Positions 1 through 64,000 of a stretch of 64,000 bases of DNA are shown here, in pieces. Position numbers and translations under genes: made by a program. The notes beneath the pieces were generated by a model. The model worked only from the letters and a program-made list of their open reading frames with translations, made no database searches and was not told the origin of the DNA. Position 1 is the stretch's first letter. Every line of letters starts with the position of its first letter. The stretch comes from Akkermansia muciniphila (GTDB lineage Bacteria; Verrucomicrobiota; Verrucomicrobiia; Verrucomicrobiales; Akkermansiaceae). The stretch is from assembly GCA_945874895.1 (NCBI GenBank), contig CAMCIC010000010.1, forward strand, positions 1 to 64,000, given 5' to 3'.

Positions 1-149
1 CAAACTCCGTGCCTGGATCCATCACTACAACAACGACAGACCTCACCAATCACTCAAATACCTCTCACCTCACCTATATCACCAACACCTATGCAACCAA
101 GCAGCCTAATGAACAAAAAAGGCTGTCCAAATCTCAGGGGAGCACTACA
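1..149 (+). mobile_element. Right end of an IS3-family insertion sequence (partial)
   Basis: Seen: the last codons of an IS3-type transposase, then a short untranslated tail and a terminal sequence at 124-149 whose reverse complement starts TGTAGTGCTCCCC and ends in TTGGACA. That is the usual layout of IS3-family inverted repeats (IS150/IS51-like). The left end lies outside the window, so the partner repeat and any target duplication cannot be checked. The element ends inside what looks like a disrupted attC-like site. Confidence 0.75.
2..109 (+). CDS. IS3-family transposase, C-terminal fragment (cut by window edge)
   Basis: The reading frame is open from base 2 and stops with TAA at 107-109. 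It gives 35 residues containing YNNDRPHQSLKYLSP, the very characteristic C-terminal end of the DDE (rve) integrase core of IS3-family OrfB transposases, which cut and join the IS ends. The catalytic Asp-Asp-Glu residues lie upstream, outside the window. The call rests on this single motif plus the correctly placed IS terminal repeat about 15 bases after the stop codon. Whether the full transposase is intact cannot be judged from here. Confidence 0.8.
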   Translation, partial: KLRAWIHHYNNDRPHQSLKYLSPHLYHQHLCNQAA

Positions 150-199
150 AAACATCTAAAAACACAGCGCTGGGTAGTAGTCGGCTTCCCGAATTCACA
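150..199 (-). other. Remnant of a third attC-like site, interrupted by the IS
   Basis: Read on the minus strand, directly after the stop codon of the 69-residue gene, are AAGCCG and then GACTACTACCCAGCG. These resemble AAGCCG...ACTACTACCAGC in the conserved half of the two complete attC-like sites in this window. The rest of the site is replaced by IS sequence starting at 149. The match is short and imperfect, so the assignment depends mainly on its position at the 3' end of a cassette gene. Confidence 0.4.
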
Positions 200-409
200 T
201 TATGGCAAGAAATGGAAAAAACTCAGGATACGTCGCCATGCTTCGTCTCCTACCTTGGCTGCATAGTAACTATTCGCAAGTGAAACTACGGCCCATATCG
301 CTATACTCTTTGGAATTCCCAACGGATCGAGTACATATAAAATGATCCCGATGGCAGCGATTGTCCCGAAGAATAGAAATGAGCAGGTAAATCGAACCCA
401 AAATTTCAT
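200..409 (-). CDS. Small membrane protein, third cassette gene
   Basis: A 69-residue protein I do not recognise. It is dominated by two hydrophobic stretches, residues about 8-27 and 32-50, consistent with two transmembrane helices, followed by a short polar, Arg/Phe-containing tail. The start is ATG with a weak GAGAG-type ribosome site. It is preceded by about 75 non-coding bases that begin at the GTCCGGC core of the neighbouring attC-like site, and it is followed by the remnant of another such site. It therefore fits the pattern of one gene per cassette. No promoter of its own is evident. Function unknown. Confidence 0.6.
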   Translation of the reverse strand: MKFWVRFTCSFLFFGTIAAIGIILYVLDPLGIPKSIAIWAVVSLANSYYAAKVGDEAWRRILSFFHFLP

Positions 410-483
410 GCGGTCTCTCGGTGGGATGTTCCTAAGGATATGCGAGGTTTAATCGTTCTTTGATAAAATGGATTACATTTTTT

Positions 484-612
484 GCCGGACGTCAAAGAGC
501 ACGCAACCCTATCAACGAGGGCGCGCGTCGATCGCGGGGTTGAGGCTGTGGTTAGGATAAATCATCGAAACTGAACGGCTGGTAGTAGTTGTCACGGCGC
601 GGCTTGTTCGGC
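484..612 (-). other. attC-like recombination site 2
   Basis: 129 bp bounded by GCCGGAC at 484-490 and GTTCGGC at 606-612, which pair as imperfect R-box arms. The 568-612 half is nearly the same as the corresponding half of site 1 (aacggctggtagt, then cgcggcttgttcgg), whereas the other half is diverged. The stop codon of the adjacent cassette gene lies inside it, as is common for integron cassettes. Arm pairing is clearly weaker than in site 1. Confidence 0.6.
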
Positions 613-897
613 TTGGGTTCTGTTGGCAGTAGCTGCCCTCCCTGACAGTTCCCGAAACCGCATGGCTTCGCATCTCCTCCGTTGGGCACGATTGAGAATG
701 GCTCCCGCAATCACAATGAGTATCCAAAAGAAGACTCCGATGATCGCGATCAAGACCGATATCTCTGGATTGATTAGAGCTCCAATAAGAACTCCGACGC
801 CGATCAGTAAAGCCGTCAGTAACCTTCGAATCGTCCTGAGCTCAGCTGTGACTACCTCTAACCCAGTGTGACTATTGTCTTGAGAGTGATTGTTCAT
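592..897 (-). CDS. Small two-helix membrane protein, second cassette gene
   Basis: A 101-residue protein of unknown family. The start chosen is the ATG at 897 (MNNHSQ), because GGAAG lies a suitable distance upstream and because it begins about 16 bases after the attC-like core GTTCGGC. A longer in-frame start at 930 would fall inside the palindrome. Two strongly hydrophobic segments (residues about 28-46 and 48-69) form a helical hairpin, flanked by a polar N-terminus and an Arg-rich C-terminal tail (NRAQRRR). The stop codon lies within the next attC-like site. Such short orphan membrane proteins are typical cargo of chromosomal integron cassettes, but no function can be assigned. Confidence 0.6.
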   Translation of the reverse strand: MNNHSQDNSHTGLEVVTAELRTIRRLLTALLIGVGVLIGALINPEISVLIAIIGVFFWILIVIAGAILNRAQRRRCEAMRFRELSGRAATANRTQAEQAAP

Positions 898-912
898 GGA
901 ATCTTCCGTTCT

Positions 913-1039
913 GCCGAACGTAAAGCGCACGTGCCACTACCAGCGGCGGCGGTCATCGCTTACGGGTTTGATGTTGTAGTTACGGGAAATCATCTCAACA
1001 GAACGGCTGGTAGTGGTTACGTGGCGCGGCTTGTTCGGT
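913..1039 (-). other. attC-like recombination site 1
   Basis: A 127 bp imperfect palindrome bounded by GCCGAAC (913-919) and GTTCGGT (1033-1039). The outer arms 914-946 and 1004-1038 pair over most of their length: CCGAAC, GCGC, ACGTG and CCACTACCAGC on the left each find their complement on the right, separated by small unpaired spacers. This is the R''-L''/L'-R' architecture of an integron attC site, folded as a hairpin. It sits between the stop codon of one minus-strand gene and the start of the next. It shares about 45 nearly identical bases with site 2. Confidence 0.7.
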
Positions 1040-1046
1040 ATTCTTT

Positions 1047-1487
1047 TTAGGTGCTCCAGTCGAGATAGAGGAACCACCTGCCATCCTTCTCTGTCAATAT
1101 TGCTCTTCTGGTATGGCCGTTGCTGTCATCGAAGAAGATGTGATCCTGAATGATGTGACCATCGGTGGGTGTCCACCACGGAATCCGATCAGGCAATCCT
1201 CCAGTTCTGTTCATTGGCTTGTTTGGAATCGCCAAAATTTGCTTCTCAATACCATCCTTCGCTGCAGATGGAATTTCTATCTTTGCGATGAATGCGGGAT
1301 CCATGGGTCCTTTGTAATAGAAGTTTATGCCCTTCGCTCCCGCAGGCAACTTGATGCCCATGTCTTTCTCTACCATCAGCAGGGTGTCTGCACCAAAATT
1401 CGCCGATCCAAGTTCGTAGTCGGAAGTGCATTTGCCGCATCCCAGGAGACAGATGGCGATCAAGAGAATAGAGGCGATTCGCTGCAT
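1047..1487 (-). CDS. Putative lipoprotein, first cassette gene
   Basis: A 146-residue protein with a lipoprotein signal peptide: MQRIASILLIAICLLGC, with Cys17 as the predicted lipidated residue in LLGC. It would be exported and anchored to a membrane. The mature part is soluble-looking and mixed alpha/beta, with no family I recognise. It begins about 12 bases after a GTTCGGT core (1499-1505) and stops 8 bases before attC-like site 1, so gene and site form one cassette unit. The dense plus-strand overlap in this region is a shadow. Function unknown. Confidence 0.65.
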   Translation of the reverse strand: MQRIASILLIAICLLGCGKCTSDYELGSANFGADTLLMVEKDMGIKLPAGAKGINFYYKGPMDPAFIAKIEIPSAAKDGIEKQILAIPNKPMNRTGGLPDRIPWWTPTDGHIIQDHIFFDDSNGHTRRAILTEKDGRWFLYLDWST

Positions 1488-1498
1488 ATTTTTTTCTT

Positions 1499-1505
1499 AC
1501 CGAAC
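1499..1505 (-). other. Integron-type core site (GTTCGGT) at the head of the array
   Basis: On the minus strand GTTCGGT occurs just before the first cassette gene, the same heptamer that ends attC-like site 1. A weak partner (AGCGAAC, 1632-1638) lies about 130 bp further upstream, but the sequence between shows little arm pairing. It could be an attI-type site or a degenerate attC. No integrase gene is next to it. Confidence 0.45.
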
Positions 1506-1848
1506 AGTCATAATTAGTTCTGTTGCGAATGATATGAAACTCGGGAAAATTGACAAACAAATTTCCCCCTCACTCTGAAACGATTGATTTTCAACCATTT
1601 GTGCGATCGATTCAGATTCATGGATGGTTTTGTTCGCTTGATATTTCGGATGCGTTGATCTAACAGTTATGAAGGGGAATCGCGTCGGCTGGGGACTACG
1701 ATCACCTCGGTTCGTCTTCACGGAGTGCGACCTTGCGTCACGTTCAGATCGCGCCTTGCGTGCCATCCACCCATGATTTTCTCCTGTCGTAGATGCAACG
1801 CGCGGAGGGGGGGTAAAGAGGAATGCCCCCCCTTCCCTCGCTTCACGC
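1506..1848. other. Gene-free stretch between cassette array and dnaA
   Basis: No convincing gene in either direction. An open frame of 89 codons on the minus strand (1497-1766) has low-complexity, Ser/Arg-rich composition and crosses the array boundary, so I do not accept it. The half near 1550-1660 is A/T-rich and the half near dnaA is G-rich (GGAGGGGGGG at 1803-1812). If the array has an attI site or a cassette promoter, it should lie here. Confidence 0.4.
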
Positions 1849-3252
1849 TCAACGACGCAGGGTGGACTCCAGCAGACTCACCAATTCTTTCACGGAGTGA
1901 TCCTTGCCGATCTGGTCGGTGACTTTTTTGCAGGCATGGATCACCGTGCCGTGATCGCGCCCGCCGAAGGCCTCACCGATGTCCATCAGCGATGACTTGG
2001 TGAGCTGGCGGCTGAGATACATCGCCAATTGGCGAGGATAAGCGACGCTGGTGGGACGACGACGGCTCGTCATATCAGCCAGACGCAGGTCGAAATGCTC
2101 GGCTACGGCTTTTTGGATCGCATCAATGGTTACCTGCTTGGTAGCCTCCTCACGCAGGATATCACGCAAGAGATACTCGACTTTTTCGAGCGGAACCATC
2201 TCGCCTGCCAGAGATGCATACGTGGCCACTCTCATCAAAGCACCTTCGAGTCGACGCACGTTGCTGCGGATGTGCTCGGCCAGATAGCGCACGATGGATT
2301 CATCCAGCTTCACTTTCCATTCTTCCATCTTGCGTTGCAAGATCGCGGTGCGCGTTTCCTCGAGAGGTGGTTGCAGTTCGACCGTGAGACCGCATTCAAA
2401 CCGGGAGATGAGACGAGGTTCGAAGGATTTGATTTCGCAAGCAGGACGATCGCAGGTGAGAACGACTTGGCGCTGTCCATCGATGAGGGTATTGAAGGTA
2501 TGGAAAAATTCTTCTTGGGAACGCTCCTTGCCTGCGATGAATTGCACGTCGTCGATCAACATCAGTTCCGCGGTGCGGTAGCGTTTGCGGAATTTTTCTA
2601 GGTCGCCCTTGCGAACAGCATCGATGAACTCGTTCGTGAATTTTTCGCAGGTCAGATACACCACGCGGGCGTTTGGACGCGTGCGCAACCACTCCTGACC
2701 GATGGCTTGCATCAAGTGGGTTTTGCCGAGACCAGGACCACCGTGGATGAACAAGGGATTGTAGCCAACAGCCTTGTGACTCGCGACCGCGCTGCATGCT
2801 GCATGGGCAAATTGGCTGTTACTGCCTACCACGAATCGGCCGAAGTGGAACTGAGGGTTCAATCCAGCGACTTTCAATCGCTTCTCAAGAGGGTGTTCCT
2901 CAGCGCTCACCAAGGAAGTTGAATCGTCAGGTATCAACTCGGAGTTGACCCGCACTGGCGCTGGCTGCACCTCGGTTTCGATAACCGCAAGTATAATCTC
3001 ACGCAAACCATACACTTGCGTGCAGGCATCCAGAAGCTCAGGCCAGTAATTGGTCTCGATCCATACCTGATGAATTTCATTGGGCAGACCGATGGTGATC
3101 TGTTGCTCATCGACGCTGACGATGCGGCTCAGGCGGAACCAACGGTGATATGCATCTGGACTCAGACGTTTCGTGAGAATCTCCTGAACTTGCTGCCATG
3201 ATCCATGCTGTGGGGGGAGTGTTGTTTCATGAGAAGAATGATTGGGTTCCAT
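1849..3252 (-). CDS. dnaA: Chromosomal replication initiator protein DnaA
   Basis: 467 residues from the ATG at 3252; an in-frame GTG at 3285 would add 11 residues with no family support. DnaA binds DnaA boxes at the origin, melts it with ATP and recruits the helicase. Visible domains: N-terminal interaction domain (about 15-90), variable linker (about 95-125), AAA+ module with Walker A GGPGLGKT (171-178) and Walker B LMLIDD (about 230-235), and the C-terminal DNA-binding domain with the DnaA signature GRDHGTVIHACKKV (431-444). Length is normal. It is transcribed alone, with 540 bp of gene-free A/T-rich DNA upstream, and followed by the cassette array. No ribosome-binding site is visible. Confidence 0.97.
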   Translation of the reverse strand: MEPNHSSHETTLPPQHGSWQQVQEILTKRLSPDAYHRWFRLSRIVSVDEQQITIGLPNEIHQVWIETNYWPELLDACTQVYGLREIILAVIETEVQPAPVRVNSELIPDDSTSLVSAEEHPLEKRLKVAGLNPQFHFGRFVVGSNSQFAHAACSAVASHKAVGYNPLFIHGGPGLGKTHLMQAIGQEWLRTRPNARVVYLTCEKFTNEFIDAVRKGDLEKFRKRYRTAELMLIDDVQFIAGKERSQEEFFHTFNTLIDGQRQVVLTCDRPACEIKSFEPRLISRFECGLTVELQPPLEETRTAILQRKMEEWKVKLDESIVRYLAEHIRSNVRRLEGALMRVATYASLAGEMVPLEKVEYLLRDILREEATKQVTIDAIQKAVAEHFDLRLADMTSRRRPTSVAYPRQLAMYLSRQLTKSSLMDIGEAFGGRDHGTVIHACKKVTDQIGKDHSVKELVSLLESTLRR

Positions 3253-3792
3253 TATTTGATTTTTTTTGAAAATTTCGCCAAGCACGATGTTGAAATGACG
3301 ATCGTGGCACTTCCGGCGAGGGGGAGGCTATTACAAAAAAATATGACTCAGAATCAAAAAAAATACAGCGCTTTGCATTCCTCAAACAAAGCTCGCAATC
3401 ATGAGTGTTCCACAACAAAAAAATTTCAAAAAGATTTCACATTCAATGTTAAGATGTCTTAAAATTTCCCCATAAACGTTTTCACAAAAACACGTCTAAG
3501 CCTTGTAAAATGAAGGAAAATTGCATGGCTTCTGAATTTCTAACAGAAAAAACAGGCTACTCGTAAACAATTGTTTGAAGCGTCTGATCGCAAATGGGGA
3601 TAAGTCTGAAAAGCGATGAAATGGCATCCAATTTCCCGAGCTTTTCTGACTCCCATTCGGCACGGGGTAGAGTCAGAAAACCTCTTTGAAATAGAGTCGA
3701 AAAAAACGATGCGATTTTCACGACAGATCAAACACTGGAATGATGAAAAAAATTTCTGGTTCGATCAGAAAGGATCACAAGTGGTGATCGTG
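3253..3792. other. A/T-rich dnaA upstream region, possible origin or regulatory region
   Basis: 540 bp with no credible gene between dnaA and the GH16 gene, both on the minus strand. Bases about 3335-3500 are strongly A/T-rich with A-tracts, as expected for a promoter or unwinding element. One near-match to the DnaA box is present (TGGGGATAA, 3595-3603, against TGTGGATAA), but I see no cluster of boxes. It must hold the dnaA promoter. Calling it oriC would go beyond what I can see. Confidence 0.35.
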
Positions 3793-4716
3793 TCACTTCG
3801 TCTGCGATTGATCATCTCGCTGGCTTGCTGGCGTGTCTTTTTGATAGACTCTCACGTAGTCCACATTCATGGATTTTCCATGGATGGCGTCTGTGACTGG
3901 GCCAGCCCAGTCGACGATGGCAAGGCTGAGCCAAACGGGAGCTGGTCCGTGGCAGATCGTGTTGGGCTCCCGTCGGATTTCCTTGCCATCGTAGTACCAG
4001 ATCAGTTCTCGTTGATTCCACTCGAGACCGTAGATATGGAACTCATCGGCAAGATTGGCCTTTTCTACCATTTGGCTCTTACTCTTGCTCCAGTGCTCAC
4101 CCGACCAATTGTGAATGTTCATGTTGATCCGATTGGGATAGTGCCCCTCGTTGATATCGATCTCAAAGCTCCCTGGTTGATTTCTTGCGATGCCCTGAGT
4201 CATCAACCAGAAGGAATTGTTGGTGCCTTTGGCCTTGGCGTATTGATAGCGGCATTGAAAATATCCATACTGAAATTTCTGCTTCGTCCAAAGACTCGCC
4301 GCAGTCCAATCCTGACCCGCGCGTCGTTCTTTTTTTGCCGTGAGTTTGAGAATGCCTTTTTCTACCTTCGCATTTTCACGCCAGCGACTGCAAAGGATGT
4401 GACCACTGGGACCGTTTTGAAATGCCCACGCCTTCTGCCACACTTTGTCGGGACCATCGAATTCATCCCGAAAGACCAACTTCCACTCCCCCACTGGCAA
4501 TTTCGCTGACACATCCTCAGCTTGGGTAACATTTCCGCCGAAAAAGAACCCGCAAAAAACGAGTCGCAGCCATCGCGTGGAGCATAGAGGCGAAACGATC
4601 TTCTTTGTTAGCCGGATCGGTTCGAGCACATCATGCGCCCCTTCTCTTTTCGCCAACGATCTTGCATTCATAGGGCGAAGGAGAAAAACGAGTCGAAGGA
4701 GAAAAAGCAAGGTCAT
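3793..4716 (-). CDS. Secreted glycoside hydrolase family 16 protein
   Basis: 307 residues. The GH16 signature SFEIDINE is present, with the nucleophile Glu185 and acid/base Glu190. Upstream is the conserved EWKLVFRDEFDG start of the jelly-roll fold (78-88), and HIYGLEWN and the closing MNVDYVRVYQ strand follow. GH16 enzymes cut beta-1,3/1,4-glucans or galactans such as laminarin, agar or carrageenan; the substrate cannot be told here. The N-terminus is unusual: one hydrophobic stretch at 2-14 and a second at about 50-62 ending TQA-ED, which looks like the real signal peptide. The true start may therefore be downstream of the first ATG. It stands alone between dnaA and the leu cluster. Confidence 0.85.
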   Translation of the reverse strand: MTLLFLLRLVFLLRPMNARSLAKREGAHDVLEPIRLTKKIVSPLCSTRWLRLVFCGFFFGGNVTQAEDVSAKLPVGEWKLVFRDEFDGPDKVWQKAWAFQNGPSGHILCSRWRENAKVEKGILKLTAKKERRAGQDWTAASLWTKQKFQYGYFQCRYQYAKAKGTNNSFWLMTQGIARNQPGSFEIDINEGHYPNRINMNIHNWSGEHWSKSKSQMVEKANLADEFHIYGLEWNQRELIWYYDGKEIRREPNTICHGPAPVWLSLAIVDWAGPVTDAIHGKSMNVDYVRVYQKDTPASQRDDQSQTK

Positions 4717-4829
4717 TCGGATGCCGCAATCAAAAGGTTGTTAGCTTGAAAAACGGCAAAGCATCCGATGAGTGAGGGCGGCGGAAGGAACACTTGAATG
4801 TGTGGCTGGCAACGTCCATCAGGCCGATC

Positions 4830-5576
4830 TCACTCCTCTTTGCGAGATGCACCGGTTTTATAGCCGACTAGCACGAGGATGAGAACACCAAAAATCAAGC
4901 CGCCCAGAAAGATCAGCCAGAAGGCATTTTGCACGAAGTCAGGTAGTTTGACATTCATTCCCATCAAGCCACCCAAGGCGACAAGAGGAAGGAAAAATCC
5001 TGCCAAGAGATTCAAGCGAAAACCGAGTCGTGCGAGGCGATCGCTGGATCTCGCCTGCTCTTCCGCACGTTCGGCGCGAATGAATTCAAGGGTGACTCTG
5101 GCATCGGCATACAGCAGATCGGCTGCACGTTCATTTTCGTGAGCGCGGTCACGAGCGGAGCGCAGTTCTTTATCTTTCGGCAAGAGAACCGCGGCATCGA
5201 CAAGTGCATGATAAAGGTTGCGTGACGAGCGGGCAAGAGGACCGGCGTGGCGGATCAAATCGAAGATTTCCTTTGCGGTATCAGCATCATCAATGATGGC
5301 TTCCTGTTCGTCGATTGCCTTAGAATACTCCTCCAGCAATGCAAACAATCCTCCCAATCCGTTTGGGCCTGCGCTGTGCCATTGCTCACCATCGAACCAG
5401 AAAAACAGTGCCATGCGCTCGGGAACACTCGGCTGAGGAACCTCATGAAGCACAAGCAGGAGTTGCCCATTTTGTCCGTGAACACAGCGCTGGCAGCCGT
5501 TGCGGTTGCTCAATTGATCGATGAGGGACGCCTCCAATGCGAAGGAAGCTGGCAGATGAGGAAGTTCATGAACCAT
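4830..5576 (-). CDS. CorA-family divalent cation transporter
   Basis: 248 residues from the ATG at 5576 (an in-frame start at 5615 would nearly touch rpe). The C-terminus carries the CorA hallmark GMN (206-208) at the end of the first transmembrane helix (about 190-207), followed by a second helix (about 219-238) and a short basic tail. CorA proteins form pentameric Mg/Co/Zn channels. The cytoplasmic N-terminal domain is shorter than usual but has the long charged helix (about 125-185, Arg/Glu/Ala-rich) leading into the pore. The family is secure from the GMN and the two-helix layout. The ion is not predictable: ZntB-like and CorA-like members look alike. It is the last gene of the leuC-leuD-rpe run. 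Confidence 0.8.
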   Translation of the reverse strand: MVHELPHLPASFALEASLIDQLSNRNGCQRCVHGQNGQLLLVLHEVPQPSVPERMALFFWFDGEQWHSAGPNGLGGLFALLEEYSKAIDEQEAIIDDADTAKEIFDLIRHAGPLARSSRNLYHALVDAAVLLPKDKELRSARDRAHENERAADLLYADARVTLEFIRAERAEEQARSSDRLARLGFRLNLLAGFFLPLVALGGLMGMNVKLPDFVQNAFWLIFLGGLIFGVLILVLVGYKTGASRKEE

Positions 5577-5618
5577 ACAATGAACCTGACAGGATGCCCC
5601 AAAAAAACGAGACAAAAA

Positions 5619-6287
5619 TCAAAAGTCACGCAAACCTTGAATGGCAGCAGCCATGTCGGGTGCCGAAAACGTGCTGGACCCAGCCACAAGCACATTGGCA
5701 CCTGCGGCGACAGCTTTGGCCGCGGTGGTCAGTCCGATGCCACCATCAACTTCGATGTGGTAGTTGAGGCCTTTTTCCTCTCTCCAGGTCGCGGCTTGCT
5801 GGATTTTCGGCAAGACTTCATCCATGAAGGATTGACCACCGAAACCGGGCACCACGGTCATGCAGAGCAGCAAGTCAATGTTTTCCAAATAAGGCAAGAC
5901 TTCTGACAGGGGTGTGGCCGGATTGAGCGCCAGACCTGCCTGACATCCCGCTTCACGAATGCGGCGCAAGGTTTCCGCAACATCGTGATCGGCCTCGACA
6001 TGCACGGTGATGAGATCAGCCCCCGCGGCAATGAAGCGTGGCAGGTAGTGATCGGGCCGTGAGATCATGAGGTGGACATCGAGAAAAATGTCGTTGCTCT
6101 CATGCACCGCTTGCACCACGGCCGGCCCGAAGGAAATGTTATCTACAAAATGACCATCCATCACATCCAGGTGCATCCAGTCTGCACCAGCACGGATCGC
6201 GCGACTGGTTTCTTCCTGGATGCGCCCAAAATCCGCAGCGAGCAGCGAAGGAGCGATCACTCGATCGTGATGGGTGCGAGGAATCAT
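5619..6287 (-). CDS. rpe: Ribulose-phosphate 3-epimerase
   Basis: 222 residues, normal length. Interconverts D-ribulose 5-phosphate and D-xylulose 5-phosphate in the pentose phosphate pathway. TIM-barrel landmarks are all present: IAPSLLAADF at the first strand, the metal-binding HLDVMDGHFV motif, DVHLMI, TVHVEAD, MTVVPGFGGQSF and the phosphate-binding VDGGI and AGSSTF loops. It starts 3 bases after the leuD stop codon, so the two are co-transcribed. The divergently oriented transaldolase about 2.2 kb away belongs to the same pathway. Confidence 0.96.
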   Translation of the reverse strand: MIPRTHHDRVIAPSLLAADFGRIQEETSRAIRAGADWMHLDVMDGHFVDNISFGPAVVQAVHESNDIFLDVHLMISRPDHYLPRFIAAGADLITVHVEADHDVAETLRRIREAGCQAGLALNPATPLSEVLPYLENIDLLLCMTVVPGFGGQSFMDEVLPKIQQAATWREEKGLNYHIEVDGGIGLTTAAKAVAAGANVLVAGSSTFSAPDMAAAIQGLRDF

Positions 6288-6290
6288 GGC

Positions 6291-6893
6291 TCAAGCGATG
6301 TAGCCGAGAGCATGCGCACGCTCATCGATGTTGCTTTCGTTGTCGAGCAATTCTTGGATGGGATCCCAACGTCCGGCCATCAACGCATCCCTGGCCGATT
6401 CTGGCATGGTGATGGCAATGCTGTGTCCGGCCGATGTCGTAACACGAAGATGGCCGAGATCGATCGTGATTTGCAGTAGCGGGTCCGATTCCACAGCGCC
6501 ACGCAATGTGGCGATATCCCCAGCACTGGCGACCACACATGGCATAGCGAGTGTGGTGCAGTTGCCATTGAAGATTTCCGCGAAGGACTCGGCAATGACC
6601 GCATCGAAGCCATACTTGCGCAAGGACTGCGGAGCATGCTCACGCGAGGAACCGCAACCGAAGTTGATGCCGGCGATCAGAATGTTCGCACCTTGGAAGC
6701 GCGTATCATTGAGAGGATGTTGCGTCGGTTTGCCTTCGCTGTCGATACGCACATCGTAAAAGGCGAACTCGCCCAGACCGTCGAAGGTGACGCATTTCAT
6801 AAAACGAGCCGGGATGATGCGGTCGGTGTCGATGTCAGCACCGGGCACAAACACGCCACGTCCGCTCACTTGAGTTACTTTTTCCAGAGCCAT
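6291..6893 (-). CDS. leuD: 3-isopropylmalate dehydratase small subunit
   Basis: 200 residues. The small (swivel-domain) partner of LeuC; together they isomerise 2- to 3-isopropylmalate in leucine synthesis. Recognised by the family start (DTDRIIPARFMK), the substrate loop GINFGCGSSREHAP and the later FAEIFNGNC segment. Length and gene order are standard. It lies 21 bases downstream of leuC and 3 bases upstream of rpe, on the same strand. Confidence 0.96.
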   Translation of the reverse strand: MALEKVTQVSGRGVFVPGADIDTDRIIPARFMKCVTFDGLGEFAFYDVRIDSEGKPTQHPLNDTRFQGANILIAGINFGCGSSREHAPQSLRKYGFDAVIAESFAEIFNGNCTTLAMPCVVASAGDIATLRGAVESDPLLQITIDLGHLRVTTSAGHSIAITMPESARDALMAGRWDPIQELLDNESNIDERAHALGYIA

Positions 6894-6914
6894 AATGATA
6901 GATTTTGTTAGAGA

Positions 6915-8324
6915 TTATGCGGGCAGGTCGAATACTTCACGGGCGTCTGCCACGTGTCCTTTGATCGCAGCGGCCACGACCATCACCGGAGACATCAGCA
7001 CGGTTCGACCGGTGGAGCTGCCCTGACGTCCTTTGAAGTTGCGGTTGGAAGAAGAAGCGCAGAGCTGATCCCCCACCAGTTTATCGGGGTTCATTGCCAG
7101 ACACATCGAGCAACCAGCGGCGCGCCATTCGAATCCGGCCTCGCGAAAGATCTGATCGAGCCCTTCTTTTTCGCACTGCACCGCAACGATCTGCGAGCCT
7201 GGCACGGCGATGGCGTGAACTCCTTGTGCGACCTTGTGACCTTTGAGAAACTTCGCTGCCTCACGGAAATCAGAAAGGCGACCGTTCGTGCAGGAACCAA
7301 GGAAAGCTACGTCGATCTTCACCCCCTTGATCGGGGAGCCCGGCTGAAGTTTCATGTAGGCGAGGGCCTCTTCAATCGATTGTTTCTCCATTTCAGACTC
7401 CGCTTTGGCGGGATCAGGAATCGTTTGATTGATCGAAACGCCATGATCGGGAGAAATGCCCCACGTCACTGTGGGCTCAATGTCTGCCGCATCGATGCGC
7501 ACAATGTCATCATAATGAGCATCGGCATCGGAAGCGAAGCTCAACCAGCGAGCCGCAGTAGCATCAAAGTCACTCATGTCCACATAGGGACGTCCTTGCA
7601 AATAGGAGACGGTTTTCGCGTCGGGGTTGACGTATCCGCAGCGTGCACCGCCCTCGATGGACATATTGCAAACGGTCATACGTTCTTCCATCGACATGCG
7701 ATCGAAGACATCGCCAGCGTATTCATAGGCATAGCCGATGCCACCCTTGGCCCCGAGGAGGCGGATGATGTGGAGAATCACATCCTTCGCGTAAACACCA
7801 GGGCGCAAGTGGCCAGTCACCTCGATGCGGCGAACTTTCAGAGGCTCTAGGGCCATCGTTTGGGTGGCCAGAACATCGCGCACCTGCGTAGTGCCGATGC
7901 CGAAAGCGATCGCGCCGAATGCACCGTGTGTGGCGGTATGCGAATCACCACAGGCAATGGTCGTGCCAGGTTGCGTAATCCCCTGCTCCGGCCCTACCAC
8001 GTGGACGATCCCCTGCTTGCCCGATCGCAGGTCAAAGTAGGTCACTCCGAAGTCCTCACAGTTTTTCTGCAATGCCTCCATCATTTCCGCAGCGAGCGGG
8101 TCTTGCGGAGCGTCTTGATTGATCGTGGGTACGATGTGATCGACCGTGGCAAAAGTGCGTGAGGGGAATTTCACCTTGAGACCGAGATCGCGCAGCATTC
8201 CGAAGGCCTGCGGCGACGTCACCTCGTGAATAAGGTGGGTGCCGATGAACAATTGCGTGCGGCCATCGGCCAGCGTTCCTACTGTGTGTGAATCCCAAAC
8301 TTTCTGAAAAAGGCTTTTGCCCAT
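6915..8324 (-). CDS. leuC: 3-isopropylmalate dehydratase large subunit
   Basis: 469 residues, normal for LeuC of the aconitase superfamily. It carries the [4Fe-4S] cluster: the three cysteine ligands lie in LGSCTNGR and GCSMCLAMN. The substrate motif VDHIVPT and the [13 protein letters not shown] segment are intact. First gene of the minus-strand leuC-leuD-rpe-corA run. The 163 bp before it are shared with the divergent transaldolase gene and must hold both promoters. The upstream sequence reads TATACAAT right before the ATG and has no ribosome site, so initiation is not obvious. Confidence 0.97.
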
Positions 8325-8487
8325 GATTGTATAGCCGCATGGTTGTGTGCGGGGCGCGCAAACTAGGGAAAATCGCTGCGTTTGTCAAAGCATGAGTGCA
8401 TTTTTCCCCATCAAGGGATTTGCTGTCACACAAAAATCGCAGTTTGAGCTTTCCCTCGTAGCCTCCCCGCGCTAGAGAAACCGCGAC

Positions 8488-9447
8488 ATGAGCCTTACGC
8501 AACTAGACCAACTGAAGCAGTTCACCGTGGTGGTGGCCGATACCGGCGATTTCGAATCGATGAAATCCTACCAACCGCAGGACGCCACGACCAATCCCTC
8601 TCTCATCCTGCAAGCCGCGGAAAAACCGGAATATCTTCCTCTGGTAAAAAAAGCCGTTGAAGAATTCCGCAATTCTGGTCTCACCGGTCAAGCGCAACTC
8701 TCCGCCATCCTCGACCGCATTCTTATCCTGTTCGGTCTGGAAATTCTCAAAATCGTACCGGGGCGCGTTTCCACGGAAGTCGATGCTCGTCTCTCCTTCG
8801 ATACCGAGGCCACCGTCGCCAAGGCCCGCGAGCTCATCGCCGCCTACGAAAAAGAAGGTCACGGTCGCGAGCGCATCCTCATCAAGATTGCCTCAACTTG
8901 GGAAGGCATCAAGGCTGCGGAAATCCTCGAAAAAGATGGCATCCGCTGCAACCTCACGCTGCTCTTCTCCTTCGCGCAAGCCGTGGCTTGTGCTGAAGCC
9001 AAGGTTCAGCTCATCTCACCATTCGTCGGCCGCATCCTCGATTGGTATAAAGCAAACACGGGTAAGGACTACCAAGGCGATGAAGATCCCGGCGTGATCT
9101 CGGTGAAAGCCATCTACAACTACTACAAAAAATTCGGCTACAAGACCGAAGTCATGGGCGCTTCCTTCCGCAACGTCGGAGAAATCCAAGCTCTCGCTGG
9201 CTGCGATCTGCTGACCATCAGCCCGAGTCTGCTCAAGGAGCTGCAAGCATCCACCGAGCCTCTCGCCCGCCGCCTCGACCCCGCTGCTGCCGCCAACGAT
9301 GCAGTCGAAAAAATTTCACTCGACGAAAAAGCCTTCCGCTTCCTTTACAACGAGGACGCCATGGCCGTCGAAAAAACTGCCGATGGCATCCGCAAGTTCT
9401 CCGCAGACATCATCAAGCTGGAGAAACTCGTGGCTTCGCTGATCTAA
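8488..9447 (+). CDS. tal: Transaldolase
   Basis: 319 residues, typical of the TalB type. Transfers a dihydroxyacetone unit between sedoheptulose 7-phosphate and glyceraldehyde 3-phosphate in the non-oxidative pentose phosphate pathway. The Schiff-base lysine is Lys133 in [11 protein letters not shown]. The N-terminal DATTNPSLI motif and the TLLFSFAQA strand are typical. Single gene followed by a good intrinsic terminator. Divergent from leuC; rpe, which acts in the same pathway, is nearby. Confidence 0.96.
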
Positions 9448-9469
9448 CAGCAACCGCTCCCCTTTCATT

Positions 9470-9502
9470 ATCCGGCGTGGTTCGTCCGCGTCGGATTTTT
9501 TT
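9470..9502 (+). terminator. Intrinsic terminator of the transaldolase gene
   Basis: The stem ATCCGGCGTGG pairs with a second arm ending CGTCGGAT, with one G-T wobble, around a short loop, followed by a run of seven T. It lies 23 bases after the stop codon. Confidence 0.8.
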
Positions 9503-9611
9503 GTATCTCATGCTCGCCAAAGTGCCATGAAAATTCAAATGTTCTCCTAGACCATGCAAAATTCGTTTTTCTTTGTCCACAAGATACAGGATTGCGGGTG
9601 AATTGATTCAT

Positions 9612-9640
9612 TTGATAAGAAGAAAAAATTATTACATAAA
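9612..9640 (+). promoter_or_regulatory. Possible promoter of the two-component operon
   Basis: TTGATA (9612-9617), a 17-base spacer and CATAAA (9635-9640) in a very A/T-rich stretch 46 bases before the kinase start. An inverted repeat CATAA-N6-TTATG (9635-9650) overlaps the -10 box and could be a regulator site. Position and spacing are right, but the hexamers are imperfect. Confidence 0.35.
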
Positions 9641-9685
9641 TTAGCTTATGTTGACTTATTGGCAGAATACAGACGCAAGAACCTT

Positions 9686-11800
9686 ATGAAAAAACACGTC
9701 ATCGAATGGCTTCGATTCATTCCTTTTTTCTTGATACTCCTTCAGCTACCGGGATGGTCGGAATCGAAGCGAGACATGCCAAATGCGGAAAACGCCACTA
9801 CAATCGAGGCCCTGCAGGCCTTGCCAAAAGAAAACATTATCCACGGAACTCCCGTAACAGTAAAAGGAGTACTGACCTACTTTGAACCGGGGCACCGGAT
9901 GGCCTTTCTCCAAGATGCGACTGGTGCGATTTACCTGCACGCTCCAATCGCTAGCGAAGCAAAAGCGGGAGACATGGTCGAGGTGAAAGGCATCCTTGAC
10001 CCCGGATATGGAGGCAGAAACATCCGCGGTGCAGACTTCGACACCAGTCCTGAAATACGAAAAATCCATTCAGCAACCTACCCAGAAGCTGTGAGATTCT
10101 CCGACTTGAGCCAAGCACCATCCGCAACGGGGGCGGTTTGGACAAAAATCCAAGCGAAGGTATCAAGCCTGTCCACTGTCGGAGACCGGTATCTGATCAG
10201 TTTGGAAAATTTTCCCGATCTTCCCGTTTATATGCCCATCACCTCAAGATACGACACTCCGCCATCACATTTGAGTGGGTTCCAAGTGGAAATGTCCGGA
10301 GTCTTTGCGGACACCCCGATCCAAGAGAACCCGCTCCGCATGAAACGGATTTTTCTCGTTCCAGACATCGCCCACATCCACATTCTTAATCAGCAAAAAA
10401 TCGCGAGATTTTCCGCTCCTCCGCGAGGACTGAGCACTCTGCAATGGATCCCAGAAAAAGATGGGCCTGACACCCTTGTGTGCATCGAAGGAATTGTCTC
10501 CTGGCGGCAGCAGAAAAAAGGGTTTTTCTTACAAGCGGAAAAAGATGCCGTTTGGGTCGATTGTGCGGAAGGTGAACAGCCGCGTGTGGGGCAATTGGTT
10601 CGATCTGTGGGTAAGCCTATTCCTTATCATGGGTCAGGCATTCTCTCTAGCGCCATGTGGTTGCCCATCGATGCGGCAAATTCTAGAATCAAAGCAGAAA
10701 GAATCTCCCCAGAGAACACGGAATCACCCGTTCATCACGGCAGACTTTGTGAAATCAGTGCGACACTGGTCGAAAAACACCCCAGTCCCAGTGAGTTGCT
10801 GTGGATAATGAAGACATCAAAAAATCTAATTTTTGTCCACATTCCCAAAAATCCTGCTGCGCAGACCATGGATTTTTCTCCTAATTCAGAACTTTTGATT
10901 ACCGGCGTGGTGGTAAATCAGTCGACTCCTCTTTTGGATGTCAGCTACACAAACGATGTGGTGCACATTTTTTTGCGTGATCAAAATGACATTCAATTGC
11001 TGCGGAAACCATCGTTTTGGAACATGCGCAGACTTACCATTCTCTTATCCAGTCTGGTGGTTCTGGGGACTCTGGCAGTCATTGGACTGGCTCTGCTTCG
11101 CGCGAAAGTCAACAAACAGGCAGCCATTATCAAATCGAATCTATCGAACGATATCATTCAATCAGAAAGACTTCGGTTGGCACGACAATGGCATGATACT
11201 TTCGAACAACACTTCGCAGGACTTACCATGCAATTCGATGCTGCCGCATGCCTTGTGCCAGAGGGCTCAAATTTGCGCCATATGCTCGAAAACGCAGCTC
11301 AAATCTCCAATCACAGCCGCAATGTGGCTCGTGATGCCATCTGGAACCTGCGAATTTCCCATGATGTCACAGGGTTATCTTTCATTACACAATTGCAGCA
11401 CGAATTGAGAAAAATCTGGCCGGATGAATACGACCGAATGCTCACTGTAGAATACCAAGAAACGGATATTGTTCTGACAGAAGGCGTGTCACTTACGCTC
11501 ATTCGAATTGCTCAAGAAGCCGTGACCAACGCCTTTAAGCATGCACATGCGAAGAACATTCGAGTTTCATGGAAATCAGAGGGAGAGACTGGAATTCTCT
11601 CCATTACCGATGATGGTATAGGCATGAACCTTGAGAATCTGGCCTCGTTTGCATCAAAAGGTCACTTCGGAATCTTGGGAATCAAAGAGCGTGTCGCTCT
11701 CATAGGCGGGACTTTTGAAGCTTTTTCGCCTGCCCCGGGTGCGATATCTGGCACAATGATCTCTGTTCATGTCAATTTTTCTGCTTCCATTTCAAACTGA
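9686..11800 (+). CDS. Membrane sensor histidine kinase with OB-like ectodomain (HisKA_3/NarX type)
   Basis: 704 residues from the ATG at 9686, chosen over an upstream TTG because it gives a proper signal peptide (MKKHVIEWLRFIPFFLILL). About 420 exported residues follow. They appear to hold up to four modules with the pattern of OB-folds, for example VTVKGVLTYF...FLQDATGAIYL...GDMVEVKG and later VCIEGIVSW...FFLQAE. One transmembrane helix lies at about 450-471. The dimerisation helix has the phospho-acceptor His503 in RLARQWHDTFEQH. The HATPase has the N-box EAVTNAFKHAHAKN (about 608-621) and DDGIGM. Its stop codon overlaps the start of the response regulator. The signal sensed is unknown. Confidence 0.88.
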   Translation: MKKHVIEWLRFIPFFLILLQLPGWSESKRDMPNAENATTIEALQALPKENIIHGTPVTVKGVLTYFEPGHRMAFLQDATGAIYLHAPIASEAKAGDMVEVKGILDPGYGGRNIRGADFDTSPEIRKIHSATYPEAVRFSDLSQAPSATGAVWTKIQAKVSSLSTVGDRYLISLENFPDLPVYMPITSRYDTPPSHLSGFQVEMSGVFADTPIQENPLRMKRIFLVPDIAHIHILNQQKIARFSAPPRGLSTLQWIPEKDGPDTLVCIEGIVSWRQQKKGFFLQAEKDAVWVDCAEGEQPRVGQLVRSVGKPIPYHGSGILSSAMWLPIDAANSRIKAERISPENTESPVHHGRLCEISATLVEKHPSPSELLWIMKTSKNLIFVHIPKNPAAQTMDFSPNSELLITGVVVNQSTPLLDVSYTNDVVHIFLRDQNDIQLLRKPSFWNMRRLTILLSSLVVLGTLAVIGLALLRAKVNKQAAIIKSNLSNDIIQSERLRLARQWHDTFEQHFAGLTMQFDAAACLVPEGSNLRHMLENAAQISNHSRNVARDAIWNLRISHDVTGLSFITQLQHELRKIWPDEYDRMLTVEYQETDIVLTEGVSLTLIRIAQEAVTNAFKHAHAKNIRVSWKSEGETGILSITDDGIGMNLENLASFASKGHFGILGIKERVALIGGTFEAFSPAPGAISGTMISVHVNFSASISN

Positions 11801-12459
11801 TGAATCCCATGAATCACAGGTCCATGAAAACTGGAACAAAAAAAGCGATACGCATCATGTTGGTCGACGATCACCACGTGGTTCGCATCGGCTTGGGATC
11901 ATCGCTAGGATTAGAAAGCGATATGGAAATTGTTGCGGAAGCGGAAAACATTTCTCAACTGCTGACACTTTATGATGCCCATCGACCGGATCTCGTGGTG
12001 CTCGACTGGAGATTGCCAGATGGCACGGGATCGGATGCCATACGCCAACTCAAACAACTCCATGCGAATGCCAAAATCCTCATGATTTCCGCATTTGATG
12101 GCGAAGAGATGATTTTTCAAGCAATTCAAAGCGGAGCCTTGGGCTTTATCGCAAAATCATCACGACGAAGCGAAATCATTGATGCTGTGCGCAAAGCTAG
12201 CGCGGGTGAATGTGCCTTCTCCCCAGAAATCGCACACAAGCTCGCTTCACGCATTCAGAGGCCCGAGCTAAGTGCGCGCGAGATCCAGATCATTGAACAA
12301 CTTGTGCTGGGTAATTCCAACAAAGAGATCGCGAGCAATCTCGACATCAGTGGGAACACCGTAAAAGCTCACCTCATGCATATCATGCAAAAGCTGCACG
12401 CGAAAGACCGCACCCATGTGGCAAGTATTGCACTGCAGCGCGGCATCGTGGACTATTAG
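11800..12459 (+). CDS. NarL/LuxR-type response regulator
   Basis: 219 residues. The receiver domain (about 22-140) has the acidic pair in VDDHH, the phospho-acceptor Asp69 in VVLDWRLPDG, then a conserved Ser/Thr strand (LMISAF) and a Lys (FIAKSS). The C-terminal LuxR-type helix-turn-helix (about 155-215) reads LSAREIQIIEQL...SNKEIASNL...TVKAHL. It starts on the last base of the kinase stop codon (TGATG), so the two are translationally coupled and form a cognate pair. A start at residue 9 would also be possible. The nearest downstream gene, the beta-strand-repeat protein, is a plausible but unproven target. Confidence 0.93.
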   Translation: MNPMNHRSMKTGTKKAIRIMLVDDHHVVRIGLGSSLGLESDMEIVAEAENISQLLTLYDAHRPDLVVLDWRLPDGTGSDAIRQLKQLHANAKILMISAFDGEEMIFQAIQSGALGFIAKSSRRSEIIDAVRKASAGECAFSPEIAHKLASRIQRPELSAREIQIIEQLVLGNSNKEIASNLDISGNTVKAHLMHIMQKLHAKDRTHVASIALQRGIVDY

Positions 12460-12684
12460 GCATCATAGCTTTAGGCGATGGTTTCGTAGCCTGTAAAAGA
12501 AGCTGTTTGTTTGAACATCACCCAAATGGGCGAAAAAAGATCGCCCAAATGCCAAGATGACACAAGTAGGAGTTAGGTTACACATCAATGAGTAAATGTA
12601 TTTTCAATTCACCAAGTAAGTGAAACACGGATTTCACGATGCGATGGCTGATTGCATATAAAAATTTCTTAACCCAATCTTACC
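12460..12684. other. Upstream region of the giant secreted protein, with inverted repeat
   Basis: 225 bp without a gene. It holds a perfect hairpin GGGCGA-AAAAAGA-TCGCCC at 12528-12546, flanked by CCCAAAT on both sides. No T-run follows, so it is not a standard terminator. A regulator site or an mRNA structure is possible. A weak -10-like ATATAAA lies at 12655-12661. Confidence 0.4.
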
Positions 12685-15600
12685 ATGAAAAACAGTCGGC
12701 TTTTCGCCTCCGTCTTTGGCTCGTCACTTGTCGTTTTATTCTTCCCGGCTCGTGCGATTGACATCGTCAAAGATAACAATGCCAACAACCTCAATCTCAC
12801 CACTAGTTGGGTGGGTGGTGTCGCACCAGGTAGCAGCGATGTCGCCGTTTGGAACAATACGGTTACCACAGCGAACACAACTCTCTTGGGAGCCAACACA
12901 TCTTGGCAGGGAATGAGGATCGACAACCCGACTGGCTTGGTGACGATCAATAACGGGAATACGCTGACTCTTGGCTCTGCCGGTATTATAGTTGGGTCCT
13001 CGAATGTAGGCTTGAGCGTCCGGACAGCCGTAACGCTAGGAGCGAACCAGTCGTTTGAGATCGGTAACGGCACCGCCCTTCAGGACTTAGTATTTGATTC
13101 GACTACCAGCGGATTGGCCTTCAACATGAGTGGTTTTTCTGTATCCACCTCTGGAGCAGGAACAAGTCGATTTACTTCGGGATACACCGTCAGCAACGGG
13201 ACTTTCAATCTCAATAATGCCAACAGCGAATTTCAATCGGGCGCAAGCCGATCGATGACTTTGAATAACAATGTCACACTGAATCTTTCTACAGGCAAGA
13301 CCTTGACCTTTGGCATCAATAGCGCGCCCGGTAGCGGGTTGGCGGTAAGCTCCGCAGCTAGCATCACCATCGATGGTGGAACACTTCAGATCAACTCATC
13401 TGGTGCTTCCGGCACGAATCGCATGGAGCAAACGGGCAAAGTCAGCTTTAGTGGATCATCCAGTGTCAATAACGCCGCCCAATTCGGTTACTTCAGCAAT
13501 TTCTCGGGGGAAATCGCACTTGCAGGAACCACGACCTGGACCTCCTCGGGCAGTTCTACGGCCAACACCATCATTTCCGGCCCATTGACAGGAAATGGCA
13601 CCCTCAACTATCGCGGCACCTCAGCCACTCATCGCACTGATTTGACAGGCAACAATTCAGGGTTCACTGGTCGCATCAATCTCGATGGCTCCTCGGGTAA
13701 CCGGAATCTTCGCCTCACCACTACAACAGCCGGCAGTGCCTCCGCAACATGGTCAATCTCGACCGGCAATGTCTTACAAATCGACGGTGTTTCTGCAAAC
13801 TTGGGCACCCTAAGCGGTGCAGGTAGCATTACCAATTCCCACGTAGCAAATCCAGCCAGTATCTCCGTCGGTTCCGGCTCTTTCAGCGGTGTCATCTCGA
13901 ACGGAAACCTCTCAAACGGCATGGCTCTTACCAAGACAGGCACCGGCACACTATCATTCACAGGAGCCAACACATATAGCGGTCTAACCAGCTTACAAGG
14001 CGGAATACTTTCCGTCACTACCGCCCAAACTGGTGCGGGCGAGTTTCTCGTATCCGACTCTGCGACCCTTAGTGTAACGCAAGTCAATGGCAGTATCTCC
14101 TTCAATGCCTCAACTCTTACGATGGGATCCGCCGGTGGATCCACTTTGGAGTTAACACCTGCCTCATCTTCCAATGCCGCTGTTGTTTCCGTGGGAAATT
14201 TCAACGTTAACGGAACAACGACTCTCCGAGTGAAAGGAATTCCTGTCGTTGGCACAACACTCATTTCTTACACGACATTGGGCGGCACCTCTGGTTTTGC
14301 TGGACTGACTGCATCCATGCCTTTCCGAATCAACGGCACACTTTCTGACACGGGATCCGCCATTGTAATCGAATCTCTTCAGGATGAAACTCCTAAGTGG
14401 CGCGTGGGTGACGGACTCTGGGACATCAACACTTCAGCGAACTGGAAAACCAGCTTCACCTCCACCACCACGAATTACTTTGAGGGCGGCGCGGGAGCAA
14501 CGGACTCTGTGATTTTTGACGACACCGCGAGCAGCACCAGTCCCATCACCGTGACGCTGAACACTACCGTAACCCCAGTGGCTATGACCGTGAATGGAGC
14601 AACGGACTATAGCATCAGCGGTTCCGGCACCATTGCTGGCACTACTGGGATTGCAAAAAGCGGAAGCTCTGCCCTCACCCTCGCAACTGCCAACACGTTC
14701 AGCGGCGGTGTGCAAGTCACGGAAGGTATCCTTAACGTCAATCACGCATCTGCTCTGGGCAGCGGCACGCTATCCATCAGCGATGGCATCGTAATCAATA
14801 ATACCAGCGGCGCGTCGATCACAGCATCCCCCAACGTCGCTTCGGTCTGGAACGGTAGTTTCACTTTCACCGGTTTCCATAACCTCAGCCTCGGTGGTGC
14901 CGTATCATTGACAGCCTCTCCGACCGCGACTATCAACGCCGGCACACTTACCGTGGGAGGCATTACCGGATCCGGATACGGTCTCACCAAAGAAGGCTCA
15001 GGAACTCTCGTCATCGGTGCAGGAAGCTACAGCGGCAGCACCAGCGTCAATGCTGGCACTCTTCGCGCTGGTGCAGTGGCAGCGTTCAATTCCACCGCAG
15101 CAATCGCTCTCGCTGATGTGACGGGAGTGAATCTTGACCTCAATGGTTTCAATCAGACCATCAACAACCTGAGCGGAGGCGGTATTACCGGCGGCAATGT
15201 GCTACTCGGAGGCGGCACACTCACCACCTCTTCCTCAGGAACCATCGGTGCTCTCTCCGGTAGCGGTGGACTGATCAAAAATGGCGCCAATACTTTTAGC
15301 ATCGCGGGTTCTACGAGCGAATACACCGGAGTCACTACGATCAATGCGGGTTTCGTCGACGTCGGAACTCTCAGCGGATCTTTCGGTTCCACTTTGAATA
15401 TCAATAACAGCGGAGCCATTCTACAGGCCAATGGTTTGATCAATGGCTCGGTGGGCACGGGAAATCAGATCGTTTGCAGCAATGGTGGATTTGCCGCGCG
15501 CGGCGGCGATCTCACTCTCAACTTCTACGGGGACGCACGACTGATCAACCTGAATGCAGGTGGCAATGTTTTTGGAAACAGTTTCGTATTTGGTTCACCC

Positions 15601-16764
15601 ACCGCCGATAGCAAGGTCATCGTAATGAATGATATCGGCATCAACAATAACGGAGGCACACGCAGTTTCACCGTGAATGCCGGAACTGGCACTGACTCAA
15701 CAGAAATCAGAGGCGCCATCACCCCTGGTTCGGCAGGTGGCATTTCGGGGTTGCTTAAATTCGGTAATGGAACGCTCATTTTGAGCAAGGCCAACACGTA
15801 TTCGGGCACCACTACCATCAACGGTGGTCGCATCGTCATTGGACACGCGCAGGCCCTGCAGTTCACTGGAGTCAATACCGATAGTGCTGGCAAACTCACT
15901 GCAACAGGCTTTGCTGCCCCTACCTTCGGTGGTCTCACGGGCGCAGGCAATCTTGCAACCTTGATCGACATCGGTTATTCCGACATTACGACTCTGACCC
16001 TTCACCCCCAAGGTGTTCAGTCCCGGACTTATACTGGTGTGATCGCTGATGGGGCGATCGGTATGAACCTTGTGAAGTCAGGCACTGGTACTCAGGCACT
16101 GCGCGGGGAGAACACCTACACCGGTCACACGACTGTTCTAGCGGGCACACTAAGCCTAGGAAATGGCACATTGAACACTTCTCTCGCCGATCCTTCCACT
16201 ATAAGCGTGGCTGCGGGTGCCACCCTTGAACTCAATTTTCCATCCAGCAACACGGACACAGTGGACAAACTATTCATCGGTGGTGTGCAACAAGCAGCTG
16301 GCGTCTGGGGATCCATCGGATCAGGAGCTCCTAACACCCATGCCAGCCTCACGGGAACAGGAACCCTTACCATCACCAGTGGCCCACCTGGTTTCGCGGG
16401 TTGGATCACAGGAAACTTTGCCAACGGTACACTGGCAGCTACAGATCAAGACCCAGCGGATGATCCCGACCAAGATGGCATCAGCAACCTTGTCGAGTAT
16501 GCGATCGAAGGGCTCGATCCTACCGTAGTGAATGGCTCGCTGGGAGCATCGACGGGCACCACGGTGACATTCACAAAACGTCAGCCTCTCGCGACGGATC
16601 TGATCTACTCCATTGAGACCTCGTCCGACTTGGGTGACTCCATTCCATGGACGGAAGCTCCCACCGGTCAGAGCTATGTGAACAACCCATCCACCATTTC
16701 TTATCAACTCCCCGTCACGAGTTCCAAGAACTTCATGCGTCTGAAGGTAGTCAAAAATCCCTAA
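12685..16764 (+). CDS. Large secreted protein with autotransporter-associated beta-strand repeats
   Basis: 1359 residues with a signal peptide (MKNSRLFASVFGSSLVVLFFPARA). Nearly the whole mature chain is Gly/Ser/Thr/Asn-rich parallel beta-helix sequence. At least six autotransporter-associated repeats of the form GxGTLxLxxxNTYSGxTxxxxGxLxxG start near residues 417, 658, 769, 865, 1025 and 1131. There is no C-terminal beta-barrel, so it is not a classical type V autotransporter. It ends with a short acidic DPDQDGISNLVEYA segment (calcium-binding-like) and a beta domain ending FMRLKVVKNP. I see no PEP-CTERM anchor. Proteins of this kind are surface or matrix adhesins; that role is inferred. Several long minus-strand frames across it are shadows of its biased codons. 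Confidence 0.85.
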   Translation: MKNSRLFASVFGSSLVVLFFPARAIDIVKDNNANNLNLTTSWVGGVAPGSSDVAVWNNTVTTANTTLLGANTSWQGMRIDNPTGLVTINNGNTLTLGSAGIIVGSSNVGLSVRTAVTLGANQSFEIGNGTALQDLVFDSTTSGLAFNMSGFSVSTSGAGTSRFTSGYTVSNGTFNLNNANSEFQSGASRSMTLNNNVTLNLSTGKTLTFGINSAPGSGLAVSSAASITIDGGTLQINSSGASGTNRMEQTGKVSFSGSSSVNNAAQFGYFSNFSGEIALAGTTTWTSSGSSTANTIISGPLTGNGTLNYRGTSATHRTDLTGNNSGFTGRINLDGSSGNRNLRLTTTTAGSASATWSISTGNVLQIDGVSANLGTLSGAGSITNSHVANPASISVGSGSFSGVISNGNLSNGMALTKTGTGTLSFTGANTYSGLTSLQGGILSVTTAQTGAGEFLVSDSATLSVTQVNGSISFNASTLTMGSAGGSTLELTPASSSNAAVVSVGNFNVNGTTTLRVKGIPVVGTTLISYTTLGGTSGFAGLTASMPFRINGTLSDTGSAIVIESLQDETPKWRVGDGLWDINTSANWKTSFTSTTTNYFEGGAGATDSVIFDDTASSTSPITVTLNTTVTPVAMTVNGATDYSISGSGTIAGTTGIAKSGSSALTLATANTFSGGVQVTEGILNVNHASALGSGTLSISDGIVINNTSGASITASPNVASVWNGSFTFTGFHNLSLGGAVSLTASPTATINAGTLTVGGITGSGYGLTKEGSGTLVIGAGSYSGSTSVNAGTLRAGAVAAFNSTAAIALADVTGVNLDLNGFNQTINNLSGGGITGGNVLLGGGTLTTSSSGTIGALSGSGGLIKNGANTFSIAGSTSEYTGVTTINAGFVDVGTLSGSFGSTLNINNSGAILQANGLINGSVGTGNQIVCSNGGFAARGGDLTLNFYGDARLINLNAGGNVFGNSFVFGSPTADSKVIVMNDIGINNNGGTRSFTVNAGTGTDSTEIRGAITPGSAGGISGLLKFGNGTLILSKANTYSGTTTINGGRIVIGHAQALQFTGVNTDSAGKLTATGFAAPTFGGLTGAGNLATLIDIGYSDITTLTLHPQGVQSRTYTGVIADGAIGMNLVKSGTGTQALRGENTYTGHTTVLAGTLSLGNGTLNTSLADPSTISVAAGATLELNFPSSNTDTVDKLFIGGVQQAAGVWGSIGSGAPNTHASLTGTGTLTITSGPPGFAGWITGNFANGTLAATDQDPADDPDQDGISNLVEYAIEGLDPTVVNGSLGASTGTTVTFTKRQPLATDLIYSIETSSDLGDSIPWTEAPTGQSYVNNPSTISYQLPVTSSKNFMRLKVVKNP

Positions 16765-16913
16765 TTTCAATTTTTCTTGCTGCTTCAAAAACAATCGTAG
16801 TTGGGGTGATACCTTATTCGATCATCAAATTTTTTGTTGTATCGCATGCGAGAAAAATCCTTGGATTCAGAGTTGCATCGGAGACATCCCCCATCCCTTT
16901 CACGAGAGTCCCC

Positions 16914-18128
16914 ATGAAATGGCTCCCCCTTATCTTCTTGTCAATATTCCCCCTGCATGCTCAGCGGATCGAGCGGACGTCCACACAACTCGATGTGATG
17001 ATCCCGATGTTTCACAAATGGCAGATGGGTGACGCTGCGTCCTATGTGGAAAAGGCGGAGGCCTTAGGTCATAAGCGTGTTCAGTTTTGCATCGCCCTAC
17101 AAGCCGTCCTGGACAAAGACTTCCGTGTTCGTTCGATTGGCATGTATCGCGACAATCGAAGCGCAGGAAAACCCAATGCCTACTATCCATTTGACGAGGA
17201 AATCCGCCTTGAGCTTTTGTCCTATCTCAAAACATGCTTTGCTACAGCATCACAAAAAAAAATGGCGATTTCCGTTCTGCTACATCTGAATTCCCATGGT
17301 GAGATCAATGAATGGAGGAATCATTTCGACTTCGATCCACTGGAACCCTTGGAAAAAATTTCTTATCAAAACGGATATTTTGCTACTGTCATGCAGGCGT
17401 TGGAAGAATCCGTCGAGGCTGACCACGAAGTGGAAATCTCAGTGCAAGGTGAAATGGGCAAGACCGTATTTCTCCATCCCGAATCTTGGAAAAGCCTGAT
17501 CGAAACGGCACGTGGTAAGACAAAACTGAAGAATGCAAAATTTGGATTGAGCTTCAATTATCAGGGGATAGCCGGAACAGCGCCACTGACTGACAAGATG
17601 AAAGACGAGTGGAAAAGCCTATGGAACTCCTGTGACTTCATCGGCATCTCCATGTATCAAGGCGTGAGCGTCATCCCTCAGGCTAGTGACTTTGATCTGG
17701 CTTTGGGACTATTTCTGGGCGAATTTCAAGCGCGTGGTTGTCCGCTGCCGTCTGATAAACCGCTGCACTTTGTGGAAGTAGGACTGGGTGGTGGAGGCTT
17801 GTCTTCACTCGACTGGAAAAATTACATTCCTGCAAAGCAAGCTGCTGATGCGGCAAGATCACCGTATCTCGGCACCCCGATCGGAGATCGCATCAATCCA
17901 TGGAGCCAAAAAGAATTGACTGAACTCAGAATTCGCTACCATAAGGCTCTCTGTGAGTTTCTCAGTACACCCCGATCTCGATATCCCGTAAAACAAGCGT
18001 TTCTCTGGAATTTCGGTTCATGGGATCCCCTTGGAATCGAAAATAGTGACTTTGTTAACCCGACGATTCGTGAATTGGTGAAAACGCACAATCGAAATGC
18101 GAGGACAAACACGCACTATGGCCCATGA
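16914..18128 (+). CDS. Secreted TIM-barrel-like protein, possible glycoside hydrolase
   Basis: 404 residues from the ATG at 16914, which gives a clean signal peptide (MKWLPLIFLSIFPLHA). An in-frame start at 16647 would overlap the previous gene and is not credible. Segments recall clan-A glycosidases: HKRVQFCIAL, LHLNSHGEIN, LSFNYQG, the DFIGISMYQG strand typical of GH113-like barrels, HFVEVGLGGGG with a possible catalytic Glu, and QAFLWNFGSWD at the last strand. I cannot name the family with certainty. It lies 149 bp downstream of the beta-strand-repeat gene and may be in the same functional group. A protein of different sequence but similar overall type is encoded at 43939-45228. Confidence 0.6.
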   Translation: MKWLPLIFLSIFPLHAQRIERTSTQLDVMIPMFHKWQMGDAASYVEKAEALGHKRVQFCIALQAVLDKDFRVRSIGMYRDNRSAGKPNAYYPFDEEIRLELLSYLKTCFATASQKKMAISVLLHLNSHGEINEWRNHFDFDPLEPLEKISYQNGYFATVMQALEESVEADHEVEISVQGEMGKTVFLHPESWKSLIETARGKTKLKNAKFGLSFNYQGIAGTAPLTDKMKDEWKSLWNSCDFIGISMYQGVSVIPQASDFDLALGLFLGEFQARGCPLPSDKPLHFVEVGLGGGGLSSLDWKNYIPAKQAADAARSPYLGTPIGDRINPWSQKELTELRIRYHKALCEFLSTPRSRYPVKQAFLWNFGSWDPLGIENSDFVNPTIRELVKTHNRNARTNTHYGP

Positions 18129-18379
18129 TCGGACATTGCGATGACAGGATGCTGTGACGATTGCCGCAATGATTGCGGATTCGATGAGACTCCATCGCAT
18201 TCGCGATTCTGATGGCATGAAGCGGTCATGAATCTTCTCAGAAAATCAAATATCCTTCCTTCGCATCCCTCCATATGATTAAGGATTTTTTTGATTTTCC
18301 GCATAGAAAGGTAGACCAAGGCGCTGTTTCGTGCTTTCTATCTGCGTCTCTTTCCTGCCCAACTGTTCATCGTCACGCT

Positions 18380-20179
<1,800 letters not shown>

Positions 20180-20248
20180 TTCTAGAGTTGCGGATTCTGA
20201 CACAATCTTCTTTTCCGTGCGGTGATTGTGCCGTATGCTCCGCGCGCT

Positions 20249-21607
20249 ATGTGGAAAGGTCGTTTTACGCAGGATACGTCATCGTTGGTTCAACAGTTCG
20301 GGGAATCGGTCTCCTATGACTGGCGTTTGTTCCCTCATGACATTGCGGGCTCCATCGCCCACGCGCGCGCCCAGTGCAAAGCAGGATTTCTTACAGAAGA
20401 GGAATTTTCCGCGATCGAAGCTGGACTGCTGGCCATCCGTGCGGACATCGAGGCTGGGCAATTCGAGTTCAAAACCTCGCTCGAGGACATCCACATGAAC
20501 ATCGAGTCAGAATTGACCAAGCGCATCGGAGCCGCTGGCGCGAAGTTGCACACGGCTCGCTCGCGCAACGACCAAGTGGCGACCGATACCCGACTCTACT
20601 GTCGCGCGCAGGTCGATTCCTTGGTGGAGGGTCTGCGTGGACTGCAACGCGCGTTGCTGGATCGTGCCGAAGTCTATGCCGATTCCGTTATGCCGGGTTA
20701 CACCCATTTGCAGCGCGGTCAACCGGTCACGGCGGGGCACCATTTTCTCGCCTACGTAGAAATGCTGGAGCGCGATGTTTCACGTCTTCTCGATGCCCGC
20801 AAGCGACTGAACATTTCACCTCTGGGTTCTGGAGCCTTGGCGGGTTCCACCATCAATCTCGACCGCCATGCGATTGCCTCGGAATTGGGGTTCGATGGAG
20901 TCACCACCAACTCGATGGATGCCATTGCCGACCGCGATTACATCGCCGAGATCCTTTTTGCGATTGCTCTCTGCGGCGTGCATCTTTCGCGCCTGAGTGA
21001 AGATCTGATCCTCTGGTGCAGCGCGGAGTTCGGTTTTGCTGCCCTGGCCGATGCCCATACCACAGGTTCATCGCTGATGCCGCAGAAAAAAAATCCCGAT
21101 GTCTGTGAACTCACGCGCGGCAAGACCGGCCGACTCGTGGGCAACCTCGTCGCCATTCTTACCGCTATCAAAGGGCTGCCGCTTACCTACAACCGCGATT
21201 TGCAGGAGGACAAGGAGCCATTGTTTGATTCCATCGATACCCTGCACCTCGCGCTCGCCGTCAACACCGAGATGATCCTCGCACTCACCCTGCGAGAAGA
21301 GATATGTGCGACTGCCGCCGCGGACCCGATGTTGCTGGCCACCGACCTCGCGGATTACCTCGTGAAAAAAGGAGTCCCCTTCCGTCAGGCGCACGAACTG
21401 GTCGGCAAGGCCGTGGCTGAGGCGATCGCCAGCAAGACGCCGCTGAACGAACTCAACCTCTCCCGCATCAGTCCGCACTACGGCAATGACACGGCGGAAA
21501 TCTTCCAACTCACACGCGCTCTGAATGCCCGCACCAATCCAGGTTGTCCAAATCCGCGGATCGTGCGCGAACAAATCGCGCGCTGGCAGAAACAATTGCA
21601 TGGCTAA
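20249..21607 (+). CDS. argH: Argininosuccinate lyase
   Basis: 452 residues from the ATG at 20249 (MWKGRF, the classic ArgH start). Splits argininosuccinate into arginine and fumarate, the last step of arginine synthesis. The fumarase/aspartase superfamily signature GSSLMPQKKNPD with its catalytic serine is present, as are TARSRNDQV and PGYTHLQRGQPVT with the catalytic His. Normal length. A 49-residue gene follows after 3 bases. Confidence 0.97.
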   Translation: MWKGRFTQDTSSLVQQFGESVSYDWRLFPHDIAGSIAHARAQCKAGFLTEEEFSAIEAGLLAIRADIEAGQFEFKTSLEDIHMNIESELTKRIGAAGAKLHTARSRNDQVATDTRLYCRAQVDSLVEGLRGLQRALLDRAEVYADSVMPGYTHLQRGQPVTAGHHFLAYVEMLERDVSRLLDARKRLNISPLGSGALAGSTINLDRHAIASELGFDGVTTNSMDAIADRDYIAEILFAIALCGVHLSRLSEDLILWCSAEFGFAALADAHTTGSSLMPQKKNPDVCELTRGKTGRLVGNLVAILTAIKGLPLTYNRDLQEDKEPLFDSIDTLHLALAVNTEMILALTLREEICATAAADPMLLATDLADYLVKKGVPFRQAHELVGKAVAEAIASKTPLNELNLSRISPHYGNDTAEIFQLTRALNARTNPGCPNPRIVREQIARWQKQLHG

Positions 21608-21610
21608 CGA

Positions 21611-21760
21611 ATGAGTCCGAAATTCGATCCCTTGTACCTCGTAGTCGACGAATTCCTTAAAGACAACGTGCGAGCATTCTCACTTATCTACCTGCTTATC
21701 CTAGGATGCGGCATCGCCTCATGGGCCATTCATACAACACGTATGTTTGAATCCCTTTGA
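21611..21760 (+). CDS. Small single-span membrane protein behind argH
   Basis: 49 residues, ATG 3 bases after the argH stop codon, so probably translated from the same message. Residues 1-20 are polar (MSPKFDPLYLVVDEF), then one transmembrane helix at about 22-41 (AFSLIYLLILGCGIASWAI), then a short tail. Too short for family recognition. Coupled position and the clean charge/hydrophobic pattern support it being real. Confidence 0.55.
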   Translation: MSPKFDPLYLVVDEFLKDNVRAFSLIYLLILGCGIASWAIHTTRMFESL

Positions 21761-21867
21761 GAGCATTCACCTTCGAGAAATGATCCAAGCCTGATCCGAA
21801 TCAAAATACGATACAGGGAAATTCTAGACTCATTTGGTACAGTTGCACCCAAACATTCATTCCATCG

Positions 21868-22521
21868 ATGAAACCTGCATCACTCCAACCTCTCACCATC
21901 AGCGCGAACTTTGCCATTTCCGCCGATGGCAAAATTTCATCGTCGGACTGTCGGCCTTCTGGTTGGACCTCGCGAGAAGATCACCAGCGTCTGCTCGATT
22001 TGCGGCGTGGAGCCGATGCCATTTTGGTCGGGCGCCGAACCCTGCTCGCAGACAACATGACCCTGACTGTGCCCGGCGCTGTAAAACATCCTCTGCGCTG
22101 TGTGGCAAGTGCCTCGGGAAAGTTTACTGGTCAGGAAAAGTTGTTTCATACCGCTGGAGGAGAGATTCATCTATGGAGTCAAGAAACTCCTACAATCGCC
22201 CGACCCGATATGATCATTCATCACGGCGATGTATGTGAATTTCTTCAGACCCTTCACGATCATCACGGTGTGAAACATCTTCACTGCGAAGGCGGTGGCG
22301 AATTGCTGCGTTTACTGATCGAGAGAGATGTATTGGATGAAATTCACCTCACTTGGGCCGCGCACACCATTTTTGGCGGAGCAAAAGCCCCAACCATCAC
22401 GGGCATCCCAGGAATGGTTCTGGATGTCAGCAGGCATTTCAAACTGACTCACTTTGATCCACGTCCTGCGAACGGGGAAGTATTTTTGTCCTATCGACGA
22501 GCGGGGAACCTCACTCAATGA
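21868..22521 (+). CDS. RibD C-terminal domain-like reductase
   Basis: 217 residues resembling the pyrimidine reductase half of RibD, a dihydrofolate reductase-like fold using NADPH. Typical elements: ISANFAISADGKISS at the start, RRGADAILVGRRTLLADN, LHCEGGGELLRLLIE (cofactor loop) and the ending GEVFLSYR. The deaminase half of bifunctional RibD is absent, so it is either a stand-alone riboflavin-pathway reductase or an enzyme with another substrate. Its stop codon overlaps that of the convergent His-rich lipoprotein gene. Confidence 0.8.
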   Translation: MKPASLQPLTISANFAISADGKISSSDCRPSGWTSREDHQRLLDLRRGADAILVGRRTLLADNMTLTVPGAVKHPLRCVASASGKFTGQEKLFHTAGGEIHLWSQETPTIARPDMIIHHGDVCEFLQTLHDHHGVKHLHCEGGGELLRLLIERDVLDEIHLTWAAHTIFGGAKAPTITGIPGMVLDVSRHFKLTHFDPRPANGEVFLSYRRAGNLTQ

Positions 22522-22688
22522 GCGGGTTTTTCGTGGGCATGATCGTCACCCTGAGGAGCATGAGCATCGTCATGTCCGTGGTCGCTACCATGGGATTCGT
22601 GGAGCACTTTCACTTCTTTGAATTCGTGACGCTCGCAAGAAATGAATCCGAATGACGCAAGGGACAAGAGGGCAAGAGCAAATTTCAT
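22515..22688 (-). CDS. Small His-rich lipoprotein
   Basis: 57 residues. MKFALALLSLASFGFISC is a lipoprotein signal with the lipidated Cys18. The short mature part is acidic and rich in His (about 11 of 39 residues) in patterns such as HGSDHGHDDAHAP and DDHAHEKPAH. Such sequence binds transition metals (Zn, Ni, Cu), so metal buffering or handing-over at the membrane is an inference. It lies 42 bases downstream of lpxB on the same strand and overlaps the end of the convergent RibD-like gene by a few bases. Confidence 0.6.
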   Translation of the reverse strand: MKFALALLSLASFGFISCERHEFKEVKVLHESHGSDHGHDDAHAPQGDDHAHEKPAH

Positions 22689-22730
22689 CGCACCCGTCTT
22701 TTAGACGAGAACCAAGGCGATGGCAACCGC

Positions 22731-23876
22731 TTAGGCGGAATTTTTTCGATCTCCGCGCAACCACTCTCCCACGATACTGGCAGCCCGTTCATGAGCACCA
22801 TGGCCGCCAAGCAAATCGGCGGTGGCATGAAGATCGGTGATCAGCGCTTCTCTGGCTTGCGAATCATCGAGCATTCGCTTCAGTTCAGCGACAACAGCGG
22901 GAGCATCTGCCTGGCTTTGGATCAATTCCTTCACTACACCGCGTCCGGCGAGAATGTTCACAAGGCCGATGAAACGAATGCGAACAAGAAGTTTTCCCAG
23001 CCAATAGGTGGGCCATGCCACTTTGTATACCAGCAAGTAAGGCAGACCGAAATACGCAGCTTCCAGTGTGGCGGTACCGCTGGCGATCACGCCACAAGCA
23101 GCATGCTGCATCAAGGCGTGACTGCCCCCATCCGTCACCGTGACACACCGAGCCAGATTCCGCTCCGCCACCTGCTGGCGCATCATCACAGCTAACTTCG
23201 ACGAGGCTGCAGGGGCGGAAAAACGCAACTGCGGTGACTGGGTCAGAAGCATTTCCGCCGAACGTAGCATCAGAGGAAAGAGGCGAGAGACCTCACGCTC
23301 GCGACTCCCGGGAAATAGCCCCACGAGCGACTCATCACGCGGCACTGAAATTCGCTCTGCCTCCAGTTCATCCACGAGTGGATGACCGACGAAGCTCGTC
23401 CGCAATCCGGCTGGAGAAAAAATTTCTCGCTCGAAAGGAAAGAGGCACATCATTTCATCGAGCAAACGAGCCATGTGAGGAATGCGTCCCCGATTCCAAG
23501 CCCAGACTTGAGGGCTGATGTAGTAAACGATTTTCACGTCAGGCAGTAGTTTTTTGACCGCCTTTGCGAAGCGCAGATTGAAGCCCGGATAATCGATCAA
23601 CAACAGAACATCCGGTCTAAGGGAGAGTAGTTCATCCAACAACTCGCGGAATTGCTTCTGAAACCAGCGGTAATGCTTCAGGACTTCCCAAACGCCCATG
23701 ACGGCCGCATCTTCCACCCAATCTCGTAGGGCGTCGCCAGCGATTTGCCGCATTTGCGGGCCACCAGCCCCTGCGATCATCAGATCAGGCATCGAAGTCC
23801 TCAAACTGCGAAGCAAACCGGCCCCATGCGCGTCTCCACTCAATTCTCCAGCGATCACGAACAAGGAATGTGGCAT
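22731..23876 (-). CDS. lpxB: Lipid-A-disaccharide synthase
   Basis: 381 residues from the ATG at 23876 (MPHSLFVIAGELSGDAHG). GT19 glycosyltransferase that joins UDP-diacylglucosamine and lipid X to make the lipid A disaccharide at the inner face of the cytoplasmic membrane. Family marks: AGELSGDAHGAGL, IDYPGFNLRFAK, YYISPQVWAWNRGR, PGSREREVSRLFP and ASGTATLEAA. It shows that the host makes lipopolysaccharide. Divergent from the YfgM-like gene with about 110 bp between starts. Confidence 0.96.
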   Translation of the reverse strand: MPHSLFVIAGELSGDAHGAGLLRSLRTSMPDLMIAGAGGPQMRQIAGDALRDWVEDAAVMGVWEVLKHYRWFQKQFRELLDELLSLRPDVLLLIDYPGFNLRFAKAVKKLLPDVKIVYYISPQVWAWNRGRIPHMARLLDEMMCLFPFEREIFSPAGLRTSFVGHPLVDELEAERISVPRDESLVGLFPGSREREVSRLFPLMLRSAEMLLTQSPQLRFSAPAASSKLAVMMRQQVAERNLARCVTVTDGGSHALMQHAACGVIASGTATLEAAYFGLPYLLVYKVAWPTYWLGKLLVRIRFIGLVNILAGRGVVKELIQSQADAPAVVAELKRMLDDSQAREALITDLHATADLLGGHGAHERAASIVGEWLRGDRKNSA

Positions 23877-23986
23877 GCGCCAGAAAAGTAACAAGAGCAG
23901 GTCAAGTCGTCCACTCCCAAACCCACCGAAAAATCAAATTTCCGATTGATTTATCGGGAGAATCTGCGCAGTGTATGCGCCGTCAC

Positions 23987-24805
23987 ATGTCTGAACCATC
24001 CAACCACCCCATGCCGATCGGCGAAATCGTTCAAGGCCCCAGCGCGTTTGAGCAATTTTTGGAAAAAAATCAAAAGTTGATCGCCTTGTCCGCTGTTGTT
24101 GTGGCACTGGCGATTGGTGGCGTGATGGTCTATCGGACCATTCAGCAAGATCATGCGGCTGAAGCGGCTGCCACTCTCTCCGCAGCCAAGGACATCGCAG
24201 CCATGGAAAAAGTGAAATTGGACTACGCGGACACACCCTCCGCAGTCACAGCTGCCATGGGCATCGCTGACAAACTCTGGGGCAATGGTCAACAAGACGA
24301 GGCCATCACCGCTCTGAAAGAAATCATCGAAAAATTCCCACAACATCCGGCTTCGGTTGTAGCGCAAAACACGTTGGGGTATCGTCTGATGGCTCAGGGC
24401 AAAAATGGCGATGCAACTCTTGCATTTCAGGCGGTGATTGATCGTGAAAGCGAACGATATCTCGCGCCTTCGGCCATGATCGCGTTGGGTGACCTCGCCA
24501 AAAAAGAAGGCAACTTGGAGAAGGCATCAGAGCACTACAAGAAAGTGTCTGCCGAGTTCAAGGACAGTCCCTTTGCCAGCATGGCAGCGGATCGCATGAA
24601 GTTTCTCCGTTTTGCCTCACCCACGGAGATTGAACCACCCCCTGCGCCCGCACCAGAAAAGCCATCAACCCCCGAAACCCCCACCGGGGCCTCCATCGGA
24701 AGCACCAATCCTATGCTGGATGCACTTTCCAACGGATCGAAAGAAAAGAAGGACGAGGCTCCTGCCCCTGCTCCCGTTCAAAATCCTCCCGCATCCCAAC
24801 CCTAA
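23987..24805 (+). CDS. Membrane-anchored TPR protein (YfgM-like)
   Basis: 272 residues from the ATG at 23987; another ATG 12 bases upstream is equally possible. The layout is a cytoplasmic N-terminus, one transmembrane helix (31-48), and an exported tetratricopeptide region (about 55-205) with TPR-like helices such as AITALKEIIEKFPQHP and DLAKKEGNLEKASEHYKKV. The tail is Pro/Ala/Lys-rich and low complexity. This resembles YfgM, an accessory of the Sec translocon, and the general TPR_21 family; a role in envelope protein folding is inferred. The bactofilin gene follows after 27 bases, so the two probably share a transcript. Confidence 0.7.
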   Translation: MSEPSNHPMPIGEIVQGPSAFEQFLEKNQKLIALSAVVVALAIGGVMVYRTIQQDHAAEAAATLSAAKDIAAMEKVKLDYADTPSAVTAAMGIADKLWGNGQQDEAITALKEIIEKFPQHPASVVAQNTLGYRLMAQGKNGDATLAFQAVIDRESERYLAPSAMIALGDLAKKEGNLEKASEHYKKVSAEFKDSPFASMAADRMKFLRFASPTEIEPPPAPAPEKPSTPETPTGASIGSTNPMLDALSNGSKEKKDEAPAPAPVQNPPASQP

Positions 24806-24832
24806 ACTTTTTCACACCTAACTTCTTTTACT

Positions 24833-25354
24833 ATGTTTCAAAAAGTCATTGGCAAAAATTCCGGCGAGCCTCTGCCACCCGCCCCCGCACCGATCAATCC
24901 CGCTCCTGCCATCAGCAACGAAGCGACACTTCAGCAATCGGTTGCACCATCACGCCCCGCTGTGGCAGCCACCCGCAACGTTCTTTCCACAGATGTAGAA
25001 GTCAAAGGAACTCTCAAGTTCACCAACGATCTGATTGTGGACGGACGCATCGAAGGAGAAATCCATTCAGATGGCAACCTGACAATCGGTGAAAATGCCC
25101 GTATCAAAGCCGAAATCCGCACCGCCACGGTGATCGTTCACGGCAAAGTCCACGGCAACATCACAGCCAGCAATCGGGTGGATCTGAAGGCCGGCGCCGA
25201 GATTGTGGGCGACATCAAGGCTAAGATTTTGACGATGGAAGCGGGCGCTGTATTTGTCGGCAAATCAAGTGTGGGCGCTAGCACTCCCGCAGCCAGTCCT
25301 GCACCTGCACAAGCACCGGCAGCTCCTGCACCAAAAGTCGCAGACAAGGTCTAA
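24833..25354 (+). CDS. Bactofilin (polymer-forming cytoskeletal protein)
   Basis: 173 residues. The central bactofilin domain (about 48-145) has the typical beta-helical turns: DVEVKGTLKFTNDLIVDGRIEGEI, GNLTIGENARIKAEI, VIVHGKVHGNI, RVDLKAGAEIVGDIKAKILTMEAGAVF. The flanks are Pro/Ala-rich and disordered. Bactofilins polymerise without nucleotide and scaffold cell shape, stalks or wall enzymes at the membrane. It lies after a membrane TPR protein and is followed by a terminator. Confidence 0.93.
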   Translation: MFQKVIGKNSGEPLPPAPAPINPAPAISNEATLQQSVAPSRPAVAATRNVLSTDVEVKGTLKFTNDLIVDGRIEGEIHSDGNLTIGENARIKAEIRTATVIVHGKVHGNITASNRVDLKAGAEIVGDIKAKILTMEAGAVFVGKSSVGASTPAASPAPAQAPAAPAPKVADKV

Positions 25355-25374
25355 TCGAGAAAACAAATCAAATT

Positions 25375-25407
25375 CACCCGAGCGATATGTCCTCGGGTGT
25401 TTTTTTG
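25375..25407 (+). terminator. Intrinsic terminator after the bactofilin gene
   Basis: Perfect 8 bp stem CACCCGAG/CTCGGGTG with a 9-base loop and a run of T (seven of eight bases), 20 bases after the stop codon. It separates this unit from the convergent DUF58 gene ending at 25410. Confidence 0.9.
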
Positions 25408-25409
25408 TT

Positions 25410-26717
25410 TTACAACGTACCTGCTGTCTTTACGTCGAGATAACGATTGGCAAGGGCTATGGCTAGTTCGCTTGGTATGCAGTCTAGGGTCGATACACCT
25501 TGTGACTGCAACTGCTTGAGAACATGAGCCCGTTCTGTCATATACTGACGCGCAGCTACGTGTCGCAAAGCACTCGTAAAATCAGCCACCGGCTCATTCA
25601 CTGCATCTCGCACTGATCCCTCGCACAGGCTCGCGAGCAACACCAGATGCTTCGTTTGCAGAGATCGGAGCGCCGGAACCATTTCTTCCGAATCCTCTCC
25701 GCGCAAATTGGTCATGACCACAACGAGCGCCCTACGACGGAAACGCATCATCAGCGATTCGGCCGCCTGCGCGAAATCGCTGGGGGACGGGGTTGTCTCC
25801 GCATCATAAAGATGATCCAGAATCGTCGCCATGGAGTGAAGACCCTTCACAGGAGGCAACCAACGATCCGTTCCTCCAAATGATTGAATCGCCACATGGT
25901 CCCCTTGTCGCAAAGCCAGATAAGAAACCATCAGCAAGGCATTGAGACAATGATCAAACTGAGGCAAATCCCCGTCTAACGAACGCATACGACGACCGCA
26001 ATCCAACAAAAACACGACCTGTTGATTTCGTTGTTCCTGGTAATCACGGCTGATCAACTGCAAACGACGCGAAGTCGATTTCCAATCAATCTGCGATAAA
26101 CCATCACCTTGGCGGTAATCACGGAGTTGATGAAAATCCCGACTACTGCCTGCGCGCGATCTGCGGACGATTCCCATCTGCTCCTGACGATGTTGCGTGG
26201 CCAACAACGCGAGTCGCAAAGCGGGAGCATAATTCGGATACACCTTGACGCTATGCGAACGCGGCAGAATGAACGCTCGCTTGAGCAACCGCATGCGACC
26301 GAGCACACGCAGATGGATGGAGCCGAAACAGCATTCGCCGCGCCTTGGTAGGATCACATCGTATCGAACCTGCACCAACGAAGCACTGGGAATAAGTCCC
26401 ATCCATGGCATGGCATCAGCACGCGCGTCAGCAGGAATACCGTCGTAAACCTCGACAATCAATGACCTCGGACTCGTGTGGTGCAGCCCTAATTGTATCT
26501 CGCCTTTTTCTCCAACGGCAAATCGATCAGGCAAGATACGCTCCACGTTAACAAGCGGATCCAGTCGCAATAACAGGGCTTCCAACGCGTAAACAACGAA
26601 CAATAACATCCCTAGGATACACCAGATAAATCCGCAGGAAGGCAGCACTGCCGCCGGCAAGGAGAGCAGCGCCCAAATCCATAGCACTCGCATGCCAAGC
26701 GGTGACAGAGTTAACAT
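25410..26717 (-). CDS. DUF58 domain protein of the MoxR operon
   Basis: 435 residues from the ATG at 26717, which overlaps the moxR stop codon; an apparent longer frame upstream lies within moxR. Two N-terminal transmembrane helices (about 6-45) are followed by a beta-rich region and then the DUF58 core: SSRDFHQLRDYRQGDGLSQIDWKST, which includes the family's conserved R-x-Y-x-x-G-D...I-D-W pattern, and a degenerate von Willebrand-like region beginning VVFLLDCGRRM. DUF58 proteins work with MoxR AAA+ ATPases as membrane-side adaptors. The client in this phylum is not known. Confidence 0.88.
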   Translation of the reverse strand: MLTLSPLGMRVLWIWALLSLPAAVLPSCGFIWCILGMLLFVVYALEALLLRLDPLVNVERILPDRFAVGEKGEIQLGLHHTSPRSLIVEVYDGIPADARADAMPWMGLIPSASLVQVRYDVILPRRGECCFGSIHLRVLGRMRLLKRAFILPRSHSVKVYPNYAPALRLALLATQHRQEQMGIVRRSRAGSSRDFHQLRDYRQGDGLSQIDWKSTSRRLQLISRDYQEQRNQQVVFLLDCGRRMRSLDGDLPQFDHCLNALLMVSYLALRQGDHVAIQSFGGTDRWLPPVKGLHSMATILDHLYDAETTPSPSDFAQAAESLMMRFRRRALVVVMTNLRGEDSEEMVPALRSLQTKHLVLLASLCEGSVRDAVNEPVADFTSALRHVAARQYMTERAHVLKQLQSQGVSTLDCIPSELAIALANRYLDVKTAGTL

Positions 26718-26718
26718 G

Positions 26719-27720
26719 TTAGATCCGTGGTGCTGGCACTTGATCGATGATGGCGCGCAAGATGACATCAACATCCTGACCGCCCATGGCGATTTCTGGT
26801 GTGAGTTGCACCCGATGACGCAACACGGGGAGAGCCACGGATTTGATGTCATCTGGTGTCACAAACCGTCTGCCATTCATCACCGCGAGTGCTTTACCCA
26901 CGCGCACAAGACTGATCGCACCGCGCGTGCCCGCGCCTAACGAAATCGCGCGCGACTCGCGAGTAGCACGAACAAGGGCAACAGCATAGGCTACGAGATC
27001 GGGAACAGCCAACACCTGTGAGGTTTCCTCTTGGGCACGTAGGACATCCTCTGTATCACAGACCACTCGCACCTCATCAAGCGATCTCGAATGCCCAGCC
27101 GAAGCAGCCATGGCTACGATCCCAATCTCGTCTTCATCGTTCGGATAATCGATTACAATCTTCATGAGGAAGCGATCAAGCTGAGCTTCTGGCAAAGGAT
27201 AGGTTCCTTCATGTTCCACTGGATTTTGCGTGGCTAAGGTCATGAACGGCGCCTTCAAACGAAGCGTCTCACCATCGATGGTGACTTGTTGTTCCTGCAT
27301 TACCTCCAAAAGAGCTGCCTGAGTTTTTGCGGGAGCGCGATTGATTTCGTCTGCCAACAGCAAGTTGGTAAAGACCGGTCCCTTGCGTAATTCAAAAGAC
27401 TGGCTTTTCATATCGTAGAGCCTGAATCCCGTGACATCGGAGGGCATCAGGTCAGGAGTGAACTGGATTCGCGAGAATCCACCGCCGAAGGTTCGCGCGA
27501 GAGCCAGAACCAAATGGGTTTTCCCCAGACCCGGTTTGCCTTCCAGTAACACATGCCCACCAGCCAATAAGGCAGCGAGCACTTGGCCTGCCACTTCCTC
27601 TTGCCCGATGAAAACTTTTTTCAACTGCTCTCGAATCTCGTGAAAAACGCGAGTCGCTTGGGGTGCTGTGTCTGCCACAAGTGGCAGACTCGCCTGATCT
27701 TGGAATGTTTCTTCGTTCAT
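26719..27720 (-). CDS. MoxR-family AAA+ ATPase
   Basis: 333 residues. Walker A GKPGLGKTHL (about 60-69), the MoxR motif GGGFSRIQFTPDLMPSDVTGF, Walker B LLLADEINRAPAKTQAALLEVMQEQQVT, sensor ATQNPVEHEGTYPLPEAQLDRFLMK and the C-terminal lid DDIKSVALPVLRHRVQL. MoxR ATPases act as chaperones that mature or insert client complexes. Start and stop codons overlap both neighbours, so the five-gene run 31212-25410 is one operon. Confidence 0.95.
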   Translation of the reverse strand: MNEETFQDQASLPLVADTAPQATRVFHEIREQLKKVFIGQEEVAGQVLAALLAGGHVLLEGKPGLGKTHLVLALARTFGGGFSRIQFTPDLMPSDVTGFRLYDMKSQSFELRKGPVFTNLLLADEINRAPAKTQAALLEVMQEQQVTIDGETLRLKAPFMTLATQNPVEHEGTYPLPEAQLDRFLMKIVIDYPNDEDEIGIVAMAASAGHSRSLDEVRVVCDTEDVLRAQEETSQVLAVPDLVAYAVALVRATRESRAISLGAGTRGAISLVRVGKALAVMNGRRFVTPDDIKSVALPVLRHRVQLTPEIAMGGQDVDVILRAIIDQVPAPRI

Positions 27721-28814
27721 ACAAATGTCTTTCGGATGGATTGTAGATCCGCCACCATGCGAATCAATATCAATGGGTCACGGGCTCGGAGATCGGTCAT
27801 GGCGCGTTCCACACGGTCCACTGGTAGCTCGGCACGTGACGCGATCACGTCGAACAATCTCTCATCCAGTCGGCCGTGCTTCATCTGCCATTGTTGACAA
27901 AGCTCCTGAACTTCCGTTCGCAAAGGCGCGAGCAACGAGGCACAGCGGTCCAAACGCCAATGAAAGTCTCCGATCATTTCAAGGTGGTGATCATACGCAC
28001 GGATTTGATCTTCCCTCAACGCGTTTTGCATGGGACCAAAGCGCGGCAGGTGAGTGAGCAACCAAGCGGCGATGAGAATTCCGAAGCCCACCACCACCAT
28101 CCGGCCTTTTTCCCAAACCAATGCCAAAAAGGAGATCCCTACTCCGCGAAGGAAGAGAATTTCACCATCATCACGGCAATCCAGCAAATCACCGATCAGA
28201 TCAATGTGCTGCTTTTGATCGATCCAACGATTCCGCATCATCGAGGCATCTACGATCCATGTCACCCTGCCATCGCCCATAGTCAAGCTGATCACCGGTT
28301 GATCACATTGATTCTCATCTTTCATGCTTACTTTTGATCGCATGTCCACTTGGTAGGATTCCCCCAAGAATTGAGCCTCCGTGTGGGATTTTTCCGCGTC
28401 CGACAACTTCAACTCTACGCCCATTCCCTTCGCCCACTCTACCAGCGCATCAGGGAGTTCTTGGGGACGCGACCAACTGGACCAATCGCTCTGTTGTAGC
28501 TCGAACCGATCCAGGAATACAACAGCATGTCCGCCTTTTTTCACCCATGCACCGATCTGTTCCAACTGAAGGTCTGTGGACAATGGATCAGCGGTGCAAA
28601 ATATCATCGAGCGATCCTCATCCAATACGGGCCATGTGGACTGAGTCACCACCGCCTTGCCTTGTTGTTTTTCGACGAAACGTTCCCATGCCAAAAAAGG
28701 ATTAGCACGGGCCTTGCCGAGGTAGCCAATTTCACGTTCCTTCTCGACCGTTTTTTCACACTGTGTCAGGAAAGCCAACAGGAACAGCAGACATGCATGG
28801 CGGAGTAGGATCAT
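27717..28814 (-). CDS. DUF4350-like lipoprotein or membrane protein
   Basis: 365 residues from the ATG at 28814, overlapping the previous stop codon. Lipoprotein-like N-terminus (MILLRHACLLFLLAFLTQC, Cys19). Residues 50-110 have the DUF4350 pattern of a glutamine-amidotransferase-like fold: LDEDRSMIFCTADPLSTDLQLEQIGAWVKKGGHAVVFLD. A transmembrane helix lies near 230-250 (MVVVGFGILIAAWLLTHLP), then a cytoplasmic helical tail of about 100 residues. DUF4350 proteins routinely sit between MoxR and DUF4129/SpoIIM genes. Biochemical function unknown. Confidence 0.72.
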   Translation of the reverse strand: MILLRHACLLFLLAFLTQCEKTVEKEREIGYLGKARANPFLAWERFVEKQQGKAVVTQSTWPVLDEDRSMIFCTADPLSTDLQLEQIGAWVKKGGHAVVFLDRFELQQSDWSSWSRPQELPDALVEWAKGMGVELKLSDAEKSHTEAQFLGESYQVDMRSKVSMKDENQCDQPVISLTMGDGRVTWIVDASMMRNRWIDQKQHIDLIGDLLDCRDDGEILFLRGVGISFLALVWEKGRMVVVGFGILIAAWLLTHLPRFGPMQNALREDQIRAYDHHLEMIGDFHWRLDRCASLLAPLRTEVQELCQQWQMKHGRLDERLFDVIASRAELPVDRVERAMTDLRARDPLILIRMVADLQSIRKTFV

Positions 28815-30238
28815 GACAAGCTCCTTTCCGCAAATGGCCATTGTCCGCACAACTCACTCCAATGATTCTGAGAAGGAAACATTTGGGCATAGGCACCTAA
28901 CAACCAAGCCTCAGTCAATGTCTGAAAATACGAACCATACGCATGCTGCAATTCGTGAACACGAACGAGACAATCGCCCTCCGTATCACACTCACGGATC
29001 CCCACTCCCGCCTGATGAATCCACCACGCCAGTGAACCCCTATACAAGAGACCAAGAGCACGAGTGCGGTCGCCCGATTTCCATAAGGCATCGGCAGTTG
29101 CAATGAGATCCACTGGGAGTGAGTCAGCAGATACCTCCATTCCCATGACGACGCGCGCTTTACCGATCGATACAACCTTCTGCGACAGGCGTGGTCTCAA
29201 CCAACGAGAATGATAGAACAACCATCCAGCGCCCGCGAGCAGCACGAGGACAAAGAGGGCGAGAATCATATAGCCCAAAACGTTGAGAAAGTAGGCTAAT
29301 CCCGGAATGGGCGAAGAAGGCAAAGAAGCACTTGTCGGAGTCACCCGATATTTCTCCTTATGAATGAGAAAGTCATCCTGCTTTTTGATATCCTCGATTG
29401 CCTCGCGGGAGGAAAGTCCGCCATCTACCCGCTCGGCACTGATCCGCAAGGTACTCATAAGCAAGATCAATCCAATCCATACAAAAAACGGCTGCCTCAA
29501 ACGGTTGGCCATCCTTTTGAATGCGAGTTCGATATCCCATCCCTCAGTCCAGGTGCGGCTATTTACATAAAGACCGAAGCCCGCGCCCGTAATCCATCCA
29601 TCCACCAGCGAGCATGCCAAAGTCACACATGCCAGCAACAACCATACAAATGAATGTTGCTCCCAGAGGAGTCCCGCGTCGATCATCGACCACCATCGAT
29701 CCTGAACGGACTCGGGAAAAAACAAAAGCCCTGTGAACAGAAGTGCGAGAGCCAACCATGCCGTGGCTACACACGAGGCAGCGGTCAGCAAAATCGCGAT
29801 CCCCTCACCCTTCCGTGCAATCATGCTCATGCGGATGCGATATTTTCCACCACGCAATCCTTCCAGTTCCTCGACGGCAGCGGATAGCGGTTTCCATGGC
29901 GAAAAACGTGCCAGAATCATCCGATAAAAAAATCGTCGCCACCAAGCGCGCGGCATTTCACGCCACAACGAAGACCACGTGGGCTGCTCGCCGAAAAGCC
30001 TGCGGCTCAACTGATGCAAAATCATTCGACAGCCAACCCACTTTGCCCAAAGCATCAACAACAGCCAGATCCATGGCCAATTCTGGAGCGGATAGATCAA
30101 AAGCCACACGGGAGCCAATGACAGCCACCACAATAACCAGCAGCGCCAGAAATCACGACGCACCAAGGCGAAGCCGGAATCCACGGCCTCCCAGTCCGTG
30201 CGCGGACGAATTTCCATCGTGACATCCTCCAACTTCAT
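28811..30238 (-). CDS. DUF4129-containing multi-span membrane protein
   Basis: 475 residues from the ATG at 30238, which overlaps the stop codon of the SpoIIM-like gene; earlier in-frame starts lie inside that gene. About seven hydrophobic segments: two near 28-62, several between 140 and 260, and one near 320-340. The cytoplasmic C-terminal domain (about 375-465) matches the DUF4129 pattern ALWKSGDRTRALGLLYRGSLAWW...EGDCLVRV. The position between SpoIIM-like and DUF4350-like genes agrees with the conserved operon. Confidence 0.7.
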   Translation of the reverse strand: MKLEDVTMEIRPRTDWEAVDSGFALVRRDFWRCWLLWWLSLAPVWLLIYPLQNWPWIWLLLMLWAKWVGCRMILHQLSRRLFGEQPTWSSLWREMPRAWWRRFFYRMILARFSPWKPLSAAVEELEGLRGGKYRIRMSMIARKGEGIAILLTAASCVATAWLALALLFTGLLFFPESVQDRWWSMIDAGLLWEQHSFVWLLLACVTLACSLVDGWITGAGFGLYVNSRTWTEGWDIELAFKRMANRLRQPFFVWIGLILLMSTLRISAERVDGGLSSREAIEDIKKQDDFLIHKEKYRVTPTSASLPSSPIPGLAYFLNVLGYMILALFVLVLLAGAGWLFYHSRWLRPRLSQKVVSIGKARVVMGMEVSADSLPVDLIATADALWKSGDRTRALGLLYRGSLAWWIHQAGVGIRECDTEGDCLVRVHELQHAYGSYFQTLTEAWLLGAYAQMFPSQNHWSELCGQWPFAERSLS

Positions 30239-31212
30239 GAATCGCCTTCCCTTTGACCGCGGCCCATTCCTAAAAAATAAACGGCATGCAACACCCAAAA
30301 CATGATGCCCACCGCATATTTCCATTCTGAGGGCAGATTTCTCGCCGACCAAAATCCCTCGATGACCGCTGCGATGGCAGTCATCAGAGCCCCACCAAAC
30401 AAGAGAGGCATCGCTCGCACCGTGGACTCGCGCAAGGATCGCGAACGCGGCAAACGTCCTGGCATGACCAATCCCAATCCCATACGCATACCGGCCATGC
30501 CCACCACGCACATGCCTAACAACTCGAAGGAACTATGACCACTCACAAAACTCCAGAACGATTCCGGATGACAGGCGTAATTCGCGTAACCTGCCGATGC
30601 TCCGATCATCACTCCATTGAAAACAATAAAAAAAACGGAGCCCAAACCAGCCAAAATACCGCCCGCAAACAATTGGAAATCGATCCCCACATTATTCTGA
30701 ATGTAATGAGCGAACATCAAAAAATTCGAACCAAACTCCTCTCTCAGGTGGCTGGTTTGCGCCGCGCCATCTCCCCCATACATTTTTTCCATCGAAACCA
30801 TTCCATCCTGACCCAATGCACTCTGCACCCAGACGAGATCCCAGTGCACCGACACCATCAGAGCAAAAAAAGGCAACCAAAACAGGGCATTGCAGAGCCA
30901 GAACAACCTCCACTCGCGACGAATGCACTGTGGAAACGTGGCTAACAGAAAAATTGCACATCGCTCTAACCCGGCTGAACGACCACGATAAAGTAGCTTG
31001 TAGCCACGGATGACACGCTCGTTGAGCGTCCTTACCATGCGATCACCATACATGCGATGTCGAGCGAGAGCCAGGTCTGCACAGGCTTGACGAAAAAGAC
31101 GAGGCAGTGATCGCACGTCCACATCGAGACGGCGCTTTTCCCATGCCTCCATCACAGTGTCCATTTCACACCAACGAGGACCATTCTTTTTTTCAAAACT
31201 CCCAGGTGTCAT
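30235..31212 (-). CDS. SpoIIM (DUF95)-family membrane protein
   Basis: 325 residues. The N-terminal cytoplasmic part is polar with helical RLFRQACADLALARHRMYGD (cut here to its start). It is followed by about five transmembrane segments. The family core is clear: YIQNNVGIDFQLFAGGI, FNGVMIGASAGYANYA, FWSFVSGHSSFELLGMC and the final IEGFWSA. In sporulators SpoIIM helps remodel the envelope; non-sporulating homologues such as this occur in MoxR operons. First gene of the run, and an RDD-family partner often seen in such operons is not found next to it here. Confidence 0.85.
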   Translation of the reverse strand: MTPGSFEKKNGPRWCEMDTVMEAWEKRRLDVDVRSLPRLFRQACADLALARHRMYGDRMVRTLNERVIRGYKLLYRGRSAGLERCAIFLLATFPQCIRREWRLFWLCNALFWLPFFALMVSVHWDLVWVQSALGQDGMVSMEKMYGGDGAAQTSHLREEFGSNFLMFAHYIQNNVGIDFQLFAGGILAGLGSVFFIVFNGVMIGASAGYANYACHPESFWSFVSGHSSFELLGMCVVGMAGMRMGLGLVMPGRLPRSRSLRESTVRAMPLLFGGALMTAIAAVIEGFWSARNLPSEWKYAVGIMFWVLHAVYFLGMGRGQREGDS

Positions 31213-31312
31213 GGCGTTGGATTACAAATTTTGCGAAGGCGTCAGAATTCCCTCAGAATCAAGAGCGGGAGTCGATAAAAAATGAAGTAAAAGCGTCAAT
31301 TCCACAGAAGAA

Positions 31313-32026
31313 TCAAAAAAAACGATGCATAGAAATCAACGAGACAGGAAGACTTTCAAGAGGGCCTCCGTGCTTGGGCAGCGTATGCAGGATATGAAGA
31401 TCCAACCACATCATCAAGCGAGCGGCAAATTCACGCCACCGCGTTTTACGACCACCGGAACCGCTGACATCCTTGGCATTAAATCCAATCGCCTCCATGC
31501 CATGGGCTTGGGCAATGCAGATCGCACGCTCGTTCTGGAACAACTGCGAAATCATCAAACAGCGCTGGACACCAAAAATCGTTTTCGCGCGAATCACGGA
31601 GTCCAAGGTTCTTAAACCTGCATAGTCACAGACGATTTTGTCGGATGGCACACCTCTCTCGATGAGGGCGCGTCGCATTTTCTTTGGTTCATTGTATTGC
31701 ACGCTTCGGTTATCACCCGATACGATAACGCAATGCAATTTTCCTGCTTTCCATAGGGCTGCCGTTGCCTCCATGCGGTAGGTGAAATAAAGATTCTCCC
31801 GATCCTGAAAGCGATCGTCACAACCAAACACCAAGCCGATGTGTTTGCCGGCGATACGATCCACATCCTGATAGGTTTTTCCGCGCGCACTGCGAACCAC
31901 GGAAAACTGGATCCAAGAGATCGCAGTGATTGAGAAAATCACCATAGGTATCAGAACTCTCGCAGCGGTCCATCCATACCATCGCAGAGGTTTCCTTCGA
32001 AGCCATGATGTAAAGCCGATGTTCAT
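31313..32026 (-). CDS. SanA/YdcF-like (DUF218) membrane protein
   Basis: 237 residues from the ATG at 32026, which overlaps the stop codon of the lipid kinase gene. A transmembrane anchor (about 20-42) is followed by a DUF218 domain: GLVFGCDDRF, YRMEATAALWKAGKLHCVIVSGDN, MRRALIERGVPSDKIVCDYAGLRTLDSVIRAK, and SQLFQNERAICIAQAHGMEAIGF. SanA of enteric bacteria supports envelope barrier function and vancomycin resistance at high temperature. The same role here is only an analogy. Co-transcribed with the lipid kinase. Confidence 0.82.
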   Translation of the reverse strand: MNIGFTSWLRRKPLRWYGWTAARVLIPMVIFSITAISWIQFSVVRSARGKTYQDVDRIAGKHIGLVFGCDDRFQDRENLYFTYRMEATAALWKAGKLHCVIVSGDNRSVQYNEPKKMRRALIERGVPSDKIVCDYAGLRTLDSVIRAKTIFGVQRCLMISQLFQNERAICIAQAHGMEAIGFNAKDVSGSGGRKTRWREFAARLMMWLDLHILHTLPKHGGPLESLPVSLISMHRFF

Positions 32027-32973
32027 TCGACACCTTGGATCTTTCTCGTCCATCCCCACAAGGACTTCATCGCCTCACCGAAACGACTCACCATGGGTTG
32101 CTCCGGAGCCAACACACGAAGTCTGCGCTCCATGGGACAGAAGTGAACCGAGCGATCCCGACCAAGCAATTCACCATCGACCTGGATCGGGAATTCCGTA
32201 TCGCAACACACCGTAAAGGAGGCGGCTTGCAGATGGATCACCGAGGCCGATAAATCCACGCCGCCACGCGCAAGGTTCGTCAGGGAATCGAGCACGAAAC
32301 GATATCCCGATTCCTTGAATACGAGGATATCGAGCATTTCGTCCTGATTGTCAGCCATTCGGAATAGTGGCAACTGACCTCCATACAAGGTGCCATTGCC
32401 CGCGAGCACGGCCACTCCCTCTTCCCGTCTCCCATCAACAGTGACCACCTCCATCAGAGGCGGTTTTTCCCCTAATACCTTCACCGCAGACAAAAGATAC
32501 GCTAAGGGACCTAACATTTTTTTGCTTTCCCATGTGGTTTCCTCGATCACCGATGCATCAAATCCAAGCCCAGCCATTTGCACGAAGGGTGAACCGTTCA
32601 CAGCGAACAGATCGATCTCACGGATGTAGCCTTGTTCAATGACCTCAAAAGCCTTGTCGAGATTGCCATAAGCAATGCCCAACTCACGAGCGAAGACGTT
32701 CATAGTTCCAGCGGGGATAACTCCAAGAGCTGTGACGGATCCCGCGAGGCCTTGCAGCACGGCATTGAGGGTACCATCCCCACCGGCAGCGACAACCACA
32801 GGTTCCCCCTCGGCCGCGAACTTCGCCGCTAAATCGCGAGCCTCCTCCACGGAACTGGTCGCATATAGGGCAAAACGCGTCGCACGATCCATAATGAATT
32901 TGGACGCACGTTGAGCACGTTGACTTCGCGCCTTGGGATTGAAAATCAGAGGGTATCGCGGCGGTTGCGTCAC
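32023..32973 (-). CDS. Diacylglycerol/lipid kinase (YegS/DagK family)
   Basis: 316 residues. The catalytic-domain motif AAGGDGTLNAVLQGL (about 61-75) binds ATP, and the N-terminal IFNPKARSQRAQ and GTMNVFARELGI segments are typical. The C-terminal half is the beta-rich NAD-kinase-like domain, with LAGNGTLYGGQL and ESGYRFVLDSL. Family members phosphorylate diacylglycerol or related lipids using a divalent cation. The exact lipid is not predictable. Overlaps the SanA-like gene by 4 bases. Confidence 0.88.
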   Translation of the reverse strand: MTQPPRYPLIFNPKARSQRAQRASKFIMDRATRFALYATSSVEEARDLAAKFAAEGEPVVVAAGGDGTLNAVLQGLAGSVTALGVIPAGTMNVFARELGIAYGNLDKAFEVIEQGYIREIDLFAVNGSPFVQMAGLGFDASVIEETTWESKKMLGPLAYLLSAVKVLGEKPPLMEVVTVDGRREEGVAVLAGNGTLYGGQLPLFRMADNQDEMLDILVFKESGYRFVLDSLTNLARGGVDLSASVIHLQAASFTVCCDTEFPIQVDGELLGRDRSVHFCPMERRLRVLAPEQPMVSRFGEAMKSLWGWTRKIQGVE

Positions 32974-33016
32974 GCTTGATCTTTAGCAAAATCAAAGCGC
33001 TTCTCCAATGCGAATT

Positions 33017-33292
33017 TCATTTCATTTGATTTCTCTCCTCGCGTATGGCTGCCAGCGCATCATAGAGAGCAAACAACATGACCACGATGGTATGGAACGC
33101 CACGCCCAGCCACCACAGGCTGAATCGGATAAGCGATCGCTCCAACCAATCATCGATTCCCCATAAACCGAGGGCAAACAACCCGAGCATGAGAAATGCG
33201 GCGGAACTCAGCCATTTGCGCCGCGTCTTTCGATCGTGCAATATCGCGCGGGAAATGCTGATAACGGTAGAGAGCCAGGAGGAGTGGGACAT
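33017..33292 (-). CDS. Small two-span membrane protein
   Basis: 91 residues of no family I recognise. Basic N-terminal helix (about 1-28, with DRKTRRK), then two hydrophobic helices (about 31-47 and 56-79, rich in Trp, Phe and Leu), and a short charged tail (IREERNQMK). It sits 6 bases downstream of the SDR gene and 43 bases upstream of the lipid kinase, all on the minus strand, so a shared transcript is likely. Confidence 0.6.
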   Translation of the reverse strand: MSHSSWLSTVISISRAILHDRKTRRKWLSSAAFLMLGLFALGLWGIDDWLERSLIRFSLWWLGVAFHTIVVMLFALYDALAAIREERNQMK

Positions 33293-33298
33293 AGAAGA

Positions 33299-34075
33299 TC
33301 AATGCATGCTGCGACCGCCATTGACGATCAGGGTTTGCCCCGTGATGAATCCGGATTGACTGCTCGCAAACCACGCCACAGCCCAGGCCACATCCATAGG
33401 GCTACCCCAGCGACTGAGCGGAACGGTTTTCAAATAATTGTCCTTGATGTCTTGAGGCACATCTTCGTGGCGTTCGACTGGAATCCATCCCGGTGCCACG
33501 CAATTGACTGTGATGCCATCCGCAGCAAGCTCCTTCGCCATCGAGCGGGACCATCCGACTTGAGCACCTTTTGCCGCCACGTAGGCTGAAAATTCCGGAG
33601 TCCCCTCGTGGAACACCTCACTGGTGATTTGCACGATGCGCCCCCAACCGCCTGCTTTCATCCTAGGCAAAAGACGCTGAGCCAGCAGGAACGGGCTTTT
33701 GACAAAGGCGTCATACATCGATTGATACTCAGACCAGTCGTAATCAGCAACCCATCTCATCGGCTGAAACGGGGTAGCATTGGTCACGAGAACATCGACA
33801 CCACCCCAATGTTTCTCAATCTCTTGCGCCATGCGCTGGATCTCGGACTGATCCATCACATCGCCCGCCACTAGCAATGCCTGCCCTCCTTCAGCGATGA
33901 TTTCATCAACGACAGCTTGCCCGAGAGGGATGTTGGAAAAACAATTCACCACCACCTTGGCACCGAGTCTTGAGAGCAAGAGAGCGATGGCTTTGCCGAG
34001 TCCACGGCTGCTGCCCGTCACCCATGCGACTTTTCCGTCCAAACGCAAACCCAGTTCTGTATGCATATCCTGCAT
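33299..34075 (-). CDS. Short-chain dehydrogenase/reductase (SDR)
   Basis: 258 residues, classical SDR length. The cofactor motif TGSSRGLG lies at about residues 20-27. The NAxP-like strand is LVTNATPF. Catalytic Ser (QITSEV) and the Tyr-x3-Lys pair (SAYVAAK) are in place, and the C-terminal GWIP and GQTLIVNGG segments are typical of FabG-like enzymes. It likely reduces a ketone or oxidises an alcohol with NAD(P). The substrate cannot be told. The start could also be MHTELGL, three codons later. Confidence 0.9.
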   Translation of the reverse strand: MQDMHTELGLRLDGKVAWVTGSSRGLGKAIALLLSRLGAKVVVNCFSNIPLGQAVVDEIIAEGGQALLVAGDVMDQSEIQRMAQEIEKHWGGVDVLVTNATPFQPMRWVADYDWSEYQSMYDAFVKSPFLLAQRLLPRMKAGGWGRIVQITSEVFHEGTPEFSAYVAAKGAQVGWSRSMAKELAADGITVNCVAPGWIPVERHEDVPQDIKDNYLKTVPLSRWGSPMDVAWAVAWFASSQSGFITGQTLIVNGGRSMH

Positions 34076-34197
34076 AGGTGATTCCTATGTGAAGAAGCAA
34101 GGAGCGTCAAGACAGGAGAACATTTCTCAGAAATGCAGCGCGCGATGCCATTTGATTGGAGCAAATCCATGTACAAAAAGGGCGTAGCCATCACATT

Positions 34198-34620
34198 TTA
34201 TGCCAAGCCCATCACCGAAACCACAATCTGACGGATATGGGCTGCGCGGCGGTGCTCGAAGAGGAATAGCCCTTGCCATGTCCCGAGTGCCATACGCCCG
34301 GCCATGATCGGGATCACCTCACTGGTGCGGGTCAATGCCATGCGGATGTGGCTAGGCATGTCATCAGAGCCCTCATAGGTGTGAGTGAACCATGGAGTTT
34401 GCTCAGGAACCAATCGTTCGAAAAATTCCTCTAGATCATGGCGGGCTTCAGGATCGGCATTCTCCATTACCACCAGACTCGCACTGGTATGACGAACCAT
34501 GATGGTGACTTGACCTTCGCGAATACCGCTGCGTGCTACAAGATCCGCAACCTGGGAGGTAATTTCGTATGTGCCTTTGCCGCGTGTAGCTACCTCAATG
34601 CAATGATTGTCGATTCTCAT
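34198..34620 (-). CDS. YjbQ family protein (UPF0047)
   Basis: 140 residues, matching the compact UPF0047 fold. Conserved sequence: TRGKGTYEITSQV, VRHTSASLVVMENADPEARHDLEEFFERLVPE, YEGSDDMPSHIRMALTRTSEVIPIMAGRMALGTWQGLFLFEHR (each only partly quoted as key blocks). Members show weak thiamine-phosphate synthase activity, hence the common name, but the physiological role is unsettled. The start codon overlaps the end of the quinone-reductase-like gene by 4 bases, indicating co-transcription. Confidence 0.9.
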   Translation of the reverse strand: MRIDNHCIEVATRGKGTYEITSQVADLVARSGIREGQVTIMVRHTSASLVVMENADPEARHDLEEFFERLVPEQTPWFTHTYEGSDDMPSHIRMALTRTSEVIPIMAGRMALGTWQGLFLFEHRRAAHIRQIVVSVMGLA

Positions 34621-35624
34621 ACTTCGTGATTAACGCTTAGTACGATTTTTCCCATGCATCTTCCCGACTCTAAACATGCATGAGCTTCACGCAGAGTTTG
34701 CTCACTCATGTCGCCGAGATGAGTGGTCATGGTGTGTCGCAGAATGCCAGCATCAAACCACTCCGACGCCTGCTTCAAAATTTCCCCCTGCCGTGCCCTA
34801 TCGGGCGTTTGGAACTTAGCACGGGCAAACATGAATTCCCAGATGATCGATACGCATTTGGCTTTGAGAGGATCGCCGATCCGCAAAGCCACTTTGGGCT
34901 CCACAATCAAAAACAACTCACCAAAGGGTGCAATCAACTCAACCATCGTATCCCAGTAGCCATCGGTATCCACAAAGTTGGCTATGGCATCGACCTGAGA
35001 AAAACCTAGGTCGCGGCATTGGGCGATGATGTCGCCGCGATGATCGATGACGGCGTCTGAACCGAGACCCAAGCACCATTGCCTCGTTTCTGGTCGGGAG
35101 GCGGTCGCGATGACATGGCAACCGCTCTGTTTCGCAAGTTGTATAGCGATCGACCCCACACCGCCCGCAGCTCCCAGGATGAGTAGGCTTTTACCCTCAC
35201 GCAGATTCATGCGTTCGAAACCTTCCCATGCAGTGAGAGTTGTCAAAGGCATGGCCGCTGCTTCTTCGAAACTCAAACGCTGCGGCTTGTGGGCGATCAA
35301 TCGAGCATCAACGGATTGATACGCGGCATTACAGCCTGGGCGCGTGATGTCGCCCGCATAATACACAGCATCTCCCACGCGAAAACCCGAGACCTCGGAA
35401 CCCATCGCAACGATTTCTCCGCTAGCATCCCAACCGAGTATGCGGGGAGTATCGAGTCTCGAGTTTTGCATGCGACGCACCTTGGTATCGACTGGATTCA
35501 CTGCCACTGCATGGATTTTCACCAATACATCCGTAGGGAGTATAGTCGGAGTAGCACAGTCAAACAAAAAGAAGCAATCCTCACGATCGGTGGGGACGGA
35601 ATCAACAATACCAAAGGCTTTCAT
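34617..35624 (-). CDS. Zinc-type alcohol dehydrogenase-like / quinone reductase (MDR family)
   Basis: 335 residues from the ATG at 35624 (MKAFGIVDS); a start five codons earlier is possible. MDR fold: the catalytic domain begins DVLVKIHAVAVNPVDTKVRR, and the Rossmann part has LLILGAAGGVGSIAIQLAKQ (AxxGGVG cofactor motif). The structural and catalytic zinc cysteines of true alcohol dehydrogenases are missing, which puts it with the zinc-independent NADPH:quinone reductases. Divergent from the hydrolase gene, with about 150 bp between starts. Confidence 0.87.
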   Translation of the reverse strand: MKAFGIVDSVPTDREDCFFLFDCATPTILPTDVLVKIHAVAVNPVDTKVRRMQNSRLDTPRILGWDASGEIVAMGSEVSGFRVGDAVYYAGDITRPGCNAAYQSVDARLIAHKPQRLSFEEAAAMPLTTLTAWEGFERMNLREGKSLLILGAAGGVGSIAIQLAKQSGCHVIATASRPETRQWCLGLGSDAVIDHRGDIIAQCRDLGFSQVDAIANFVDTDGYWDTMVELIAPFGELFLIVEPKVALRIGDPLKAKCVSIIWEFMFARAKFQTPDRARQGEILKQASEWFDAGILRHTMTTHLGDMSEQTLREAHACLESGRCMGKIVLSVNHEV

Positions 35625-35772
35625 ACGTGCGCCCATCATTCACACGGTGACTCGGCGAGCAACCGCTAATTTCCATGACTCATCGAAGAACAAATCGACA
35701 CGATCCAGCATTGCCAGTGGCGTCAATTCTGATAGTGTGGAAGTTGTGACTCGCCACAGCACAGCTCATGCA

Positions 35773-36795
35773 ATGTTACCCAGAATCTCGGGCGTGTTGA
35801 TGTGCGTGATTGCAATGGCTCTCGTTTCCTGCGCAACGGACAAAGGATACACGTTGGTAAGCCATCACTATGAGAAAGTACGATTGGGCGAAAAAACATT
35901 TACCACCAGTGACCTGCAGACCTTTTCCTATCGGAAATTCCTGTCGCAAGATCCCAAGCACCCCACACCAAAAACGGTAGTCATCGCTCTGCACGGTTTT
36001 TGCGGAGCCTCGATTGATTACGAAAACCTAGGCAACTGGCTGGTGAAAAAGCAGCCTAGCGTTGCCCTTTATGCTTACGAAATCCGCGGCCAAGGCCTGG
36101 ACCCCGTGATGGAACGCCGTGGCGACATCGATTCCCCTGAAAACTGGTTTCGAGATCTCAACACTTTTACCTCGCTGATTCGGCGAGAGCATCCCCGAGC
36201 AGCCATTGTCTGGCAGGGGGAGAGCATGGGGGCTCTGATCTTGGCAAATGCCTACCGCAATGAAGTCGCTCAGGGTCGCCGACCTGGGTGTGACGCGATC
36301 GTCATCACTTCTCCTGTTGTAGGAATCAGGCGTGACTTCCCCGTATGGAAAACACAATCCATGCGATTGGCAGCCCGAATTTTCCCAGCAGCGAGACTCT
36401 CGCTCGAGACACTGTCAGGAGGACAAAAAGTCCAGATGACCGCCACTTCGACCCACAAAGAACAGTCGGAAACGAATGCTTGGCACATTGATCGCCACAC
36501 CTTGAGATTGCTTCTGAGCCTGAGCGATCTCATTGAACAAATGAACTCGAGCGCAACCACCTTCCGTGTTCCGACACTCATCGTTCACGGGGGCAAGGAT
36601 TATTTCTCCGACAGCAATGACGTGATCTCTTTTTATCAACATCTTGCAAAAGCACCGGAGAAAAAGAGACTCTACTACCCGCACGCCCATCATCTGTTGA
36701 TGTATGACAAACAGAAAAACCTTGTTATTGAAGACATAGGGTCGTGGCTGGGGGATCTTCCGCCGCTACGCAAAACTGCGAGAAATCACAAATAA
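35773..36795 (+). CDS. Alpha/beta hydrolase lipoprotein (monoacylglycerol-lipase-like)
   Basis: 340 residues from the ATG at 35773, chosen because it gives a lipoprotein signal (MLPRISGVLMCVIAMALVSC, Cys20). A longer frame from 35440 would overlap the divergent gene and carries no homologous sequence. The serine hydrolase 22/lysophospholipase pattern is evident: VVIALHGFCGASIDY (oxyanion region), the nucleophile elbow WQGESMGAL, the late Asp in LIVHGGKDYF and the final His in PHAHHLLM. Probably an envelope-anchored esterase or lipase. Its end overlaps the convergent M42 peptidase gene by 10 bases. Confidence 0.82.
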   Translation: MLPRISGVLMCVIAMALVSCATDKGYTLVSHHYEKVRLGEKTFTTSDLQTFSYRKFLSQDPKHPTPKTVVIALHGFCGASIDYENLGNWLVKKQPSVALYAYEIRGQGLDPVMERRGDIDSPENWFRDLNTFTSLIRREHPRAAIVWQGESMGALILANAYRNEVAQGRRPGCDAIVITSPVVGIRRDFPVWKTQSMRLAARIFPAARLSLETLSGGQKVQMTATSTHKEQSETNAWHIDRHTLRLLLSLSDLIEQMNSSATTFRVPTLIVHGGKDYFSDSNDVISFYQHLAKAPEKKRLYYPHAHHLLMYDKQKNLVIEDIGSWLGDLPPLRKTARNHK

Positions 36796-37874
36796 GACGT
36801 AAGTGCATCCACTTGAGTCTGATCTAGGCGACTCACGAGCGCAGTTGTTAAGGCGACCATCGCAAGATAGTCGTTCAAATCGATGATCGAATTGTGCGAG
36901 TGAATGTATCGCGCCGGAACACCCAGCACGATGCTAGGCACGCCAGAACCTGATAAGTGAAATGATCCCGCATCGGTTCCACCACTGCGTCGCACCGTTA
37001 CTTGATGAGGAATCCCCTCTTCCCTTGCGACCTGTATGGCTAGCGCGGCAAGTCGCGGGTTTGTGATCGCTGTGGGATCGAAGAGGCGTATTTGTACACC
37101 ACCACCGAGGCGGCCTTGCGCTTCTGATCTGGCAAAACCGGGTGTGTCATCGGCAGGAGGACCTTCCAATACGATCGCCACATCGGGTTTCATCGCATAC
37201 GCTGCTGTTTTTGCGCCCCGCAGCCCTACTTCCTCCATGACTGTGCCAGCCAAGATCAAGCGATTGGGATGACCCGACGCGCTGAGAATCTGCCCGCTTT
37301 GAATGGTCGCCGCCATGCCGACTCGGTTGTCGAAGGCCTTGGCCATAAAATAATCCTCACGGGACATGGGGGTGAATGCGCTCACTGGCGCGATCGGATC
37401 ACCGATATGAATTCCCATGTCGCGCTCTGCTTCCTCGCGCGAGGATGCCCCTACATCGATGAACATCTGATCCAGAGGAATGATCTGCGATCTTTGCGAA
37501 GCAGGCAAAAAATGCGGCGGTTTTGACGCAACCACACCCACGATTTTGTCACCGCGGCGAGTTCTGATCTCAACGCGTTGAGATAAAAGCGAATGCTCCC
37601 ACCATCCCCCCACAGCAACAAACTGCAGGAAACCATCGAGCGTAATGTTTTGAACGAGAAATCCCACCTCGTCCATGTGCCCCGCGACCATTACTCGTGG
37701 TCCCGATCCGCTTTCACAAAATACCGAACCACTGCCGTCACTGCTCAATTCGCCATGACTTTCGAGTTCATCCACAAAGATGGCACGAACTTCATCTTCG
37801 TGACCCGGCACCGAGTGAGCCTCCGTTAGCTCCTGCAACAAGGATATCGCTTTGTTTTGCACGGCGGAAAGCAT
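36786..37874 (-). CDS. M42-family metallo-aminopeptidase
   Basis: 362 residues, as usual for the family. Two metal ions are held by His66 in VAGHMDEVG, the Asp in KAFDNRVG, the Glu pair in VMEEVGLRG, an Asp near IVLEGPPADD and the His in IHSHNSI. RRSGGTDAGSFH is also conserved. M42 enzymes form large tetrahedral cytosolic particles that trim peptides; glutamyl and leucyl specificities occur. The name 'endoglucanase M' in some databases is historical. Confidence 0.93.
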   Translation of the reverse strand: MLSAVQNKAISLLQELTEAHSVPGHEDEVRAIFVDELESHGELSSDGSGSVFCESGSGPRVMVAGHMDEVGFLVQNITLDGFLQFVAVGGWWEHSLLSQRVEIRTRRGDKIVGVVASKPPHFLPASQRSQIIPLDQMFIDVGASSREEAERDMGIHIGDPIAPVSAFTPMSREDYFMAKAFDNRVGMAATIQSGQILSASGHPNRLILAGTVMEEVGLRGAKTAAYAMKPDVAIVLEGPPADDTPGFARSEAQGRLGGGVQIRLFDPTAITNPRLAALAIQVAREEGIPHQVTVRRSGGTDAGSFHLSGSGVPSIVLGVPARYIHSHNSIIDLNDYLAMVALTTALVSRLDQTQVDALTSYL

Positions 37875-37925
37875 ACCCGCACGAGTGACTCGGGCGAGTC
37901 AATTTTCCAAAAATTGTGAAATCGT

Positions 37926-38750
37926 TCAATCAATCACAATCGATCCCGGATCCCAGGTCGGTTTCGGATACTCCATCTGCAGGGCCTGAAGGCGTGATAC
38001 CACCAGTTGCGCCACTACCAGATTTCGATACCACTTACGATCAGCGGGAATGACATACCATGGTGCATGGGCCGTGGATGTGCGTGACAACAATTCATCA
38101 TAGGTCGCCATAAAATCATGCCATTGCCCTCGGTCCTGCAAGTCATCAGGATTGAGTTTCCAATGTTTTTCCGGTTGACGAAGACGTGACTCCAATCGTG
38201 CTTTTTGCTCCTCAGGCGAAATGTGCAGGAAGAATTTGAGGATGGTAGTCCCCTCATCCACGAGCATCTTCTCAAAATCCACGATGTGCCGGTAGCGCTT
38301 CTTCCACACTTCGTCAGGACGAAGTTTTTTCACCCGCACTGCGATGATGTCTTCGTAATGGCTGCGATTGAACACCACGATTTGTCCGTTGCCAGGCACA
38401 TGGGGGTGGACGCGCCATAGGAAATCGTGGGAAAGCTCTTCCTCCGATGGTTTTTTGAAAGCCTTGACAGTGATTCCCTGAGGATCCACGCGAGAAAAAA
38501 CGTGTTTGACGCAACCGTCCTTGCCCCCCGTATCCATAGCTTGCAGGATGATCAACACCCGATGTTTGCCTTGAGCGTAGAGCACTTTTTGCAAGGCTTG
38601 GAGTTCGTCACGCAGCTTGTCAAACATCCGCTCACCTGCGTGACGCATCTCAGGAGGCGCCCAGAACCTCTCATCCGCATCCGTCTGATTCAAGTTGACC
38701 TTGGCGCCACGAGGAATGACATAACGCGAGGCAAATTCATGCAAATCCAT
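37926..38750 (-). CDS. Polyphosphate kinase 2 family protein
   Basis: 274 residues from the ATG at 38750 (MDLHEFASRY). The PPK2 core is complete: P-loop-like LQAMDTGGKDGCVKHVFS, GITVKAFKKPSEEELSHDFLWR, the lid and Walker B region IVVFNRSHYEDIIAVRV, FFLHISPEEQKARLESR, and YVIPADRKWYRN. PPK2 enzymes use polyphosphate to phosphorylate nucleotides (mono- or diphosphates). The length and missing extra domain fit the single-domain classes, but class cannot be fixed from reading alone. Divergent from tig with a 204 bp gap. Confidence 0.93.
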   Translation of the reverse strand: MDLHEFASRYVIPRGAKVNLNQTDADERFWAPPEMRHAGERMFDKLRDELQALQKVLYAQGKHRVLIILQAMDTGGKDGCVKHVFSRVDPQGITVKAFKKPSEEELSHDFLWRVHPHVPGNGQIVVFNRSHYEDIIAVRVKKLRPDEVWKKRYRHIVDFEKMLVDEGTTILKFFLHISPEEQKARLESRLRQPEKHWKLNPDDLQDRGQWHDFMATYDELLSRTSTAHAPWYVIPADRKWYRNLVVAQLVVSRLQALQMEYPKPTWDPGSIVID

Positions 38751-38954
38751 GCGCCTTTTATGATACGAAAGCGCACGACTTGGCAAGCATTCCCCAAAGA
38801 ATCTATGGACCGAAAGGAAGTGGGCACGATGCCGTGCGAGGAAGCCCCACGATCAAGTCGGTAAATCGGCCTCCATTCATGCTTTTCGATTGACAAAGCT
38901 CGGAAGACTCCCGCACCATTCGCCCCCCTGCGCCTTCAAATGCGCGACTTACTC

Positions 38955-40286
38955 ATGAATATCTCGATCGAACGCCAAGAAAAATGCCTCGCCACCCTCC
39001 GCGTGGAAATCCCCTCCGACACCGTCGCCGCGGAAAAAAGCAAGATTCTCTCCCAGTATGCCAAGGATGCAAAGATTCCGGGTTTCCGCCCAGGCAAAGC
39101 CCCCCTTCAGGTCATCGAAAAACGTTACCAAAAGGACATTAAGGAGGACATCGAATACCGACTGATCAATCAGTCCCTGCAGGAGTCTCTCAAAAAAGAA
39201 TCCATCAAGGTCCTCGATTTTGGCAATGCCGAAAAAACCACTTTTACGGCCCAGGGAAGTTTTACTTTTGAAACCGTTATCACCTTGGCCCCTGACATCA
39301 CACTGCCCGAATACAAAGGCATCGCTGTGACCGTGCCGAGCTTGGATGTGAGTGAAGAGGAAATCCATACTCAACTCGAAGGACTGCGTCAGCGATTCGC
39401 TGATTTTACCAACGTTGAGGGACGCCCCGTCGCCTTGGATGATTTCGCTGTGATCGATTACAGTTCCACACTAGATGGAAAGCCACTGGAGGAAGCACTG
39501 GGGCGCCCTGCCGGATATCTCGCAGGTCGCGAGGGTTTTTGGTTGAAAATGCAGGACGACGCATTTCTCCCAGGATTTGCTGCGCAACTCGCAGGTCTGG
39601 AATTGGGTGGCAGCAAGGAAGTCGCGATCGTGATTCCTAGCGATTTTCCGATCGAGGAACTGCGCGAAAAATCGCTGCACTTCCAAGTCACTCTCAAAGA
39701 AATCAAACAGCAGGAACTGCCAGAACTCAATGACGAGTTCGCCTCCAAATTGATGGGGCCCGACAAAACGGTGAATGATTTGCGTGAAACGATCTCTGAA
39801 GGCATGAAAGCCAACAAAAAGAAGGAGATTGATGACATGAAAATCAATCAACTGATCGCTCATTTTGATCAATTGGTCGAGTTTGACATCCCAGAGTCCT
39901 TGTTGCAGGCAGAAACGCAGAATCAAGCCGATGCTCTGGTGCAAAGCGCAGCCCAGTCTGGCATGAGCGATGAGGAAATCACGGGGCAAAAAGATGCTCT
40001 GCTCGATACCGCTTCTGCACAGGCTAAAACCAATATCAAGACCAACTTTATTCTTCAGGAAATCGCAGAAAAAGAAAACATCATCGTCAATGACCAGGAA
40101 CTGGTGCAACACTTGATGGCCATTGCCTCACGGCGCAAAGAGGACCCCACCAAGTTCATCAAATCCCTGCAACGCGGCGGTCAGATCCCTGGCATTCGCA
40201 ACTCGCTATTGATCAACAAAGCACTTGATTTCTTGCTGGAACACGCTTCTGTTGCTGAAACAACTGCCACATCCTCAGAAGCATGA
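38955..40286 (+). CDS. tig: Trigger factor
   Basis: 443 residues from the ATG at 38955 ([19 protein letters not shown]). Ribosome-bound chaperone and peptidyl-prolyl isomerase. The ribosome-docking signature GFRPGKAP is at about residues 43-50. The FKBP-like domain (about 160-250) includes [16 protein letters not shown] and [20 protein letters not shown]. The C-terminal arms are helical. Its stop codon overlaps the clpP start (ATGA), the common tig-clpP arrangement. Confidence 0.96.
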
Positions 40287-40921
40287 ACTCGTTTCCTACC
40301 TCCATCACTCCCAAGAACAGCTACTACGTTCCCGTTGTCATTGAGCAGGACGGTCGCGGAGAGCGCTCGTTTGACATTTACTCCCGCCTGCTAAAGGACC
40401 GCATCATTTTCATCGGCACTGGTATTGATGACTTCGTGGCAAACTCCGTCATTGCGCAGTTGCTTTTCTTGCAGATGCAAGATCCCAAGAAAGACATTCA
40501 CATCTACATCAACTCACCTGGCGGATCGGTCACAGCGGGCTTGGCGATCTATGACACCATGCAGTTCATGACCTGCGATGTGAATACCTATTGCATCGGA
40601 ATCTGTGCCTCGATGGGATCAGTGCTGCTCACCGCAGGCACCAAAGGCAAACGCTTTTGTCTGCCGAACTCTCATGTGATGATCCACCAAGTATCCGGCG
40701 GAGCCCAAGGAACTGCCTCCGATGTGGAGCGAACCATCGGATTCATGTTCAACTTGAAAAAACGTCTCAACGGCATTCTCGCCCACCACACGGGCAAAAC
40801 CGTAGAGCAAATCGAACATGATTCCGACCGCGACAACTACATGTCGGCCGAGGAATCCATGGCCTACGGACTGGTCGACAAAGTGCTCACCCGCCGCGAA
40901 CTGCCTGACGCCAAGGCCTGA
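40283..40921 (+). CDS. clpP: ATP-dependent Clp protease proteolytic subunit
   Basis: 212 residues. Catalytic Ser in [10 protein letters not shown] and His in [13 protein letters not shown], with Asp in the VERTIGF-to-HDSDRDN part as expected. Strand [18 protein letters not shown] is the oligomer and oxyanion element. Forms a 14-mer chamber that degrades proteins fed by ClpX or ClpA. clpX, which often follows, is not here; a terminator comes right after instead. Translationally coupled to tig by a 4-base overlap. Confidence 0.97.
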
Positions 40922-40944
40922 TCCCTTTTTCTTTCATCATACAG

Positions 40945-40979
40945 CGCCGCAGAGTTTTTTGACGCTGCGGCGTTTTTTT
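40945..40979 (+). terminator. Intrinsic terminator after clpP
   Basis: 8 bp stem CGCCGCAG/CTGCGGCG around a T-rich loop, then seven T, starting 23 bases after the stop codon. Confidence 0.92.
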
Positions 40980-41014
40980 GCGAAAAAAAGTCCGATTTTT
41001 TTCACATTGTTGGA

Positions 41015-41042
41015 TTGACATCCGCCCACATTTCTCTATTCT
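41015..41042 (+). promoter_or_regulatory. Sigma70-type promoter of the rpmH-rnpA-yidD-yidC cluster
   Basis: A perfect TTGACA (41015-41020), a 16-base spacer and TATTCT (41037-41042), 60 bases upstream of rpmH and just after the clpP terminator. Confidence 0.75.
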
Positions 41043-41102
41043 CCGCCCCCCGACTGCTTCTGCAGCCACCTTTTTTTATTCTATCACGCAATCATTACTG
41101 TC

Positions 41103-41288
41103 ATGAGCCCTACCTATCGTCCTTCCAAGCGCACCCGCAAGCAACAGCATGGTTTCCGTGCTCGCATGGCCACCAAAGGAGGTCGCGCGATTCTGAACCG
41201 CCGTCGCCAAAAAGGCCGCAAGCGCCTGATCGGCAAAGGTGCTGAGGTTGCCTTCAAGCGCCATACGCAACAACACACTTCGAATTGA
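41103..41288 (+). CDS. rpmH: Ribosomal protein bL34, with C-terminal extension
   Basis: 61 residues. The L34 core is unmistakable: [39 protein letters not shown]. Most bL34 proteins end soon after this motif at 44-50 residues; here a further ~19 residues ([19 protein letters not shown]) follow. Basic protein of the large ribosomal subunit. First gene of the conserved rpmH-rnpA-yidD-yidC order, 60 bases behind a strong promoter. Confidence 0.96.
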
Positions 41289-41308
41289 TTGAAGTCCCTA
41301 CCCCGCTG

Positions 41309-41677
41309 ATGCGCCTTCCTCGGAAGCACACCATGAAAAAGCGGGCCGACTTTCAGAAGGTCCGTGAGACCGGCCGCTCCAAAGCTGGCCGGTTTCTCGT
41401 TTTAAGCACCTTAGAGGATCCTGAACTCCCTCACTTTATGGTGGCCTTTATTACGACAAAAAAAGTCGGCAAGGCACATGACAGAAATCTACTCCGGCGA
41501 CGCTTTCGCAGCATCATTCAAACTCACGCGCACCGCATTACTCCCTCTTTGCGCTATGTGGTCATGATTGCCCGCTACAATACTCTAACAGCCAGTTACG
41601 CAGAACTCGAACAAGACTGGCTCAAACTCGCCGCCAGGTTAGGTTTGCTGAGTCCGCTATCGTCCGCAGCAACATGA
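41309..41677 (+). CDS. rnpA: Ribonuclease P protein component
   Basis: 122 residues from the ATG at 41309 (MRLPRKHTMKKRADFQKV); a TTG at 41285 overlaps rpmH and is less likely. The RNase P signature is KVGKAHDRNLLRRRFRSIIQ (RNR motif), with the N-terminal RADFQKVRETG typical for the family. It assists the RNA subunit in tRNA 5' maturation. The RNA partner gene (rnpB) is not recognised in the window. Confidence 0.93.
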   Translation: MRLPRKHTMKKRADFQKVRETGRSKAGRFLVLSTLEDPELPHFMVAFITTKKVGKAHDRNLLRRRFRSIIQTHAHRITPSLRYVVMIARYNTLTASYAELEQDWLKLAARLGLLSPLSSAAT

Positions 41678-41680
41678 TCC

Positions 41681-41950
41681 ATGATCTCCACGGCCGTCAC
41701 GCATGTCATCCGCGTATTGATTCGCTGCTATCAGCGATTTCTCAGCCCCATGCTCAAACTCGCATTCGGTCCTCATTCCGGTTGCCGTTATCAACCGACT
41801 TGTTCGCATTATTTCTTGCAAGCTGTGGAAATTCATGGTCCTCTCCGCGGCACTTGGCTCGGCGTCAAACGCATTCTCCGCTGCCATCCATGGAGCAGTT
41901 TCGGCGAAGACCCCGTGCCCCCCGCTCCTCCTCATCACCATTCTCACTAA
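41681..41950 (+). CDS. yidD: Membrane protein insertion efficiency factor YidD
   Basis: 89 residues. The family blocks are complete: [51 protein letters not shown]. The tail is Pro/His-rich. YidD is a small peripheral inner-membrane protein that aids YidC-dependent insertion. It starts 3 bases after rnpA and ends 18 bases before yidC. Confidence 0.95.
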
Positions 41951-41968
41951 CCAATCGATCTCACTCTT

Positions 41969-43849
41969 ATGTACGATAAAAAAACATGGGTTGTCGTTAC
42001 GCTCTGCAGCGTAGCACTCGCCTACCTCTTTTTTGATTCCCAGAAACAGGCGCGACTCGCGTTCGAGGAAAAACAAAAGCAGGAGGAATTCCTGCGCAAG
42101 GCGGAGGAGGAAAAGAAAGCCGCCATCGCAGCTGCAAAGCCCGAAGCCAACGCCACGACCCCAGCCGCCACGGATCCTCAGGTCAAACCCGAGGAACAAA
42201 CCTTCATTCTCGAGACTCCGGAAGTTTCTTTCGTATTCACCAACATCGGCGCCGGCATCAAATATGCCGCTCTTAAAAACGAATATGAAATCGGCGACAA
42301 AAAAATCCCGATTCACGTCAACGACGAAAAACGCAATCCCGTGGGAGCTTTCACACGTGGAGTAAACACCACGGACACCCTAGTCTATTCCTATTTGCCA
42401 GAACAATCCACCCCGGGCAAATCGGTTGTCTTCATTGCCAAAACTCCTGAAGGGCTGTTGGTGAAAAAAACCTATCGGATTCTGGATGATCTCACTAAGC
42501 CAGGATCAGCCTACCTGCTCGACTTCGACGTCGTGATAGAAAACGCCAATGCCGCTGCTGTGACCTTGAACCAATGGACCATCGCCCTCGGTTCGACGGG
42601 TCCAATCCACGCCAAGGAGTGGCCCAACCAGACCACCTATTTCTTTCACGATGACGGTAGTTACCAATACATCGAGGCAACCGAGTTCAAAGGTGGATTC
42701 CTCAGCAAGGACAAGGCATCGGACGAGAGAGTCTTAGAGGAAGTCGAGCTCGCAGGCGTGTGCGATCAATTTTTCACCATTGCCCTGCAAACCAAGCAAC
42801 CGTATGCGAGCAGTCTTGTCGCATCACCTTACGACATTCAATTTCCGGATATCGAAAAGCCTCTGAACGGTGTGAGTGCCCACCTGCGCCTGCCAACCGA
42901 GTCACTCGCTCAAGGCGAAAAAAAGAAGATCAGCTATCAGATCTACATGGGACCTAAGGACAATCACATGCTCCGCAAGATGGGTGAAAAATGGGGCAAC
43001 ATCATGAACTACGGATGGTTCTCACCGATCAGTCGATTGCTGAACTCGGTGCTGCATGTAATCCATGCGGGAATCGCGAAGATTTCCGATACCTGGGCCT
43101 GGGGAATCTCCATCGTGCTTCTCACCCTCGTGGTTCGCATCAGCATTTGGCCTTTGTATAACAAATCCAATCGCTCGATGAAGCGCATGGCCAAGCTCAA
43201 ACCAGAAATGGATAAGATCAAAGAGAAGTATCCGAATGACCCCAATCGGGTCAATCAAGAGGTGATGAAACTCTACAAAAAATACGGAGTCAACCCCATC
43301 GGTGGGTGCCTACCTATGCTGCTTCAAATTCCCATCTTCTTCGGCTTCTATCGCATGCTGCAGTATGCGGTGGAGTTGCGCCACGAACCCTTCCTCTGGT
43401 GGGTGCAGGACCTTTCTCAACCCGACACGATTGGACATTTCCTCGGCTTCCCGATCAACCTCCTCCCCATCATTATGACCCTCACGAGCTTCGCTCAGAT
43501 GGCCATGATGCCCAAAACGGGTGATAAAATGCAACAACGCCTGATGATGTTCATGCCCTTCATGTTCCTCATCTTCTGCTATTCCTTCGCTTCCGCACTC
43601 GCTCTGTATTGGACGACCCAAAACATCTTTACGATCTTCCAAACTTGGATCACATCGAAGCTGCCGGAGCCTCAACTGAAAGAAAAAGAAGAGGATCCCA
43701 CAAAGCCAAAGAAAAAATCCTTCATGGAAAAGATGATCGAGAAACAGGAGGAAATGCAGCGCGCTCAGGCAGCTCGCGGGACGGGCGATAGCTCTAAACT
43801 GCGCAACGTGACTCCCGGTAAAAAACGCCCACCCAAAACTGGTGGTTGA
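41969..43849 (+). CDS. yidC: Membrane protein insertase YidC
   Basis: 626 residues, the long Gram-negative form. N-terminal transmembrane helix (about 7-23), charged Ala/Glu/Lys linker, large periplasmic beta domain (about 70-350), then the five-helix insertase core (about 365-590) with WGISIVLLTLVVRISIWPL, KPEMDKIKEKYPNDPNRVNQEVMKLYKKYGVNP and GGCLPMLLQIPIFFGFYRML. The tail is basic. It inserts inner-membrane proteins alone or with Sec. Last gene of the rpmH cluster. Confidence 0.96.
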   Translation: MYDKKTWVVVTLCSVALAYLFFDSQKQARLAFEEKQKQEEFLRKAEEEKKAAIAAAKPEANATTPAATDPQVKPEEQTFILETPEVSFVFTNIGAGIKYAALKNEYEIGDKKIPIHVNDEKRNPVGAFTRGVNTTDTLVYSYLPEQSTPGKSVVFIAKTPEGLLVKKTYRILDDLTKPGSAYLLDFDVVIENANAAAVTLNQWTIALGSTGPIHAKEWPNQTTYFFHDDGSYQYIEATEFKGGFLSKDKASDERVLEEVELAGVCDQFFTIALQTKQPYASSLVASPYDIQFPDIEKPLNGVSAHLRLPTESLAQGEKKKISYQIYMGPKDNHMLRKMGEKWGNIMNYGWFSPISRLLNSVLHVIHAGIAKISDTWAWGISIVLLTLVVRISIWPLYNKSNRSMKRMAKLKPEMDKIKEKYPNDPNRVNQEVMKLYKKYGVNPIGGCLPMLLQIPIFFGFYRMLQYAVELRHEPFLWWVQDLSQPDTIGHFLGFPINLLPIIMTLTSFAQMAMMPKTGDKMQQRLMMFMPFMFLIFCYSFASALALYWTTQNIFTIFQTWITSKLPEPQLKEKEEDPTKPKKKSFMEKMIEKQEEMQRAQAARGTGDSSKLRNVTPGKKRPPKTGG

Positions 43850-43938
43850 TGCCCACCCTTTGATGTTTTTTGTCGCTCGACTTGAGTCCATGTGATTTTT
43901 ACTGAAGTCAGGCCTTCTCTATTTTTTTCATAAGATGT

Positions 43939-45228
43939 ATGATGAGTCGTTTTTTTATTACCATCTTATTATCACTAAGCATTGATTCTGCGATCTGTGC
44001 GCCCGACACCACCCCTTTCCCGCATCCACCTTCGATCAAGGGTCTGCAAGTGCAGATGGTGGATGACGCTCTTGCACTTGGCATCCATCACGCCGGTATA
44101 AACATCAATATCACAGGTTTGTACGATGCGCGGAATCTTCCCGAAAACCCCAAAGCACGGGTAGATGGATTCGAGTTCAGTTTCCAGCGCAGTTATCTAG
44201 AGAGTCTGGATCGACAGATCAAACCGCTGTCTGATCAAGGGGTATTGATCTACCTGATTGTCATCGTCTACCCATCGAAAAACCCGCGCATTGATTCCGT
44301 TGTAGCTCATCCCATGGCAAGACCGGATCACCGCTACTCGGTTGCGGGCTTCAATGCAGCCACCGCCGAGGGAAGGGCATGGTTGAAAGCGGTAAGTCAA
44401 CTCATAGCGGAGCGCTGGAGCGGCGCGAATCCCTCCTCGGGACGTGTGTGGGGCTGGATCATCGGCAACGAGGTAAACTCTCACTTCATGTGGTCGAACA
44501 TGGGCAAACAACCGCTCTCAGCCGCAGTAGAAAACTATGCGGCAGCTTTCCGTATCATTCACCAATCCGTGCGACTGTCATCCAGCCATGCGCGCCTCTA
44601 TGTTTCCTTCGATCATCATTGGGGGCAGCGCATGCATGGCATCAGTTCAGAGGAAGCCTGCAGTGGGCGAGAATTTCTGGATACCTTTGCCGGTCTGACT
44701 AAGGATCTCGACTGGCACGTGGCTTGGCACCCGTATCCCGAGGATCTAGGCAATCCCCGCGCGTGGATGGACCAGACCGTCACGTCGGACGACGCGAGCA
44801 ACAAAATCACTTTCAAAAATCTGGAGGTTCTTTGTCGACATCTCCGCATGCCCAGCTTGCACTACCGCGGTGAACCGCGCCGTGTGATTCTCTCTGAACA
44901 AGGATTTCAAACATTGCTTCAGCCTGATGGCGAGAAACTTCAGGCAGCAGCCTATGCCTACGCATGGGAGAAATGCCGCCGCCTGCCATTGGTTGACGCT
45001 TTCATTTACCACCGGCATGTCGATCATGCAAAAGAAGGTGGATTGCGTCTGGGATTGTGGAGGAACGCTCCGCATTCGATCGTCGATCCGCACAGCAAGA
45101 AGGAAATTTGGTCGCTGATGAAGAAAGCAGGGACCTCCGAGTGGGATGCGGCAGCCTCTACTTATTTGCCTGTTACGCATCTCAAATCCTGGGAACAACT
45201 CACCACTGAAAAAGATCTACAGAAATGA
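43939..45228 (+). CDS. Secreted DUF5722-like protein, probable glycosidase fold
   Basis: 429 residues with a signal peptide (about 1-20, ending ICA). The N-terminal GININITGLYD region and VWGWIIGNEVNSHFMWSNMGK resemble the DUF5722 family, whose fold is related to clan-A TIM-barrel glycosidases. The Glu in GNEVN and a second Glu in VILSEQGFQTL sit where acid/base and nucleophile would be expected. YVSFDHHWG and WHVAWHPYPEDL are further family-like strands. The substrate is unknown. It stands alone between yidC and the TRIC-like gene. The family name is from memory, so moderate certainty. Confidence 0.65.
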   Translation: MMSRFFITILLSLSIDSAICAPDTTPFPHPPSIKGLQVQMVDDALALGIHHAGININITGLYDARNLPENPKARVDGFEFSFQRSYLESLDRQIKPLSDQGVLIYLIVIVYPSKNPRIDSVVAHPMARPDHRYSVAGFNAATAEGRAWLKAVSQLIAERWSGANPSSGRVWGWIIGNEVNSHFMWSNMGKQPLSAAVENYAAAFRIIHQSVRLSSSHARLYVSFDHHWGQRMHGISSEEACSGREFLDTFAGLTKDLDWHVAWHPYPEDLGNPRAWMDQTVTSDDASNKITFKNLEVLCRHLRMPSLHYRGEPRRVILSEQGFQTLLQPDGEKLQAAAYAYAWEKCRRLPLVDAFIYHRHVDHAKEGGLRLGLWRNAPHSIVDPHSKKEIWSLMKKAGTSEWDAAASTYLPVTHLKSWEQLTTEKDLQK

Positions 45229-45265
45229 TCTTTTCTTTATCGCTGCCTTACGATAAGAGGCAGTC

Positions 45266-45877
45266 ATGCCACCGTGGATTGAATACTGCGCTTGTGCTGT
45301 AGGTGCCATATCGGGCGTCTTAGCGGCAGAAGGCAAACGAATTGACCTCTTTGGAGTGCTCGTTCTTGCTTTGGTCACAGCCGTAGGAGGAGGAACCCTT
45401 CGCGATTTATGCCTCAATGTGCCAGTCTTTTGGCTGAACAATTCTGGCATCCTCCTCTCGTCCACACTTCCCGCGGTGGGAACATTTCTGGTGATTCGCT
45501 TCATCAGCATGCCCAAGCGAACATTGTTGATGGCAGATGCCTTTAGTCTTGCCCTATTCGGTATCGCCGGCACGGAAAAAGCCTTGCTGTCGGGCGCAAA
45601 TGCGGTAGCGGCGATCCTTCTGGGCATTGTCACAGGCGTTGCTGGTGGTGTCTTGCGCGATGTCCTTCGCGGCGAAATCCCTTGGGTCTTTCGAGCAGAG
45701 CTTCACCTTTATGCTACGACAGTATTTTTCGGAGCCTTGCTTTTTGTCACTCTCGAACACTGGTGGCCAGAAGAGGAATCTTCTCGCTATCTCAGCATGG
45801 GGCTGATTCTGCTTCTGCGTCTGATGGCGATGAAATTCGGGCTGCACTTGCCAGTCTTTCGCATGCGCGCACCATAA
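45266..45877 (+). CDS. TRIC/UPF0126-family membrane channel
   Basis: 203 residues, about seven transmembrane helices built as two inverted repeats. Each repeat carries the hallmark GGGxxRD: VGGGTLRDL (about 41-49) and AGGVLRDVLRGEIP (about 130-143). Bacterial TRIC homologues are trimeric monovalent-cation channels, and the E. coli relative YicG acts in glycine uptake, so the substrate stays open. The start at 45266 has the sequence GATAAGAGG upstream as a plausible ribosome site. Confidence 0.87.
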   Translation: MPPWIEYCACAVGAISGVLAAEGKRIDLFGVLVLALVTAVGGGTLRDLCLNVPVFWLNNSGILLSSTLPAVGTFLVIRFISMPKRTLLMADAFSLALFGIAGTEKALLSGANAVAAILLGIVTGVAGGVLRDVLRGEIPWVFRAELHLYATTVFFGALLFVTLEHWWPEEESSRYLSMGLILLLRLMAMKFGLHLPVFRMRAP

Positions 45878-45958
45878 ATACGCATCGCTGATTTTCAACG
45901 CTTCTTGCGACTTCGACCTTGATTCCCGTTCGCGATCGGAAAATGCTGGATGCACAGC

Positions 45959-48268
45959 ATGTCCGAACCCACCGTTTCTCCTCACGCCGATTCCGCCAGA
46001 CACATCGCTCTCATTGCCCAAGAAACTGGCATCTCCGTTCATAGCGTGTCCGCCACTGCCAAGCTCATTGCCGAGGGTGCCACCGTGCCTTTTATCGCCC
46101 GTTATCGCAAAGAGGCAACCGGCGAACTGGATGAAGTGCAAATCACGACCATTCGCGATTCCATGCTCCGTCTTGTGGATCTCGACTCACGCCGCAGTGC
46201 GATCCTCAAGTCATTGGAAGAACGCAGTCTTCTCACTCCAGAACTGAAAAAGAAAATCCTCGCCTGTCAGACGATGACTACACTCGAGGACGCGTTCGCA
46301 CCATATCGACCCAAACGCCAAACACGTGCCACCAAAGCGAAAGAACGTGGGCTTGAACCACTAGCCAACTATCTGTTAGAAAACCAGACATCAGACAACG
46401 TCGAAACCGAGGCAACAAAATTCGTGGATCCCGAAAAGGAAGTCACCAACATCGTCGAGGCTCTTTCTGGCGCGCGCGATATCATTGCTGAAATCGTTGC
46501 TGATGACGCCACACTGCGCGGAGATGTGCGCAACCTTTACGAGGCTGAAGCCATTGTTTCTTCAAAGGTCATGTATGGAAAAGAAGCAGAAGCCGATGCT
46601 GCGAAGTTCCGAGATTATTTCGATTGGAACGAACCACTGCGCAGCATCCCGTCTCACCGCTTGTTGGCGATCCGTCGTGGAGAAAAAGATGGTTTTCTGC
46701 TGATGCGCATCGATGTCGCTCTAGAGCGCGTTGCCGGAATCGCTATCGCTTCCTTCGTTTCCGGCCATGCTGCCGCAGGACTTCAGGTGCGTGAAGCTGT
46801 AGAGGACGGATGCAAACGATTGCTCATGCCCTCCATGGAAACGGAGATGAGGCTCAGCTCCAAAAAGATCGCTGATGCCACCGCAATTCAGGTCTTTGCC
46901 GATAATCTACGCGAACTTCTGCTAGCTTCACCCTTGGGGCAAAAACGCATTCTCGCCATCGACCCAGGTTTCCGCACGGGCTGCAAAACCGTTGTGCTCG
47001 ATGCCACGGGCACTCTCCTTCATCATACGGTACTCCACATCACAGCAGGATCTAACACCCAGCAATACGAAGCGGCCAAGGAGATGCTCACACTGATCGC
47101 TCGACATAAAACCGAAGCCATCGCCATCGGCAACGGTACGGCCTCACGTGAGACAGAGAGTTTCTGCAGAAAGCTCAATCTCCCCTCCAACGTCCCCGTC
47201 GTTGTCGTCAACGAGGCGGGCGCTTCGGTCTACTCTGCATCAGATGTAGCACGCGAGGAATTCCCCGACCTCGACCTTACGGTGCGAGGTGCCATTAGTA
47301 TCGGTCGCCGTCTGATGGACCCGCTTGCTGAGCTGGTGAAAATTGATCCCAAAGCCATTGGCGTAGGGCAATATCAGCACGATGTTGATCAACGTGCGCT
47401 CAAGGCATCGCTTGACGATACCGTTGTCAGTGCTGTGAATGCTGTGGGAGTCGAGTTGAATACCGCTTCGAAGGAACTCCTCCAGTATGTCTCGGGTCTG
47501 AACCGCTCACTCGCGGAAAATATCGTGTCACATCGTGCAGCGAATGGGCCCTTTGCCTCTCGCGAGGCTTTGAAAAAAGTACCACGTCTTGGCGATAAGG
47601 CTTTCGAACAAGCGGCCGGATTCCTTCGCGTGGCCGATAGCCCGCATCCTCTCGATGCATCTGCCGTTCATCCTGAGCGCTATGCTCTCGTTGAAAAAAT
47701 GGCTTCGGATCTCGGTTGCTCTCTCTCAGAGTTATTGCACAAACCTGAAATGCGTCAGAAAATCAAATTGGAACATTACGTCACTGCAGATGTCGGCCTC
47801 CCAACATTGAAGGACATCGTCGCAGAACTGGCGAAACCAGGTCGAGACCCTCGTGAGCAGTTTGAGCTATTTTCGTTTGCTGAAGGCATTGCAAAACCCG
47901 CAGACCTCAAGGTTGGCATGAAACTTCCCGGTATCGTCACCAATGTCACTGCCTTCGGCGCATTTGTCGATGTCGGTGTTCACCAGGACGGATTGGTCCA
48001 CGTGAGTCAGCTCAGCGACCAATTCGTACGCGATCCAAACGAAGTGGTAAAAGTCGGACAAAAAGTGCAAGTCACGGTAACAGAAGTCGATCTTGATCGC
48101 AAACGCATTGCACTGAGCATGAAGAGCAAGCCGGATGCCGAAAGACGATCAGGCGGTGGTGATCGTAGTAACAGCGGTCCAACGCAGCGGCGCGAGCAAC
48201 GCCCTGCCGCACCCGCACCCGGCAATGACTGGTTCACCCAAGCGATGCAGCAAGGAAAAAAGCGTTAG
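45959..48268 (+). CDS. tex: Tex family RNA-binding transcription accessory protein
   Basis: 769 residues from the ATG at 45959 (MSEPTV); one three codons earlier is possible. Tex domains: N-terminal helical region with GATVPFIARYRKEATGELDE, YqgF/RNase H-like core (ILAIDPGFRTGCKTVVLD; AIAIGNGTASRETE), helix-hairpin-helix domain (ALKKVPRLGDKAFEQAAGFLR) and a C-terminal S1 domain (GIVTNVTAFGAFVDVGVHQDGLVHVSQ). The tail is Arg/Gly/Pro-rich and disordered. Binds nucleic acids and affects transcription and stress survival. Length normal. Confidence 0.96.
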   Translation: MSEPTVSPHADSARHIALIAQETGISVHSVSATAKLIAEGATVPFIARYRKEATGELDEVQITTIRDSMLRLVDLDSRRSAILKSLEERSLLTPELKKKILACQTMTTLEDAFAPYRPKRQTRATKAKERGLEPLANYLLENQTSDNVETEATKFVDPEKEVTNIVEALSGARDIIAEIVADDATLRGDVRNLYEAEAIVSSKVMYGKEAEADAAKFRDYFDWNEPLRSIPSHRLLAIRRGEKDGFLLMRIDVALERVAGIAIASFVSGHAAAGLQVREAVEDGCKRLLMPSMETEMRLSSKKIADATAIQVFADNLRELLLASPLGQKRILAIDPGFRTGCKTVVLDATGTLLHHTVLHITAGSNTQQYEAAKEMLTLIARHKTEAIAIGNGTASRETESFCRKLNLPSNVPVVVVNEAGASVYSASDVAREEFPDLDLTVRGAISIGRRLMDPLAELVKIDPKAIGVGQYQHDVDQRALKASLDDTVVSAVNAVGVELNTASKELLQYVSGLNRSLAENIVSHRAANGPFASREALKKVPRLGDKAFEQAAGFLRVADSPHPLDASAVHPERYALVEKMASDLGCSLSELLHKPEMRQKIKLEHYVTADVGLPTLKDIVAELAKPGRDPREQFELFSFAEGIAKPADLKVGMKLPGIVTNVTAFGAFVDVGVHQDGLVHVSQLSDQFVRDPNEVVKVGQKVQVTVTEVDLDRKRIALSMKSKPDAERRSGGGDRSNSGPTQRREQRPAAPAPGNDWFTQAMQQGKKR

Positions 48269-48409
48269 AATTGAGGCATCCTGCCAACGAACATCGGTCT
48301 ACGGGGGCCTGTTCCTCGCTCGGAATAGGTCATGACCTCATGACGAAGATAGGAGTATTGAGAGATCGTTTTTTCTTTATCTTACATGGTTTCAAGATTG
48401 AATGTGCAC

Positions 48410-49087
48410 ATGCCAACTGCCGCCATCATTGTTGCCGCCGGCACATCTCAGCGTATGGGCTTCGACAAACTTGCTGCATCGTTGCAGGGCGTGCCCGTAT
48501 TGATGCATAGCATACGCGCTTTTTGCGATTCGCCATCCATCGATGAAATCTACGTAGTCTGTTCAGAGGCTCGATTCGACGAACTTGTTACCAGTACATT
48601 TTCCAAACCTGTCGTAAGAGTGGATGGTGGTGATAGTAGGCAAGAATCCGTGCAACAGGGCCTCCGTGCACTTTCACCCGAGATCACGATCGTTGCCGTG
48701 CATGATGGTGCTCGACCGCTGGTGAGAGGAGATGACGTGGAAAAATGTATCGAAAAAGCTCGTCAGTTCGGCGCGAGCTCTTTGGCGCGCAAAGTGACAG
48801 AAACTCTAAAACGCTCTGACACGGAAGGTTTCGCTCGATCTAGTGTTGATCGCGCCCTGCTATGGTTCATGGAAACACCCCAATGTTTTCGCCTGAATGT
48901 ACTTAAGCGAGCGTATCAACACGTGCGATCTCGCAATCTTCAAGTCACCGATGAAGTATCCGCTGTTGAATCGATTGGCATCTCCACATTTTTGGTGGAA
49001 TCATCAGGAGTGAATCTGAAGATCACCATCCCTGCCGATCTCGAACTCGCATCCTATCTGATGGGGCAAGACGTCTGGGCTGACTGA
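48410..49087 (+). CDS. ispD: 2-C-methyl-D-erythritol 4-phosphate cytidylyltransferase
   Basis: 225 residues from the ATG at 48410 (MPTAAIIVAAG); a start eight codons earlier (48386) is also possible. The nucleotide-binding motif AAGTSQRMGFDK is intact, with VDGGDSRQESVQQGL, VAVHDGARPLVRGDD and TPQCFRLNVLKRAY, the IspD order. It makes CDP-methylerythritol from MEP and CTP in the non-mevalonate isoprenoid pathway. Followed by the M16 peptidase after 9 bases. Confidence 0.94.
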   Translation: MPTAAIIVAAGTSQRMGFDKLAASLQGVPVLMHSIRAFCDSPSIDEIYVVCSEARFDELVTSTFSKPVVRVDGGDSRQESVQQGLRALSPEITIVAVHDGARPLVRGDDVEKCIEKARQFGASSLARKVTETLKRSDTEGFARSSVDRALLWFMETPQCFRLNVLKRAYQHVRSRNLQVTDEVSAVESIGISTFLVESSGVNLKITIPADLELASYLMGQDVWAD

Positions 49088-49096
49088 ATATCCATC

Positions 49097-50329
49097 ATGA
49101 CATCTCCGTATCACTGGCAAGTATTGAACAATGGCATGCGACTCGCAACGGCGAGCTTGCCTCATGCGGAGTGCGCCAGCCTTGCGATTTACATTCCAAC
49201 CGGATCTCGGCATGACCCGTCGGGTTTCGCGGGCCTGGCGCATTTCATGGAGCATATGGCTTTCAAAGGGACCGCCAAACGCACAGCCCAGCAGTTGTCG
49301 CTCGACCTAGAACGATCCGGTTCCCAGGCAAATGCCTGCACTGCAGAGGACCACACCGTCTACGATGCCAAAGGAGATGCGGCATCGTTGCCGATACTGG
49401 CAGAGATCCTAAGTGATATGGTATGGCATTCCTCCTTACCACCTCGCGAAATCACCTTAGAGCGCGATGTCATTCATGAAGAGATCACAATGTATGAGGA
49501 AGCACCGGGGGATCATATTGGTGATTTGATTTCTCAAGCTCTCTGGTCTCCGCATCCTTTGGGAGAACCGATCACCGGAAGTCATCGGACATTGGACGCC
49601 ATCACCCGAAACCATCTGTTTTCATTCTGTCAGCAGCATCATTTCAGTTCCGATCTTATCATCGCCGCAGCAGGTCCTTATTCACCCGGAGAATTCGAAC
49701 AAATCCTCTCCCCTTACCTGCCCGATCAAAGCATTACGCCAGCATTTTCGCCCGAACCATTTGTATTTCACGCCCCGTCGACACCTGTCATCCTTCATCG
49801 TGATACGGAACAAATACAACTCGCCTTAGCCCATCACACACCAGGTCGGCATCACCCGAGTCGACATGCCCTGCGTTTGCTTTCCATTCTCTTAGGCGAA
49901 TCAACAAGTTCGCGTTTGTTTCAAAAACTACGAGAAGAAAAAGGCCTTTGCTATCATGTTTCATCGGATTTGGCTCTCTTTGAAGACACCGGCTCTCTGG
50001 AAATATCTCTGGGCTTGGATCCCGATTCCCGTGATGAGGCGCTCGAGATCATATTTCAGGAAATCCAACAACTGCAACGAGAAGGACCAACCGAAGAAGA
50101 ACTGGAAAGGGCGAAAAAGATCGCCATCACATCGAGCAAAATTGCACTGGAATCCACGTCCTCCCAAATGGCATGGGTTGCCGAATCTTTGATGTTTGAG
50201 GGTGATATCATCACCCCCGCCGATTCTCGCGCACGTCTTTTGCCTGTCACCCCAGAGGATGTCCGCTCCATCGCGGAACAAATCTTCGAGATTTCTCATC
50301 AAGCTATCGCCGAAATCAGACCACTGTAA
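49097..50329 (+). CDS. M16B-family zinc peptidase (processing-protease-like)
   Basis: 410 residues. The inverted zinc motif HxxEH is His49-Phe-Met-Glu52-His53 in LAHFMEHMAFKG, and the distal Glu ligand lies in the VIHEEITMYEE segment about 75 residues on. The C-terminal R/Y pair region (STSSRLFQKLREEKGLCYHV) is typical of mitochondrial-processing-peptidase relatives. No signal peptide is visible, so cytosolic or periplasm-associated location is open. It probably shares a transcript with ispD. Confidence 0.92.
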   Translation: MTSPYHWQVLNNGMRLATASLPHAECASLAIYIPTGSRHDPSGFAGLAHFMEHMAFKGTAKRTAQQLSLDLERSGSQANACTAEDHTVYDAKGDAASLPILAEILSDMVWHSSLPPREITLERDVIHEEITMYEEAPGDHIGDLISQALWSPHPLGEPITGSHRTLDAITRNHLFSFCQQHHFSSDLIIAAAGPYSPGEFEQILSPYLPDQSITPAFSPEPFVFHAPSTPVILHRDTEQIQLALAHHTPGRHHPSRHALRLLSILLGESTSSRLFQKLREEKGLCYHVSSDLALFEDTGSLEISLGLDPDSRDEALEIIFQEIQQLQREGPTEEELERAKKIAITSSKIALESTSSQMAWVAESLMFEGDIITPADSRARLLPVTPEDVRSIAEQIFEISHQAIAEIRPL

Positions 50330-50339
50330 GAACGCACCT

Positions 50340-51629
50340 TCATTGACCGCGAGGCATGTCTTTCACCCATCCCTCAGCAACCACAGAATCAATCAAAACC
50401 TGTGAGGAATGACTTCGCTCATCCCGATAACGAATGCGCAAAATCATTGGACGTGAGGGTACATCGGATGGGGGAATGAGAGCCTGGTGAATCGGCAATG
50501 AGCGATCGACATAGCCATGAAGCATCTGACCATCATCGGGAAACGTCAGCTTGTAGGATTGCCAGCGAGACTCCATGGAGCTGGGAAAGTCAAAGTTGTA
50601 ATAACTCTCCTGCTCTAAGACCACGCGTACTTCGACGGGGTGGAGCGGTTTTTTTCCTCGTAGGCTGCTGACATTCATTTCTGACCACCCAACCCAGCTC
50701 TCCCAGTCGACCTTGTATTCACCCTCAATCTTCATCAATGTAATGAGACGAGGAGGTTGGTTTTTCACAATCAGTTGGGTTTGAAAGCAACGTCCGTCTT
50801 GCAACAATGCGGAGGATGATTGATCGATCTCTTCGATTGCTTGATCCTGCAGTGGGTGGTTGAGATAATAACTTTGGGTCTTTTCCTCCAGTCCATCCAC
50901 TGGGCGGAGCATGGGCATCAGGTCTTCCATCTTTCTCACCTGCAAAAAGGTTTCGATCCATTTGTGTGCTTCCTTGATCTGCGCCAGTTGCTTGACAGCA
51001 GAGGCATTGCCCGATGCTTTCACCACATCGATTTCGAGAAAAGGCGTTGCGAGAACAGAATCGTTCTTGGCATGACTGTCACGCTGCGGGCGCAGCAGCG
51101 CAGCAGCGGCGATCACAATCGCGACAGCAGTCAAAATGCCCCCCCCCCAGATCCAAGCGAGTGGTATCCGACGCGAAAAACGCAATTTCCGATTTTGACT
51201 CTGTTGCCACTCGTTCTCCGCATTCTTTCCACGACTGCGATGCTTTTTTCTCCGACGCCACTCACCTGAAGATGGCATTGGTTCCGCATCGAACTGTGGA
51301 CTTTTCGATTCCGTCGTTCCCTCAAGGGGATGAGGAGCCGTCTTTTCAACCAAAGGTTTTGCATCCAGTGTCGACTTCTCACTCACCTTTCTCTCGATGA
51401 TTGTGGGATCTGAAGCATCATCTTCCGGTACTTGCACCAGAGGAGGCGTGGATTCACCACCCCGAGGAAGGCGCAGCATTCGATCACAGGATGGACAAAC
51501 CACACCTTTGCCCTCGTAGTCGGCGGGAATTCGAAAAATCGCCCGACAGTCCTGGCAAACAAATGCATTCCATCTGCGCTTTTCGATAGACTTCGCTGAT
51601 GAATCGATTGCTGATGAAGGAGTTGCCAT
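50340..51629 (-). CDS. Zinc-ribbon membrane protein of unknown function
   Basis: 429 residues. A zinc ribbon at the N-terminus (FVCQDCRAIFRI...VVCPSCDRMLRLP, four Cys at about 24-51) is followed by about 80 disordered charged residues, a basic RRRKKHRSRGK patch and one transmembrane helix (about 150-172). The exported or distal part of about 250 residues is soluble and mixed in composition, and I recognise no family. The layout (zinc ribbon, linker, single helix, extracytoplasmic domain) recurs in verrucomicrobial and planctomycete proteins. It lies 9 bases downstream of the PBP gene on the same strand. Confidence 0.7.
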   Translation of the reverse strand: MATPSSAIDSSAKSIEKRRWNAFVCQDCRAIFRIPADYEGKGVVCPSCDRMLRLPRGGESTPPLVQVPEDDASDPTIIERKVSEKSTLDAKPLVEKTAPHPLEGTTESKSPQFDAEPMPSSGEWRRRKKHRSRGKNAENEWQQSQNRKLRFSRRIPLAWIWGGGILTAVAIVIAAAALLRPQRDSHAKNDSVLATPFLEIDVVKASGNASAVKQLAQIKEAHKWIETFLQVRKMEDLMPMLRPVDGLEEKTQSYYLNHPLQDQAIEEIDQSSSALLQDGRCFQTQLIVKNQPPRLITLMKIEGEYKVDWESWVGWSEMNVSSLRGKKPLHPVEVRVVLEQESYYNFDFPSSMESRWQSYKLTFPDDGQMLHGYVDRSLPIHQALIPPSDVPSRPMILRIRYRDERSHSSQVLIDSVVAEGWVKDMPRGQ

Positions 51630-51637
51630 GAGGAAAA

Positions 51638-54082
51638 TTATTCGATTTCAATTTCTAGTTTTCCCGGTGGTGTCAAAGGAATGCGTGCTTGATCGTCTCC
51701 AAGGTCCAAAGACTCGAACCCCTGCTGCATATTCCGGAAAAATGCCCCCTCCTCGGCCTCCTCATCATCGGAACGGCCGCCACTCGGTATTTCCGATTGA
51801 TACGGATCCGCACCAATCAGAAGAGAATCTTTAGCGCGGACTGGTATCGCATCGAGCACAGCCACATCGTTCGCGCGCGCTTGGGGCGTGGAAGATGGAT
51901 TCGAGGATGCCGCCGAATGGATCGGGCACGTGGGGATCGATTCGGTGCCAGCGCGGAAATATTCTTTCATTCGCGCATCTTTCAGTTTGGGCAAGCCAGT
52001 CATTGGATCATTCACCGTTTCATAACAATACTGACTGGCTCGTTGACCACTGAGGCGACATACGTCGACTTCCACGACTGATGATGGCCGCGGGATTTCT
52101 CCTTCCAGATACTTCGAAGGCAGTGCGTTCATAGCTGCTTTCCACACGGGGAGAGCGATATCTTTGCCGAAGGCTCCCTCATAGATCGGCGGTGGAGAGC
52201 CTTGCAAAAATCCACACCAAACTCCGCAGGATACACGTCCGGAGTATCCGAGGGTCCAACAACCAGAAAAATCATGAGTAGTACCCGTCTTAACTCCGCC
52301 GCGAAATGCTGGGTTCATATCCACCATGGATGGTCTCAGGTTTCCATCCTGGACTGCACTGCGAAGAATTTCATGAATCTGATAGGCCGTGGCAGCATCC
52401 GTCGCAGTCAGGCGCTCAGGGGCACGAGGCGCACGTTGCATGACAACATGCCCAGAACTATCCTCGATTTTTTCCACGTATACGAAATGTTGCGGACCAG
52501 TTTGTCCACCCCTTGCGAAAGCCGCCATCGCAGATACAGCCTGAGGTAGCGATGCTGACTCCCATCCCACCAGCAACCGTGGAAGTTTTTCACTTTCGGG
52601 AACAGCAAAACCAAAACGTCTGATTCCATCGGCGACACGATCCAAGCCGACCTGATTGCCGTAGCGGACCATGGCGGCCACCTTGGATTGCTCAAGTGCA
52701 CGACGTGCCGGGATCAATCCTTGATAGCGAGGATTCGACACTTCAGCACCCCACTCACCCAGAATCCCTTCGCGGCCTCCTACCATGATCATGCGATTAT
52801 CCATGGGTTCATCCTCTACCATGGTGGCGGGAGTAAGACCGCTGCCAAAACCCGCTGCTGCAAGAAAAGGAAACAAGGCAGTGCCCATGGGTTTGCGGCC
52901 CTCTTCGATAAAATTGTATTGAGAATGCGCATAGTCCCGGCCGCCCACGTATGCCAGAACTTCGCCTGTCTCATGATCCACCATCCATACCGCGCCTTGG
53001 ATGTAGCTCGGCGGCTGCTGTGCCTTTTTGAAATCGGCATGTCGCTGGTGAGGATAACCGGGTCTCGCTTCTACCGCTTTCAGCGTTGCTTGCAAGGTCA
53101 GAAGCGCGGCATCCTGAGCGCCCTTTACGATCGATGTGTGAATGATAAATCCACCTTTGGCAAAGGCATCTTCTCCGATCAACTCTCGGGATTCGGCTGC
53201 GATCCGTTCATAAACATGACTTGTTCCCCGCTGCAGAGGTTTGGGATTCAAGACGACCGATTGGGAAAGATACTCTGATAAGTCTGCGGGACTGATCATC
53301 CCCTCTTCCCTCATGCGCCACAAGACATGATCCCGTCCGCGTTTGTTCGCTGCGAGATTGTTTAGGGGACTGAGCTCGAAGGGATTGCGCAAGATCGTAA
53401 CGATCGAGGCACATTCCGGTATGGTGAGATCACGGGGTTCTTTGCCAAAATAGCCCAATGATGCGGATCGCAGACCGTAGTATCCGCTCCCCAAGAACGA
53501 GCGGTTCACAAAAAAACCAAGAATTTCCTGTTTGTTGTATCTTTTCTCGATGCGCTGCGCCAAGAACATTTCTACCAGTTTGCGCTGAAAGCCCGACTCC
53601 TCACGGCGTTTGGCTTCTGCTTTCAGACTGTAGGCATCGCGCGCCAACTGCTGTGTGATGGTGCTGGCTCCTTGCGTGATTTTTCCTTCCTTCGTTATGA
53701 TTTTCAGAGCGGCGCGCATTACGCCGATGTAATCCACTCCATCATGCGTATCAAAGCGACTGTCTTCGCCCGCCTTGAGTGCATTGATAAAATTGGGGGG
53801 AATGTCATCGAATGTGATCATACTGCGGTTTTCCACAAAGATCCTGCCGATCTCTTTTCCGTCGCGATCGAGAATGATGCTCGGAACCTCCACATCATTG
53901 ATGCGTTCGAGGTCATAGGTGAGGGCGCGCTCACGATAGGGCTGACTTTCGCGCTCAAAAACCTTCCACCCCGCCATCGAGGCAAGCGCAGACAAGATCA
54001 AAAAAACGATCCAGAAGCCTTTTCGCTTGTAGAACCGCGTTTTTCGACGCTTGTATCTCGCACTGCTGTAGCTGCCCGACAT
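51638..54082 (-). CDS. Class A penicillin-binding protein with degenerate transpeptidase site
   Basis: 814 residues from the ATG at 54082; another ATG at 54115 overlaps the divergent gene's start. A basic N-terminus and one transmembrane helix (about 20-38) precede a GT51 glycosyltransferase with intact motifs: KAGEDSRFDTHDGVD, GASTITQQLARD, RIEKRYNKQEILGFFVN. The transpeptidase fold follows, but the SxxK nucleophile motif reads Thr401-Ala-Leu-Phe404 in KPMGTALFPF, and SxN reads Ser466-Lys-Val468. Only KTGTT (from 598) is kept. It should polymerise glycan strands; cross-linking by this domain looks doubtful. The C-terminus is acidic and disordered. Confidence 0.9.
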   Translation of the reverse strand: MSGSYSSARYKRRKTRFYKRKGFWIVFLILSALASMAGWKVFERESQPYRERALTYDLERINDVEVPSIILDRDGKEIGRIFVENRSMITFDDIPPNFINALKAGEDSRFDTHDGVDYIGVMRAALKIITKEGKITQGASTITQQLARDAYSLKAEAKRREESGFQRKLVEMFLAQRIEKRYNKQEILGFFVNRSFLGSGYYGLRSASLGYFGKEPRDLTIPECASIVTILRNPFELSPLNNLAANKRGRDHVLWRMREEGMISPADLSEYLSQSVVLNPKPLQRGTSHVYERIAAESRELIGEDAFAKGGFIIHTSIVKGAQDAALLTLQATLKAVEARPGYPHQRHADFKKAQQPPSYIQGAVWMVDHETGEVLAYVGGRDYAHSQYNFIEEGRKPMGTALFPFLAAAGFGSGLTPATMVEDEPMDNRMIMVGGREGILGEWGAEVSNPRYQGLIPARRALEQSKVAAMVRYGNQVGLDRVADGIRRFGFAVPESEKLPRLLVGWESASLPQAVSAMAAFARGGQTGPQHFVYVEKIEDSSGHVVMQRAPRAPERLTATDAATAYQIHEILRSAVQDGNLRPSMVDMNPAFRGGVKTGTTHDFSGCWTLGYSGRVSCGVWCGFLQGSPPPIYEGAFGKDIALPVWKAAMNALPSKYLEGEIPRPSSVVEVDVCRLSGQRASQYCYETVNDPMTGLPKLKDARMKEYFRAGTESIPTCPIHSAASSNPSSTPQARANDVAVLDAIPVRAKDSLLIGADPYQSEIPSGGRSDDEEAEEGAFFRNMQQGFESLDLGDDQARIPLTPPGKLEIEIE

Positions 54083-54113
54083 GTCTTGCGATGATCCTAG
54101 CCCGAATTCCCTC

Positions 54114-55232
54114 ATGAAATCAACCACTGCGTTGCGGAAAATCATCGCGAGCCATGGTCCGCTCACCTTCTGCGCATACATGAACCTGAGTCTTTATCAC
54201 CCTGACTTTGGTTACTACGCGCGAACCCCGCAACAGGTGGGAAAAAAAGGAGACTTTTTTACCAGCGTAAGTTGTGGTCCACTCTTTGGCATCCTACTTG
54301 CAGAAAAAATCATGCGCTGGTGGCGCGATGCACGTGTGACAGGACCGTGGCGCATTATCGAACCAGGACCAAACAACGCGGCACTCGCGATGGATATCCT
54401 CGACTACCTGCAAGAGCATCACTCTGATGCCTATCGACTTCTTACCTACGTGACCATTGATCCGATGCCGGAACCGCGCCTTTTTCAGCAACAAGCCTTG
54501 GCTCGTTTTTCTGATCACGCTCAATGCCTCGAAAGTCCTTACGGCCTTCCACCTCTGCCCACTTTCGTGGTGGCAAACGAAGTTCTGGATGCATTTCCTT
54601 GTCACCTGATCGAACTCCGAAACAATGAGTGGCAAGAAGTTTGGATCGAATCCGTGGGTGAGAACTTAGAACTGCGCGAAACATATCGTCCCTTTTCTGG
54701 TGCCTTACCCTCCATTCTGAGAGCACAGAATCATGATGAAGGCTATCGTACCGAAATCCGTGAAGCGCCGAAAGAATTCCTTCACAGCATACTCACATCC
54801 ATGAGTTATGGACGCATGCTTTTTCTGGACTACGGTTTTGCAGAACCGGAATACTATGATCCCCAACGCATTCGCGGAACACTGCGCACGTATCAGAACC
54901 ATAAGGCATCGGAAGATGCGCTCAAGCAACCCGGCCTGATGGATATCACCGCGCATGTTGATTTCACATCAGTCATGAGATGTGCCCACTCCCTAGGTCT
55001 GAAGCTGGTGGGATTCGGACCACAGGAATTCATGCTTTCCGGCATCATGCCCGAGCTTTTGGCAAAAGACGTGTGGCGCGCCGAATGGCAAAACAATTTC
55101 CAGACGCTTGTGCATCCCGCCCACTTGGGAGGGAAATTTCATGCGTTTGAGTTATCGTGGCAAGAACAACGGGAGGATGACATTACGGGAATCAGGCGCC
55201 TAGCAATGGATCCTTCATTCCTCGGTTCTTAA
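54114..55232 (+). CDS. SAM-dependent methyltransferase, MidA/NDUFAF7 family
   Basis: 372 residues from the ATG at 54114 (MKSTTALRKIIASHGPLTF). Family marks: YMNLSLYHPDFGYYAR, KKGDFFTSVSCGPLFG, the SAM-binding IIEPGPNNAALAMD (G-x-G loop here EPGPN), VVANEVLDAFPCHLI and MLFLDYGFAEPEYY. The eukaryotic homologue dimethylates an arginine of a complex I subunit; the bacterial substrate is not settled. Start codon is only 31 bp from the divergent PBP gene start. Confidence 0.87.
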   Translation: MKSTTALRKIIASHGPLTFCAYMNLSLYHPDFGYYARTPQQVGKKGDFFTSVSCGPLFGILLAEKIMRWWRDARVTGPWRIIEPGPNNAALAMDILDYLQEHHSDAYRLLTYVTIDPMPEPRLFQQQALARFSDHAQCLESPYGLPPLPTFVVANEVLDAFPCHLIELRNNEWQEVWIESVGENLELRETYRPFSGALPSILRAQNHDEGYRTEIREAPKEFLHSILTSMSYGRMLFLDYGFAEPEYYDPQRIRGTLRTYQNHKASEDALKQPGLMDITAHVDFTSVMRCAHSLGLKLVGFGPQEFMLSGIMPELLAKDVWRAEWQNNFQTLVHPAHLGGKFHAFELSWQEQREDDITGIRRLAMDPSFLGS

Positions 55233-55241
55233 TCAACTCCT

Positions 55242-55270
55242 AAAAAAATCTCTGGCAACCTCAGAGATTT
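55242..55270 (-). terminator. Minus-strand intrinsic terminator with no known gene before it
   Basis: 9 bp perfect stem AAATCTCTG/CAGAGATTT with a 7-base loop; read on the minus strand it continues into a run of seven T. On the plus strand only three T follow, so it is not a convincing terminator for the midA-like gene, which ends 9 bases earlier. Confidence 0.8.
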
Positions 55271-55640
55271 GCCCAACGGCAGCGATCTTGAAGTGCGGCT
55301 ATGGCAACTAGGGCCGATACAGTCATCGGAGGAACCAAGCAACAGACGCTCCATTTTTCCGCCACGATGGTAGCACTCATCACTCAGTCCACGCCGCACG
55401 TGAGCGTGGTCCAACAGTGCCTGTCATTCCAATGGTTCATGCGTTGGATGGGGACCAGAATGAGGCAATCCACGTCCGAGAGAACAAGGTCTTGGACAAC
55501 CGGCTGATGTAGACAACTTGATGCATCAGGAGAGGTAAACCCATCGCGTAGCCTCTGGCATCGCGATGGAGGAACAGATGGATATCCTCACGGGGGGACT
55601 CGACACTGAGGAGATCCGCTCTATCCGATTCCCGATGAGC
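55242..55640 (-). ncRNA. Candidate structured RNA of unknown class
   Basis: About 400 bp with no credible gene, lying between the ssb terminator and a second minus-strand terminator. On the minus strand it can form several good hairpins. The best is at 55541-55569: an 8 bp stem CCATCGCG/CGCGATGG capped by GCC-AGA-GGC. Others are CCACGC/GCGTGG at 55389-55409 and CCGAT/ATCGG at 55314-55329. I looked for tmRNA, RNase P RNA, SRP RNA and 6S landmarks and found none. Strand is inferred from the terminator. Transcription itself is not shown by the sequence. Confidence 0.4.
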
Positions 55641-55645
55641 CCCCC

Positions 55646-55674
55646 AAAAAAAGAGCGCCCCGGAAGAGGACGCT
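55646..55674 (-). terminator. Intrinsic terminator of ssb
   Basis: On the minus strand AGCGTCC pairs with GGGCGCT (one G-U pair), followed by seven T. It starts 36 bases downstream of the ssb stop codon. Confidence 0.8.
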
Positions 55675-55709
55675 ACTTTTCATTGTCTGCTCGATTGACG
55701 ATTTTTTCA

Positions 55710-56183
55710 TCAGAAAGGAATATCATCCTCTTCTTGGAACCCTGATTCATCTGCAGGCGAACCGCCCATCGATCCTGAGGAAGCCCCCCGAGAAGCTGGT
55801 AGTCCTTGGGATCCTTGGCTGCTGCTAATGCCACCGCCACCGTTGCCTTTGCCATCGGGCATAAACTGCAAATTCTCAGCCACCACTTTCAGTTTGCTGC
55901 GTTTCTGTCCCGATGCCTTGTCCTCCCATGTATCCATTTGCAGACGTCCTTCGATGAAAACGCCCCGTCCTTTGCTGAGATACTGCTGGGCGATTTCCGC
56001 CTGCCGCCCCCACAGGGTGATGTCCACAAATGTCGTTTCCTCTTGGCGTTGATTCTGCTCGTTGTTCCAAACACGATTGATCGCAACGGCAATATCGGCA
56101 ACAGCCGTTCCTTTGGGCGTATAGCGCAATTCTGGATCTCGAGTGAGATTTCCGAGCAACAAGACTTTGTTTAAGTTAGCCAT
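55710..56183 (-). CDS. ssb: Single-stranded DNA-binding protein
   Basis: 157 residues. OB-fold (about 1-108) with the family start MANLNKVLLLGNLTRDPELRY, FVDITLWGRQAEIAQQYLSKG and VFIEGRLQMDTWED. A Gly/Ser-rich linker follows, ending in the acidic tip EEDDIPF that docks partner proteins such as exonuclease I and RecO. Normal length. Lies downstream of rpsF with a 74 bp gap, the usual neighbourhood. Confidence 0.97.
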   Translation of the reverse strand: MANLNKVLLLGNLTRDPELRYTPKGTAVADIAVAINRVWNNEQNQRQEETTFVDITLWGRQAEIAQQYLSKGRGVFIEGRLQMDTWEDKASGQKRSKLKVVAENLQFMPDGKGNGGGGISSSQGSQGLPASRGASSGSMGGSPADESGFQEEDDIPF

Positions 56184-56257
56184 AATGGTGCCAGACTAGA
56201 TGTGGGAAGTGGCATGTCAATCAAAAAATGTTCATGAGAACAGTTTTTGAGATCGGA

Positions 56258-56545
56258 TTACGATTTGCGCTGAAAGTATTGCAGATGAACTTGATTGTTC
56301 AAACGAAGGCGTCCTTTGATTTTTTCAATGGAGCAGGGATCAGCGCTGAATGTGTAATTGATGTAATGGCCCGACTCCATGTGGTTCGAATTGTAGGCGA
56401 ACTTGCGACGACCAAGATCTTGCACGTCTCCGATGGTGGCGCCTTCCGCTTCCATTTCCTTCGAAACTACGCCTACGAGTTCTTCGACGCCGCCATCCGT
56501 TCCCTTGGTGTTGAGAACGACGATACCTTCATATTTCCTGCTCAT
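56258..56545 (-). CDS. rpsF: Ribosomal protein bS6
   Basis: 95 residues from the ATG at 56545 (MSRKYEGIVVLNTKG); upstream in-frame ATGs fall within pth. S6 pattern: LGRRKFAYNSNHMESGHYINYTFSADP and the closing RLRLNNQVHLQYF (quoted in parts). Small-subunit protein that binds with S18. Its start lies 17 bases inside the end of pth, so translation is coupled. The usual rpsR gene is not seen after ssb. Confidence 0.94.
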   Translation of the reverse strand: MSRKYEGIVVLNTKGTDGGVEELVGVVSKEMEAEGATIGDVQDLGRRKFAYNSNHMESGHYINYTFSADPCSIEKIKGRLRLNNQVHLQYFQRKS

Positions 56546-57134
56546 GTGACTGATTGAGTGATTGTTTGCCTGTGGTGTTGTAGAGATTTGCCGCGACAGA
56601 GATGCCACGGGAGAGAGAATCTTGCACGGCATTTGCGGCGGTGGCAAGCATGTTTTGCAAAGTTTCTTTTTCCTCGGCGCGAAACTTTCCCAAGACATGA
56701 CCGATCATCTCGCCCTTCGCCGAAGCCCCGATGCCGAGTTTGATGCGTGGAAAGACATCAGTGCCGAGATGCTCGATCAAAGAACGAATGCCGTTATGGC
56801 CGCCGTGACTGCCCTTTTCACGCAAGCGCAGACGTCCAAAATCCAGTGCCACGTCGTCGTAGACCACAAGCACCTGTTCGGGCAACCATTTGTGGAAGCG
56901 CATGACTCTGGCAACACTGCGCCCGCTGAGATTCATGAAGGTGAGCGGCTTCATGAGCAATACTCCTTGGAATTTCGATTGGGAGATGGAGCATTCCCAG
57001 CGAGGTTGCAATTTCCACTGGGAGGCGGCATCTGATGCCAAGCGATCCAGAACCATGAAGCCGACGTTATGGCGCGTTTCCTCGTATTCGCGACCTGGAT
57101 TTCCCAAGCCCACCACCATGCGTATCGCATTCAC
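56529..57134 (-). CDS. pth: Peptidyl-tRNA hydrolase
   Basis: 201 residues. Frees tRNA from dropped-off peptidyl-tRNA. The catalytic His is in REYEETRHNVGFMVLD; the Asn in KPLTFMNLSG and the Asp in LVVYDDVALDFGRLRLREKGSHGGHNGIRS are also in place. Overlaps rpsF by 17 bases and pssA by 4. rplY (bL25), often the gene before pth, is absent here and pssA takes its place. Confidence 0.96.
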   Translation of the reverse strand: MNAIRMVVGLGNPGREYEETRHNVGFMVLDRLASDAASQWKLQPRWECSISQSKFQGVLLMKPLTFMNLSGRSVARVMRFHKWLPEQVLVVYDDVALDFGRLRLREKGSHGGHNGIRSLIEHLGTDVFPRIKLGIGASAKGEMIGHVLGKFRAEEKETLQNMLATAANAVQDSLSRGISVAANLYNTTGKQSLNQSHEQEI

Positions 57135-57967
57135 TTGCCTGCTTCCTGTTCCAGTTCATCATCATCATCCCACTCGATGTCTTTCTGCCAACGCTTTGAT
57201 ATCAGGGGACGAACCAGTCCATACAACAAGTAAATGCCGAATAAGAGCACTGGTGCTTCATAACGGAATTTGACCAGCAGAACGATGGCCAGCGCGATGG
57301 CCAACACAGACCAAATCGACCCTTTCGTGCGAAAATCGATTTTTTTGAAACTGGGATAACGAACTTTGCTCATCATGAGCAGAGAAATGCCGAACATGGC
57401 GGCAGCTAAGACAAATCTCCAAGCGCCCAGATCTTTGTCGTTTTCCTCGATATTGATGATGAGAATGGTGAGGGATGCGATAAAACCAGCTGCCATAGGG
57501 ATCGGGATGCCAAGAAAATCACCCGAGTCACCAGGTTTTTTGGGCATCACAGCCAAGCAATTAAAACGGGCCAACCGCATAGCGCCGCATAACAAATACA
57601 ACAGCGCAATCCCCCAACCTACGTTGTTGGGCAGAGGAAACAATACTGCCTTTGCCATCAACATCGCCGGCGCCATACCGAAAGACACAATGTCCGCGAG
57701 CGAATCGAACTCGCGGCCAAATGGAGAATCTTGCCCCGTGATGCGAGCCATGCGACCATCAAGGAGGTCAAAAATGCAAGAACCAAAAATCAGGAGGATC
57801 GCTGTTTCGTAGTATTTTTTGGCTTCTAGGAAATTGTAAGTACCGCTTTTGGATGCTTCCATTACCCCGTAAAACACCGATAAAACAGCAAGAAATCCAC
57901 AACACAAATTTCCAGCTGTCATCAAATTCGGCAGCAGTGGGATTTTGAGTTCTTCATCGTGTTTCAT
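57131..57967 (-). CDS. pssA: CDP-diacylglycerol-serine O-phosphatidyltransferase
   Basis: 278 residues from the ATG at 57967 (MKHDEELKIPLLPNLMTAGNL), the start that fits the family; an in-frame ATG at 58027 would add 20 residues. The CDP-alcohol phosphotransferase motif is complete: DLLDGRMARITGQDSPFGREFDSLAD. About eight hydrophobic helices. Makes phosphatidylserine, the precursor of phosphatidylethanolamine. The acidic tail (EWDDDDELEQEAGK) is unusual but harmless. Its stop codon overlaps the pth start by 4 bases. Confidence 0.93.
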   Translation of the reverse strand: MKHDEELKIPLLPNLMTAGNLCCGFLAVLSVFYGVMEASKSGTYNFLEAKKYYETAILLIFGSCIFDLLDGRMARITGQDSPFGREFDSLADIVSFGMAPAMLMAKAVLFPLPNNVGWGIALLYLLCGAMRLARFNCLAVMPKKPGDSGDFLGIPIPMAAGFIASLTILIINIEENDKDLGAWRFVLAAAMFGISLLMMSKVRYPSFKKIDFRTKGSIWSVLAIALAIVLLVKFRYEAPVLLFGIYLLYGLVRPLISKRWQKDIEWDDDDELEQEAGK

Positions 57968-58050
57968 CGTCGCGACAGAAAATGGCATATTTATTTGCAG
58001 AGAAACAGTGGAATTTTCCAATTTCACGTCTATGATGATCGCGCCCGCAC

Positions 58051-58593
58051 ATGACGATCACACCGGACACCACCATGGGTTTCATCATGGACCAAATACC
58101 AGGCGCGCGCCGTGCGCTCTTCGCGCGTTATCACCTAGGCGGCTGTCAGTCCTGTGGATTTTCCCCTAACGAAACATTGAAGGCCTTGTGCGCTCGCAAT
58201 GGTGACATCGACACGGATGAAATGATTCAGCACTTGATCGCCGCCCACGAGCATGACAACTCGGTGTTGCTCACACCATCAGAAGCAAAGGACAGGCTCT
58301 CTGGTCCTACGCCGCCTATCCTTCTCGATTGCCGCACCCGTGAAGAGCATGATGCGGTCACGATCCCGCAGAGCAGGTTGTTGACTCAGGAATTGCAACA
58401 GCAATTGTTTTCCGAAAACCCGCAGCAGGAAATCATTCTTTTCGATCATCAAGGCAAACACGCGCTCGATACCTGCGCTTGGTTCCATGGCCACGGCATG
58501 AAGAACACCTACGTCATGCGCGGCGGCATTGATGCGTGGTCACTTGAAATCGATCCATCCCTCCCCCGCTACCAACTCGAAATACCAACATGA
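58051..58593 (+). CDS. DUF1858-like plus rhodanese-like protein lacking the catalytic Cys
   Basis: 180 residues. The N-terminal part (about 1-70) has GGCQSCGFSPNETL, the CxxC-containing pattern of the DUF1858/ScdA-N group linked to iron-sulfur handling. The C-terminal part (about 72-178) is a rhodanese fold: ILLDCRTREEHDAVTIPQS and GMKNTYVMRGGIDAWSLE. Its active loop, normally CxxGxR, reads Asp132-His-Gln-Gly-Lys-His, so sulfur transfer by the classical mechanism is not expected. It may bind or sense rather than catalyse. Overlaps the nitroreductase start by 4 bases. Confidence 0.75.
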   Translation: MTITPDTTMGFIMDQIPGARRALFARYHLGGCQSCGFSPNETLKALCARNGDIDTDEMIQHLIAAHEHDNSVLLTPSEAKDRLSGPTPPILLDCRTREEHDAVTIPQSRLLTQELQQQLFSENPQQEIILFDHQGKHALDTCAWFHGHGMKNTYVMRGGIDAWSLEIDPSLPRYQLEIPT

Positions 58594-59237
58594 ATCCCAT
58601 CACCACCCAAGACCTCCATCAAGCACTCACATGGCGCTACGCAACCAAAGTGTTCGATGCCAGCAAAAAAATTGATCCAACGAAACTTGAAACTCTGCTT
58701 GAGTCCCTGCGCTTGAGCCCCTCATCGTTCGGCCTTCAACCATGGAAATTTTTCTTGATCGAAAACGCCGAGACGCGTCAACAACTGCGCGCTCAATCTT
58801 GGAATCAACCACAAGTTACAGATGCCTCTCATCTCGTTGTCTTGTGTGCGAAAGAGTCAGTCTCCACTGAGGACATTGATGAATGGATCAAGTGCCTAGC
58901 CATCACGCAGGGAACTCCGATCGATCAACTCGCGCCACTGCAGGGAATGATTCAACAGTTCACGGGTTCCATGTCAGCCGCTGACATGCAAAACTGGAAC
59001 ACTCGGCAGGTTTATCTCGCTCTGGGTCAATTGATGACATCGGCAGCGCTGTTGGGAATCGATACATGCCCACTGGAAGGCATCTCTGCTACAGCCTACG
59101 ATCAAATACTGGGACTGGAAACATCGGGTTACCGCACGCGTGTGGCCTGTGCTCTGGGATACCGCAGCGATCAAGACAAATATGCAAGCGCTCCCAAGGC
59201 CCGTTTCCCCCTCGATCGAGTCGTGACTCGCTTGTGA
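58590..59237 (+). CDS. Nitroreductase-family NAD(P)H oxidoreductase
   Basis: 215 residues. FMN-binding start ALTWRYATKVFDASKKI (conserved R and K for FMN), SPSSFGLQPWKFFLIEN, DASHLVVLCAK, the NWNTRQVYLALGQLM helix and PLEGISATAYDQILGL. This is the NfsB/YfkO-type pattern: a homodimer reducing quinones, nitro compounds or similar acceptors. Co-transcribed with the rhodanese-like gene. Confidence 0.92.
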   Translation: MNPITTQDLHQALTWRYATKVFDASKKIDPTKLETLLESLRLSPSSFGLQPWKFFLIENAETRQQLRAQSWNQPQVTDASHLVVLCAKESVSTEDIDEWIKCLAITQGTPIDQLAPLQGMIQQFTGSMSAADMQNWNTRQVYLALGQLMTSAALLGIDTCPLEGISATAYDQILGLETSGYRTRVACALGYRSDQDKYASAPKARFPLDRVVTRL

Positions 59238-59256
59238 TGGAGGCCTTACGACAAAG

Positions 59257-60207
59257 TTGCCCATTTTTGTTGCGCTTACCTTGTCGTTCCCCTATCGCCT
59301 TGCTGTGAAAGTTCCATCCACAGAAGCGGTCTCGGCACGTGGCATTGCCTCAGCCCTGACCGCTTTCTTTTTATGGGGGATCCTGCCTTTGTATTGGAAA
59401 GCGCTGGGGGCATATCCATCATCCCTCATCATTGCTCACCGCACCATTTGGGCGCTGGTTGTCTTGTGGAGCATCCTACTCTGGCAGCGAAAAAGTCGGG
59501 AAACTCTGCGATATCTCACCAATCCGCGCATCGTCATCTGGCATGCGCTTTCTGGCCTGTTGCTCGGCGGCAATTGGTTGCTGTATGTTTGGTCCACTTT
59601 GCATGATCGCATCATCGAGGCCGCACTGGGATACTATCTCAATCCCTTCTTTAACATGTTGTTCGGTTATTGGTTGTTTGCCGAGCGTCAAAACCGACTC
59701 CAACAAATCTCGATCGGTATCGCACTCGCGGGTGTGGCGATTCAATTTCGTGGCAGCCATGGATTTCCTTGGATTGCGCTGGCATTAGCATTGAGCTTTT
59801 CTCTTTACGCCGTCGTCAGAAAACGATCACCTCTCGGATCCCTGCCGGGTCTGGGTCTAGAAACGCTTCTGCTCTCACCGCTTGCACTCGGATGGCTGAG
59901 CATAAGTTCCCCATCATTGCTGCAAACCTTGCACACGGCGAATGGCATGACGTGGTTGCTGATGAGCACAGGAATCGCGACGGCTGCCCCGCTGTTACTC
60001 TTCGGTCATGCCGCCCGCACCATTTCCCTCACCACTCTGGGAGTCTTACAATTTCTCGGTCCCACACTGCAGTTTCTCATCGGTTGGCTGATGTATCGAG
60101 AAACCATGAGCTTGGAACGAACCATCTCATTCTTTCTAATCTGGCTCGCCATCGCGTTGTATGGTTTTTCGATCAGACAAAGAACGCCAGATCTCGTTTC
60201 ACAGTAA
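59257..60207 (+). CDS. rarD: RarD/EamA-family transporter
   Basis: 316 residues with about ten transmembrane helices. RarD-type sequence: ASALTAFFLWGILPLYWKAL, IIAHRTIWALVVL, LGGNWLLYVWSTLHDRIIEAALGYYLNPFFNMLFGYWLF (quoted in part) and SFSLYAVVRKRSPLGSLPGL. The start is uncertain: TTG at 59257 has GGAGG 13 bases upstream, and a GTG at 59305 is an alternative; no in-frame ATG exists near the N-terminus. The substrate is unknown. Confidence 0.87.
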   Translation: MPIFVALTLSFPYRLAVKVPSTEAVSARGIASALTAFFLWGILPLYWKALGAYPSSLIIAHRTIWALVVLWSILLWQRKSRETLRYLTNPRIVIWHALSGLLLGGNWLLYVWSTLHDRIIEAALGYYLNPFFNMLFGYWLFAERQNRLQQISIGIALAGVAIQFRGSHGFPWIALALALSFSLYAVVRKRSPLGSLPGLGLETLLLSPLALGWLSISSPSLLQTLHTANGMTWLLMSTGIATAAPLLLFGHAARTISLTTLGVLQFLGPTLQFLIGWLMYRETMSLERTISFFLIWLAIALYGFSIRQRTPDLVSQ

Positions 60208-60395
60208 ATCTCCCATCGGTGGAGAAAGCCTTCACCGAGGCTGCCATGCTGTGCAACGGGATTCCTCCTTCAGAAAATGAACTGAATGTGCGTGGCGTAG
60301 ATCGGGCAACATTCGATGCACCATGGCAACAGAGTCACCATCAGCGGCATCATGCAGAGAACTGCCATGAACTGATTTTTGAACGATTTGTCGGG

Positions 60396-60424
60396 TTGAC
60401 AGATTGGGGTCGATGGATTAATTT
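60396..60424 (+). promoter_or_regulatory. Promoter of the cytochrome c gene
   Basis: A perfect TTGACA (60396-60401), a 17-base spacer and TAATTT (60419-60424), 32 bases before the start codon. Confidence 0.7.
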
Positions 60425-60456
60425 ACGCCCGCCTCGATCAGGGCATTCTAACGATC

Positions 60457-60924
60457 ATGAAACTCGCTACTTACATCGCTCTTGCCCTTGCGGCACCCGT
60501 TCTCGCCATGGCTGACGAAGCCGCAAAAGCCAAATTGATGGAAGCCGGCAAGGCCAGCTTCATGACATGCGCCGCTTGCCACGGAATGGACGGACAAGGT
60601 GTCGCTGCCGGTCCAAAAAAAATGGCTCCCTCCTTGTCTGGATCAAAGATTGTCAATGGTGATCCTTCGATTTTCGCTCTCGTTGTTCACAACGGCATCG
60701 CAAAGGAAGGCCAAGATTATCTCGGCATGATGGCGCCGCTCGGAGCAGCTCTGGATGATGAGAAACTCGCCTCCGTGATGACATATGTCCGCAACTCATT
60801 CAATAACACTGCATCTGTCGTCACAGCTGCGGATGTAAAAAAATACCGCGAGCAATACAAAGACATTGTCGGCCCCGTTACGCGCGCCAAGCTTGATGAA
60901 CTTGCCAAAGCAGCGAAGAAATAA
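60457..60924 (+). CDS. Class I c-type cytochrome
   Basis: 155 residues with a signal peptide (MKLATYIALALAAPVLAMA). A single heme site Cys38-Ala-Ala-Cys41-His42, GMDGQG after it, and a probable axial Met in YLGMMAPLG (about 88-93). The cytochrome fold covers about 27-115. The C-terminal helix-rich part (YREQYKDIVGPVTRAKLDELAKAAKK, in pieces) is extra. Periplasmic electron carrier. It has its own promoter and terminator, so it is a one-gene unit. Confidence 0.93.
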   Translation: MKLATYIALALAAPVLAMADEAAKAKLMEAGKASFMTCAACHGMDGQGVAAGPKKMAPSLSGSKIVNGDPSIFALVVHNGIAKEGQDYLGMMAPLGAALDDEKLASVMTYVRNSFNNTASVVTAADVKKYREQYKDIVGPVTRAKLDELAKAAKK

Positions 60925-60948
60925 ACGCGCCCACCTTGCCGCAATCAT

Positions 60949-60979
60949 ACGCCGCCGGGGTTTCCCTTGCGGCGTTTTT
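60949..60979 (+). terminator. Intrinsic terminator of the cytochrome c gene
   Basis: Stem ACGCCGC/GCGGCGT with a 13-base loop and five T (with a C following), 24 bases after the stop codon. Confidence 0.85.
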
Positions 60980-61153
60980 CTTGTCTTTTGCTTTCTTGAC
61001 CCGAAGCACCGAAGCATTACCATGGTGGCATGAAGCGAAAATCATTTCCCGAGAAAAGTGCTACATCACTCGCAACAGCAAATGAATCGTGAATTTCGAT
61101 GATTCGACTCAATCGATGCATCGTAAAATAGCAACCCATTGGCTCAGCCTTAC

Positions 61154-62050
61154 ATGAAACCGAATTCAGGACCCGATCACGACCTATGTCATACTTGCCA
61201 TCACAGGGCGGTCGCGGCCTCATCTCGCGTCCGACTCCCCTTGAGATCGCGAGTGTGGAAAGGTCAGACAGGAGAATTTGCCGGTGCTGGCACGGGTTCA
61301 TCACTCGATTTCCAAGACCATCGCCTCTACGTTCCCGGGGATGATCCACGCCATATCAACTGGCAAGCATACGCCCGCACGGGATCCTATTCGATGAAAT
61401 TGTATCGTGAAGAAGTGAGACCTGTCGTTGACCTGATCCTCGATGTTTCTGGATCCATGTTCTTTGACCCTCAAAAATCCGAACGCGTCTGTGATCTGTT
61501 CTACCTGTGTGTCGAGTCCGCACACCGCTGCGGTGCATCCCTGCAAGTTCATCTCGTTAATGGTGATGCCACACGATACGTTCCCTACGAAGCCATCATC
61601 ACCCACCAATGGCGCGAACTCATCGAGCCATGCCAGAGCAGCAACCCGAACCTTCCGCCTCACGTCCATCTCATCAGTCTTCGCGCCAATGCCATTCGAG
61701 TATTGATCTCCGATCTCTTATTCCCGGGAGAACCCGAGCCCGTCCTACGGCCCTTACAACAACGCCAAGGTTCTGGCATCCTGCTGGTCCCTTACCTACC
61801 AACGGAAATGAACCCGGAATGGAGCGGAAATTACGAAATGATCGATGCCGAAAGTTCCTCGCATCACCCGCATCGCATCGAGCCCAATACGTTAAAGCGC
61901 TACAAAGAATCCTACATTCAGCATTTTTCTCTCTGGAAACAGGCATCACTTCGGCAACAGGTGATCATGGCCCGCGTGCCGAGCGTCACCGAATTGCAGA
62001 AAGCACTGCATGCGGAAGCCCTCCTCGTTGGTGCTTTGGAGACCTGCTGA
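61154..62050 (+). CDS. Stand-alone DUF58 domain protein
   Basis: 298 residues from the ATG at 61154. Unlike the copy at 25410-26717 it has no transmembrane helices and is almost only the DUF58/vWA part: SSLDFQDHRLYVPGDDPRHINWQAYARTG (the R-x-Y-x-x-G-D...I-x-W signature) and LILDVSGSMFF, a true MIDAS-like DxSxS. No MoxR gene is adjacent; the MoxR at 26719 is 34 kb away. It might serve that ATPase or another outside the window. No ribosome site. secA follows after 91 bases. Confidence 0.85.
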   Translation: MKPNSGPDHDLCHTCHHRAVAASSRVRLPLRSRVWKGQTGEFAGAGTGSSLDFQDHRLYVPGDDPRHINWQAYARTGSYSMKLYREEVRPVVDLILDVSGSMFFDPQKSERVCDLFYLCVESAHRCGASLQVHLVNGDATRYVPYEAIITHQWRELIEPCQSSNPNLPPHVHLISLRANAIRVLISDLLFPGEPEPVLRPLQQRQGSGILLVPYLPTEMNPEWSGNYEMIDAESSSHHPHRIEPNTLKRYKESYIQHFSLWKQASLRQQVIMARVPSVTELQKALHAEALLVGALETC

Positions 62051-62141
62051 GAGACCCCAGTTCGATCGAATAAATCCTTGCATTCAAGGAAATACGCCTT
62101 TATGAGTGCGTCCGCTTTCCTCTGTATTTTCTCGCAATTTT

Positions 62142-64000
62142 ATGATCAAATGGATTCTTCAAAAAATCGTTGGCAGCAAAAACCAACGGGAAATTCGCCG
62201 CATACGTCCGCTTGTGGCGCGCATCAACGAGATAGAAGAAGCCCTGCAGCGCGAGCCAGAGGAAAAACTGCGCGAACTCACGAATCAATGGCGCAGTCAT
62301 CTCGCGCGTTACCACGAACTCCAAGCACCGCCAAAGCCCCAGCTCTATCGCATGGGTGATGAAGAATTGCTCCAGGTAGCGCGATCGATCGAGACCCGCT
62401 TCTCCCGTTTGCGCGATGAATTCCCCCAACTCCCCGCTCGCATTGAAGCCCACGCCGATTCGATCGAAGCAGCAAAAGAAGCCTTTCGTGAGATCGAGCC
62501 GTCATTCCGGGAGCGTCGTGCCAAGTATCTCGAGCAAATCCTCCCCGAGGCCTATGCCGTTGTCAAAAATGGCGCGCGCCGTATGTGCGGCAGGCAGATT
62601 TCCGTATGCGACCAGTTCCTGACCTGGGAAATGGTTCACTTCGATGTCCAGCTCATCGGAGGTATCGCCCTTCATCGCGGCATGATCGCAGAAATGCAAA
62701 CTGGCGAAGGAAAAACCTTGGTGGCTACCTTACCCGTCTACCTCAATGCTCTCACCGGTCTGGGGGTTCATATCGTGACGGTCAACGATTACCTCGCGCG
62801 ACGTGACTCAGAATGGATGGGGGCACTCTACAAGTTCCTCGGACTCACCGTCGGATGCATCCAGAACCAGATGTATTCCCAAGACCGTCTCGACCAATAC
62901 CTTTGCGATATCACCTACGGTACAAACTCAGAATTTGGTTTTGACTACTTGCGTGACAATGGCATGGCGACGTCGAGCGATGAACAGGTGCAGCGCGTGC
63001 ATTATCTCGCTGTCATCGATGAAGTGGACTCGATTCTCATCGATGAAGCACGCACTCCGCTGATCATTTCTGGTCCCGCCACCGTATCGTCTCATCAATA
63101 CGACACCTACAAGCCGCTGATCGAGCGACTTGTCAAAAAACAGACCGAAATGTGCAACGATCTCGCCGCCGAAGCGAAAGCAAAGCTCGAGGCTGGCGAC
63201 ACGGAGGGAGCAGGTCAGGCCTTGTTCAAACTCAAACTCGGTCAACCACGAAATCGTCAGTTTATGCGACTGATGGAAGAACCGGAAAACCGCAGACTTC
63301 TCGAAAAAACCGAGCTTTCTTTCTATCAAGATGCACAAAAGCGCGAGTTGTTTGCGATCAAAGAAGAACTCTATTTCACCATCGACGAAAAAGCACATGA
63401 TGCGGATTTGATGGAAATGGGGCGCAACTTTCTCTCTCCGAATGACCCAGAGGCATTTGTGCTCCCCGACCTAGGTCAGGCCTATGGCGAAATCGACGCC
63501 GATCTCACCCTCTCCAATGAGGAGCGCTTTGCTCGCAAAGAGGCCCTGCAAACGCGACTCGACCAGCAAGGCGAAAAAATGCACAACATTTCTCAATTGC
63601 TCAAAGCCTACTGCATCTACGAAAAAGATGTGCAATACGTTGTCTCAGATGGCAAAGTGGTGATTGTAGATGAAAATACGGGGCGTGAGATGCCCGGCCG
63701 TCGGTGGTCCGATGGTTTGCACCAAGCGGTAGAAGCCAAAGAAGGCTGTGTCATTGAGCGCGAGACTCAAACCTATGCCACGATTACCATCCAGAATTAT
63801 TTCCGTCTCTATGAGAAACTGGCAGGGATGACGGGAACGGCGGAGACGGAAGCCGCGGAGTTTTCTGATATTTACAAACTCGACGTTCTGCCCATCCCGA
63901 CCAACCAACAGAACAAGCGCATCGATCTCAATGACCAGGTTTTCAAAACACGCCGTGAAAAATTCAATGCGGTCGTGAAAAAAATCGAGGAAGCACACGC
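62142..64000 (+). CDS. secA: Preprotein translocase ATPase SecA (N-terminal part, cut by window edge)
   Basis: About 619 residues are visible and the frame is still open at the edge. It starts [21 protein letters not shown]. Nucleotide-binding fold 1 has [20 protein letters not shown] (Walker A GEGKT), [31 protein letters not shown]-type sequence and the [20 protein letters not shown] Walker B block. The cross-linking domain follows, then [27 protein letters not shown]. SecA drives protein export through SecYEG. An insertion-like charged stretch (about 325-375) inside the substrate-binding region is common in this phylum's relatives as far as I can judge, but unverified. Confidence 0.96.

Follow-up and report, generated by a model that had tools for sequence, protein, structure and literature searches.

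The first 1690 bp of the window (the 64 kb that we analysed, from the start of contig C10) carry on their minus strand what is very probably the attI-side end of a chromosomal integron cassette array that lacks an integrase (a CALIN with attI); the Verrucomicrobiales host has a draft genome that comprises 2.92 Mb in 26 contigs and is 97% complete. Starting from attI, the minus strand presents in order attI (1493–1690), cassette 1 (1504–919), cassette 2 (918–490), and a truncated cassette 3; at the end opposite attI, the array meets an insertion sequence at the contig edge. Two attC sites are left in it, both on the minus strand, and one of them (484–612) is defective. The first-pass annotation had proposed here either the margin of a chromosomal integron or a group of attC sites without integrase, with an attC consensus of its own, and our data support this proposal: an attC covariance model matches strongly at 913–1039 (137.9 bits); further copies occur, with 10 sites in the window's own genome and copies in 22 of the 29 genomes searched (own genome counted); and at seven congeneric dnaA loci neither the three array genes nor the attC model finds a match. 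None of the three observations that would speak against the proposal was thus made. That reading had, on the other hand, overlooked the attI-like head, the hybrid state of 484–612, and an intI stub elsewhere in the genome. The features of the region are:

2–110, plus strand: 3' end of an insertion-sequence transposase (rve_3/rve_2 C-terminus; Pfam PF13683, E 4.4e-8), which bounds the array
200–409, minus strand: cassette 3 ORF, 69 aa, with no recognisable attC after it (ORF list)
484–612, minus strand: attC of cassette 2, a hybrid (5' part subtype A, 3' part subtype B) with mismatched arms (R2 101.6 bits; half-site comparison; arm pairing)
592–930, minus strand: cassette 2 ORF, a small membrane-like protein ending in AEQAAP, with its stop in attC 484–612
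913–1039, minus strand: attC of cassette 1, intact (R2 137.9 bits, E 4e-36; fold z −4.1; covariation)
1047–1487, minus strand: cassette 1 ORF, 146 aa, ATG start, no Pfam match (ORF list and Pfam search)
1493–1690, minus strand: putative attI region (type II) with homology to five other congeneric array heads (nhmmer profile, six-sequence alignment, blastn)
1499–1519, minus strand: putative attI core AACTAATTATGACTGTTCGGT (weight matrix, 18.2 bits)
1849–3285, minus strand: dnaA, which flanks attI and lies outside the array (PF00308, E 1.7e-62)

The attC sites were scored with a covariance model, R2, built from an attC alignment that contained no site of the window's own genome. Its search of the 64-kb window gave no convincing site besides 913–1039 and 484–612, and the only extra in an unfiltered scan of positions 1–4000 was a weak reverse-strand echo, as expected of a palindrome; Rfam families gave no window match above the gathering score. 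The repeats reported at first pass at these two places thus exist, both on the minus strand, but the description of both as complete imperfect palindromes is borne out for 913–1039 only. A third, partial copy placed at 150–199 is at chance level, as 90 of 200 shuffles reach its score, and was found by no model.

Site 913–1039 displays the features of an attC: it is an imperfect palindrome with R''/L'' and L'/R' boxes, a conserved stem, an extrahelical base, covariation, and the core GTT in R'. Its boxes on the minus strand are R'' ACCGAAC, spacer AAGCC, L'' GCGC(C)ACG with one extrahelical base, a loop of ~60 nt, L' CGTGCGC, a spacer, and R' GTTCGGC. The textbook R' core is GTTRRRY, from which this site, like many members of the family, departs at the fourth base. 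Compared with shuffled sequences, it folds with a z of −4.1 on the minus strand and −3.6 on the plus strand. Applied to this and 28 other sites, RNAalifold returned unprompted the L''/L' stem with the unpaired L'' base, with compensatory changes in 7 of 16 pairs; when own-genome sites were left out of the alignment, covariation scored 0.225, compared with 0.132 ± 0.013 in shuffles and no more than 0.089 in slid versions. The loop (951–1004 on the minus strand in the window) comprises ~60 nt conserved across genera and families, though predicted to be unpaired.

Palindromic repeats that are dispersed and conserved even in their loop could be read as a REP- or MITE-like family unrelated to integrons. 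We regard this reading as practically untenable, given the asymmetric extrahelical base of L'', the R boxes, and the presence of one ORF per unit on one strand; it is already refuted by the strand specificity of the attI heads described below and by the linkage of the family to intI in G003 and G039. In the congener G003 (contig C51), intI occupies 1716–3008 on the minus strand, an attI core lies at 3256, and an attC of the same family at 3677–3804, ~0.7 kb from the intI coding region. In the one-contig chromosome of G039, 16 of the 17 matches to the attC model fall in two same-strand arrays beside its two intI genes, and the attC sites near intI at loci of G042, G020, G039, and G040 match R2 with E-values of 1e-10 to 1e-12. 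A scan of named genomes with the attC motif matched only Verrucomicrobia/Verrucomicrobiales records, all of them metagenome-assembled.

The second site, 484–612, also scores well (E 6e-26), but its arms are mispaired: z is +1.35 on the minus strand and +0.02 on the plus strand, and the arm duplex reaches −9.4 kcal/mol against a median of −18.5, which ranks it 75th of 85 sites. It is a poor palindrome because its halves come from different attC subtypes. The 5' half most resembles subtype A sites (0.89 to L180:360-488, whose 3' half reaches only 0.68); the 3' half is nearest to sites ending in GCTGATAGGGTTGCGTGCTCTTTGACG, of which the top four reach 0.89–0.92 here and 0.60–0.76 in their 5' halves. 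Moreover, R' is GTCCGGC, with a core GTC instead of GTT. Lacking paired arms and the GTT crossover core, the site was classed as a degenerate hybrid attC and, judging from its sequence, is probably inactive. The simplest account would be recombination or slippage between two attC sites within their conserved loops, which would have deleted the intervening DNA.

Each unit contains one minus-strand ORF (1047–1487, 592–930, and 200–409), as had been annotated. The N-terminus of the cassette 1 product appears lipoprotein-like, and G005 has a homologue with 66% identity, around which no attC occurs for about 1.5 kb. In cassette 2, an ATG at about 897 is a likelier start than the GTG at 930 because the latter falls within the preceding attC, and the ORF terminates within attC 484–612, at a TGA in the L'' box. 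This is a recurrent situation: ORFs run into family attC sites 32 times in one frame versus 4 and 7 times in the others (one site may count in more than one frame), and the commonest frame often ends in EQAAP-stop or EQDASSNH-stop. The attC thus lends many cassette proteins, among them that encoded by 592–930, their C-terminus and stop codon.

The GTTCGGT motif at 1499–1505, noted at first pass as another core, is real, but it represents the 3' end of an attI-like site rather than an attC end. A weight matrix made from ten intI-adjacent attI sites of relatives, whose core consensus is TACKAATAAA(n)ACTGTTCGNC, yields a sole outstanding match in the 64 kb, at 1519–1499 on the minus strand (18.2 bits; runner-up, 7.45), 12 bp before the ATG of cassette 1; the crossover point would fall between G1505 and T1504. 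The likeness extends well beyond this core. A 198-bp nhmmer profile made from the heads of the window, G009:C6, and G009:C22 picked up one further array head each in G007, G006, and G009:C5 (E 5.8e-16, 1.9e-10, and 4.4e-7, respectively), each upstream of an attC and in the same orientation as it; blastn of 1493–1670 matched L129 (E 1e-5), and conservation upstream of attI extends over 100–150 bp or more in many pairs. Segment 1493–1690 is therefore a putative attI on account of where it lies, of its core, and of its recurrence at array heads, so that the attI expected at the head of a complete integron is represented here by sequence and position. No clear case of a type II attI beside intI was found, the best being a match with E 0.02 at one intI-linked locus. 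About 150 bp upstream of the core, at about 1670–1658 on the minus strand, a 13-mer, ATAACTGTTAGAT, is shared unchanged by three type II attI regions and occurs in similar form in others; another CTGTTAG core-like motif lies within it.

The extent of this likeness bears on whether the site was ever an attI platform. Off-target insertion by IntI acting in trans is a published route to CALINs (PMC8618304), and the cassettes might have entered near dnaA at a secondary, attG-like site that resembles attI; the seven congeneric dnaA loci, which show neither the array nor an attI-like site, would fit such an origin. In the relatives examined, the gene order downstream of dnaA differs from that of the window, which speaks neither for nor against insertion. 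However, the similarity exceeds a short core, and chance targets would not share a 198-bp region with five other array heads, which makes this explanation unlikely.

Integrase-less arrays are common in the window's genus. In the own genome, the two other arrays whose heads are assembled also carry the attI core (15.4 bits at C2 and 20.1 bits at C14). Among 37 clusters with assembled upstream sequence, one of which (G003:C51) had contributed to the weight matrix, 25 are preceded, at most 1.7 kb upstream, by a same-strand site scoring 12 bits or more, compared with none on the opposite strand and 0 of 2000 random pieces. In G009, nine places are headed by attI and one intI exceeds the cut-off: an intI-linked attI lies at a contig end (C1), and at least eight attI-like heads lack an intact adjacent intI (L061:4858, L182:3481, L183:3332, L184:1309, L189:1238, L129:2353, L190:2938, and L191:3551).

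Such a distribution raises the possibility, which we put forward tentatively and hold to be less probable than its opposite, of an integron distributed over the genome, in which one IntI exchanges cassettes in trans among many short, attI-headed, intI-less arrays. The best hint comes from the orthologous intI-less attI of C14 (own genome, G000) and G009:C7: their flanks are 88.6% identical over 2047 bp, through just past attI, with no intI, and beyond attI the cassettes differ, only the attC sites still matching. This suggests cassette exchange at attI without an integrase in cis; alternatively, the difference may reflect differential loss from a longer ancestral array. At C14, G003 keeps the upstream gene (89% identity), and homology ends about 190 bp before attI, which leaves no clean empty site; at the sdh locus, where the C2 array lies, the flanking sequences of G003 and G005 fail to span that array.

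A search of the own genome with TIGR02249 gave no intI over the cut-off, and none of the sub-threshold recombinase matches lies on C10, so that no integron-integrase is found near the cluster, as in a CALIN. The tyrosine recombinases of C5, C15, and C1 were rejected as IntI with scores far below the cut-off; that of C7 is truncated where its contig ends, and by eye the part present resembles Xer. By contrast, 25 of 57 genomes searched have an intI over the cut-off, including those of the congeners G002, G003, G008, and G009. The intI with an integron-specific domain that defines a complete chromosomal integron is represented in the own genome only by a 5' stub at another array, that of C2, beside whose attI we found a frameshifted intI N-terminus (two pieces with identities of 57% and 80%, E 8.6e-9; L018:6838-6932, C2 about 138.8 kb). 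The attI region of this array resembles the intI-linked one of G009 as far back as −344. G009:C5 retains 34 residues of the N-terminal part of intI. These remnants indicate that intI was once present and was lost at least at those loci; beside the window attI, no intI remnant was found.

Because the window array runs off the contig end in a 26-contig, 97% complete draft, intI could sit in a gap, and the window might show one arm of a complete integron from which nothing has been lost. Array contigs do break in this group (the window and C2 both begin inside arrays), and CALINs are overestimated in draft assemblies (PMC9024848). Nevertheless, the assembled sequence upstream of attI leads straight into dnaA with no intI, it would be unusual for intI to lie past the distal end of the array, and the hybrid attC 484–612 suggests decay; we consider this explanation improbable. 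In our preferred reading, an integrase-less array with attI, cassettes would have entered through IntI-mediated recombination between the folded bottom strand of attC and attI, with IntI supplied in cis or from another copy, and the later loss of IntI would have left an array that is now mostly frozen.

Integrons have been reported previously in Verrucomicrobiota, and off-target insertion, intI loss, and rearrangement have been proposed as origins of CALINs (PMC8618304), which in Xanthomonas sit at conserved loci (PMC12444791). The window array differs from a CALIN as defined in IntegronFinder (a cluster of attC sites lacking an integron-integrase; Cury et al.) by its attI-like head, by the many such arrays per genome in its genus, and by the hybrid nature of one of its two attC sites. 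Like sedentary chromosomal integrons (Vibrio VCRs, Xanthomonas ilvD), it has a lineage-specific attC consensus of ~127 bp, small ORFs without assigned function, and attI beside the first cassette; unlike them, it lacks intI and belongs to several short dispersed arrays instead of a single long one. IntI insertion at attG, which Loot et al. (2024) reportedly described, likewise places cassettes at dispersed chromosomal positions away from intI, but at a short core only, whereas here a region of 100–200 bp is conserved. In a limited search of the open-access literature, we found no description of several attI-headed, intI-less arrays per genome. The type of array is itself known, and the variant worth following is the recurrence, across the genus, of attI-headed arrays without intI. 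This genus offers a way to address how CALINs arise: most clusters have a recognisable attI, orthologous sites hold different cassettes, and some retain intI stubs, so that the three routes could be separated by comparison and a recombination assay. The many orphaned arrays in close relatives also raise the question of whether one integrase copy could serve several attI sites. The attI weight matrix and the attC model broaden integron annotation in Verrucomicrobiota.

The start of C2 in the own genome (L017:1-2209) holds another array, partly decayed and running off the contig end, which might join the window array across the gap at the insertion sequence. In G039:C1:2265000-2270500 (L148), intI and the cassettes are co-oriented and attI follows the intI 3' end (an inverse layout), while the layout in G003 is divergent.
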